A stretch of 64,000 nt of DNA from Xiphophorus maculatus (taxonomy: Eukaryota > Chordata > Actinopteri > Cyprinodontiformes > Poeciliidae). Of this stretch, positions 1 to 64,000 are shown one piece after another. Below the pieces are notes generated by a model. The model ran no database searches. It had not been told where the DNA came from and was given only the letters and a program-made list of their open reading frames with translations. The stretch lies in assembly GCF_002775205.1 (NCBI RefSeq), contig NC_036460.1:1494056-1558055 (forward strand), given 5' to 3'. How positions within the stretch are numbered: the first letter of the stretch is position 1; each line of letters opens with the position of its first letter. The translations under genes and the position numbers were made by a program.

Positions 1-1203
1 CTGCATCAGAACTGAAGGCAACGAGACCGGTTCATGTGGAGGTTTGACAACCTGCAGAACGGGGTTTTCTTCATGGATCTTCTGGATGTTTACTGGATTA
101 AATAAAATAATCCAGTGTTTACTTGTCATAGAACAGTGTGCCAGTGGAGAAGTTGTATCTTCCTGCCCTTATCGTCTGAAACCGGAATCAAAGACCTGTG
201 AGATTTCTGAGTAACTCTCCTCAGAACCTTGACCGACCCAGAGCTGGAAGCTTCTCAGGAACGTCCTCAAACAGAGAGGCTTGAAGAAGAATCACTGAAA
301 ATGAAAATGATCCAAGGCTCTGCTGTTAGAGAGAACTAATGCCTGTTCCTTAACTAGCTTTCGTTGAGTAATTAAGCAAATGTTTGGGATATTTTATAAT
401 ATTTTGGAAATAATTTTGGAGATGTTTCTGTTATTGCATTAAACTTCTGATACTGACATTGTTTTTCTCATAATTTCTCCTCAGTTGCAGTTATATGGGT
501 CATTGATGTATAAATAAAAACAATAGTGTCAATGAAAGTCTTCGGATAGTGAACCTGTAGTACAGCTAATGCTCTGGAAGTCGGTATATTACTGGACTGG
601 ACTTTGTATATTAGCCACGGTAGCTGATGACGATCCTCAGGCGCCATTACTATGCATTGAATAATGTCCACAAAGCCATACTTCAATGCAGTATAAGGAG
701 GATTCTGTCATAAACATGGTTGTAGCGCCCTGAATTCTTATCTGTTTTCTATAAAATATGGATTAAATTAAAGCTGAGAACATTTCCAATTTTTCGATAA
801 AAATATATTTTCTACCCGTATATAAATCAATAAACAGTTTGGTTTATGTTAGTTCTGTCAAAATGCAAGAGAGGACTAAGCATATTTCTCTTTTGTATTG
901 ATCAACAAATTGTAGAAGTCATACTTGGGCTCTTATGCTTTATGAAATATTTCAACCAATTTAAAATTGAATATTGTCACATTCTACAAATAAAGTTTGT
1001 TTTATTCAGGACATTTCAGTTCACGTGATTCACAATACGTCTGATAGGTTGGGTAACTGTGTGTATGTGTGTGTACTTTAGTACTTTAGTAAGTATTGAT
1101 TCATTATTTCATTTTATTATTTCATGTAATTTCATTAGTTTAATTCAATCCACATTAGTTCAGCGTCATTTACTGAATTGCGAGGACACGTACTATACTA
1201 GTT
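1..1203. other. Upstream flank, no gene recognised
   Basis: AT-rich DNA with no exon I can tie to a protein family. The longest open stretch is 72 codons on the minus strand (468-686) with no family resemblance that I recognise. The segment could be the 3' flank of a gene outside the window. Confidence 0.5.
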
Positions 1204-1260
1204 AGTTTAGTTTAGTTTAGTTTAGTTTAGTTTAGTTTAGTTTAGTTTAGTTTAGTTTAG
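1204..1260. repeat. (TTTAG)n pentanucleotide microsatellite
   Basis: About eleven uninterrupted copies of TTTAG. The tract ends about 90 bases before the eif4h start codon, so it lies at the edge of the core promoter or in the 5' leader. Confidence 0.95.
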
Positions 1261-1352
1261 TGCGTTTGTTGTTTCCGGTCAGGCGCTGAGCGGGCAGCTG
1301 AACCCGCTCGGCTGTGACGTGTAGGACCTTCCTCTCCGACACAGCAGCAGTA
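1261..1352 (+). promoter_or_regulatory. eif4h: Probable eif4h core promoter and 5' leader
   Basis: A sharp change from AT-rich flank to GC-rich sequence occurs here. It holds an ETS-like TTTCCGG and a CRE-like TGACGT (1315-1320), with no TATA box, which fits a CpG-type housekeeping promoter. The transcription start is not determined; this is inference from composition and position. Confidence 0.45.
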
Positions 1353-7738
<6,386 letters not shown>

Positions 7739-9690
7739 GAGACTGACAGGGGGGGCAGGGGGAGGAGGGGGGGGGGGTCAGGGGGCAGAATCAGAGGATG
7801 AGTGAACTCTGGGTTAAAAACGCGGAATGATGAAGCAGCACAGTTAGCATTCCTTCAGACAGACGGCTGGACGGACGGCGAGGAGAAGCTCCTCCTCTTC
7901 CTCCTCTTCTTCTTCCTGTTGGAGCAGAAAATTTATTCTTAGTGGGAATAAATGGGAACCACAGACACTCTGTTCAGTAACAAACACAGCGAGCAGCTCG
8001 CCAATGCATGTCCAATCTGGGTTTCACCTCCGCTTACTGTGATGTCACACCTGCATCCTCCCGTAGCCCCGCCCCCAGCAGGTCAAACCTGCACCACGCC
8101 CCGCCCCTTAGACCTCATTGGTCAGGGTATAGACATTTGTCTCTTTGCCCCGCCCCTTTTTTACGTTTCCATGGTGACTGATCTTCAACTTTTATTTATC
8201 TGCTTTTATTCCTGAAGGGGCGGGGCTTATCATACAGGCCCCGCCCCTTCAGGTTGATCCCCTGGTCTCACCTGCTCAGATGGAGAGAAACGTTGCCTTC
8301 GCTGTCCGCAGGATTTCCCGAAACGCCGACTCACAGGTCACATGGTGACCGCCGAGGGGCGTGGCCTGCTAAGCGGCCCGCTCTCATTGGTTGTGTCAGG
8401 CGGTGATGTCATCCTCTCAGAGGAAGAGCTCTCCTCTGATTGGTCCGTTGATCCACACTGAAAACAGGAACGTTCTGGCTTTTCCTTCTGCGCTAAAACG
8501 TAACTGGGAAGTTTATTCCCTCCGTTCAGCCGGGAACGGTTTTCATTTTAGTTTCATTTTAGTCAAATTTCCTGGAAACTTTCCAGTTTCATTTCTCCCC
8601 ACAGGGTGGCGCTCATGCTGCTTTCTGGACGGTTAAGTTTTTATAAACAGCTTTAATTACTGGTTCTGGTTCTGAGTCGGTTCTGATTCTAAATTTGCTG
8701 CAGTTATTTATTTATTTTTTTAGTTTTGAGCTGCCATCTCTGGACCAGAAGAACCGGCTCCTTCATTTCTGTGCTGATTTCCACGACGGCATTTTAAATA
8801 GAAAAACAAGGAGTACTTTTCTGCCAAAATACTCAGAAATCTTAAAAATAATATCAGAAATTTTCTGGAAAATCAAGGAAATTTCTGATCTCCAAAAGTC
8901 AAAAATTTGCTAGAAAAACTAAAGAATTAATTTCTGAACTCCAAGAGTTCAACATTTTTTAAAATCAGAAAAAAAAAATCAAAAAGTATGAGAATAATCT
9001 TTTTGACTTCTTTTCTAGATCATTTTTGAGATTATTCTCAGTGTTTTGGTGGGAATGTACTCCTCTGTTCTGACCACAAGGTGCCGCTGTAAGTGTCTGA
9101 GTAGCAGAGCGGATCTGTGAGGTTCTGGTGTTTAGCTGAACGGATCGTGAATGAAGGAGGAAAGAAAGAGATTCTGAAATGTTCTGTTTAAATTCTCATC
9201 TGCTTTTTTCCCCCTCTTTCTTGCTGCGTCTCCTCTCCCCGACTCTGCTTCCACCTGTCTTTGAATGCAGCACTGACTCGTTTAAAGCCGCCGCCACAGA
9301 CTCCCCCGACCAGACGGTGGCGCTAACACGCCTTGTTGCCAACCCAGAAGAAGAAATTAGAAGTTTTGTTTGTTTCAGTGTGGATCAGACGCAGACTTCC
9401 ACCGAGATAAATGTTGTAAAGTCCAAACTCTTCCTGTCCAATAAAGCTGGATCTTTGGTTTGTAGCTCCAACTGTAGCGTGTGCTTCTTTTGGTTTGTCG
9501 GACCGGGTCACCGGGTCTGGTGACCCGGTCCGGTGTGGATCTGGACCGGGTCTGGGTTCGCTTCCCGTCTGACAGAGCGGTTTTTCTTTAGTGGGACGGT
9601 GAAAGGACGACGTTTTACTTAATCTGCCAGCTTTTTGTTCGTTTCTTGATCCAATCTGTTTATTGCAATAAAACTGTGTCATCATCATCC
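7739..9690 (+). other. eif4h: eif4h 3' UTR and 3' flank
   Basis: There is no further coding exon. Poly(A) signal candidates AATAAA lie at 7947, 9440 and 9667; I cannot tell which is used. The stretch 8060-8260 is rich in CCCCGCCCC motifs and holds a perfect 16-bp inverted repeat (8211-8226 with 8238-8253). Confidence 0.55.
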
Positions 9691-9794
9691 AACACCGACC
9701 CGGGTGAGTTTGATTTCATGGCGGAGGAGGGCGGGTTGCTGCCGGGTCCGTTTGGACGAGCAGCAGAACCGGCGAGCTGCTGCTTCCATTTACT

Positions 9795-10195
9795 TTAGTT
9801 ACTTTTTGAAAAGATTACTTTTAGGAGTATTTTTACTTTTACCTGAGGAATTTATTATGAAGTATTTCTACTCTTGAGTAAAATGTTTGGATTTTCTCCC
9901 CACTGAATGAAAAACTAAAAAAAACAGACAAACTTGCCGTTTCTGTTATTTATTTATTGAAAGAAACTGATTTGGAAAAACTTCAATATTTTTATTACAT
10001 GAATTATTGTAGTTTTCGACCTTAAAGTAACAAAATTTCCATGTGGCTTCATAGTTTGGTCCGTCTGATGATGTAATTTTTAAATATTAAATGACTGGTA
10101 ATTTGACCAGTTGGTACTTTTTACCAAATACTTTTTACTCGTCATTTCTTGATACTTTTTTACTTGAGTAAAAACATTTGGAGTATTTCTACTCT
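9795..10195 (+). repeat. AT-rich interspersed repeat, copy 1 (ACTTGAGTA family)
   Basis: It shares with four other segments of this window an ordered set of landmarks: ACTTTTAGGAGTATTTTTAC, TTATGAAGTATTTCTAC, TTGAGTAAAAT, CCACTGAATGAAAAAC, then GGTCCGTCTGATGATGTAA. It is probably a non-autonomous DNA transposon; the superfamily is not determined. Confidence 0.6.
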
Positions 10196-10675
10196 AAGTT
10201 TTTGGGTTCTCTGCTGCCTCTGCTCAGAAAACTTTGACCACTGTAACCTTGTGAAGGTCTTCAAGGTCAAACCAGCATCAAAGTCGACCCCATTTTTATT
10301 TTTTATTAATAGAAGTGAACCATTTAAATCGGCGGTGGGAACACTTCCACTGATAGCTGAGCTGCTTTTTGATCGTTTTAAAAACATTTAGCAAAGTTAG
10401 CTTCTCCTAAATACATTTCCTGGAATAAAGATATAATTTATTTAGCTGTTTAGTAAAATTTTAGTTGAATAAAGTTTGATATCTGTCCTGGAAGTTTTGT
10501 TTATCGACTAGTCAAGTATTCACATATATGCTTTTATTTTGAAGTAGTTTAAGCAGCAGTTCCATTTCCTCTCATTTTTTCAAAACTATTGAAATAAATA
10601 TAATCAATTCAAAACAGTCATTTGTTTAGAGTTAGCCAAACTGAATAAGTATAAAACTGAAACCATTAAATATCT

Positions 10676-10899
10676 GTTTAAAACAGGGGGGTCAAACTCC
10701 AGTCCTGGGGGCCCGCTGTCCTGAAACTTTTAGATGAGCCTCTGCTGCAGCAGCTGATTAGAATAATGAGGTCATTAAGGTTCTGGAGAACCGATCCACA
10801 CCAGGAGGAGGTGATGAAGCCGTTTCATTCCAGGGTTTTGTACCTAAAACCTGCAGGACAGCGACTGGAGGCCTGGAGTTTGACTCCTGTGGTTTCAAA
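10676..10899 (+). mobile_element. hAT-like miniature element, diverged copy
   Basis: Same family as 56342-56580: the ends are GGGGTCAAACTCCAGTCCTG and the inverted counterpart GGAGTTTGACTCC. It is flanked by an imperfect 8-bp duplication (gtttaaaa / gtttcaaa), as expected of hAT insertion. No coding capacity. Confidence 0.7.
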
Positions 10900-12080
10900 G
10901 AATCACTTCCTGAAGCGCAAACGTTCAGAAACAGCCGCAGTAACAGCTCAGGCCTGCTGAGGGCGCTGTAACGTGGTGAGTATCAACATTGTTGAATGTA
11001 GCGCTTTAGCAGCGCTGACCTTTATGATGAGTGTTTTAAGGTTAGCGCAGCTAGCATTTTAGTTAGCGGTTCTCACCACTGATTATAATAAAATGAAAAC
11101 CTTCGTCCCAGTTTTGGTTGCTGCTTCCTGTTCGCTGAAATCCTCCACTTCCTGTAAATTCTCCGTTGTTCCTGGAAATCTGTCAAAAGTGTCTCAAGAC
11201 CAAGATGGCTTCTCCAGGACCTTCAGTCTTTACTGGGCAAAAGTTTTAGAACACCTCAGGTTTTTCCAGGTTTTTCCATGAAATGATGCAGTTTAATGTC
11301 TCATTGCTCTGAAACAAAAGTAATTGTAGTTAGAAAAGAAATTGTAAAATCAATTTGTAGACCAGAACTGGTTCTAGACGTTTGACTCATGGACGTTGCC
11401 GCCTTTGGCAGAGATTAAAACTAAACACATTCATGGTTTCGTCTTCAGAAAGTTGTTCCAGCAGTTCCCATGACTGTGGCCCCTGGACATTGCTTTGGTT
11501 TCTCTGCGGTCCAGTTTACCGTCTCATCCTTTCTCCTTCCACCAAGATAAATGTTGTAAAGTCTAAATTCATTTCAAGGTTTTCAGATAAAAATCTTGAA
11601 ATGAGTTTCAAGGCAAGTTTTGGGTCAGTCCTTGGTTTAGTATGAACCCTGACCAGACGGCACTGCAGAAGGCCGTGGTAGCCATTTTGGTTCAGGACGC
11701 CTCCCACTCTGAAAAGGTCGCGGAGCCCGACTCCAGTCTCCACTCTCTGTGTCCGCAGGCGACATCGATACTTTTGAGGAGCGATGATCAGATGCAGTAA
11801 TGGATGCTGGCCGGTTGGATGACAGTTGATCGTCTCGCCGACAGATCCACGGTCACGCTGCGCGTCTCTCCGTCCGACTCTCAGTCTTTTCTCATTCAAA
11901 ACATTTCGATGTGAACAATGTTTTTCGCCAAGCATCTTACGTTTGACACCAGGGACACGTAAAAGTCCATCTCTGGTCGGATGTGACCGGCGGACGTCAG
12001 CGAATGTCGGAGCTGCTTTGTTACAGAACAGATTTAAATTGTAACTAATTTTCTGTTCCCTGAAAATATTCAGTTTGGTG

Positions 12081-12169
12081 TTACTTTACTTTACTTTACT
12101 TTACTTTACTTTACTTTACTTTACTTTACTTTACTTTACTTTACTTTACTTTACTTTACTTTACTTTAC
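12081..12169. repeat. (TTTAC)n pentanucleotide microsatellite
   Basis: About 18 uninterrupted copies of a five-base unit, TTACT in register. It lies between the eif4h 3' flank and the next gene. Confidence 0.95.
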
Positions 12170-12894
12170 CCTTTTAACCTCTGGTAGTTCAGCAGTTAGC
12201 TTCGTACCGATTCCAGTTCTTCATTGGACTTTAACGATTTGAATGGAAATACAAAACAGGAAAGATTTGGGGAGTTGTTATTATTATTGTTGTTATTATT
12301 GTTGTTATTATTATTATTGTTGTTGTTATTATTGTTGTTATTTTTATTATTATTATTTTATTTTTTTGACCCGTAATGTAAAATGTCTCTCTATTGCTCT
12401 CGTCGGCTGAGAGGTCCAGAAACCTTCTTCCTTAAGGTTCTGACCCAACACAGAGTCCGTCAGGAGCCGGTTCTGTTCCCAGTTCAAACCCTCAGAGGAT
12501 GAACTTTGACCCGATGGATGCCATGCCTGATTTAATCTCTGATATTTGTCTGCTTTAATGATATTTCTAAGAGTGATCCGATCCGTTCCACCCAGCTGGA
12601 CTTCCTCATACCGGCGCCGCCGTTCGCCTTCAGGGTCGGATTATTTACGCTCAGAGTAAAGATGAAAACCTGCAGCTCCTGTTTGGATGACGCACAAACT
12701 CCTGCAGAGCTCAGTCTGCTCCCCTGAACAACCCGCCCAAGGCTCCAGGTAACCTTTGACCCTTGACTGGGCTGCCGACATTCATTGAGTTTTGACCTTT
12801 TTGCAACGTTATTCTGGAAGGTTTGGTGACGATCCACATCGGTTCGGATCCAGGACGGATCAGGAAATTCAGTTTTACTTTGGGATCCGATTCT

Positions 12895-13243
12895 CTTAAG
12901 TTTCCCTTCTTATAAACCAGTTACATTTACTGGTTTATAAGTAAACCAGTAACTGAGTTACATTTACTTAACTGTTTTCAAAAAATGTACTTTTAGGAAT
13001 ATTTTTGCTACTTTTTACTTTTACCTGAGTCATTTTATTATGAAGTATTTCTACTCTTGAGTAAAATTTCTGGATTTTCTTCTCATGTTTTAACCAAAAT
13101 TCCCCAGACTCACACACCTGCAGTTTCTGCTAGAGTTTAATTATTTATGTTATTGAAAGAATCGGATTTTGAAAAAAGGCTTCTGCCTAATTTTGTTAAT
13201 TATATGAATTATTGTCATTTTGATCCTTAAAATATCAAAATTT
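12895..13243 (+). repeat. AT-rich interspersed repeat, copy 2, cut by a SINE
   Basis: Carries the same ordered landmarks as copy 1 (TTATGAAGTATTTCTAC, TTGAGTAAAAT, CTTAAAATATCAAAATTT). It stops exactly where the SINE at 13244 begins, and its 3' part is not found beyond the SINE. A perfect 13-bp inverted repeat lies inside (12909-12921 with 12929-12941). Confidence 0.55.
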
Positions 13244-13430
13244 GGGCGTGCCGTGGTGGCGTAGCGGTTAGCGTGACCCGTATTTGGAGGCCTTGAGTCC
13301 TCGATGTGGCCGTCGCGGGTTCGACTCCCGGACCCGACGACATTTGCCGCATGTCTTCCCCGTTTCCTGTCAGTCTACTGTCATAGAAGGGACACTAGAG
13401 CCACAAAATGACCCTGGAGGGGTAAAAACA
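13244..13430 (+). mobile_element. tRNA-derived SINE
   Basis: The head is tRNA-like, with an A-box region (GTAGCGGTTAGCG) and a B box (GGTTCGACTCCC, about 13318-13330) about 50 bases apart. It looks like a class II (long variable arm) tRNA, followed by a tRNA-unrelated body and an A-rich tail. The Pol III promoter boxes are visible. The acceptor stem does not pair well, so this is not a working tRNA gene. Confidence 0.85.
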
Positions 13431-14704
13431 AAAATCTAGATTAGTTTGAGCCCACAGACTTTGCTCAGTTTGGAGTTGCAGTAAACGTGGCTGTGATTTT
13501 ACACGCCTGTTTTCTAAATAATCATGTTTCCATAACACATTATTGCTGAAGTGGAAGTGAAGAAACCTGAAGAACTGGAGGCGTATCAAATAGTTATGAA
13601 CTTAATGGTCTAAAGTGGATGAGATTTATGGTTTTTGTTCTGGTTAATCCTAAATGAATTTGCCTTTGGGTCACAGAGCGTCCAGCGATGATCGGGACCA
13701 ATCAGCTGCAGCATCACTGCAGCTGATAGTGATGAGTTTCTCTGGTAACGTCAGAAAACCCGAGAGTTAAAGGTAAACCGAAACCTTAAGAAGAACAGGA
13801 ACCAGGTGACGGGATAATATGTGTCCTCAAGCGAAAAACCATGTTTGACAGATGAGCAAAAACAAAAAGCAAAGAAGAAAAACATCTTAAAATCCCCTTT
13901 TCATTGTGACATAACAGAATGAACACGTTGAGGTGATGGAGGGAAACAAACCTTTTATTTCCAGACGTCCCGCCTCTGCATTCCGGCCGCCGCGTTTCAC
14001 GCTGCACAGGAACGATCTCTGGGATGAACTTCGTTAACCCGGCACCAAGTGGACGGGCCAAACGGATCCCGACCCGCCCTGGTCACTGCGGCGGTCCGCA
14101 GGGCTCCGTTTTCAACCCACTGACTTCTGACAATATTCCTGTCGTTGTTTTGCTGATGATATCCAGGTGCTTTTCAAACTTCTTCCAAATTAAGTTTAAA
14201 AACTGCTATTTTTTTCTGAATTCAATTATTGAAGGAAAAACGAGAAAAACCAACAGTAGAGATGAAGCAGGTCCTCGGCTCTCTCTGTTATTTTAGTTCA
14301 ATCTTTGGTTAAAAACCTTGAAATGACCTGCAGCTCTGTAAAATCATGTCTCATCTCTGGTTCCTTCCTGTTTCCAAACTCAACCATATTGTCTGTTTTC
14401 CAGAAACGGGAATCTAACTCCAGGCTTTAGTTTCTTCATGACTGCGTCGCTCTGAGCGTCTCGCCAAAACCAGTCGGTCCAACATTTAATGTTTATTGTC
14501 TGCAAATTTATTGCTGTTATCTCACCTTGGTTTGTTCAAAATATCCCAAAATTACAGCATAAAAACAAACATATATATGAATTCTGTAAAATAATGCATT
14601 CCCACTTTTTGTTGTGAAAGAAAAGAATAATATGAATCTGTCTTCATTTAAACCTGGTTTTCTCTGTTGAATTGGAGTTTAACACCAGAGTCGGTATTAA
14701 CTCC

Positions 14705-15115
14705 TTTACCTGAATAAAGTTTTAAATGTACTTTTAAGAAGTATTGTTACTTTTACTTGAGTCATTTTGTTATGAAGTATTTCTTCTTACTTGAGAAAAA
14801 TTTCTGCATTTTCTTCCCACTGAATGAAAAACAACATAAAGTGAAAATCCACCAGACGGACTCACAGCTGTCCGTTTTCTATTGAGAGAATTTTGGAAAA
14901 TTTTATTTTGAGAAATTTTCTTTTTTTGTTACTTATAGAAATTATTGTCATTTTGTTCTCTAAAATACCAAAATTTCAACTTAATTTTATATTTTGGGCT
15001 GATGTAATTTATAAATACTAAATGATTGATCATTTGATCAGTTAACAGCACTTTATACTTTTTACCAAATATGTTTTTACTTTACTTGAGTATAGTCATG
15101 TTTGGATGCTTTTCT
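14705..15115 (+). repeat. AT-rich interspersed repeat, copy 3
   Basis: Same landmarks as copy 1: TACTTTTAAGAAGTATT, TTATGAAGTATTTCTTC, CCACTGAATGAAAAAC, then GGGCTGATGTAATTTATAAA. No coding potential. Confidence 0.6.
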
Positions 15116-16017
15116 CTGGTCTGATTCCTTTCTGCCTCCCTGCTGCAGCGTCAACATGTCAAACTTTCCTCAAACGTCGGATGAAACGTCGCAGACTTTG
15201 ACTAAACATCCGTTAAAAACAGGAGATTTCATTTTCTGAGTTTTAAACTTTGAGTTTAACGTTTTAACTGTAAATGTAGCTTCTTCTAGCAGGTATTGAA
15301 ACGAAAAGTCTGTCAATGAAATCTATAAATACATATTCTATCTCCATGTAATTCCAAAATAAAAGCCTTTAAGCAGATTGTGAAAGGTCAGCATCTATAA
15401 AACATCATCTATTGACAGTAAATAGCTTAGATTTTTCTTTAATTATGTTTCTGTTTCTCCTGGTTTGGTAATAAATTTAAAATAATTACTGGTTTTAAAC
15501 GGATCCAGGATTGAGTCTGCAGACAATTCCACAGATTTATTCTTTTATAAAATAATCTGCCGGTGAAACTAGAACTTTTTCATCAAATTTAAAGAATTAT
15601 TCACTTACAACAACTTTCTATGTTGCTGAAAAGTTATACGTTACTTTTGCCTTATTTCCAGTGTAATAAGACATTTGCACTAGAAATCAAACGTAAATAT
15701 TTGGTCAAATGTTGTGTTTTTACAGTGCAGATGCACCTGCACATATTTTATTTCTTGTGAAGTTCATGTTTTTGGGCTGTTAGAAGGTGAAGTTTCGTTT
15801 GTCGGTCAGTAAATCTGATTGTGATCAGATCTGTGATGGGTGATCAATGAGCCTGTGAGGAACATGGAGGACGGCGTGGCGCGTGTTCCCACCACCTTCA
15901 CGCTCAGAAAACACCGAGGCGTTTCACTGAGCGGAACAATGCAGCTGATTTGGTTCTGGAGAATGAGGATATGAAGTGTTTTTGAGTGCAGCGTCACCCG
16001 CCCTCCTCTGGTGGAGA

Positions 16018-16080
16018 TATAAACGGTCCGCCGTGGCGTCGGATCAGAACTCCCTCAACGCTGCGCTGAATCATCCGAAG
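16018..16080 (+). promoter_or_regulatory. TATA box and probable non-coding first exon of the VWA7-like gene
   Basis: TATAAA at 16018-16023 is followed about 30 bases later by the probable transcription start. A short leader exon probably ends at 16080 (AAG, then GTTTGA donor). The next acceptor, TTCCTCAG ending at 16861, opens the exon holding the start codon at 16935. Inferred from spacing and splice-site fit. Confidence 0.55.
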
Positions 16081-16934
16081 GTTTGAAGATGCAAAACATT
16101 TCCTGGCTTTTTAAAAACATTTTGCATATAAGAGATTTTTAAATTACATTCATTGGTATTTAGTTTAGTTTGTTTAGATCTGTTTAATTTTCCTGTAACA
16201 TTTTATTTGATCACACTGCAAAAACTAAATCTGATCAAGTTTTTCTGGTCTGGTTTCTACGGCAAATGTTGCAGTGCGCCTTAATTAAGACAGAATGACC
16301 TTAAAGTAACTTTTCAGCAAGACACAGGAGCTTTTACAAAGTAAGTAATAATTGATATTGATGAAAAAGTGGCAGATAAGTTTAATTATAACATGACAAA
16401 AATGTTTTCTTATAAACGAATTTATCTGCCAAAAGAACCGGAACGTTTTCATCAATGATCAAGAATTATTGGCTCCAAACGAGTTTCTGTCTCGCTGATC
16501 AGTTGCTGTCCAGTTATTTTGTCAGATATTTGCAGTAGAAACTTGATCAGATTTTGTGTTTTTGCGTCAGAAACATGAAGGAGTTTTTGTGACTGTGGTA
16601 AACGATGACATTTTTAAAGTGTCATTATTTACCAAATGACAACAGTTAGTCACACAGTTCTGATCATTTTCCTTAAAGTTCATTTTCTTTGTGATTATCT
16701 GATAATAATCGGACTTATCTTTTGCTTCACTTCCATGTTTTCATCAGAGACTCAGTCGGTTTGGGAACATTGATTTTTTAGCAGCTGTTTGTTGGCAGAT
16801 TTTAACTGTAAATATTCAGCGTTTAAATAAGAGCCTGAAGTGAAACTCTGTTGTTCCTCAGATCCAAACTGCATCCAGTTCTGCAGCAGCTGGAACAGAT
16901 CACGTTTGACGCCTGCGGTCCTTGCAGCTCCACC

Positions 16935-19900
16935 ATGGCAGTCGGAGCCTCTCTTCGCCTCCTGGCAGCGTTGATTCTCACCCTCCCAGGTTTCGCTCAG
17001 AGCTTCATGCCGAACTCCTTCTTCTCCTGGACGCTGAGTCATCGTGACATCACCCAGATCGCGATTCTGAGGAAAACAGCCGAGGTTTGCCGGGACGTTG
17101 CTGCTGCAGAGGGCAGAAGCTTCACTTTGGAGGTGACTGACCTGGAAGTGGTCTTCTTCTGCTCAAACATCCTCAACATGATCTGAGTTTCACTTTTGCC
17201 CCCAGATAACCGACACACTGTCGGTTAACAAAGTCCAAACGGCCTGCTCTGTCCCGCTGCCCGGCTTCCCCGTCTCCAGCGAGATGCTCCAAGCTGCAAT
17301 CAACAGCGTTCATGACAGCAGCGACGCCCTGCGGTCACCGGACCCGGCCTTCCACTTCCACAGCGAGGCCTTCCTCACCGGCAGGGACCTCATCACTCAA
17401 GGTAGAACTGCAGCACAGAGTTAATCAGAGAAATGAGAATCATCAAATTCAGAAATAAGGGTTGGAAATATTTCAGTGTAAGTCATCTTTGTTATTAACG
17501 GTGTGAAAGAAGCAACGATAAATGCTCATATTGAGGCAGACAGAACTGCAGCTGCTTCATTGACAAACTTGATCCAGTTTGTGACGCCAAATGGCTTCAG
17601 TGATGTTGCATCTGTTCTACTTCTTTCCTTTAGTTTTTCATGAATCTTTTGTCGATCTCTCAGGATTGTCGTCTCTAAAAGCTTCTGTGAAGGAGCAAAA
17701 CTTTCAGGCAGCCAGAAACACTCTTGGAAGAATCTGTCACACCCTCCAGGTGAGGCTCCTCTTTCTTTGGAACCAAGATACTTTAAAAAAAGATTGTTAT
17801 TTATTGTTAATTGTTAATATTTCTATTTGTTTTTTATCTTTAGGACTTTTACAGCCACAGTAACTGGGTGGAGTTGGGAAGAACCGCAGCTTACAGCGCT
17901 CTGATCAGACCAGATCAGCCTCTGGAGAACCTGGCAGGTAAAACGCTGCAGGGAATCTAAAGCAACAGACATGGAGGTTTAACAAATCTTCAATTAAAGT
18001 AAAGAACATGATAAATAACCAGCTTTCTGAACGCATCAGGTCCTGATGTTCCAACCTGTAAGAGCTGTGCTGGGCTGAGCTGCAAAGACAACATACTGCC
18101 TGCAGTCCTGGAGCAGGGACTTCTCACCTCAGGCTACTACAGCACCGAGTCTCCAGCAAAACCTGCAGGTAGAAACTTTAATTCCTCTGGAGAAAAACCA
18201 GATCCTTCTGTTTAGTGTCCAGAGGGGTAGGACTGCACCTACCCTGAATATTTCCAAATATTATGACTGTAAGGGGCATAACTGAGACGTGGAGTGGAAG
18301 AAACACACACACATACACACACACACACACGAATACACACACACACACATATTTGTCCCGTTGTCCGAGTTGACCCTCATTTCCTGCTGGTGGTGATCAT
18401 TTGACTGATGGTCGCCTCGTTTCACCAGATTCTCCGTGACTCTTGCTGATCTGAATCTATGTGTATTTTTAAAGGTAAGTGCAGCCACGGTGGTGTCTAT
18501 GACCAGACGAGCAGAACCGAGCCGACCGGCGGCATCAACAAGGACACAAACTCGTCTTCTCACGGGCAGCTGCACCGAACAGCGGCGGACCTGGCCGTGG
18601 ACGCCACAGTGGACCTGTTGGAGGACATTAGAGTCGCTATCGGAGACAGAACATTCCTGAGGTAGGAAACGCAGCGAAGCCTGCTGAGTCCCAGTGTCCA
18701 CATGAGAAACCTGACTGGTTCCTGTGTCCCCACAGACTGATGGACATCTCACAAGCACCTGCGCTGGTTTTTGTGGTGGACACTACGGGCAGTATGGGTG
18801 ATGACATAACTTATGTCCAAACAGTCACAGCTACAATCATAAATGAAAGAAGAGGAACACCGATGGAGCCCTTCGAATACATTTTGGTCCCTTTCAATGA
18901 TACAGGTATCCAACCAGCAGAAGAAAAATAACCATTTTAATTTATTCCCAGGTTCATGACACCCTTTATTAAATCAATTTCTCTTAGGTGTAATACAGAT
19001 AGCTCAAAATTAAATTACATTTTTGGGTACTGGTGAGTGGACCGGTACCGGGCTGATTCTGAGCCTTCAATTTCTTTAACTTATATGTTGTGAAAATAAT
19101 GTTTGTTTCAGCCACATAAATGATCATGCACAGCAACAAACAGCTACATCACTACAGCTTAGAGCAGCTCATTGAAATATTAATTAGCCTGATCTAAAAA
19201 CATTTCACTAGATCAAACCCTGAGAAGTTTTAACTAATGTTATCAAACGTTATGAAGCCAAAAACCCTCAAACATTTAGGACCAAGAATCAACTTATTTC
19301 AAGTTAAAACTCAGTTTCACACATCAAGCTATCAGCTATCAAGCTAATTTTCTATTAGCAGCTCCACTCATATTTTTTTATAACATAACATTACCAAGAT
19401 ACATTTAAAAACATTTACCTTGGCTTTTTCTATTCTTCCTCTTTGTTTTCTCTGTCCTTTTGGGACATTGTTTTGCTAATTTGGAGGTTTGGATGCGATC
19501 TGCACGTTGCACGGCAGTTCAGACCACCGGCCACTAGGGGGACCCCAAGAGCAATTTGTTTTTTCTTTTAGCCCGCTTAAAGAATGATTTCTACATGATC
19601 AAATATATATTATTGTAAATGTTAAAGTCACAATTTTATAATGAAATTATGTTTCTGTTAATGTAATCACAGAAATGATTACTAAAAACATAAATAAATC
19701 AGCTCCATTTTGGGGAGTTCACAGTTCTACCTCCTCTGCAGAATTTGGTCCAGTGATGAGGACAACGGATGCAGATGAAATGATGACCAAGATAAACAGC
19801 CTGACTCCCAGTGGAGGTGCAGACGGCCTGAAGATGAGCTTGTCTGGACTGAGAGTGAGTCGACACTGGATTTGAACAAACTCCATCAAAATCATCCCAC

Positions 19901-22900
19901 AACCTAAATGCACACGGATCCAAAATGTTTCCACTCAGCCCAACAGTGAAGTTCCCCTTTTTACTGGTCTGTCTGGTTCCGACCTGTGAGGCCTGGATCA
20001 CCATCAAATCAACGAGATTTGATCCTTGGTAGTGATGTGTGGATTGATACTTTCATTACTTGAGTCACTTAAGATAATAAATCTTAGCAAGAACTCGTTA
20101 GAAAACAATTGAATTATTGAGATCTTTCCTAATAAGAGAATCTTTACGAAGGCAGGAGAAGTTCTGGAAAATGAAACAGATGAAGGGAAAACAGTAAATA
20201 TCACGTCTTTTATTGACAGAAGCTGATTTTGAATTTTTTTTTTTTTTAATCTTCTTTATTTTATTTTTTGCTATTTAAATGAATTATTGACATTTTCGTC
20301 TTTAAAATACCAAATTTTCACTTATACTTTGGTCCATCTGATGGTGTAATTTTTAAATATTTATGATAATTGGATCAGTTACTCAGTATTTGAGTAACTG
20401 ATCCAATTAAGAAAATTAATACTTTTCTTACTTTTACTTGAGTGAAAGTTTGTGCTGCTGCCAGTGGACTGTAATATTTTGTAATCTGCTTCTCCTGTAA
20501 AGAACGATTCTTGTTTTCTCTGACAGCTTGCCCTGACAGCAGCTCCTCCTTCTTCCTTTATTGTTTTGTTCACTGATGCTGAAGCCAAAGACGCGTCTCT
20601 GAAAAATGCTGTGACCGCTCTGATAGAAACCACGAAGTCGAAGGTAAAATACAGATGAGGCCTAATGGGCCTTATGAACTTTATTTGCATTATTTTCCAG
20701 TTTTCCAGTTCCTACAACTCTTAAGCAAGTTTATTGTTTAATGTAAGATAAGTTCTGCTATTTGTGTTGTAATACTTATGTGAATTTGTTGTTTAAGTTT
20801 TATTGAAATTTAAACCAAATTGGCATAATTATCAAAATTACTTAATGCAGAAAAAGTATTGAGATATTTTTTTTGTCCATATCACCCAGCTCTACCTGAA
20901 CCTGTTCAGGTGTTAGCTACTGTTGCTAACCGTTGCGTAGCAACAGCAGCTAATACCTGGCAGTGAGTCTTTAACGTCTCAGTGGAGGAAATTGATCCGT
21001 AATCCAGACTGATAGATCTCAGTTTGAGATCAGGAAATGATTTGTTTCTTTCTTTCTGCTTCATTTTGTTGAAAATCCACACATTACTTATGGATGGTGT
21101 TTATTAATCTTTCTCTTCTTCCAGGTCTTTCCCATCTTGACCTATTTTAATGCCAGACGACGCAAAAGAACTGTAACTGTAGGTTCTTCCGAGCGGCTGG
21201 ATCTGGATCTGGATCTGGCCCAGGCGTCTGGAGGTCTGGCCATTGAAATCAGCAAGTCCCAGATTTCTGCAGCAACTCCTATTATAGAGCAATTTTCAGT
21301 CGGAGCCGTGGTGAGACTCTGAGTATGGACCTTGGATATGGAGAAACGAACAAGTCTCCATGTCGTTTGCAGCTTTGTTTTTCACCGGCGCAGCAGCTTT
21401 CCTTCCTGTTCTCCTCCAGGTCACCGTTCTCCATGCGGCGGTGGATCCCGGCACGCCGAGAAATTTGACCTTCCTCGTTGACACGACTCTGAGCTACATG
21501 CAGATTTACATCACAGGAGACTCATCTCTCACCTTCACACTGACAAGCTCAACAGGTTCAGTTCAATACAATCTGCTTTTAACCTAGTATGGCTCCACCT
21601 GTCGGTGGCCTGTTGTAACAACACAAAGTCTTACCAAGTGTTTTTATCTTTATTTGAAGGGATGTGCATCTCTGCCAGAGCTGGGTACTAACTAGTTACA
21701 TTTACTGGAAAAATGTACTTTTAGGAGAAATTTTACTGTGCTGTGCTTTTTACTTTTTCTTCAGTAATTTTATTCTGAAGTATTTCTTCTCATACTTCAG
21801 TAAAATTTCTGGATTTTCTTCCCACTGCATGAAAACAAACATGTTTTAACCAAAAATCCACCAGACAGACTCACACATGCAGTTTCTGTTCAAGTTTTTT
21901 ATTGAAAGAAACTGATTCAGAAAAATGTTCTTATCCTGATTTTGTCATTTTGTAATTATGATATTTATGACTCCTTTTGGTCTTTCTGGTACTGATGGTG
22001 TAACTTTTACATATTAAATGATTGATTGATCTTAACTTTCATGAAGATTCCTTCATGTTCAGGTGTTATCAGTCTTCAGGCCTTCTAATAAAGTGTTACC
22101 AAAATATCTTAGCACACTTGAAATAAGAGAGAACTAAATTACAACAAACATTTGTAGGCAGTACTGACTTATTCACTTCTTTTGCTTATTCAATTAACAT
22201 TTATTGTAACTTCCAGGAGTTTCTCAGAGCTCCAGTGAGTCCAGCGGCTCCCTGGCATCGATTTCTACAGCAGGAAACCTGTGGGTGTTAAGGCTGAACC
22301 CTGAGAACCAGGCAGGGCAGTGGGCGATCGCGCTCAACGCCACCACCGCCTACACAGTCAAGGTCACAGGTGAAGAAAGAAAGGTCTGCTCAGAGGCTTT
22401 AAATCTTTATTTTTTCCAAATCTGAGATTTATTTTCTTTTTGTGTGAATGCATTAGGTCGGAGTTCCTTGAACTTTGTCTACAACCTCGTTGAACCACAA
22501 GAGGGCACCAACGGCAGCGTCATTCCCAAGGAAGGACGTCCCTCCACAGGTCAGAACCCAAAATATCACAATATTAACCATCCTGAAGAGACTCAGTCTC
22601 TGTTCTTAGACATTAACGCTCCTGAATTTTGTTTTTATGATTTGTTCAAACAACCCGAAAAATAAATTGAAAACTAGATGCTGCCATGTTGTGTGTTTGT
22701 TAACTGGATCCAGATCAGCTGAGGCAGCGAGTTGATCTGAAGATTTAATTAATAAAAAAAACCTGGAAGCACAGGGAGCCAGAGGAGAACAAAACACATC
22801 AGGAACAAACAAAAGCAGAAGGATCATGACGGGGGAACAGGATTAAACAGGAGGAACTGAGAAAGAGTTTTATTCGTCCTGGGGAGATTTGTTACCAAAC

Positions 22901-25900
22901 AAGGAAACAGACGGCTGATTGGAAACGGGGTCAGGGGTCAGGAGAGAGAGAGAGAAAGTGGCACAGGGGGCGAGGGACTAAAGAATAACTAGACCTAAGA
23001 AACATAATTAAACTGGAGTAATATAGAATAACTAGATACAAGGAATAAATGTAGTAAACTAGAATCAATACACCGTGTTCCAAATTATTATGCAAATTGG
23101 ATTCAAGTGTCAGAAAGATAAAATTTTTTGTTGTGCTATTACATTTATAGATGATATTGTGTGTCAGAGCTCTTTGAATCACTATAATTAATTTCAGAGA
23201 GCTGGTTGATTAGTTTGTCTGCTGAGCTCAATTAAAGGAAATCTACTTCAGAAGGATGTTCCACATTATTAAGCAGGCCACAGGTTTCAAGCAATATGGG
23301 AAAGAGAAAGAATCTCTGCTGAGGGAAACCATCAGATAGTTTAGTGCCGTATGACAAGATATGAAAACTTCAGTTATTTAACAAAAACTGAAGCGTTTAT
23401 CGTACTGTGAAGAGATTTGTGGCTGATTCAGAACAAAGATGGTTTTACAGATGAAGGCAGAATGAGGAAAGTTTCTGTTGGACACATTCATGGGATTAAG
23501 ACAGCAGCTACTGTTAACATGTAACTGGGTCTGTTAAGATGTTTTTGATTGAAATAGCTTTTGATTTTAGTACATGTGAACACTTAATGCTGCACATTCA
23601 AAGAATGACCATGTGCAGTTCTTTATAATCCATAAAATGTTTAGAAAATCTGCTGGGCATAATAATTTGGAACACGTTGTAAGGAAGAGCTGAACTAAAG
23701 TAAAACAGAAACAAGAAGAACTGATCAAATAAAAAGAAATTATGGAAAATAAAATAATAAATAAACCTCAAAACATCTCAGGATCCTAACAGACATCAAA
23801 CATTCAAACTCTTCCAATCTTCAGATCTACAGTGAATAACATCTCTCTCCTACGAAACAAAAAACAATCAGATGACTTTATTTGTTGTATTTCAGTTTGG
23901 ACTCCTCCGTCCTGAACTGTCTCAGTGACTCCGTCTCTTCTCTGATCTTTAGGTGATAAGGTCACTCTGTGGGTCACCGTCACAGGAAGTGACACAGCCA
24001 CAGTCAGAGACGTCTCTCTGTTCGACTTCTCCAGATCAACACAACTCAGTGGATCAGTCCAGGTATGCAACGTTCGCTTTGTAGAGCAATTCACTTCTTC
24101 AAGAGATTAACTCTAGATTAGGACCCAACTCTTTTCTGTAAAATCACAGAAATTAAATATCAATTTAGCAGGAAATAGTCTCAATCTGGAATGCCTCAAG
24201 TAGGTAAATCTGGTGAAATTACAGAAGAGGATTAAAGCGGCGGAAAAAAATTTATTCTGACTTTTTTCTCAAAATTCTGGGGATCTCAGCAGAATAGTCT
24301 GATTTCTGAGAAAAAAGTAACAATTATGAGATTAACGTGAGATTTTTTTTCTTTTCAGTGGCTCTAATTCTCTAACATATAAGACACACAAAGCATAGTA
24401 AAAAAGATAATACTGTGTCTAAATAATATAGTTTTTAATGCATAATTTGGTGGAAACACTGAATAGATTTGGATGAGGAACCAAGTTTTTGTGTTTTGTT
24501 TTTTGGACAGTCGATAGGAAACGGCGACTATCTGGTGGCGTTCAGTGAAGTCCCGGCAGGGAGCTTCCTGCTTCAGCTGACAGGGCAGGAGACGAACTCC
24601 ACCTCCGCACCAACCAGCTTCCAGAGACAGGCTTCCACCCAGATCACAACCTCCAGTCTCTCTGTTACCGTCAGTACCCTTTCTGTTCACTCCGGTCTGC
24701 AAGGTGTGTCCACCACTGTGAAATATACACGAAGGGACAAACACCATGGTTATCTGAAGGATACACTACCTGTAGGGAGGTTTTCTCAAATTGTGGTTTC
24801 CAAACAACTGGTGGTCCGTGGGCGTCCCCTAGTGGTCCGTGAGATACTGCATGTAAACAACCGAGCTCAAAGTGCAACGCTACAGTTAGCTTACCAAAGT
24901 ACTGTGTTTAAAAATAGTAATGGATTAATGGCTTAAGACTGGGTCACTAAAATGGATGGATCACCCATCAAAGCGATCACCCATCGCAGGTAGCGATGAG
25001 TGACCCATCCGTACCTGCGATGAGTGACCCATCCGTACCTGCGATGAGTGACCCCACCTCTCGGCCGCTGACATCTGGAGAGGCACCAGCACCCCTCATG
25101 ACCCCAGTGGGATAAGGGTGTAAGAAAAAGAAAGAATGGATGGATGGATGGATGGATGGTTGGTTGGATGGTTGGTTTTATGGATGGATGAATGGATGGA
25201 TGGATGGATGGATGGATGGATGGATGGATGGATGGATGGATGGATGGATGGATGGATGGATGGATGGATGGATGGATGGATGTTGGGCTACCTACTGGCT
25301 GAAAGAAAATGTCTGTTTTTGACAACTCTACTCACGTCTATTTTTCTTTTATTATGCTTCTAAATTACAAATATCCCTAAAATGTTTTTAGTGCACACAA
25401 CACTGAGAGCTTTTCCATGTGTTTTAAGATAAGATAGATAAGATAAATCTTTATTGTCATTGTCACAAGGACAACAAAATTCAAAGGGTGCCATCAGTCG
25501 GTGCACATGCCCAAAGACAAAAAATAACTGTCTCACAATTCACACACAATTCACTCATTTCTGTCAGTGGAAAGCTTAGAATCTTTACTCAGAACCTCTC
25601 ATGGTTTTATTGTGGCCAGTCACACTTGTTAGTCGAGCTTTAGGCACATTGCCCTGGAAAAAAGGTTTGGTTTGGTTTAGTTACTTTTTTAGTATATTTC
25701 CTAAAAGATAAAACAAAATAACACATACTGTATGTGCACATACATAGTTTTATTCTGGAGTTTTATAAAATGGACAATATTGACCTGACTTCAGATGTGA
25801 TTTGATTAAGTTAATTACTATGTTGAATCAGTGTTTGATCACGACTTTAGAATTGAATTGAATTGAATTTGAATGAAATCAGTCCTTTTATTGGTCGAAT

Positions 25901-28778
25901 TGATTACTGTGGTTACCTCAACAAAAGATGATTCAAGTTACCATTTTTAACCAGAATTACTCCATCAATTTAAAACCAAACATTTTTTTCTTGTCCTTTA
26001 TACCAGGCTCAAGCTGACAGCCTGAGCATCGAACCAGGCTCCAGCGTCTCCGTATCTTTCACCGTAACCTCAGAGGAAACTGGGACATTCACCATACAAG
26101 CCAACAATGACCGCGACTTTGGCACCGCATGGAGTACCTCGGTGAGCATCGGCACAGGTGATGGCGGTCAAGCTAATGGCACAGTGACCTTAGCAACTCC
26201 AGCTGATGCTGCTTCAGGAACAGATGTTTCCCTCACTATTGTTGCCGAGAACGCTGATGGTACTGAAATCAACTACGTTGTGCTCAGGTTTTCAATAGCT
26301 ACCAAGGTGAGATATGACACAGCTGGGCATGTTCAGAAATCAGATACTTGCATCTGATTTCTGAACACAACATCTTGTTGTGTTGAACACAACAAGATGG
26401 AGGGTTATAAGTTTTTAAAATAATTTTCCTTAACCTCGTTTACCTCCTTCTCTGTCCAGGTGACTGACCTGTCTGCTCCAGTGTGCCAGGTAGTCAGAAT
26501 GTCAGGTGTTTGTCCGGCCTCTCCTCTCTTCTGTGCATCTGTCCACTGGGAGCTTGTTGTTAATTTCACAGATGGAATCAGTGGGACTGGAATTGAAACC
26601 ATTTCTCTACGCCAAGGGAATGGTACTTTGAATACCAGCAATGTGGTTGAAGTAGGGGGGGAGAATATAACAGTAGTTTCTTACAGCTCCACCTGCTGTT
26701 CACAGAGTGTACAGCTAGCTGCTGTGGACAGAGTGGGAAATGTGGGCACATGTACAAAAACCACTATAGCCCTTACTACACTTGCCCCAAGTAGCACACC
26801 TTCACTTGCGACCAACATCAGTCATATAACCACAACCATTCCTGTGCTCAACAGCACCTCTGCTTCTACACCAATGCTTATCGCCGAGAACATGGCAGTA
26901 GTCCCACTAATGGCTGAGAACATGGCAGTAGTCCCAAAGATGGCTGGGACCAACAACACTCCTGTGACTACACCAATGCTTGCGACCAACACAACTCCTG
27001 AGACTACACCAATGCTCATGACCAACACAACTCCTGAGACTACACCAATGCTCATGACCAACACCACTCCTGAGACTACACCAATGCTCATGACCAACAC
27101 AACTCCTGAGACTACACCAATGCTCATGACCAACACAACTCCTGAGACTACACCAATGCTTGCGACCAACACAACTCCAGAGACTACACCAATGCTTGCG
27201 ACCAACACAACTCCTGAGACTACACCAATGCTCATGACCAACACAACTCCTGAGACTACACCAATGCTCATGACCAACACCACTCCTGAGACTACACCAA
27301 TGCTCATGACCAACACAACTCCTGAGACTACACCAATGCTCATGACCAACACAACTCCTGAGACTACACCAATGCTTGCGACCAACACAACTCCAGAGAC
27401 TACACCAATGCTTGCGACCAACACAACTCCTGAGACTACACCAATGCTCATGACCAACACCACTCCTGAGACTACACCAATGCTCATGACCAACACCACT
27501 CCTGAGACTACACCAATGCTCATGACCAACACAACTCCTGAGACTACACCAATGCTTGCAACCAACACAACTCCTGTGACTACACCAATGCTTGTGACCA
27601 ACACAACTCCTGAGACTACACCAATGCTTGCGACCAACACAACTCCTGAGACTACACCAATGCTCATGACCAACACAACTCCTGAGACTACACCAATGCT
27701 CATGACCAACACAACTCCTGTGACTACACCAATGCTTGTGACCAACACAACTCCTGAGACTACACCAATGCTTGCGACCAACACAACTCCTGAGACTACA
27801 CCAATGCTTGCGACCAACACAACTCCTGAGACTACACCAATGCTCATGACCAACACCACTCCTGAGACTACACCAATGCTCATGACCAACACCACTCCTG
27901 AGACTACACCAATGCTCATGACCAACACAACTCCTGAGACTACACCAATGCTTGCAACCAACACAACTCCTGTGACTACACCAATGCTTGTGACCAACAC
28001 AACTCCTGAGACTACACCAATGCTTGCGACCAACACAACTCCTGAGACTACACCAATGCTCATGACCAACACCACTCCTGAGACTACCCCAATGCTCATG
28101 ACCAACACAACTCCTGAGACTACACCAATGCTCATGACCAACACAACTCCTGAGACTACACCAATGCTCATGACCAACACAACTCCTGAGACTACACCAA
28201 TGCTCATGACCAACACAACTCCTGAGACTACACCAATGCTCATGACCAACACAACTCCTGAGACTACACCAATGCTCATGACCAACACAACTCCTGAGAC
28301 TACACCAATGCTCATGACCAACACAACTCCTGAGACTACACCAATGCTCATGACCAACACAACTCCTGAGACTACACCAATGCTCATGACCAACACAACT
28401 CCTGAGACTACACCAATGCTCATGACCAACACAACTCCTGAGACTACACCAATGCTCATGACCAACACAACTCCTGAGACTACACCAATGCTTGCAACCA
28501 ACACAACTCCTGAGACTACACCAATGCTTGCAACCAACACAACTCCTGAGACTACACCAATGCTTGCAACCAACACAACTCCTGAGACTCCAAATGTCCC
28601 TCACAATTCAACTCCTGCCCAAACTACAAACAGCTCTGTTGTCACTACAGTTTTTGAAACTGCAGGTACAACTATCTCAACATCCACTGGAGGGGAACCT
28701 GTATGCTTGTCCTTTTCTCTGTGCATTGCAACTATGATTTGTTCAATCCGAGTATTATTGTTCAATGAGGCAAATTGA
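16935..28778 (+). CDS. vwa7: VWA7-like protein with a C-terminal mucin-like tandem-repeat domain
   Basis: Seventeen coding exons: 16935-17132, 17206-17401, 17634-17749, 17844-17937, 18040-18168, 18475-18661, 18736-18905, 19742-19854, 20527-20643, 21125-21310, 21420-21555, 22217-22369, 22457-22549, 23953-24062, 24511-24669, 26007-26306, 26460-28778. Phases agree throughout and give about 1591 aa. Human VWA7 shares [12 protein letters not shown], the GKCSHGG...GGINKD block and the VWA metal-site motif DTTGSM (here about residues 322-327). Residues 1-23 look like a signal peptide. Later exons show beta-rich domains. Residues 983-1522 are 45 copies of a 12-residue unit of the type [12 protein letters not shown], each with an NTT sequon. 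The last 29 residues contain a hydrophobic stretch ([14 protein letters not shown]), so a membrane or GPI anchor is possible. Function is poorly known; it is probably a glycosylated cell-surface or secreted protein. Teleosts have several VWA7-like paralogues, so one-to-one orthology is not proven. Confidence 0.88.
18305..18350. repeat. Imperfect (CA)n microsatellite in VWA7-like intron 5
   Basis: CA runs interrupted by TA and GAATA. No other feature is seen here. Confidence 0.85.
20025..20450 (+). repeat. AT-rich interspersed repeat, copy 4, with internal hairpin
   Basis: Contains GGTCCATCTGATGGTGTAA and TTTTACTTGAGTGAAAG landmarks of the family. It includes a perfect 18-bp inverted repeat (20368-20385 with 20391-20408, 5-base loop). 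It lies in intron 8 of the VWA7-like gene. Confidence 0.55.
21675..22060 (+). repeat. AT-rich interspersed repeat, copy 5
   Basis: Begins with AGAGCTGGGTACTAACTAGT, a known start of this fish repeat type. It then shows ACTTTTAGGAG, TTCTGAAGTATTTCTTC, CCACTGCATGAAAAC and the ATGGTGTAACTTTTACATATT region. It lies in intron 11 of the VWA7-like gene. Confidence 0.6.
23069..23681 (+). mobile_element. Non-autonomous Tc1/mariner element, 609 bp
   Basis: Terminal inverted repeats begin CACCGTGTTCCAAATTATT on the left and CAACGTGTTCCAAATTATT on the right, matching at 22 of 23 bases. They are flanked by a TA duplication (23069-23070 and 23680-23681). Inside, 23215-23520 resembles the 5' part of a Tc1/mariner transposase gene (helix-turn-helix region), while the catalytic part is absent. 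It is an internally deleted relict in intron 13 of the VWA7-like gene. Confidence 0.85.
24985..25055 (+). repeat. Short tandem repeat of about 24 bp, three copies
   Basis: Three near-identical units of GCGATGAGTGACCCATCCGT type, directly before the LINE-type tail. Confidence 0.8.
25056..25282 (+). mobile_element. LINE/SINE 3' tail with a (TGGA)n microsatellite
   Basis: The text CTCTCGGCCGCTGACATCTG followed by GGCACCAGCACCCCTCATGA and GGGATAAGGGTGTAAGAA is the common 3' end of a fish retroposon. It finishes in about 145 bases of TGGA repeat (25137-25282). The 5' part is missing. It lies in intron 15 of the VWA7-like gene. The exact family was not assigned. Confidence 0.7.
25425..25525 (+). 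repeat. Interspersed repeat fragment (CTTTATTGTCATTGTCACAA type)
   Basis: Contains AATCTTTATTGTCATTGTCA and ACAACAAAATTCAAAG, a sequence block I recognise as widely dispersed in teleost genomes. It is probably a retroposon 3' end; family not assigned. Confidence 0.5.
26949..28568 (+). repeat. Coding 36-bp minisatellite, 45 units
   Basis: 1620 bases make exactly 45 units of 36 bp in frame within the last exon of the VWA7-like gene; a degenerate 46th follows. Units vary mainly at the last codon (ATG, GCG, GCA, GTG) and at one GAG/GTG codon. A GTG-bearing variant block recurs near 27570, 27720 and 27970, pointing to duplication of multi-unit blocks. About twelve near-identical units at 28090-28480 point to recent homogenisation. 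Confidence 0.97.
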
Positions 28779-30064
28779 AATGTATGTAATTGACTTGATT
28801 GTGTCTCTATAATGGGATTAAATTGACTAAATATTTGTAGTGAATCAGCTCTATATTAATTTAATGAATTGAATTGATTTTTGTCTGGGAGTAAATAATT
28901 TGAGCAAATTTTAATTGTAGTTTATCAAGCACTGTTAAAATTGCATGTAATTTGTATTATTTTAGCTTCTGTTTAATATGCCTGTCTTTTTTGTTTGAGA
29001 GGTGGAGGGGGAATTCATGCAAGAACTGTTAAAGTGATTCTGTCAACTAAATAAATGAATATACTTACAATTGAGACTTGTCTTATTGAATCTTATTGTA
29101 GCCAATATGCACTGCCCTGCATTAATAAATGCATTATGACCAAAAATCTGCCTCCTATTCTACTTATAGAATAGGATAAAGGCCAACATTTTTACAAGTA
29201 ACTAGTAATCATGATGGACTGGCCTCTTAAAATGGTCTTGACCTTTGAGACCACATGGCATGGTTTTATATTAGTTTTTTCTACATTTTGTGTATGACTT
29301 TAACTGCATGTGTAATTTTATTTTAGGTTTTATTGACTACCTTTTCTGTTTTATGTATTTTATTTTCCCACATTTTTACATGTTGTACTTTGGTCCAACA
29401 TCATAATTTTGTGGACTGTATGACTGAAGCTTGATTGGATCAGATTGGAGTTTTATTTTTGCATGACTGGAAAATAAATAGAAAATGGCAAAAAATAAGG
29501 CTGGGCTGAGCCCCCTGTACTGCATAGTGTTAGGAACGGCCCTGGATAAAACCTGAAAACTATTAATGTTAAAGTTTTAGTTCCCAACTCTAATGTTGTG
29601 CATTAGTGCAGTGTTTCCCAACCCTGGTCCTCAAGGCACACATCCCATTCAGATGACTACAATTCAGCAAAACCCTGCTGGTCAGCCATCAATTGCAATT
29701 TGTGTGCTGAAGCAGGGATTGCCTAAAACATGCATGGCAGTGTGCCTTGAGGACCACTGTTGAAAAACACTGCGTTAGTGTGTGTGTGTGTGTGTGTCCT
29801 ATTCACACACACGCGCCTTAGGGTGTGCGCGCGCGTGTGTGTGTGTGGTTAAAAACTCTTCCTGGTTCTGCTCTTATCTTGTTGCCTTCACTTTGACTTT
29901 ATCGTTTGAGCTCCTCCATGTTCAAACATCGTCATGCTAACTAGTTTTGTTAACCAGTTCCCCTCCTGAGGCTCAGACTGCTGGTTAGTTCTAGTTAATA
30001 ACATTAACTAGTTGCTAAGTTAGCCAAGGCTGACTGTTAGCGGTGGCTCTCCTGTCTCCAACAG
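28779..30064 (+). other. VWA7-like 3' UTR, intergenic DNA and probable rffl leader exon
   Basis: AATAAA at 29050-29055 is the best poly(A) signal for the VWA7-like gene. A miniature transposon sits at 29601-29780, followed by CA/GT-rich sequence around 29780-29850. A GTAAGC donor after CAACAG (exon end 30064) is a plausible end of a non-coding rffl exon 1. Confidence 0.5.
29601..29780 (+). mobile_element. hAT-like miniature element, 164 bp
   Basis: Element 29609-29772 begins CAGTGTTTCCCAACCCTGG and ends with the diverged inverted counterpart GGACCACTGTTGAAAAACAC plus TG. It is flanked by an 8-bp target duplication with one mismatch (cattagtg / cgttagtg). Non-coding. Confidence 0.8.
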
Positions 30065-31381
30065 GTAAGCATTTCGGCTTAAACTTCTTTTTTTATTATT
30101 AATCTGGGTTAAACGGTTAACCAGGTTACTTTAAATCCACTCCGACTCTGAACTAAACTAGTCTTCTTTATTGTTTTGAGTCGGTTTTCTTTTTCTTCGG
30201 TGTTTATAAACTTGTTTAATTAGCCTGGCGTTAGCCTGCTAGCAGCCTGGGGTAATTTCCAGACTCGCCAGCCGGACTCCGTTAAGAGAATACGCCATTA
30301 AATATTTTGTTCTTTCGGTAAAATATTTGCTCACGTAAAACGCACATACTGACTTAGGACTGATAAGATGCGGTTATGTTATAATTCGGCTTAAATAAAA
30401 CTTGAAATTAAGATAAAACAATAACATTTTTTATATTAAATTAAGTTTCCTCCATCAGCTTTACATGGATTCAAGTTGCTAAATAATGATCGTCTTCGTT
30501 AAATTATCAAGCCGAATTTATCCAATGACATTTTTTTGTTGATTAGTTTTTAGTATTAGTTTTTCAAAGATCATGTCAAATGTTTGGTTTCTGTATAATG
30601 AAAGTAAAAGTTTTCTCTCCGTGGTTTGGCGTGACGTCATCTGTAAACAAACCCAGTTTGTGGTAAAAAAGGATCTGCTTTTATTTTTAATGACAGCAGC
30701 AGTTTCAGCCTGTATGTTAATTCCTGTAAAATGCCACTTCATGAATTTGTCTTTATTGGGTTTCACAAAATCACTATTAATAAAAAAAAACGCATAAGGA
30801 ATTTTATAACCAATAAATAGAAGGGATATTTCTTGTTCAACTATGTAATATGGACTTCTGCCATTAGGTTATGTAAATAAATTCACATAAGAGATATCAG
30901 TGTGCTTAATGGAAGTGATAAAGGTCTTTCACCTATGATAAAAGTCGTAGCTGTAGTTGAAATAAAATATTTTATCTGTCATAAATGAGTCCTGAGAGCA
31001 AATATTAAAGCAGAATCTCGTCCAAAGTTCAGTCTTGTACTCCCTCTCCTTCAGGCTTCTCTGCAATCATCTAAAGTTTTTAGATTGATAGTTTCCGAAC
31101 TGCAAGTCCTGGTGGACTGCAAAAAACAAAAAATGTTTTTTGAGTTAAAAAAATGTTAAGTTGAAACAATTAATGTTAAGTGTGCAAGCAGGCATCATAA
31201 TTTGCGAGTTAAGCCTGGCGAGACTCTGCGTTGGGATTGTTCCCACCTTGTTTTTGGTTCCTATGCAGCTGATGACACATTTCTGGTCTGACTTCCAGTG
31301 TACGGAAGAATGTGAGTGCTTCATGGTTCCAGATCTGTGACCTCTCGGGTCGGGCTAACGGTTCTGCTTGTTGTGGTCAGG

Positions 31382-33997
31382 ATGTTTGCCTGCTGCTGTA
31401 ACTGGCTCTGCCTGGACTCCACGGATGTGGACCCGTCAGGCCGAGCTGACAGGAGACACCAGTCCTACACCAACTCAGCCTTCAACTCCCAGCCGTCTCC
31501 GCCTCCACCTGAGCACACCTGTAAGGCGTGCGGCGGCTCCTTCGACACACCTGCCAGGAAGGTAACTCCGCCCCCATCAGTTTCAGTCTGGAAACTCCCG
31601 AACCTCATGGACTCTCAATTCAGGAGCCGATCTGATGAGTTCAGGAGCCGATCTGATGAGTTCAGGAGCCGATCTGATGAGTTCAGGAGCCGATCTGATG
31701 AGTTTGGTTAAACAGACAGATTAAAGTTAGAAATGCAGGAAGTTCAGTCTGTTGTTCCAGCTGGTAAATGTCCTCTGTCTAAAGAGATGGAGGACAGAAA
31801 GTGTAACATGAAACTGAAGTTTAGTTGAAGTCAAACTGTGAAACGTTTCAGGTGAAATGGCGCCCTCTGGTGGAGCAGCCTCGGTTTGACAGTTCTGATT
31901 TTGCTGATTTTTTATGTTAAACTGGAAACTGAGTCTCCTGCCGTCCACTTATGTCTCCACCTGTCTCCACCTGTCTCTACCTGACCCGCAGCATGTGTGT
32001 GTTGACTGTAAGAAGAACTACTGCAGCGGCTGCTCCGCCCAGCAGGGGCTGCGGCCGCGCCTCTGCCACACCTGTCAGCGTTTCTATGGCAACCTGCTGG
32101 AGCGGGCGGAGCTGATGAAGCTGAAGGTGAAGGAGCTGAGGGACTACCTGCACCTACATGAGGTCTCCACCCACTTGTGCAGAGAGAAGGTGACGTGTCG
32201 TCGTGGTTTCAGCAGCAGCCAATCAGAGAGCGGCTGCAGGTGTTGTGGACGTGTTGGTTCCCTCCAGTTAAACCACTGCTTCATGTCCCCCAGGAGGAGC
32301 TGGTGGAGCTGGTGCTGAGTCAGCAGTCGTCGCCTTCCGGCAGCTCCGCCCCCGACACCCCCACCATGACCTCTGACCCTCCTGACCCGACGCCTCGCAT
32401 CTCCGTCTCTGATTCGTCCTCTGACGCATCAAGTCCGGCCCCGCCCACTCCGGAGCCTGAAGCTCCGCCCCCAGACTCAGAGACTCCGCCTTCTGATGCT
32501 GAGCTGGAGGAGGATGACCCGGTAAGTTCCATAGAAGAGATCTGGACGTCCGACCCGGTTTGGTTGACCGACCCTGTTCGGCTGACCGACCCGTGTCTTC
32601 CAGGCCTGGGACCCGGAGGAGGCGCCCGTGTCGGGGCGACGGGCCTCGCTGTCGGACCTGAAGAGCGTGGACGACATCGAGGACCTGAGCGTCCGGCAGC
32701 TGAAGGAGATTCTGGCCCGGAACTTTGTGGATTACAAAGGCTGCTGTGAGAAGTGGGAGCTGATGGAGCGCGTGACCCGGCTGTACCAGGACCAGCAGAA
32801 CCTGCTGGGTGAGGATAACCCAACAAGTTTCACCGTGTTTGCAGGAACCCATCAGAACATCTGGGTTCTAATGGTTCTGATCCAGTCAGACCAGTATCAG
32901 TTCTGGTTCTGTTCCAAACTGAGCAGGAAGTGTTTGATTGGTGATCTGCAGTGGTGGGCACACTTATGCTAACCCTCAGGTAGCAGAGCTAATGTTAGCT
33001 TAGCAATTAGCTAATTGTTAGCTCCTAAAATAATATTTCTGGATGAAAGCTAAGAATTAGCTCCGTAATAAAGGCGGAGCTAATTCCATTTTTGCTACCT
33101 TTAGAATTATTTCGAGCACTTTACTTCCTCTAAATTAATTTTTCCAGATAAATTCTAAAGCTCTAATTTTCTTGGCTTTTTGGTAAACTTTCAGTTGAAT
33201 AAAGTTCAACATCTGTTTTGAAATTTTTATTGACTGTTAAAAATTCTTCAAGCAGCTAATCTTTTATATTCCTGCTCTTATTTTGAAGCGGATAAAAACT
33301 GTTTATATAGTTTCTCTCTTATTTTCCCCCAATAACTTTTTGTATATCAAGAAACATATAGTAACAAAATAAAACGGACAGTAGAGAACAAGATATAAAT
33401 ATTATATGTAAGGGCATTACAGGACGTGTAAATTATAATGTCAAAATTAAAGTGCAGCTTGAGTGTTGTTGTCTGTCGATGGCAGTTAATTTGAATTCAA
33501 GTTTGAATTCAAATTAATTTGAATTAAGCTTTAGCATTAGCTTTCACTAAATTAGCTTCTGCTAACCACTGTGTTGGTAGAGTGATTTAGCATTAGCTTC
33601 TGCTAATTACCATGTAAGTCGAGCGCATCATCGTTAGCAGAGCTAATGTTTTTGGGGATCGCTGAATCCCATTGGCTGCTTCTCTGATGATGTCACTGTT
33701 TTTCTGTTTCAGCGGCTAACTCTGTGAACGCTGCAGGTGAGTGTGGTTCTGTGGGTCCGGTGGGACTGCTGCATGGTTCCGTGTCTGACGCTGTCCGGTC
33801 CTCCTGCAGGTGGCGGCGGCGGGCCGGCGCCAGGCCAGGAGGAGAACCTCTGTAAGATCTGCATGGACTCGCCCATCGACTGCGTCCTGCTGGAGTGCGG
33901 TCACATGGTCACCTGCACCAAGTGCGGCAAGCGGATGAGCGAGTGTCCCATCTGCCGGCAGTACGTGATCCGGGCCGTGCACGTCTTCCGGTCCTGA
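31382..33997 (+). CDS. rffl: E3 ubiquitin-protein ligase rififylin
   Basis: Six coding exons: 31382-31561, 31992-32189, 32294-32521, 32604-32808, 33713-33736 and 33810-33997, giving 340 aa (human 363). RFFL is an endosome/plasma-membrane-associated RING ligase that ubiquitinates targets such as p53, RIPK1 and misfolded CFTR. The N-terminus [12 protein letters not shown] matches the cysteine-rich RFFL start, which is thought to be palmitoylated, rather than RNF34. A FYVE-like zinc finger uses C47/C50/C63/C66/C71/C74/C85/C88. A SAP-like segment ([20 protein letters not shown]) follows, then an acidic Pro/Ser linker, a second motif ([13 protein letters not shown]) and a C-terminal RING at 293-340 ending [10 protein letters not shown]. 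Exon 5 is a 24-nt microexon. The start is preceded directly by an acceptor (CAG at 31378-31380), so the 5' UTR is split. Confidence 0.95.
31620..31703 (+). repeat. 21-bp tandem repeat, four copies, in rffl
   Basis: Four identical copies of TCAGGAGCCGATCTGATGAG plus T lie in the intron after the first coding exon. The unit has no stop in one frame, but the tract lies beyond a good donor (GTAACT at 31562). Confidence 0.95.
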
Positions 33998-36929
33998 GCC
34001 GCGGCTCTCCAGAACCAGCCCTCATCTCCTCTTCAGAACTGACCGCCTTTAAAGCTGCGAACCAGAACCAGAACCTGCTGAGGAGACCCGATGACTGCTT
34101 CCTCTTTTCTTCTGCTGTGATCGAAGCGTTTGGTACTAGTGTGACACTGTGAGATCGGACCTGGCCCGTTTTCAGGTCCTGGACCAGAAACCCAGAACAA
34201 ACAGAGCAGGAATCCTGCAGCTGCTCAGACTCTCCGCTTTGCCTTAATCTGAATCACGTTTGGGTCACGATTGGACCTGACCGGGTCAGAACTCTGAGCT
34301 TTTTAATGTTTCTGGTTAATTCTTCCTTCAAAGTGCCTTTTGGGAACCGTTCCCACAATCCAGGTGTACCGGACCTGCTACTGGACCAGGCCAGTGGAGA
34401 GGGGCGTCTCCATGGCAACAGACTGTAGCATGTGCTGCTATCCGACCCGTTACTCACCGTGCCCCAGAACCATAAAGAAGAGTCTTTGGACCAGACAGGA
34501 AGTTTTACTTTACCTGAACAAACCAGCACTTTTTTTTTTTCCAGAGTCACAGTTTGTTCTCCAGATAGTTCACGGGCCAGAACTGTTCTGATGCTACGAG
34601 GGAATTGCCATGGCAACCAGTGACTCAGCATTTCCTTATGAAACCCGTCACCAGGGGTGCTGGCAACTCCCAACAGAACCAACGGATGCAGGACCTTTTA
34701 AAAGTCTGTAATAAACTGATTCAGCTCTCAGGTAACAAGCTCCAGGTGTGCCGTGTAGCTCCGCCCCCAGCCTCAGATGATTGGCTCAACAAGAAGAGTC
34801 TGAATCTAACCAATCTGTTTTCATTATTTATGTTGAAATTATGGGATCTAAAGTGTTCAAGAGAAGTATCTGACCTCTTACAACTTTTAATGAATTACTG
34901 AATGAAAGGGAAAATAGAATCTGATCAGGATTTCACTGCCGAGCCACCAGGGGGCAGCAGAGGCGTCCTACTGCAGTTTAAAGGGAATAAAGTGAAGTTT
35001 TCTGGGAATGTCCAGATCAGGTTCCTTCCTGCTCTGGACCTTTAGGAACCAGGAAGGTTCTGCTGAATGTCTGAAGTCTAACAGATGATTTTATGATGTT
35101 TACCGGCAGCCTGTGTGAAGTTTTCTTCTTCTTCTGTTTGCACTAAAACCTTTTGATGCTGAATCACTTTAAACTTCCTTCTCTGGGGTTTTATTTTGCT
35201 CTTGATTTTTCTCTGATTGTGTTAAATCTGTCGTTTCTGCCTGCTGGTTTTGGATCAGAACCGGACCCTCCAGCTTCAGAGTTAAACTGATCCAGTGTCC
35301 GGCCCTCACAGGGGCCCCGAGCCACAGGTTGGGAACCTCTGCAGATACTCCAAATGAAGCTGGAAGCTAAATAAACGTCCAGATGATTCTGGAATCAGAG
35401 GGATTATTTGTAACAGATTTTAGTTTGTGGATTGAGCACAGAATAAATTTGTAGTGAAACGGATCTGAGTCGTGTTTTCATTCAGGCAGCGTTTTAAAAA
35501 ATTATTAAAATAAAATTTAAGGTATTTTAGAGGAAGTATTTGTTGAAATTTTTAATTCAATTTATTATTGATCAAAAAAGGGAAATTAAAGGTAACTCAT
35601 TAATTCAATAATCTTCAGAGCTAAACTAGACGTTGAAGCTGTGGGTATGAAATTTCCTGTAGCAGTCTCTGTTACAACTACTTTGAAAAAACCACTGACC
35701 GAAGACACTTTTTTTCTGTAATTTTCTTAATTTTTTGTAAAATCTGTCTTTGCACCATAATCCCCAAAGGTTCTACAGTCGTCCCTGACCAGAACCAGCT
35801 TTCTTCATCGGATTGTTGAGCCTTTTCTGGGATTCAGAGTTTTTTCTTTTCCCTTTTGCTTCCAGTTGCTGTTAGATTTTTTTGCTGGATCCAACAACTT
35901 CCAGGACAATTTTCACACCTACAGAAACAACCTTTATGATGAGACCTAAATGAATTTACCTGGGAATGCTGATAATAATTGGGAGAGTACCCCCTAAAAA
36001 TCTTTTTTTTTTTTAAATCAGCTCCAAGCCATTCTTTGACCAGCAAACATAGAATTTTCTACACATGTAGCATGTCAAGATATGTGAAAAAAAGTCTATT
36101 GGAGACGTGATCAATACCAAACAGGAAGTTGGCCATTTTGGAACAATGCCACCTTTTGTCTCTTCTAGACATGTTGTGTCTGAGCGAACTCCTCCTACAG
36201 CTTTTCACATGCAGACTTTAGAATCACTCAGCACAGTCTTGAGGCTCTGAGGATCAAAAATTATCAAAATCTTTTGGCTGCATCAAAGCATGTGGGCGTG
36301 GCCAAGCCTCAACATCTGACCATAAAACATCAATGGTGAAAAAACTTCCACTGTGCGTCATTCCTGACCAGCACTGATCACATTCACATGGTCACTTGGT
36401 GACATCACCTTAGCCCCGCCCACTTTCAATAGGAAGTCACCTGATGGGCGTCTTCATCCATCTGACATAACCAACTGATATAAAATAACATGATGCTGAG
36501 TCCTCTCATCACTGGCTGGTGGCTGAACCATGGGGGCGTGGCTAACTCTTGATTACAACCGTGATAACCACTCTACAGGACGTTCTCGCCAATCACCATA
36601 AATCAAGAAGTGATAATAACTCCTGTCTTGGTTTCCAGCCTAACTTTAAAAACTTGCAGTTGGACTCGTACTGATCTGGAATGAAGACTGTTATGAACAC
36701 TCTCCAAATGGATTGCCTAATTGAATATGGTGCGAGAGGGTTCTACAGGAACAGGGTGGCAGACCCGGCGCTCCGGCGGCCGCCATCAGGCCGGAGCGGC
36801 GCTGAGCTGCAGAGCTTTCAGCTCTAATTGTTTTTCTTTCTGTCTGATTCACAGCTCAGATCTGAAATGAAAACTGGAAACACAAACAGACAGAAACCAA
36901 CATCTTCCTTTCAGAGCCTCTTGCTGAAC
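33998..36929 (+). other. rffl 3' UTR and intergenic DNA
   Basis: No exon was found. Poly(A) candidates AATAAA lie near 34709, 35370 and 35443. From about 36030 to 36560 the sequence reads like a dispersed fish repeat (GGAAGTTGGCCATTTTGGAA and similar), unclassified. A GC-rich patch at 36755-36800 precedes the SRCR receptor gene. Confidence 0.5.
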
Positions 36930-39900
36930 ATGGACCACACCCTGATGGTGCTCCTGCTGTGGCTCTGCAGTTCAGGTAACTGATCAAACAATGTTTGGCT
37001 CAGTTAAATAAAATCATGCAAGCAATTACTAACAAACTGTCATCCAAAGTTCAGCCTCTGTCTGCAGCTGCACTGATAAAACCTGAGATGAGCCTTCAGT
37101 TGTTGCTGGGAACTAATGAGATGTGTTGAGCTGACATGTACTGAGATAAGAGAGATTAGTGAACAGTAAAGGAAAATCTCACTGTGGTTCAGATCCTGAT
37201 CCTCTCATCTCTGATTCTCCTTCCTGACATTTGTCCCAGATGTTCATGCAGATGAAACCCACAGCCTGAAAGGTTTGTTCAGTTCTAGACTTTGGTTCAA
37301 AATGAAACTTAGTTTGTTAAACAGTAAAATGATGAATCCTCTGTCTGGTTTCTGTCCAGAGTCCATCAGGTTGATGGAAGGATCCAGACGCTGTGAAGGT
37401 CAATGGCAGTTGAATCTGGGAGAATGGAAACCAGTTTACATCGAATATTTTTCTTATGACCTGAAAGAAGCTTCAATCATCTGAAGACAGCTGGACTGTG
37501 GCGCACCTGTTTCAGCTACAGTACATCAGCCGTTAATATTAATCGATGTATGGACGATCACCTCAGAGTGTCTTCTGTCTGGATCTGATCTCAAGGACTG
37601 TGCACAAAAAGGAGAAACATTTGGTTCTACATGGTTCACCTGCATAGGTAAATCTGTCACAAACATCAAACATTTCCTCACTGGTGAGTTTGACTGAGAT
37701 GCTGAGCTATGTGAAGACTGCATCTGGGTTTCAGTTTCATCATTTAACCTTTGTTAAATGTAAAGAATCAAATCTCCTGACAAGTCAAATAAATGAGTAA
37801 ACTAAAACTTCTCTTAGAGTTTTCAGAGGTTCTAAATCCATCAAACGAGATGTGACTAGTTAATGTGACTAGTTAATGTGAACAGTTAATATGACCAGTT
37901 AATGTCACCAGTTAATGTGACCAGTTAATGTGACTAGTTAATATGACCAGTTAATATGACCAGTTAATGTGACCAGTTAATATGACCAGTTAATCTGACC
38001 AGTTAATGTGACCAGTTAATATGACCAGTTAATGTGACCAGTTAATATGACCAGTTAATGTGACCAGTTAATGTGACCAGTTAATGTGACTAGTTAATGT
38101 GAACAGTTAATATGACCAGTTAATATGACCAGTTAATGTGACCAGTTAATGTGACTAGTTAATGTGACTAGTTAATATGACCAGTTAATGTGACCAGTTA
38201 ATGTGACCAGTTAATATGACCAGTTAATGTGACTAGTTAATGTGAACAGTTAATATGACCAGTTAATATGACCAGTTAATGTGACCAGTTAATGTGACTA
38301 GTTAATGTGACTAGTTAATATGACCAGTTAATGTGACCAGTTAATGTGACCAGTTAATATGACCAGTTAATGTGACCAGTTAATGTGACCAGTTAATGTG
38401 ACCAGTTCATGTGACCAGTTAATGTGACTAGTTAATGTGACTAGTTAATATGACCAGTTAATGTGACCAGTTAATGTGACCAGTTAATGTGACCAGTTAA
38501 TGTGACCAGTTAATATGACCAGTTAATGTGACTAGTTAATGTGACTAGTTAATATGACCAGTTAATGTGACTAGTTTATATGACCAGTTAATATGACCAG
38601 TTAATGTGACCAGTTAATATGACCAGTTAATGTGACCAGTTAATCTGACCAGTTAATGTGACTAGTTAATATGACCAGTTAATGTGACCAGTTAATATGA
38701 CCAGTTAATGTGACTAGTTAATATGACCAGTTAATATGACCAGTTAATGTGACCAGTTAATATGACCAGTTAATATGACCAGTTAATGTGACCAGTTAAT
38801 GTGACCAGTTAATATGACCAGTTAATGTGACCAGTTAATATGACCAGTTAATGTGACTAATTAATGTGACCAGTTAATATGACCAGTTAATGTGACCAGT
38901 TAATATGACCAGTTAATGTGACCAGTTAATGTGACTAGTTAATATGACCAGTTAATGTGACCAGTTAATATGACCAGTTAATGTGACTAGTTAATATGAC
39001 CAGTTAATATGACCAGTTAATATGACCAGTTAATGTGACCAGTTAATGTGACCAGTTAATATGACCAGTTAATGTGACCAGTTAATATGACCAGTTAATG
39101 TGACTAGTTAATGTGACCAGTTAATATGACCAGTTAATGTGACTAGTTAATATGACCAGTTAATATGACCAGTTAATGTGACTAATTAATGTGACCAGTT
39201 AATATGACCAGTTAATATGACCAGTTAATGTGACCAGTTAATGTGACCAGTTAATGTGACCAGTTAATGTGACTAGTTAATATGACCAGTTAATATGACC
39301 AGTTAATGTGACCAGTTAATGTGACTAGTTAATGTGACCAGTTAATGTGACCAGTTAATATGACCAGTTAATATGACCAGTTAATGTGACCAGTTAATGT
39401 GACCAGTTAATATGACCAGTTAATGTGACTAATTAATGTGACCAGTTAATGTGACCAGTTAATATGACCAGTTAATATGACCAGTTAATGTGATCAGTTA
39501 ATGTGACCAGTTAATATGACCAGTTAATGTGACTAATTAATGTGACCAGTTAATGTGACCAGTTAATATGACCAGTTAATATGACCAGTTAATGTGACTA
39601 GTTAATATGACCAGTTAATGTGACCAGTTAATATGACCAGTTAATGTGACCAGTTAATGTGACTAGTTCATATGACCAGTTAATATGACCAGTCAATATG
39701 ACCAGTCAATGTGACCAGTTAATATGACCAGTTAATATGACCAGTTAATGTGATCAGTTAATGTGACCAGTTAATATGACCAGTTAATGTGACTAATTAA
39801 TGTGACCAGTTAATGTGACCAGTTAATATGACCAGTTAATATGACCAGTTAATGTGACCAGTTAATATGACCAGTTAATGTGACCAGTTAATGTGACTAG

Positions 39901-42801
39901 TTCATATGACCAGTTAATATGACCAGTTAATGTGACCAGTTAATGTGACCAGTCAATATGACCAGTCAATGTGACCAGTTAATGTGACCAGTTAATATGA
40001 CCAGTTAATGTGACCAGTTAATATGACCAGTTCTTCTTGTCTTGTTTTAACCTCAGAAGTGATGACATCACTTTTACTTCTTCACACTCCTGTGTGTTTC
40101 CTCCTGTCAGGTTGGTGATGTTTGTTGTTAGCTAAGAACTTGTTCCAAAGTCCTGGTAGGGATGGACGATATGACATTTCATATCGGTCAATATGGATAA
40201 TTATTGATTTGTTTTTTGATTTTAAAACTCCGAAATACTACCAAACACTTCCTGTGACATTTCCTGCTTCCTCCACAGGTTTTTCTCCATGCTGTTTTTT
40301 TATTTTCAAGCAGTAATGAGGCGCAGTGGTGAAACCTGAAACTGCTGCTGCGCAAGTTACTCAATACATTGTTGCTAGATAAACAGAAGTTACTCAACAT
40401 GTTGTTACTAGATAACCAGAGTGAGGGAGTTAGTTGATTTCAGCAGTCTAGCTTAGCTAACTGTGAGATGTTGATCAACTAAAGTCTTTCTTCTGCCTAC
40501 ATTCCCCAGAATGCTGTGCGATTCTGGATCAGAGTTCAGTGAAATTATTGAATATTCTATCAGACATATTATTTATTGACATTGATCATGTACCCACCTC
40601 GATATACTGTATATTGTCATTGATTTATAGTCCAGCTCTAAGTCCTGGTCCATATGATCTCCAATTATATAAAGTTTGCATAATTTTCTAAAGCTAATCC
40701 CTCATGATGATATTCCAAAAATTCACCAGTAGTGTGGTTTGTTTGGCATGTTGTGTAGTGCCATACCTCCTACAAAGATAATGTGAGTGCAGTGTTGGAA
40801 ACCCACCACAGCCACATAGAGAACAAGAACTGAACTGCACACAAAGAACCAAGCAGACCAGTAGGGAACTGGGAATCCTTGAATTGTTACCATTAACCAA
40901 TGGGCATCATGTGCTCCTATGAAGGAGGTATTTTCACAAAGTTGGGGAGTCCCTGTGATGTCAAAGGTTAAGGTCCATTCACTTCCAGAAAAACTGTAGC
41001 ACTGGAGTTCAGGGCGATGGGATGGAATAGGGTTTGAGGTCAAGGGATTTGGGTTTTGCCTTGATGGAACAGTGAATCTCTGGGTACTGGGTTTTGCTTG
41101 GCTGGCCCGGGTTCTCCCTGACTGCTGCCGCTTCATGGACCACTACTCTGTCTGGGTTCCCTGGGGTTCCTCAGGGGCTCTGTGGATCTCTTGGAGTTCC
41201 CTGGACTTGGTCAGCACAGTAATGGTCTGCAGAAACCGTTCATGCACAACATTGTGGATAAAATATTTTCTTTGTCTCTGCAGAGTCTGTGAAATTGGTG
41301 AATGGGGGAGATGACTGTTCAGGCAGACTGGAGGTGAAGGTCTCCCAGTCTGACCAGTCAAACCAGAGCTGGTCTTCAGTTTGTGAAGCTGACTTTGACC
41401 ACCAGGATGCAGAGGTGTTGTGTAGGGAGATTAACTGTGGGTCTCCTACAGTCCTAAAGGGAGGGCTCTATGGAGAGGTGGAGGCTCCAACATGGACGCC
41501 ACAGTTCCAGTGTGAAGGAAATGAGTCTTCTCTCCTGGACTGTAGAAGGTCCAACTCAGCCAGAAACTCCTGCTCACCTGGAAAAGCTGTTGGACTCACC
41601 TGCTCAGGTAGAGGAGGAGCCACAGATATGATAATTTCTGCTCCATGTTTTGCTGATGACTTTCTGCTTTCTCTTTAGAACCATTGAGGTTGGTGGGGGG
41701 ACCCAGGCGTTGTGAAGGTAGACTCCAGATAAGACAAGAGGGAGAATGGCGACTAGTGCATTTTAGTGGGCCCTATTATTGGGACCACAACCACCCAGAG
41801 ATTTTCTGTAAATGGCTGAGCTGTGGCTCTGCTGTTTCCATGGAAGAAAACACCGAGTCATTAAAGCAAGAAATGTCTTGGATCAGTGCTGGATGCATTG
41901 AGCAAGTACCTTCTGTCAGGTACTGTGGGTTTCATTCATCATATTCAGCTGTAACCATCAAAATCAACTGTTTAGGTGAGTCCAACAGTAACACTTCTTC
42001 TCTAACTGGGTCACAAGTTCTGCTGAGTAACATGAAAGTAAACATGAAGGATGAAAACTTATCTGGAGTCAGAAACATGTTAGGCTGCTTGAGGAACATA
42101 ACAGGTTCCTCAAACAGCCTTTTAAGGTTCGCTTTAATTTTCCTTCATGTCCAGACGAGTTTGGAAAAATGTTGGAATTTCCAAACTTCCATTTCCTAAA
42201 GAACAACAGTCTGTCAATGCTAAATAAACCAGTGGTTGCTTTTGCTTCAGATTTGATAAATTTCACATCAATCAATCAATCAATCAATCAAATTTATTTG
42301 TATAGCACATTTCAGCAGTCCAAAGTTCTTTAAATCATAAAAATACAAAAATACAAAGTCATAACGGGTTAATTCTGCTCGTCCAGCCAACAATCTCCCT
42401 CTGCTTTGTGTTTCCAGAACCAGACAGAACCACAGATGGGAACCTTCGTCTCACAGGTCTCATATGCAGAGGAGAAGATCTGACCCAGAGTGAAGTGAAT
42501 TAGCTGAACTCACCTGCTAGCTGACTTGTTCTCCTGAAGACTGTCTGATTCTGATTCACTTTCAGTTTTTACAACAGTTTTTATCTTCTGTCTGGTTCTC
42601 CTGCTGCTGAGCGTCACCTTCTTCATCTTCGCTCTTTGTTTTACCTACAAGGTACTCCTCGCTGCAGAGCTCCTGCACATGTTGAGCTGTAGAAACCCCG
42701 CAGTGCTGCCATGTCTCCGCAGCCCAGCAGGTGGCAGCAGTCAGGACAGTGAGCTGAAGATGCAGCAACGATCGATGATGGAGATGTTCTCTTCACCCTG
42801 A
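36930..42801 (+). CDS. SRCR-domain type I membrane receptor with an in-frame TGA
   Basis: Seven coding exons: 36930-36975, 37240-37272, 37360-37647, 41284-41607, 41679-41975, 42418-42456, 42566-42801 (420 codons if TGA is read through). Seen here: signal peptide (MDHTLMVLLLWLCSS), a short linker, three SRCR domains each on one phase 1-1 exon, a Thr-rich stem, a transmembrane helix (TVFIFCLVLLLLSVTFFIF) and a short tail. SRCR2 has eight cysteines (group B); SRCR3 has six. In SRCR1, residue 68, normally Cys in the motif CRQLDCG, is TGA (37482-37484); the rest of the domain stays open. The domain count resembles CD5/CD6, but I cannot assign orthology. It may be a pseudogene, a truncated allele, or a gene that skips exon 3 without losing frame. 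The tail might instead be spliced at 42652. Confidence 0.75.
37851..40032. repeat. 13-bp minisatellite of about 2.2 kb
   Basis: About 168 copies of TGTGACCAGTTAA occur in the third intron of the SRCR gene. Two positions vary: TGTGAC or TATGAC, and CCAG or CTAG. Rarer variants are gttcat, gtcaat and actaatt. Ordered strings of variants recur, showing higher-order duplication. No coding role is seen. Confidence 0.98.
40156..40640. repeat. Possible miniature element in SRCR intron
   Basis: The left part (GGGATGGACGATATGACATT) and right part (CGATATACTGTATATTGTCA) resemble the two ends of a dispersed fish element. The terminal repeats are diverged and no clear target duplication was found. Confidence 0.35.
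42264..42360 (+). repeat. Retroposon 3'-end fragment (ATCA)n TTTATTTGTATAGCACA type
   Basis: (ATCA)n followed by AAATTTATTTGTATAGCACA, TTTCAGCAGTCCAAAGTTC and TTTAAATCAT. It is the same block as at 51937-52060, oriented alike. It is common in teleosts; I could not decide whether the parent is a LINE or a SINE. Confidence 0.55.
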
Positions 42802-43540
42802 CCTTAGAGGAAATGTTCAGTTTCCTCAACTTCTGGCCTCAGTTATAACACATATGGCTCCTTATTAAATCAATTAAATTTTGTTTTTCAACTATAAAAA
42901 GTATTTTCCTGTGAAAAAGACAGTAATATGAGCTTCTGTCTTTCTATCATGTTATGATATTTTTCCTTTATTAAAAACAAACTTGGACTGTTGCCTTGAT
43001 TCTTTCAAGCATGTTTGATTAATCCTTTAATCTCCTTGGCAACCATTCAGCTGCAAAACGCCTAAATGGACCTAGCCCCAGCTTTGAAACTGCCTGGATT
43101 CTGGATCTGAATAGTTCCAGTTTTCTTCATAGCAATGAAATTCATCAAAATCACAAATGACCTCCTTATGGCAGCTGATTTTAGACTTCATTCGACACAC
43201 CACCTTGCTAAAGACTATCTTCACCTCCAAATAAAATGTATTTTTACGATCTGTAAGTGTTGGTTTCAAACGTTTTATGTTCAAAAGAAGTGCTTTTTCT
43301 ACCTATTTTGTATGATTTTTTTCTATTTAGTCATTCTATTATCACAATTTGCACATAACATTATGCTTTTCTCCATCTGATGACATTATCAGATATTCAG
43401 CTCTTTTGCAAAGAAGTACGGTAGTTGTTTTTCTTACTTCGCACTTTAGCCATGATAGATTTTCATGAGTTTTAGAGCTAAGGGACTTTTTTTAAAATCC
43501 TTATTTGCTGGTTGTTTCACTTGAATAAATCCCTAGTAGC
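42802..43540. other. Intergenic stretch between the SRCR gene and wdr62
   Basis: AT-rich and without recognisable exons. The SRCR gene 3' UTR must lie here; an AATAAA is present near 43229. Small open frames on both strands look like chance. Confidence 0.5.
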
Positions 43541-43776
43541 TGATTGGCTGGTTGTTCAGTCAGTGGGCGGGGCTCAGTTTGAACCTCAGTCCCGCCGCCT
43601 ACATCGGTATCAAATTTCCTGCTGCCATCATGGCGACCAGCAGAAGCTTGTTGTGAACAAAACTTTCTGAACCAAGTGAGATATATTTTTGCGCTTTTGC
43701 TCGGCGTTAAAGGCATTTCCGTGGCTGTTTTATTTATGTTTTTGTTCTCTTTTGAAAGTTTAGCGCACTTGCCGGT
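43541..43776 (+). promoter_or_regulatory. wdr62: wdr62 promoter region and 5' leader
   Basis: An inverted CCAAT box (ATTGG, 43543-43547) lies about 20 bases before a GC box (GGGCGGGGC, 43565-43573), with no TATA box. A short upstream reading frame of eight codons (43630-43656, MATSRSLL) starts in a good context and stops before the main start codon; it matters only if transcription starts upstream of it. Confidence 0.5.
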
Positions 43777-46700
43777 ATGGCTGATAGAGCGGAGAGGAGG
43801 AGGCAGCCAGCGGGGCGGAAGAGCCGGCAGAGCCAGCCGAGGAAAAGCTCCAGCGCCCGGGTACAGTCTTGAGCTACAGCCGTTAGCAGTTAGAACCGTT
43901 AGCTGGCGCTTCGCGGCGTTTTTGAGATGTTCTAACTATTCTGAGAAGCTAGAACCGAATTACCTTTTGGGGGGAAAAGCTTTTGCCAATCATCCGAGTT
44001 TAAAAAACGTTGGTTAAATAGTTTAATCGCAGTAGCAAGGGAAAGTTTAGACAACACACAAGTAGGCCACCGGTGTTGCGGTAAATTCTGTCACCCCTCA
44101 CATCCGATGTTAAACTGCTTCGGTTCAGGATCCCGTTAAAGGGATGTTTCACTCTTTTCAAGCTGAGAGCAGCTTCGGTGTTTATATTTTCCACTGAGAG
44201 CCTTTTTTTAAACGGCTCCCATGTTTTAAACCCCAGTAGTTGAAATCATATCTATGCTTTCAGTTTATAACAACATCTGGGCTTCTTTCACCTTTCCACT
44301 GAACACAAACAGGCTCTTTTAAAGCTTTAGAAATATTATGTAGGTAGCCATAGTTTTTTTAAAATAATGCCGTTGAGAATTTCCATCCTCATCATGCAAG
44401 ACAATTATTTATTCCTGAAAATGTATCCTCTTTAAGTCCAGTTTAACAATGAAATCTTTTTTTTTCATTTTATAACTTTTAAATTGGGATTATTTAGGCT
44501 CACCAATCTCCATTTTATTTACCTAAATTAGTACATGGAGGTAAAAGAAAGTGTTGCCTACTATAGAACCAAATAATATCATGACAATATCATCAGTTTC
44601 ATTGTTGGTAAAAATAAAATAATTGGAAAAAAGATATTGTTTTACTTTGGGCGCTGAAGTATCTTTCGGGACTGGAAAGGAAGAAGAAAATATTTGCAGA
44701 TTTTATTCCCTGTCCCATTATCTGAAAGTTGTATCAATCCAGGGTTTCCCCCAGAAAACCTGCTGAGCCCGGCGGTCGGGGCGTCCACCGTGTTTTTGTA
44801 TTAAAAGATGTTAAGTAGACAGGAGAAGTAAAAATATTACTGGGTAATTATATGTTACAGGAAAACAGCGCCAGTGAAAAGCTATTTAAACCCACAACTA
44901 GTCTTAAAAACAACAAATTAAAAAATACAATTAAAATGAATATTAATTATTTGCACTTCTGTTTAATCCAAAGTAAGTCAGCGGCTCCATCAGGTCTTCA
45001 GGGGCCATAAATGATAATATTTTAACATAGAGACATAAATGTAACATTTGTTTATTGAGATGATCAAAGCTGCTAAACTTGATTTAATGGTTTCAACATA
45101 AATGAAAAGATTTTAAATTGTTTAACATTTATGTCAGATTTTAAGGAGCTGGCAAGTTTACTTTGTAAAAGTTCATAGAACAATATTCATAGTTAGATTG
45201 TTTTGTTACCATAGCAACAATCTGATGCTGTGAGTTTGATCTGTTTGTTGACAAATACAAATTATTAAACTGTAATTATAACTGATTGTTTTCAGGTTGG
45301 CCAGTTAATCTACTCTCTCTCTCCCAGATTAAATCCAACCCAGAAGCTGTTAGAGGTGCTGATGGTTTTAGCAGCAAGAGGGGCCCCTAGGTCAGATTCT
45401 GCCCCAGGCCTCATGCAGCCTTGGACCGGCCCTGCATGATGAGTTCAATCTGCTGCTCTGCGCACTGCTGCTAATTCATTTAATTAATGCTGCCAATTAA
45501 ATGAATTAGCAGCATTTAATTTAATGCGGTGGGGCTAGTAAAGCATGGTGGGCCGCCAGGCCTATAATACACTGGGGGAAACCTATTTAAGGTGAAGAAG
45601 ATTAGCAGTTCTTCACGCCAAGCTGCGGTTTGGAACCGTTAGCTTAGCATGCCCCTGTAACAGCGACAGTCTTCAGTCAGAGGCCTTTTTTGGACTTTTG
45701 CAGTTATTAGCAGGTTTAGATTCATGTGACTGTTTCTGATTTCAGACGGTGAACAGTTTGATCTTTAGCCGTCTGGTCTGTTTGCTTCAGGTGACTCTGG
45801 AAAAGGTTCTTGGGATCAGCCCGGTGGTCAGCAGCTTCCTGACCTCTGACCCTAACTCTGGCCGTATTGCGTATCCTGCAGGGTGAGTGCCGCGTCACGT
45901 TCCCTCTCCTCCTCCAACCATCTTCACCTTCTTCAAATCTGACTAAACTGGTTTCAAACGTTTGTGCAGCAAAACGTTTTGTTTGTACCGCAGTCATTTC
46001 AAAGATATTAACTGTTTCCAGAGGTCATTAAAGGTCAACATCACCTAATTCACTTCAGACAAATTTGGTGCCAATCAATCAACTCGACTATGTTTGTGCT
46101 GCTTTTGAAAATATTGATCATGACCTCTGCATATGCATTTATGTTTTTTGGTTTTATTTAATATATTTATTGATTTGTTCAGAATAAACTTATTCATATT
46201 CAAACTGTCAGAAGCCGATTTGAGCAGTGGCAGCGTGTGATGACGTTGCTGTTCCTCCTCCAGGTGTGTGGTGGTTCTGTTGAGCCCACAGAGCAACAAG
46301 CAGGATCACATCATCAACGCCTGCAGGAAGCCCTTCACCGCCCTGAGCTTTTCTCCTGACGGGAAGCACCTGGTGACCGGAGAGGTGAGGGACAAACAGG
46401 ACGCCTCTTGGTGTTTGGGTTGTTTTGGTCTCCTCACGTCGCCCCCTGCTGTTCCAGAGCGGCCACATGCCCTGCGTCCGGGTGTGGGAGGTGAGCGGAG
46501 GCCAGGTGGCCGAAGTCCAGGCCCATAAGTACGGCGTGTCCTGCGTGGCGTTCTCCTGCAGCGGCTCCTATGTGGTCTCTGTGGGGTTCCAGCATGACCG
46601 GATCGTCAGTGTGTGGGACTGGAAGGTGAGGACACACACACACACACTGAGTGGGTTCTGAATCCCAGCTGCTGGGTCCTGGCTGGTTTTACACTCAATG

Positions 46701-49700
46701 ATCCTTTAAAGCCTGTAAAACACCCAGGGTTTCCTTACTTTTGAGTTAAATCTGTACGTTTGATTGGGCAGATGAATTAAGTCACATTTTGACAAAACTA
46801 CAGACAACCTGATTGGCCGATCCTGTTGACAGGAAGTGAAAGAAACAGTTTCTCTAGGAAAATATCCCTCCAGAACAGACTTATCATAGTTTCTTCACAT
46901 AGTTGATATCCAGGATGTCAGTGCATCCGTAAATTCTTGTATCTATAATTAAAGCCTTAAAATGTCTTTGACTAATTTTGAAAAAAAAAGTAAATCGCCA
47001 TTAAATATGTTTGTCAGATGTTCTTCGACTCAAGGCGATTGAAGCTGCCAGGAACTAGCTGCTGCTATACCCCTAAACGTTAGCTCACCAGCTAACCTAA
47101 AAGATTTGTTGGTAGCTAGAATGAAGGTCATTTGCAAAACTGATGTTCATATTTGCAAAATCCGACCCTAGTTGCAAAACGGCCAGTACTTGAGGCCAGT
47201 GCATCAATCCAAGCTTTATTACCTTTTTCTGTTCAGAAAATATAAAATTTCATTTATGATGGCGGTAAATTCTTATATTTGAGTTATTCTGAAAACAGAA
47301 GGTTCTGGATTGTTTTCTGCTACATTATTATGTTATTGTTTATGTCTTTCCATCTGTACTTGTTGCTAACATTCTACCTTACCTTGACCTTTGACCCTGA
47401 GCAGAAAGGCTCCATCATCGCCACCAACAAGGTGTCCAGCAGAGTCTTCTCCGTCTCCTTCTCCCAGGACAGCAGCTACTTCGTTACCGCGGGAAACCGA
47501 CACGTAAAGTTCTGGGACCTGGACGGCTCCAAGGACCGGCGGGTCAGCTGACGGCTCCTCAGCCAATCACAGCCCGGCTTCCTGCAGCTCGCCTGGCTCT
47601 CACCTGTTCCCTCTGTGCTCCCAGGTGAACAGCACCGTGCCGCTGATTGGTCGGTCCGGGTTGCTAGGCGACCATAAGAACAGCGTGTTCTGCGGAGTGG
47701 CGTGTGGGCGGGGCCAAGCTGCGAGCAACACGTACTGCGTCACCGCCGCCGGGGTCCTGTGTCTGTTCAACGGCAGACGGCAGCTGGAGGCCTGGGTGGA
47801 CCTGAAGGTCAGAGGTCGTGATGTTGGCATGTCAGGGGCGTTCCCGCGATAACTCGGCCTCTTCTCCTGCAGACGGCGGCGGCGAGCGGCCTGGCGGTCA
47901 GCGAGGACTGGGTGTTCTGCGGCTGCGCAGACGGAGTGATCCGGGTTTTCCGGCCGGCCGACCTGGAGTACGTGGGAACGCTGCCGCGGCCGCACCGCCT
48001 GGGCGTGGATCTGACTCGGAGCGCGCCGCACAGGTCGGAACGCCGCCACCCCCTCTGCTCTGCGCCGTCACACCCGTTCTGACCTCTGACCTCCTGCTCC
48101 CACAGCAGCCCACCTCCCGCCGGCTCCGAGGCGGCGCATCCCGACACCCTGGCGCTGACCTTTGACCCCAGAGGGCAGCGGCTCAGCTGCGTGTACACGG
48201 ACCACAGCGTGTACGTCTGGGACGTGGCGGACGTGAAGAACGCCGGAAGGGTGCACTCGGCTCTGTACCACAGCAGCTGTGTGTGGAACATCCAGGTCAG
48301 GAACGCATCATCAATATTCTGATCGATCATCAATCAGTAATCATCCTGTTGGTTTATAGTCACTCTCATCTAAATCTGTTCATCACGGATTCACCGATTC
48401 GAAGGTCTGATCTCATAACACCAGCAGAAAATGTTCAGATTTACCTGAAGGAAATGCAGTTTTGGAAGCAGAAAAACCTGGACTGGACCAACCGAGTTGA
48501 TCAAATATCAACGTTATGAAGTTATTAATAAATCAGGAAACTTCTTCTTTGACACCAGAAGTTTAATGTTTTATTTTTAATCCAGTGACGTTTGGAATGT
48601 TTTGTTTTCCAGGTTTATCCGGAGCTGCAGGATCCGTCTCAGGCCTGCCTGCCTCCATCATCCTTCCTCACCTGTTCCTCTGATAACACCATCAGGCTGT
48701 GGCACTCTGACGCCCCCATCAGGCAGAGGAACCAGTACAGCCAGGTGAGACCGGACCGGTTCAGGCTCAGCTCATCACAGTGGCTTCAAATGATGCGATT
48801 AATCAAAATTAATTCAAGCTAAAACACTGAAGGAGAGTTGTTTCTTAGTTATGATTCTTTTTTTAAATCCTTTATTTTGTATTTTTATTCTTTGGAAACT
48901 TCTTTAAAACGTCGGTTTGAAACTAAGTAGGCTTATTCTACTCTTTCATTTTAATCAGAACTTTGCAGTTTGGTGCCAGACAGTTTTTAAAGAATATCAG
49001 TTTAATAAAAAAATCCCAGGACTGTTCAGCTAGCTAAGCCGCTAGCTGGGCGGCTAGCTAGTGTTGGGCCTAAATCTTGGCCCAGTGAAGCCTTGTTCCA
49101 CTGCGGCGCGGTTCGCTGCAGTCCAGTTCATTTTCAGGAGCGTTTCCAGCGCTAACGAACTCGGCCTGGCAGAGTGGGTTGAACCCAGACGGCTAACGCT
49201 GCTCATGCTAGTGTGACGTTTTCTGTCCTCCAATCATTGGACGGTGTTGTAGCTCCGTTGAACCGGTTCTAGGTCCAAAATAAGTTTGATTTACAACAAT
49301 AAGAGTGTGAGCGGTTATTGAGTCACAGCAGTTATCAGAATAAATATTTATCCACCAACGAGCTTCTGTTACGATTTGGGTTTTATCCAGAAGGACCAGA
49401 TGGGTTCTGACCGGTCCGGAGTCCGGCTTTAAGCCAGAATCGTTCTCTGGCTCTGCCTGACGCTCCGGTTCTGCCAGGTCCAGTCAGTGGACCAGGTGGT
49501 TCGTCCTCAGGCTGCAGCGGGTCGTTGTGTTTCCAGGACCTGCTGAAGATCCTGTATGTGGGGGAAGACGTGCAGCCCCTGCAGGCGGCGGGCGAGCGGG
49601 CCGAGGCCGACGGGCCGGACGGGAAGGCCGGGATCCGGGTGCTGGGAATCAGTCCGGACGGGAAGCACCTGGCGGCCGGAGACCGCTGTGGGAACCTGAG

Positions 49701-52700
49701 GTGAGAAACCGCCTCAGGATGCAGAGCCTCAGGTTTGTGATCAGAGCCGGACGTTAGCCGTTAGCTAACAGAACCGGAGCTGCTTCAGGTTCTGAAGGTT
49801 CACCGCAGTTCAGAGAAACTCAGTCTGGATGTGGAGGTTTGGTTTAATCATTTATGATTCATTTAGTTTTCTTTTTACAGTTTACTTGTTCAAATCAGAA
49901 TTTAATTTCATCCAGGATTCTTCAAATGTTGCCGAAACTCGTCCTCTTCTGTTAAAGTGTTGAACTGATTCACCTCCTAATTGGGCTGCACCGATTGCAG
50001 GTTTCTGGCCAATTTTATCTGATGGTATTTTATTTTTTATTTTTTCTGATCTGTTGCTAAATATAGCAAGAAAGAGTCGGTCAGCCAATGAATCGGTGAG
50101 CCGTACTCCTGATGCTGCTTTAGAACGCCATCAGGATGAAATCTTTACATTCTCCTGAGGACTCAGAGACTTTGTTCTGTAGCTTGGTGTTTATCAGGTT
50201 TCCTTCCTGTGAGCCGTCATTTGAATCTGTGTCTGTAACCGAGTGGTGCCTCCTGTTTCCAGGATCTTTGACCTGGAGAGCCTGACTGAGCAGCTGAAGA
50301 TCGAGGCTCACGACTCCGAGGTTCTCTGTTTGGAGTTTTCTCCTTTGTCCTCAGGTGAGATCCAAGCTGTTGCTCCATGTTACCATGATGACGTCTGAAC
50401 GCAGAACCGGATCCTGTAAAAAAGCTGACTTCCTGTTTACTTCCTGTGACTGGTTCAGGAGTGAAGCTGCTAGCCTCAGCCAGCAGAGATCGACTCATCC
50501 ACATCTTCAACCAGGAGAAGAACTACAACCTCCAGCAGACCCTGAACGACCACTCCGCCTCCATCACCGCCGTCAAGTTCACCGGTGAGGGCGGGGCCAG
50601 CCAGGCGCCCGCTCCTATTGGCTGCTCCGGTTCAATCTGCTCTGAGCCAACGATGCGTTCAGGGAACATTCAGCTTCTGCTTGTTCTGGGTTCAGGTCAG
50701 AGTCCAGAGGTCCAGCTGGTGAGCTGTGGAGCCGACAAGAGCATCTACGTTCAGACGGCCGAGCAGGTTGGACCCTGAACGCACCACAGCTGCATCTCAC
50801 TGCGTGTCAGGAAGGCGTTGCTGTTCACGCCACAGGAACGCTGAGCTTCATGTTTCCATCCTCCACTTCCTGTTTCCTGCAGCCAGGCGCAGCGTCAGTC
50901 TGTTTTAGTCAATCAGAAGTTGAACCAATAGAATCCATTTGCAGAGTTATGAACAGGGTAAAATAAATCAAATGACCAGGATAAGAATAAGAATAAAATT
51001 ATTGGAATGAAGCCATAATGCTGAGAGGAAATAATGTGATAATAAGAGAAGAACGTTACTGAGACGTTGGGCATGTTGTGTTGTTGCACTTCAGTAATAG
51101 TTTAATAAATATGGAAATGATGCGTTTTCAGCATCAGAACCGTTTTATCTCATTAAAATGATTTCATGGCTCCTGAGCCCGGCCGCTCCACTGGGTCTGG
51201 TTCTGGTTCTTTCCCCAGACGCCGGACGGGTCGCTGTTCTCCCGGCGCCACCATGTGGTGGAGAAGACCACGCTGTACGACATGGACCTGGACCCGACCG
51301 GAACGCGCGTCTCTGTGGCGTGTCAGGACAGAAACGTCAGGTAAAGACCGACCGGAGCGCTCGGCCTGTTTGACCTTTGACCCTCTGACTCAGCGCTGCC
51401 TCCTCAGAGTTTACAGTGTGGAGACGGGGAAGCTGGAGCGCAGCCTGAAGGGCTCGGCGAGCGACGAGGGAGCCCTGCTCAAGGTAACCGGAACCGCTTC
51501 AGACCAGGGTCTGGCCGACCTCTAGCTGACCTCACCGACCTCCGGCTGACCTCTGGCCGTCTGCAGGTTCACTCGGACCCGTCTGGATCGTTCTTCGCCA
51601 CCAGCTGCTCTGATAAGAACATCACCATCTTTGACGCGGAGACCGGCGAGTGCGTCGCCACGCTGTTCGGTCACTCAGGTGAGGAAGAGGAAGATCAGCA
51701 AAGAAATGTTCTGACTGAAGCTTCTAGAAACTAGAGCTGCACCGATGGCAGAACTTCTAAAACCTGACCCGCCGATTCTGAGTTTGGCCGATAGCGTTCT
51801 TGTATCGGTTCACCTCTACTAGAAACGGCAACATTTTTCTGGAGACGTAGCGTAGCTCTACTTCACTTTATTTTTGCTTAAGTAATGTCTTAAATCACTG
51901 TTTCCTTTTCAAATCAAAGTATTGAGTATCATGATCAATCAATCAAATTTTATTTGTATAGCACATTTCAGCAGCAAATCATTTCAAAGTGCTTTACAGA
52001 AACACGATGCAACATAGAATCAATGATGTCATCGATGGAGAAAGATCTAATTTTAGGTCCAAATTCTGAATCTTTTAAAGACAAAAATAAAAAATGAACA
52101 CAAATAAACTGTAAAACAATTCTGACAGAAAATCTTCCAGTTAATGTTTTTCAGTATAAAGCTAAAATGTGTAACGAAAACCTTCAATGAAAACTGCAAA
52201 GCTGGTCTATGAACGAGAGGTCTCACTCCAACATAAACTAATGCATTTATTCAGTTTATTCATGTTTGAATATTCATTCAGTGAAGTTACTCAAAGTGGA
52301 GTTTTTTACTTTATCCCACAGAACAACTGAACTGGTTTGTTTGCTGGATTTTCATATTTAAAAAATGAGAATATGGTAAAAAACAAGTTCAGTATTTTTT
52401 TTATATTTATAGAGACGTTGCAGCGTAACGGAAAAGACCACAATATTACTAACAGGTTTTGGTGTATTTGTAGAAAGTTGAGTGGAAGGAAAAAATGCCC
52501 AAACAGGATAACTGCTAACTCCATTGCAGACGATGGCGGCTCCTGCTGACCTTTTGACCTCTGTGTGTTGCTCAGAGCTGGTCAGCTGCATGCGGTTCAG
52601 CCAGGACTGCAGACATCTGATCTCAGCGTCCGGAGACAGGTAACCTCTGACACGGCGGCCCGTCCGGCCGTGACCTCTGACCCCAGTCTGACCCCCGTCT

Positions 52701-55700
52701 GTTGTTCTGCAGCTGCGTGTTTGTGTGGCGCCTGGACCCCCAGATGAGCAGCACCATGAGGAAGAGGCGGGCCCCGGGGCCGAGTGGCCCTCGGCAGCCC
52801 AGCATCAGGTGGGTGACATTCCCGGAGGCGACAGCAGGGGGCGCCGGCCGCTTCAGCCGCTCTGTCTGTGTTCCAGGAGGGAGACCTTCATCACCGTCCC
52901 CGTCTCCCAGCTGCCTCTGGTGGAGGACAAGGAGGATCAGCGGACCCCCGGGAGACCGGAGCCCCCTGCTGGTGAGTCTGAGCAGATCGGCCTGAACCCA
53001 GGAGACGGAAAAACTTAATTTATTTATTTCTAACAAGTTTTTAAAAATAACAGAGGGACTAAAAAACTCAAATATCCCCCAGTGATCAGGAGATAGAAAT
53101 GTTCCAGTCGACGTATGCAGACCGGATCCAGAACGGTTTGTCATGTTGGCGAAAAATCTGAATATATTTCCACGCAGCAGAACCTGCTGCTGGCAGAGCA
53201 GTTTATGGAAGATCTGTCCTTCCTCTGAGCTTCACGAAAACCTCCTAAAATATTTAGTTTTATCACGATGGCGACTCTCTGCTTTAGATCAGGGCTGGAG
53301 CTGCACTGGATTAATAACTGGAACCATCAGGAAGATTTTGACTGTTTCATAGCTGATGACTGTAAATCATTTAAGTGATTAAATGATTGAGATTAAGATT
53401 ATTGAGATTATTGAGTTCTGCCTCGTTGCTGAAGGTTCCACATTCATGAACTAAACTTTGTTTTTCAGAGACGATGCTGCTGGAGACCAACGGGAAGATG
53501 CCCATGTGGTTCCGGAAGCTGGTCGGTTCCCTCTGATCCCGACGATATCGGACCGGTTCTGGATACCGGACCGGTTCTGTGTGGATTCTGTAACGTCGGG
53601 TTTTGTCTGCAGGTGGACGCCGAGGCTTCGTCCGTCGACCAATCGGAGGCGGAGCCCAGCCAAGTGCGCAGCCGGTGGGCGGAGCCTCTGAACCCGCTGG
53701 CCTTCTGCTCCGGCCTGAACGCCAGCCATGAGGAAGAGGAGGAGGAAGAGTTCCACCCCCAGAGCCTGGACAGCCTGCTGGGAGAGGAAGAGGAGGAGGT
53801 GGGCGGGACACCTCGGTGATGTCATCAGCTGTGTTTGTGATGTCATCAGCTGTGTGTGAACTCTGTGTGGCGTTCAGGTGCTGCAGACAGCCAGGGGAAA
53901 CCAGACCTTCATCCTCCAGTCTGACGGCAGCACCGCCCTGTCCGACAGGTAAGCCCCGCCCCCTCGGCCCGGCGCTGCGGTTCTGTTCGGGTCTGAACCT
54001 GGACTTCCTGTTCCAGGGACTTCAAGGTGGAGGCCGGGGCCGATCCTGCGCTGGAGGTCAGAGGTCAGGGGGCGGAGCCTGTGTGGAGGACGCACCCCAG
54101 TCCGGACTCGGCCTGCTCCGAAGGGTCGACAGGAAGTCTGGAGCCGCAGCACGACACCGGTAAACAGCGCCGGCGCCGGTCCATCTGCAGAGATACAATC
54201 CAAAACCTGAAGATCCAAGAGATCTTGGATCTCTAGAGGGCCCGGCAGGGGGCGCTAGAGGGTCCATGGGGGCAGGGGGGATTTTAGGGGCCAGAGGGCC
54301 CGGCAGGGGGCGCCAGAGGGTCCAAATACCAGGATTTTTAACATGTAGGAAACATCTGGAGTCATTTTCCACAGTGAATAAAACAAACCGAATTGGAGAA
54401 CGTTCTGTCTCTCGTGACCTTTGACCCAAACAGAAACCGATGGTGGAGAATTGAAGCTGATGTTTAATTTCAGTCCATATGAAACTTTATTCATAGATCG
54501 ACTATATGATTAACTTTTATTTTGTTTTATTTTAGTAGACGTTTAAATCCTGGGAGAGTCGAGTTATTGTGAAGTTACTGTCCTGAAGTTTTAACAGACC
54601 ATAATAATCGAACCTTGGACTCATTAAAATCCTCAGTTTAATCTTCAGCTCAGCGTGAGGCTGAGATACTCAGAGACGTTTAAACCTGAGCTGCTGGCAT
54701 TTCCACCCGCTGGAGGTTTTTCTCCAGTTTCACCTGGTTTGTCTCCTTTGCTGTTTCTAAAAGCTTTAAGTTACCTAGCAACTGAAGGCGAGCTCCAGCA
54801 GCCATTGTACAGCTGGTTTTCCCGCTGTACAATGGCTGCTGGAGAAGACAAAGCATTTTGGTGTTGACTCACCATCCAGAAGCCACTTGCTGCATTCTGA
54901 TTGGTTGTGCAGGAGGCTCCACTTCTGCTTTTCAAAGATGTACGGTTATATTATTGTGCATGTTTGCAGCCATTTTGACGTATCAGTGTAAACGTAGAGT
55001 TGGGGGCGTGGCCAGCAGCAGCTGATTTGAAATCTCTAAGAATGATTTTGTGTAAAACGTGATGAGCGTGTTTTGTATAGGCCACGACTAACCCACTAAA
55101 GGAAACAGAACCGGTCGCCTTTCAAAGAATCCAACATGGCTGCCTGAAACTAACCCGAAAGGTTCTGCAGAATTTAACGTTTGGATCTAAAATATAAGAG
55201 CTTAACTTGGGTTTTCAAAACTAAGGCGTCATATTTAGAAGTAGAAGTGTGTTTTGCTGCAGGATGTTCTGATCCGAACTGCTTCTCTCCGTCAGACACC
55301 GACTCCCTGAGCCAGAGCAGCTCTGTGGGCAGTTTGGGTCCGGAGGACGACGAGGACCGGAACTCTCTAAAGAACCACTTTGAGAGTTTGGCCTCCAGTC
55401 TGGCTGAAGGTAAGAACCTCCTGACCCGACCCGACTTCCTGCTGCTGCTTCCCGCTCTGAGTGCCGTGTGGTTCTGCAGAACGCTTCGATGCGGACCTGA
55501 CGGCGCTGCGGCCGGCCCAGGAGAAGCCCTTCCTGAACCCGCGCCTCAGCATCTCCACCCGCTTCCTGTCCCGCTTCCAGGACCGAGTCAGGTCCATTCC
55601 CCGCGGCCCGGCGCCCCCCGAGCGCCGCACTGACACCGACGCAGTTCTGGTGTGCTCCAGGGTCCGACCCGGCCGGATCACAGGCAGGATCTCTGAGGAG

Positions 55701-58700
55701 AGCAACTCAAACCCGAAGATCGGATCAGAACTCCAGATGAGATCCGAGCCCAGCAGCGCCATCGGGTTTCTGGGTTCGACTCTGGAAGAAAACGCTGATG
55801 GAGGCGAGTTCTGATCCGGTCCAGTCTCGGTTTATTACACGGATTCCTATTTAACTGTTAGTGGAACTGAACATATTAACTAATCAGAACCGTTTAAAGC
55901 AGATCGTTGTTTTAATGGATCCTTAATTCCTTCAGTCTGAATCCTGGTTATTTTAGCTCCACTTTGTTTTACTGGTTTTGATGCCGTTTCTTTAAACGCC
56001 CCACTATAACCCCTTCGGCCATTTTGCTGGCTTGATAGCAGATACACAATTAGCTAACGACGCAGAAACTTTTTATTCCATAATTCAATAAAACATAAGC
56101 AGACTTATCCATTCAGCCTCCACGGCTTGTTAGCGAGTTAGCTAATGCTAACGCTACGTTACTGTCTGTATTTGGATCATGACAAAAACAATGCTGGACT
56201 GTCCATGCAAAAATTTGAAACTAATGATTCGGTTCGGTCCTCAAGGAGCTAACAGCTAGCATACAGTGCTAACATTAGCAAAGGTATGATGCTACTGCTA
56301 GCAAAACGGCAGCCAGGACATCACAGACACAACAAATGAATGTCTAACACAGGGGTGTCAAACTCCAGTCCTCAAGGGCCGGTGTCCTGCAGTTTTTAGA
56401 TGTGCCACAGGTACAAAACACTGGAATGAAATGACTTAATTACCTCCTCCTTGTGTAGATCAGTTCTCCAGAGCCTTAATGACCTAATTATTCCATTCAG
56501 GTGTGGTGCAGCAGAGGCACATCTAAAAGTTGCAGGACAGCGGCCCTCGAGGACTGGAGTTTGACACCCCTGGTCTAACATATAGTTTGTCATCTTAACA
56601 TGAGCAGCTTTCCGCTTTGCTTTGACTGAACCACTTCTAGTTTCCTTGAACTTGGACTACAAAATTACTGTAAAACATAAAAATGGCGGATTAACAGAAC
56701 ATGCTAGCCTGAAGTCCATGACCTTGTTCAGCAGTTCTGCAGCAAATACTGTGATGTGATCATTCAAAAAACATAGAAGAGACTGAAAGATGTGAGCCAA
56801 TAAAATAAAACCGTATCTATGCAGCTTCTGCAGAGACGAGATTCAACCTTCCTGCTGCCCCACAGACTCAGATATGCAACCGACTGGATTTCAGGGCTAA
56901 AATAATCAAGAATCTTTAAATGTCTTCAGATGGCAAACGGGACCTTTAACTCTCTGCTTGTAGTTCAGTTTCTACACAGAATTATAACAAACTGAGGAAA
57001 AGTTTTAGGATTTTCTTTGTTTAAACCTGAAGTTGGTGATAAACCAGCAGCAGGTCGGTTTGTTCAGACGGTTCTGTTTGGATTCATGAGCTGAAAGCCA
57101 AGTTCAGCTCGTCTGACCCAAACGGTCCGGTTCTGCCCGGGTTCGTTGAACTCCGAGGGACCGGAGCCTCTTCAGGAACTCTTTTGTTTGGAAGCAGGCA
57201 GCCGGACCGGCTGGACCGGTCCTGCTTCAGATCAGATGAAGATTGACGTGACTGAGCTCAGACCGGTTCTGAACACTCAGATCGTCCCCCCGATACCGAT
57301 CAGACCTGGAAGGCGCCGGTCGGGTTTAACGGATCTGTTTCTGGTCCATCCAGGAGGCCGGGAGCGCCTCCCTGAGGAACTCCAGATAAATTCACGTTCC
57401 GTTCGCCAACAGGGAGTGTTGGTGTGACCGCAGTGGGAGGTAGAGCGGTGCTGGGTAGCAGAGCTTCCTGTGGGATTTCCCATGAGCCCCGGCGGCGGGC
57501 GGCCCGCAGACGACACACGGTGCTGGTGCTGCGGTGCAGGAAGACGCTGGGAGGTGTGTGAGCGACTAGCGGTGTGTCTCTCACGGTGCAGCCGAGGCTT
57601 CTGGGTGAAGGTTTCTCTCCTGATCAGCAGATGATTTCCAATCAGTCGCATCAGGACCAAATCGGTCTGATAATCATCTGACAGAGCACAACTTGGGCGT
57701 TTCCTCTCTGACTCACCTGAGTCAGCTTCACTGCCTCACCTGTTTCTGTTTCCACCAATCAGACGTCACGTCCAGAACTGCCAACAGCTGCGCTTCGTCT
57801 TCAGTAACGGAGGAGTCCCGCCTCGCGTTCCTGGACATCTCCAAACCCGCCTGCTGCCCCCTGGAGGAGAACAAGGAGAACCAACAAATCATGCCCACAT
57901 CCCAACAGGCTCCGCCCACATCCCAACAGGCTCCGCCCACATCGCAGCAGGAGCAGGGCAGCAGGTAGGAAGCTCCAGTCACTTAAAACATGGCAGCAGT
58001 CTCCAGGGGCATCATGTCTAAAGCGGCGTGTGCACGAAAAATGTGCGGCGCCATATTTTACACACAAGTCAGCATGTATAAAAATTTACTTTGCGTCAAA
58101 GTTTGCATAAATATATGCAAATGTTTGCTGGTGTGAAAATGTGCGGCAGCCACACAAATTTTTTCTGCGGACAATATCAAACTGCAAAGAGTCAAAACTC
58201 ACTAAATCCACTGAAATCTGACGACATTCAGTTATTTAGACCAAGAAGCATCAAACCCGATGTTTTTTATGATTTTAATATTTTATTGTTTAAACGTAAA
58301 CGATAAAACTGAACCACATTTATCCTCAGACAATAAACTAACACACACACAAAATAAAGAAAATAAAAGTGTGTGAAAACCTCACTAGAATGTAAATAAT
58401 ACTTTTTCTCAGTTTTTGTCTCATAAAGATGAAATGCATCTCTGGGGTCATTTCATTCTCACTAAAAGAAGAAAACTGGGTTGGATCAGCAGATTAACTC
58501 AGACCTGCTGATTACAACTAATCAACAGGTTTGATTATTTTTAAGGTGATCAAGGTGTGAATGCAGTCACAGGTATTGAAGTACCTGCATCAAGGTGAGC
58601 CGCTACCTGAGGAGCTTTGGCTCAGATGGAGAACATGGAAGGATTCAGAGGGAGCGATTGATCAGATCGATCTGCTGGGAAATGTTGATGGTTTCTGAGC

Positions 58701-61090
58701 GTTTAGATTAATCCAGACTGATCATGCTGGAGCAAAACTTAAAGAGCTGTGTGGTACTGGTACCGGTACCGGTCCAGCTGCAGCCGCCCGCTTTGTGAAT
58801 GCGCCTTCTGGACATGAAGCCTCTAGTATTTATAATAATCGTCCACATTCCCACTCAGAGACTCTCTGTCTGTCTTTAAATCCGGCTGAACGTTCTGCTG
58901 CTCTAACAGCCATTTACAGGATCTCTTTATTTTTTACTTTTTTAATTTTGATTTTTTTTTTCTTTAAAATGTATTTTTATTTTGTGAGGTGACATTATGT
59001 GTCCTCAAAGCACCTTTTAAATAAAATATATAATAATAATAATTATTATAAATACTTATACAGCTACAAACAAAGACGTTGCCATGGTTACTGCTTCACG
59101 CAGCGGCAGACTTCCGGATATTTATACTAATTTACATTAATATGTATTTATGGAGGCGACAGGCGGAGCAGCAGCTGCTCTGTTTCCCACAAATCAGGAT
59201 TTATAAAGGAAAGGTGCGCAGCTGCGGCTTTATGCATCTGGGTTTTTTTGTGCGCCGCACTTTTCTAAATTTTTCCATACAGCAAGTTTTAGTGTGAAAA
59301 CTGCGCAGTGTTTTATGAATGAGGCCCCAGATCCTCAGGTGAAGTCAGATTTCACTCTGACTCTGAAAAAGTACATTTCTGCAAAAAAACTGCTTCTGAA
59401 AAAAAACATTTTTTCTTGCAAATTTTGGAGGTCAGAATTTTTTTTTTCTGAAAAATGTCTGAGTTTATTTCTCAGATTTATTTATTTTTTTTATTTACTC
59501 CATTTTTTCCATCGGCCGATTCACCGTCATGTTAAACTCTGAGTTCATACAGGTCCTTGAAAACCTTGGAAATGCTTTAATTTCAGTTGAGTGTTTTCAA
59601 GGATTGGGAAGTGCTTCATATTCAAACAGTTTTGTAGTAAAGTTCAGTCTAACGTTTGATTAAAAACCTACATTTGGAAAACATTTACAGTGGAAACCAG
59701 ATGTTTTCATACTAACATGGTTTTTTTCTCGCTGTTGAAGTTAAAGCAGACCAAACTTTTCTTTTAGCTTTATTAGATTTACCAAAATTATTTCAATTTA
59801 CTAAATTCTAAGATATTGGAAAACATGTTTTATTATTCCTATTATAAACTTCAGATTATGATCTGAAGTTATATTTCAGTTTATCCTGTCCATGCTGCAG
59901 AATATAGAATAGTATCACAAGACATTATTAATAATTAATAAATATGAAAAACTGTGTTTTTCATATTTATTAATTATTATTAATTAAGTTAAACATTATT
60001 ATTTATCAGTTTTCTCCTTTTTAGCTTGCAGGTTTTGGCCACGCCCCCTGCAGTGACATCACTGCGCGCCGGCAGCCTCGACGAGACGCCAACCAATCCC
60101 AACAGGACACTAATCCAGAGCCCCGCCCCCCCAGCGCCACCTGGGGGATGGAAAGGGGCGGAGCCAGCAAGTCCGACTGATCCAGGTGGGCTTCCATAGT
60201 TCAGTGATGTCATTTTGTTTGGCCGGCGTCTTTTATTGAGTTAAACTTTGAGTTCAGATCAACTGAAAGAGAGTTTGAATAAAAGCCCGTTTTTTTGTCA
60301 GTTCTAAAGTTTTGGGTTTTTTTAAATTGAGGGAAAAAATGGATTAAAATTTTAACTATGAAGCCGACCTTGGTTCGGTCCGATCCGGCTCACCTGAATT
60401 CAACTCCAGATTTTAGGGAATCTGAAATATTTTTAAACTGAAAAATGTTTGGAAAAAAACCCGGATGAAGGTTCTGCTGAAGGCAAAACTTACTTTATTT
60501 TATTTTTAGATGTTTCTGCTGCACCTGATTCGTCGGTCTTTGCCCCGCCCACTTCCTCGTCCCCCGTGTCAGAGAGGCTCCGCCCCCAGGCAGACAGTGG
60601 CACCTGTCGGACAGGTGAATCCTCGGATCGTCTCCATGGAGACGCTCTTCACTCTGAACCGATAAAATCATGTTTTTATTTTTGTTTTTCTGCTTCAGGT
60701 GAAGAGGGGGCGGAGCCTGTCAGCCTGCAGCAGTGTCAGCAGGCCGCCATTGCTCTGCGCCAGGCAACACAGCGAGCCGTCCTCCTGTTCCGCCAGGTTG
60801 GCGTCGTTCTAACGGCGGCCATGTTTAGACCATTTGGATCACTCTTCTGATTTCTCTGATTCTCCGTTGACGTTTTTTCCCAGCAGGTTTTCGGCTCTGA
60901 GGGATCAGAAAGCTGCTCCGTCCTGCAGGAAGCCGCCATCGCCGCTCACAGGGAGCTGCAGGCTGTGCTGCCGGCGCCGTGCAGCGGCGCCCCCTCTGGT
61001 CAGACGCAGGATGAGCAGATGATGTCACTCCTGGAGAAATACTCTGAGCTCCTGGTTCAGATGACTCGAAACAAACTGAATAAAATCTGA
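43777..61090 (+). CDS. wdr62: WD repeat-containing protein 62
   Basis: Thirty coding exons, about 1326 aa: 43777-43860, 45791-45882, 46264-46384, 46458-46625, 47405-47542, 47625-47807, 47873-48033, 48106-48295, 48613-48744, 49537-49700, 50263-50354, 50459-50584, 50696-50766, 51219-51340, 51408-51483, 51567-51678, 52576-52639, 52713-52808, 52877-52971, 53469-53521, 53613-53798, 53878-53948, 54017-54159, 55263-55409, 55480-55803, 57763-57964, 60025-60185, 60510-60614, 60699-60796, 60887-61090. WDR62 is a spindle-pole/centrosome scaffold that binds JNK pathway kinases; human mutations cause microcephaly. Residues 30 to about 706 form tandem WD40 propellers (VTLEKVLGI to [10 protein letters not shown]). 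The tail holds acidic runs and [12 protein letters not shown]. Against the paralogue MAPKBP1, the NGK(M/L)P(M/L)[14 protein letters not shown] and final YSELLVQ blocks favour WDR62. The intron after exon 25 has a GC donor. A CAGCAG tandem acceptor precedes exon 30. Confidence 0.92.
44741..45584 (+). mobile_element. hAT-like non-autonomous element in wdr62 intron 1
   Basis: Ends AGGGTTTCCCCCAG on the left and CTGGGGGAAACCT on the right are inverted repeats. The interior has no transposase. Inside is a perfect 19-bp inverted repeat (45467-45485 with 45495-45513). A reversed, shorter relative is at 4712-4962. The target duplication was not clear. Confidence 0.65.
49981..50100. repeat. Interspersed repeat fragment (GGGCTGCACCGATTGCAG type)
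   Basis: Starts TTGGGCTGCACCGATTGCAG and ends near CCAATGAATCGGTGAG, giving imperfect inverted ends. A related fragment lies at 51729-51826 (GAGCTGCACCGATGGCAGAA). Both are in wdr62 introns. It is probably a miniature DNA transposon; family not assigned. Confidence 0.4.
51937..52060 (+). repeat. Retroposon 3'-end fragment, second copy
   Basis: ATCAATCAATCAAATTTTAT then TTGTATAGCACATTTCAGCA and AAGTGCTTTACAGAAACAC, as at 42264-42360. It lies in wdr62 intron 16. Confidence 0.55.
54236..54324. repeat. Duplicated GC-rich block in wdr62 intron 23
   Basis: Two copies of GGGCCCGGCAGGGGGCGC with AGAGGGTCCA are separated by a G-rich spacer. It is a short direct duplication with no feature inside. 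Confidence 0.8.
56342..56580 (+). mobile_element. hAT miniature element with perfect 8-bp target duplication
   Basis: Element 56350-56572 (223 bp) begins CAGGGGTGTCAAACTCCAGT and ends with the exact inverted counterpart ACTGGAGTTTGACACCCCTG. The flanking duplication is GTCTAACA on both sides (56342-56349, 56573-56580). An 8-bp duplication and CAGGGG ends identify a hAT insertion; the perfect duplication suggests it is fairly young. It lies in wdr62 intron 25. Confidence 0.92.
57898..57955 (+). repeat. Coding 21-bp repeat in wdr62 exon 26
   Basis: Nearly three copies of a 21-base unit coding PTSQQAP (the last reads PTSQQEQ). In frame, in the poorly conserved C-terminal part. Confidence 0.9.
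58004..59330 (+). mobile_element. Harbinger-like non-autonomous element, about 1.3 kb
   Basis: Left end GGGCATCATGTCTAAAGCGG and right end TTTTATGAATGAGGCCC are imperfect inverted repeats of the GGGGCCTCATTTATAAA type known in fish. They are flanked by CAG on both sides (58004-58006, 59328-59330), as in the 3-bp duplications of PIF/Harbinger elements. No transposase was recognised. It lies in wdr62 intron 26. Confidence 0.65.
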
Positions 61091-61883
61091 ACGGTACGAA
61101 GCCGACAAAGGCCAGGACTAAAAGCACCTTATTGTTTTACCTGCAGTATTTTACTTTTACGTTTTAAATCACTCACTGTTTTTGAAATTGAAACTGTCTT
61201 TTAATTTCTTAATAAAGTTTGTTTTAATGAACATATTTCACTAATTTTTATCCTGCTATGGATTAGAAATTCAAATTTTTTCCAGGAAGCTATTTTGCTG
61301 CAACTCAGGTAGAAAACAAAACATCAGGCAGAGATGGACTTTATTGTTCTATCCACCCAAAGCAGGAGGATGATGACGATGAAGCACCGGAGAAAAGAGC
61401 AGATTTCAGATGAACTGCAGGTCCACATCTATATCTGTCCTAATTCATACTTTTCTTGGTCTTTTTGTCCATTAATTATTTCCCCTTTTGGATTTTTTTC
61501 TCCACATTGTTACCTTCCTAAAATAAAGGCCTACCTTTGTTTTTTGTTTTTTTTACAAAAAGATTTTTTTTTTTTTTTGCTGCCATAATTACCATTATTT
61601 TAGGAACCTGACGATATACAGTATCTCGTCTTTGCTCTCAGAAAACTATTTGACAGATGAAGTTTGGGGGCGTGGTCTATTAGGACAAATCAGGAAGAGG
61701 GCTCTGATTGGCTGGAATAAACTATCGCCCCGCCCCATTCAAGTGACGAATGTGAAAGTAACAACAAAAAGTTGAAAAACAAAAAATAAAGTAGAAGGCG
61801 AGAAACAGCCCGGAGGGAACCGGAGGAGCGGGGAGGCCCAGAGGACCAGGCCGGTGTGAGAGCGTCCCTCAGCGGGGAGCGGC
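61091..61883 (+). other. wdr62 3' UTR and the short spacer to the ATG16L2-like gene
   Basis: AATAAA at 61211-61216 is the likely wdr62 poly(A) signal. Only about 0.7 kb then separates it from the next start codon. The sequence turns GC-rich from about 61795, marking the next promoter/leader; an inverted CCAAT box (ATTGG) lies near 61707. Confidence 0.55.
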
Positions 61884-61922
61884 ATGACGCGGCCCGCTCA
61901 GGGCGGATCATGGCCGCAGTGA
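61884..61922 (+). promoter_or_regulatory. Upstream reading frame before the ATG16L2-like start
   Basis: ATG at 61884 opens 12 codons and a TGA at 61920-61922. A second, out-of-frame ATG at 61910 in strong context (ATCATGG) overlaps the main start and runs to 62059. If both lie in the mRNA, they should lower initiation at 61929. Confidence 0.45.
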
Positions 61923-61928
61923 TTCGGG

Positions 61929-63488
61929 ATGGATCCTGGTGGGGCGTCGCGGCGAAGCAGCCGGTCCGCGGAGACCTGGAGGGGGCACATCATCCAGCAG
62001 CTGAAGCACCGGGACCGGATCCAGAGCGCCATGTTCCAGGACCTGATCCGGTTCTGTAAGAACCTCGGAGAACAGCTGGGTCCAGTCTGCGCCGAACTCC
62101 ATTCAAAAAAAGGCCGATTTAACGGCGCACTCGAGCGACTCGTTTTTTTTTTTTACCTTAAATCTAACGTTATTTCTACAGAGTCTGGTTCCGTTGCAGA
62201 ACCAGACCTGCAGCAGTTGAAATAATTCAGAACCGAACCGAATCTCAAACAGAAAGCTCCACTATTTTGCCGACATTTGGTACAGGAAGTGGTCCAAAAC
62301 CCAAACCACAGGCTGGTCCACTTCCTCTAACGAGTGACTCATGAGTGACAGATAATCTGCAGCTGGTTCATCATCTGCTCTGAACCAGCTGCGCACACAG
62401 AGGTTGACCTGGAGGAAATGGGTCTGAAAAGGACCGGGTTCTGAATGGAGTTCGGTGCAGGCGGTGACAGATGTTGCTGCAGTTTTCTATCGGTGAAACT
62501 ACTTTGAGTTAAAACTGGTCAAGTTCTGACCAAAGTCTGGTATCTTTTCAGACACTGGGCTGCTGGAGAAAACCAGTATGACCAAAAGGCTCCTCAGCAG
62601 GTAACTCACCTGAGCTCTGCCTGTCGCTCAGTGTGCAGGTGTTTCAGTGCCTGACGGTGTGTTTGGTTTCTCCATCCAGACCTCCCGCTGAGGCCTGCGC
62701 CCGTTCCTCTCTGCAGCAACTGAAGAAGACGACAGGCGAGGTGAGAAATGCTCCTCAGCTCACCTGCAGATAAACAGGAAATGCGTCATTATTTATCTAA
62801 GATAAACAAAATCAAACGATCCTGCCGAGTTTGACAGCTGAAGTTCGGCCCAAACCAGGATCAGAGGAAACCTGTGAATCTGAAGGCCGTCCATCATTCT
62901 GACGGATTCAAATTCCCAGACCAGGTGATGGAGACGTTTTAAATGTTATGGTCTGAATACAGAGCGGACTGAAGCCGCCTGCAGAGTCTTCCCAACTTCT
63001 GGTCACTTCAGTTAGTAAAATGTTCCCTGATTTCCAAACTTTGGCTTAAGTGTCGTTTGTAATTCCAGTTTCCATTGTGGCAGCAGAGACTTTTGCTTAA
63101 ACACAAACAGGAGAAGAGTTCAGGTCCATGTGGACCAAGGATGGACGTTTGAGTTCAGGCCAGCAGGTGAACTGTTCATAATTTAAACTGAGGATCAGCT
63201 CCAAGTCATACAGCAAGACAATAACTTTCTGTTCAGTTTGAGGTTTCCTCTCTGAACTACTGACAGGAACACCTGAATGGATCATTTCCTGAATTTAACT
63301 CCATGTTTTAGTTCATCTGCTGCAGCAGAACAACCTGCAGGAGGAAATGAGGGATTTATTTAGCCTGCAGTTTTACTGATGGGAGCTGAACTCAGACTGT
63401 TGGTGTCGTTGCAGCTGGCCTACAAGGTATTGGAGCTGCAGCAGCAGATTAAAATCAAAGAGCATGTCCTGCAGGAACTACAAACCAG
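61929..63488 (+). CDS. atg16l2: ATG16L2-like autophagy protein, N-terminal part (gene runs out of the window)
   Basis: Four coding exons: 61929-62055, 62552-62600, 62680-62740 and 63415-63488, in consistent phase. ATG16 proteins bind ATG5-ATG12 and direct LC3 lipidation at forming autophagosomes. The ATG5-binding N-terminal helix is visible as WRGHIIQQLKHRDRIQSAMF followed by LIRFYTGLLEK, parallel to human WKRHI..QLR.RDR.Q...F...YN.LLEK. Exon 4 begins the coiled coil (GELAYKVLELQQQIKIKE). RDRIQSAMF and GELAYKV are nearer my memory of ATG16L2 (RDRTQKALF, GEMAYQV) than of ATG16L1 (RDRLQRQAF, GELAQLV), so ATG16L2 is favoured but not certain. The rest of the coiled coil and the WD40 domain must lie beyond 64000; no further exon was found inside. 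Confidence 0.8.
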
Positions 63489-63498
63489 GTGAGTCCCT

Positions 63499-63510
63499 CA
63501 CACACACACA

Positions 63511-63563
<53 letters not shown>

Positions 63564-63573
63564 ACACACACAC
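63499..63573. repeat. (CA)n microsatellite in ATG16L2-like intron 4
   Basis: A CA tract with single interruptions starts about ten bases after the donor of coding exon 4. Confidence 0.95.
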
Positions 63574-64000
63574 CTGAGCCCGCCTGTTCTGATGGTGCAG
63601 CTGCTGCTGGTTCACCTCAACAACCACTTCAACCATCAACCTTTAATCTAATTTTACTTTAGCTTGGTGCTAATTCTAATAAGCTGATGCAGTTTTTCCT
63701 CTTAAACATTTAGCAAACACTCATAATACAAAATCTTGATCTGATAGAACCTGAAATGAACATTTTAGACTCTTAGCTCGCTTATTGTTGTTGTCTTTGT
63801 TCTTCCTAATGAGAAAAGTGCTGCTGTTTTGTAAATGTGACTGGATGTGGGAAAACCAAGAACAAGTCGACTCAAAGTGTGGATTCTAAGCTGACATACT
63901 GTAAGTATTTTATTTTAGGTGTTAAGGTGCAGGTAGTCAGCGCAGGGCGCAGCGCTGCTCACGTCCTGTTGCGTTCATCGCAGCCGCAGGTCGGACTGAC

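Follow-up and report, generated by a model that had tools for sequence, protein, structure and literature searches.

In GPIb-alpha, a ligand-binding head is borne above the membrane by a mucin-like segment with few VNTR copies, and the fish antifreeze glycoproteins consist of short Ala/Thr repeats. Mucin function has been gained through coding VNTRs rich in Pro, Thr, and Ser, a process called mucinization (Pajic et al. 2022, as presented in the review PMC12776774), and the same review describes the birth of mucin-like domains for mammalian mucin genes. For GPIb-alpha, a reference title in PMC1660532 names a 13-residue VNTR in the mucin-like macroglycopeptide, and a passage of that review states that the repeat polymorphism had no known link to how the receptor is expressed or functions. 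On the function of VWA7, little was found in the literature. It is counted with the cell-adhesion genes that overlap QTLs in a study of disease resistance in turbot (PMC11659141) and with the genes that a cnidarian upregulates in an antiviral response (PMC13319465). The literature search returned no paper joining VWA7 with tandem repeats and none joining it with GPI anchors, and, judged by title, none of the papers found on VWA7 and zebrafish was about a repeat.

The stretch of DNA analyzed here, referred to as the window, comprises 64,000 nt of Xiphophorus maculatus NC_036460.1 (C18:1494056-1558055) in a genome assembled as 704 Mb in 101 contigs. It contains a VWA7-family gene with a 45-unit minisatellite that is probably coding, and we favor, with some confidence, the reading that the product is an anchored surface protein with an O-glycosylated mucin-like spacer whose array turns over by copying blocks of units. 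The closest described systems are similar only in part. As in mucinization, a Thr/Pro-rich coding tandem repeat appears to have been added to a nonmucin protein, and recurrently so, but the receiving protein is of the VWA7 type, has its slot ahead of a hydrophobic tail, and is not a proline-rich protein, and the repeat has no serine, carries PML in each unit, and is only putatively glycosylated. The likeness to VWA7 lies in the domain order, the strong matches over residues 73 to 807, and the paralogs in the same genome, and the difference lies in a 540-residue repeat domain before the tail; four of six paralogs are without a repeat, L040 has 29 units of another kind, and L039 has three. The likeness to GPIb-alpha is a mucin-like segment built of repeats and presumably variable in length, but in an unrelated protein and with an unrelated unit. 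The antifreeze glycoproteins have O-glycosylated repeats grown in fish genes (PMC12776774), but these serve ice binding, and the ancestral function was lost.

Gene model and domain content

A 17-exon model on the forward strand (16935-28778), with boundaries chosen by hand and AG/GT at each internal boundary, gave an open frame for a 1581-aa protein. Exon 1 (16935-17132) contains the start codon and a signal-peptide-like stretch, residues 1 to 21 being the second hydrophobic maximum of the protein. Exons 2 to 16, which span 17206-26306, code for the VWA7_N, VWA, hemicentin-type galactose-binding-like, and VWA7 Ig-like domains. These exons lie at 17206-17401, 17664-17749, 17844-17937, 18040-18168, and 18475-18661 (exons 2 to 6), at 18736-18905, 19742-19854, 20527-20643, 21125-21310, and 21420-21555 (exons 7 to 11), and at 22217-22369, 22457-22549, 23953-24062, 24511-24669, and 26007-26306 (exons 12 to 16). 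The last coding exon, exon 17 (26460-28778; 773 codons including the stop), is in phase 0 with exon 16 and begins at residue 810, and the repeat begins at residue 973. A candidate poly(A) signal, AATAAA, follows at 29050-29055, with others at 29124 and 29473.

The VWA7-like identity proposed in a preliminary description of this DNA was borne out by four Pfam matches, each far above its cutoff and all within residues 73 to 807: VWA7_N (PF25107; E 1.4e-81, 273.7 bits versus a cutoff of 27.5), VWA_4 (PF25106; E 4.2e-52), GBD_Hemicentin (PF23560; E 1.1e-28), and Ig_VWA7 (PF23619; E 1.9e-18). The model intron at 26307-26459 agrees with the intron coordinates given there, and the repeat, described as being in frame within the last exon, is so in the open 17-exon model. 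Exon 17 as a whole matched no Pfam family up to E 0.01. It starts with a Cys-rich domain (26460-26790) that is kept in the paralogs, aligns with five of them, and showed 39 to 45% identity in the genome search; a sequence search of this domain against PDB gave no match up to E = 1, and its best NCBIfam match (E 0.0058) was below the family cutoff. Nothing reached the gathering score of Rfam over 16000-30000, and the inverted repeats in the last exon amounted to one 12-nt pair.

Other features were seen around the gene. Intron 13 of the model appears to contain, at about 23070-23680, a transposon-like piece whose ends are, by eye, inverted copies of each other. A piece of a neighboring RNF34/RFFL-type gene lies at 31908-32318, and a perfect 21-bp repeat (31619-31704; 4.1 copies, open frame FRSRSDE) is found just upstream of it.

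Structure and history of the 36-bp array

Tandem Repeats Finder reported the array at 26948-28589 (period 36, 45.6 copies, 95% matches, 0% indels, score 2801). Together with in-frame cutting, this confirmed the 45 in-frame units at 26949-28568 on the forward strand that had been noticed before; they are free of indels and code for 540 residues in 12-residue units with M, A, or V at the last position. A degenerate, half-decayed 46th unit that diverges in its last part follows at 28569-28604. The 45 units fall into 8 DNA types coding for four peptide versions (28, 13, 3, and 1 units, respectively), and their order is GAABACFAABACFABBDECAAECCABBDECAHAAAAAAAAAADDD.

The recurrence of variants in blocks and the near-identical run of about 12 units, both claimed in the preliminary description, were found in this order. 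The block AABACFA occurs at units 2 to 8 and again at 8 to 14, and the block ABBDEC occurs at units 14 to 19 and again at 25 to 30; a repeated block of at least 7 units with at least 3 unit types was rarer among shuffled unit orders (53 of 5000). Units 31 to 42 are 12 nearly identical copies, of which the 10 at 33 to 42 are identical, and a run of at least 10 was seen in 14 of 5000 unit shuffles. Such a pattern is the expected outcome when blocks are duplicated by unequal exchange or slippage. The array would grow and shrink by copying blocks of units, and with a unit length divisible by three such changes keep the reading frame. The arrangement of variant units in blocks also speaks against a unit number distorted by the assembly through collapse or overextension. 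Tandem arrays are error-prone in this respect, but 704 Mb in 101 contigs suggests long reads able to span 1.6 kb, and we regard such a distortion as very unlikely.

The upstream edge of the array is old and decayed, with at least two older units that the preliminary description did not mention. A gapped local alignment of 26796-26922 (forward strand) to the 36-bp unit scored 35, compared to a shuffle maximum of 21 (n = 300). In an ungapped comparison, two decayed units (about 26811-26882) were clear, with 25 and 23 of 36 bases alike, and past them there was a weaker trace; the rest of the stretch had 15 to 18 of 36 bases alike, and the parts adjoining the clean array had 15 to 17, in a comparison made without a control. 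The repeat between the decayed units and the clean array, at 26886-26946, is a different one with a 30-bp unit. Downstream of unit 46, a trace of the 36-bp unit was weak (score 12), with 13 of 300 shuffles equally good.

Coding status of the array

An open frame through the array is weak evidence for coding, because with a period of 36 bp any frame that lacks a stop stays open throughout. On the reverse strand, two frames through the array are open as well (592 and 566 aa), and this argument was therefore discarded. So was the absence of indels, since a control array in the same window is equally regular. This array (37850-40032) has about 168 copies of the 13-bp unit ATRTGACCAGTTA and lies about 9 kb from the 36-bp array; its period is not a multiple of three, and it was taken, by assumption, as noncoding. 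All of its 166 spacings were exactly 13 (167 copies, with up to 4 substitutions allowed). A test for an excess of synonymous changes inside the 36-bp array gave no significant result, with 4 of 9 mutation types synonymous (P = 0.17; approximate, with neighboring changes in one codon scored singly), and the same test in one reverse frame also gave 4 of 9 (P = 0.24).

Better evidence comes from what the frame connects: it runs from the paralog-conserved Cys-rich domain through the array and 57 unique codons into a hydrophobic tail that resembles the tail of the paralog L042. This bears on whether the array is instead a minisatellite in an intron or in the 3' untranslated region, with the real coding sequence ending or being spliced upstream of it. 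The cheapness of open frames through a 36-bp repeat, seen in the two reverse frames, is in favor of that explanation. However, the frame continues into a unique tail like that of L042 (3 of 1000 shuffles equally good), the paralogs show one frame from the same domain directly to a hydrophobic tail, and all but 4 of the 45 units, those of types E and G, lack the GT needed for an internal donor. A noncoding array is accordingly hard to credit.

Composition of the repeat and predicted modification

The 540 residues consist of 41.5% Thr and 16.7% Pro with no Ser (58.1% P+T+S), which is the composition of a mucin-like domain in the sense of a Pro/Thr/Ser-rich tandem-repeat domain. Every unit contains the hydrophobic PML(M/A/V), and a hydrophobic PML in the repeat unit is unusual for mucins. 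Amino acid changes among the 45 units avoid Thr and Pro, except for one Thr in unit 1.

Each unit had been described as offering one N-glycosylation sequon, and as glycan sites these do not hold up. All 45 sequons are directly followed by proline (44 NTTP and 1 NNTP), a context reported in PMC12818257 and PMC8804554 to abrogate core N-glycosylation. An N-glycan on each unit was thus rejected as a reading; 45 N-glycans on the array are unlikely, and the units would carry few or none. O-glycosylation is plausible from the Thr/Pro density, and a table in PMC3248387 places O-glycans usually close to proline. When the peptide of the 36-bp unit was inspected by eye, however, none of its Thr residues had Pro at position -1 or +3. 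These are the positions at which GalNAc-transferases favor Pro relative to Thr.

The unique part after the array (28605-28775, forward strand) is a Thr/Ser-rich linker followed by the hydrophobic C-terminal tail, a candidate GPI-anchor signal or membrane anchor. The tail is the hydropathy maximum of the whole protein, with 4 residues after the stretch. With the signal-like stretch at the N terminus, the protein would, as judged by hydropathy only, have the two parts of a membrane tether. Predicted in this way, the tail is most likely a GPI signal or a transmembrane segment; an arginine inside the hydrophobic stretch is unfavorable for GPI anchoring. The signal peptide would direct secretion of the protein, and this tail would keep it at the membrane.

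Paralogs in the same genome

A genome search with the window protein added six VWA7-family genes to the one in the window, each with several matching exons, these counts being lower bounds. Four of them (L039 to L042) lie in a row on C11, L043 is on C5, and L044 is elsewhere on C18; a single-exon match to the VWA part on C12 (E 1.1e-4) was left out of the seven genes. In all seven, including the window gene, a hydrophobic tail followed by 0 to 5 residues closes the last exon, which in six begins with a clear match to the Cys-rich domain; in L044 this match is weak (E 3.6e-4). What lies between these parts differs. L041, L042, L043, and L044 have only short linkers without a repeat. L040 has, at L040:7108-7542, 29 units of 15 bp, mostly TTSNV/TTSPV, which code for 145 residues with 64.1% P+T+S, and L039 has 3 units of the same type. 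A long Thr-rich repeat between the last Cys-rich domain and the tail was found in 2 of 7 genes, the window gene and L040. The L040 stalk contains 17 sequons, none of which is followed by proline. N-glycans in disordered stalks, that of L040 included, are nevertheless disfavored, because N-glycosites are mostly in ordered regions according to PMC7142085.

L039 and L040 form a tandem duplication (C11 30887022-30899677 and 30908142-30921442). The three longest aligned blocks (1.6 to 7.0 kb) are 98.1 to 99.0% identical and the shorter ones 93.7 to 97.3%, with 94.2% in a 573-bp block just after the stalk; the Cys-rich domains of the two are identical. The pair thus represents 3 versus 29 units in tandem copies with a divergence of about 2%. 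Should the assembly wrongly have kept two alleles as separate loci, the numbers would be those of alleles, in which case the change from 3 to 29 units would be even faster.

The two genes with long repeats are, weakly, not sisters. In a tree of the Cys-rich domain (6 rows, 5 of them different, with L044 left out), no branch was starred, and the four C11 genes grouped at 94/94. The tails, again with L044 left out, were alike beyond shuffles in 3 of 10 pairs, namely window-L042, L039/40-L041, and L042-L043 (3, 4, and 18 of 1000 shuffles equally good, respectively); in the other seven pairs, at least 167 of 1000 shuffles were equally good.

Two further repeats came up in the search. In the C5 gene, the region of the last exon is present twice in tandem (L043:7445-8408; 490-bp period, 2.0 copies, 99% match), so that there are two possible last exons. 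On C1, a 36-bp array that gave a weak match (L045:2672-3313; 17.8 copies) has a Gln/Pro-rich open frame, PTQVQSQPQTR(T/I). This array was rejected as a relative: the locus is unrelated to VWA7, and almost all units are interrupted by stops in the frame that matched.

Discussion

The last exon of the window gene has gained a 45-unit minisatellite, which would place 540 residues between the last Cys-rich domain and the hydrophobic C-terminal tail. In the mechanism we propose, these residues form a mucin-like spacer, extended and O-glycosylated, by which the VWA and galactose-binding-like domains are raised above the cell surface. By analogy with the mucin-like segment of GPIb-alpha, the repeats of the window gene and of L040 most likely both serve to space adhesion-type domains from a membrane tail. 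The basic role of the family does not require a long stalk, because 4 of 7 genes have no repeat and L039 has only 3 short units. In addition, GPIb-alpha as a model for length effects counts against this mechanism, its repeat polymorphism being without a known functional link (PMC1660532).

The four genes without a repeat and the 3 units of L039 also fit a repeat which is translated but neutral. It would then be a by-product of minisatellite growth that an unconstrained linker tolerates, and its role as a stalk would not be under selection. The synonymous test inside the array (4 of 9, P = 0.17) and the 13-bp array of about 168 copies, which means that long arrays form here outside the gene too, point in this direction as well. 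However, two genes have long Thr-rich repeats with different units in the same slot, both in frame and both ending before the tail, and the amino acid changes in the 45 units spare Thr and Pro apart from the one Thr in unit 1. Overall, we consider neutrality somewhat unlikely.

The best reading of these data is that mucin-like stalks have arisen repeatedly on a surface protein. In this slot, stalks were probably gained on two or more occasions, and its length changes fast. First, the two gains appear to be separate, because the units are of 36 and 15 bp, the peptides differ, and the two genes do not group together, though the tree support for this is weak. Second, the near-identical duplicates with 3 and 29 units suggest that the length of the slot changes quickly, and the 36-bp array may also differ in unit number between individuals. 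One genome and one family present several stages: no repeat (L041 to L044), 3 units (L039), 29 units (L040), and 45 units of an unrelated repeat (the window gene). L039 and L040, which are nearly identical apart from the stalk, offer a natural experiment on its length, and the sequon contrast between the window stalk and the L040 stalk leads to a clear prediction on glycan type. More tentatively, the slot may be a hot spot in this fish lineage, where stalks are born repeatedly from different seeds; one gene would have started from a 36-bp Thr/Pro unit whose N-sequons are dead, and the other from a 15-bp Thr/Ser unit whose N-sequons are potentially live. Length would then change fast, and stalk height and glycan type could be an evolving property of the family that is exposed to selection.
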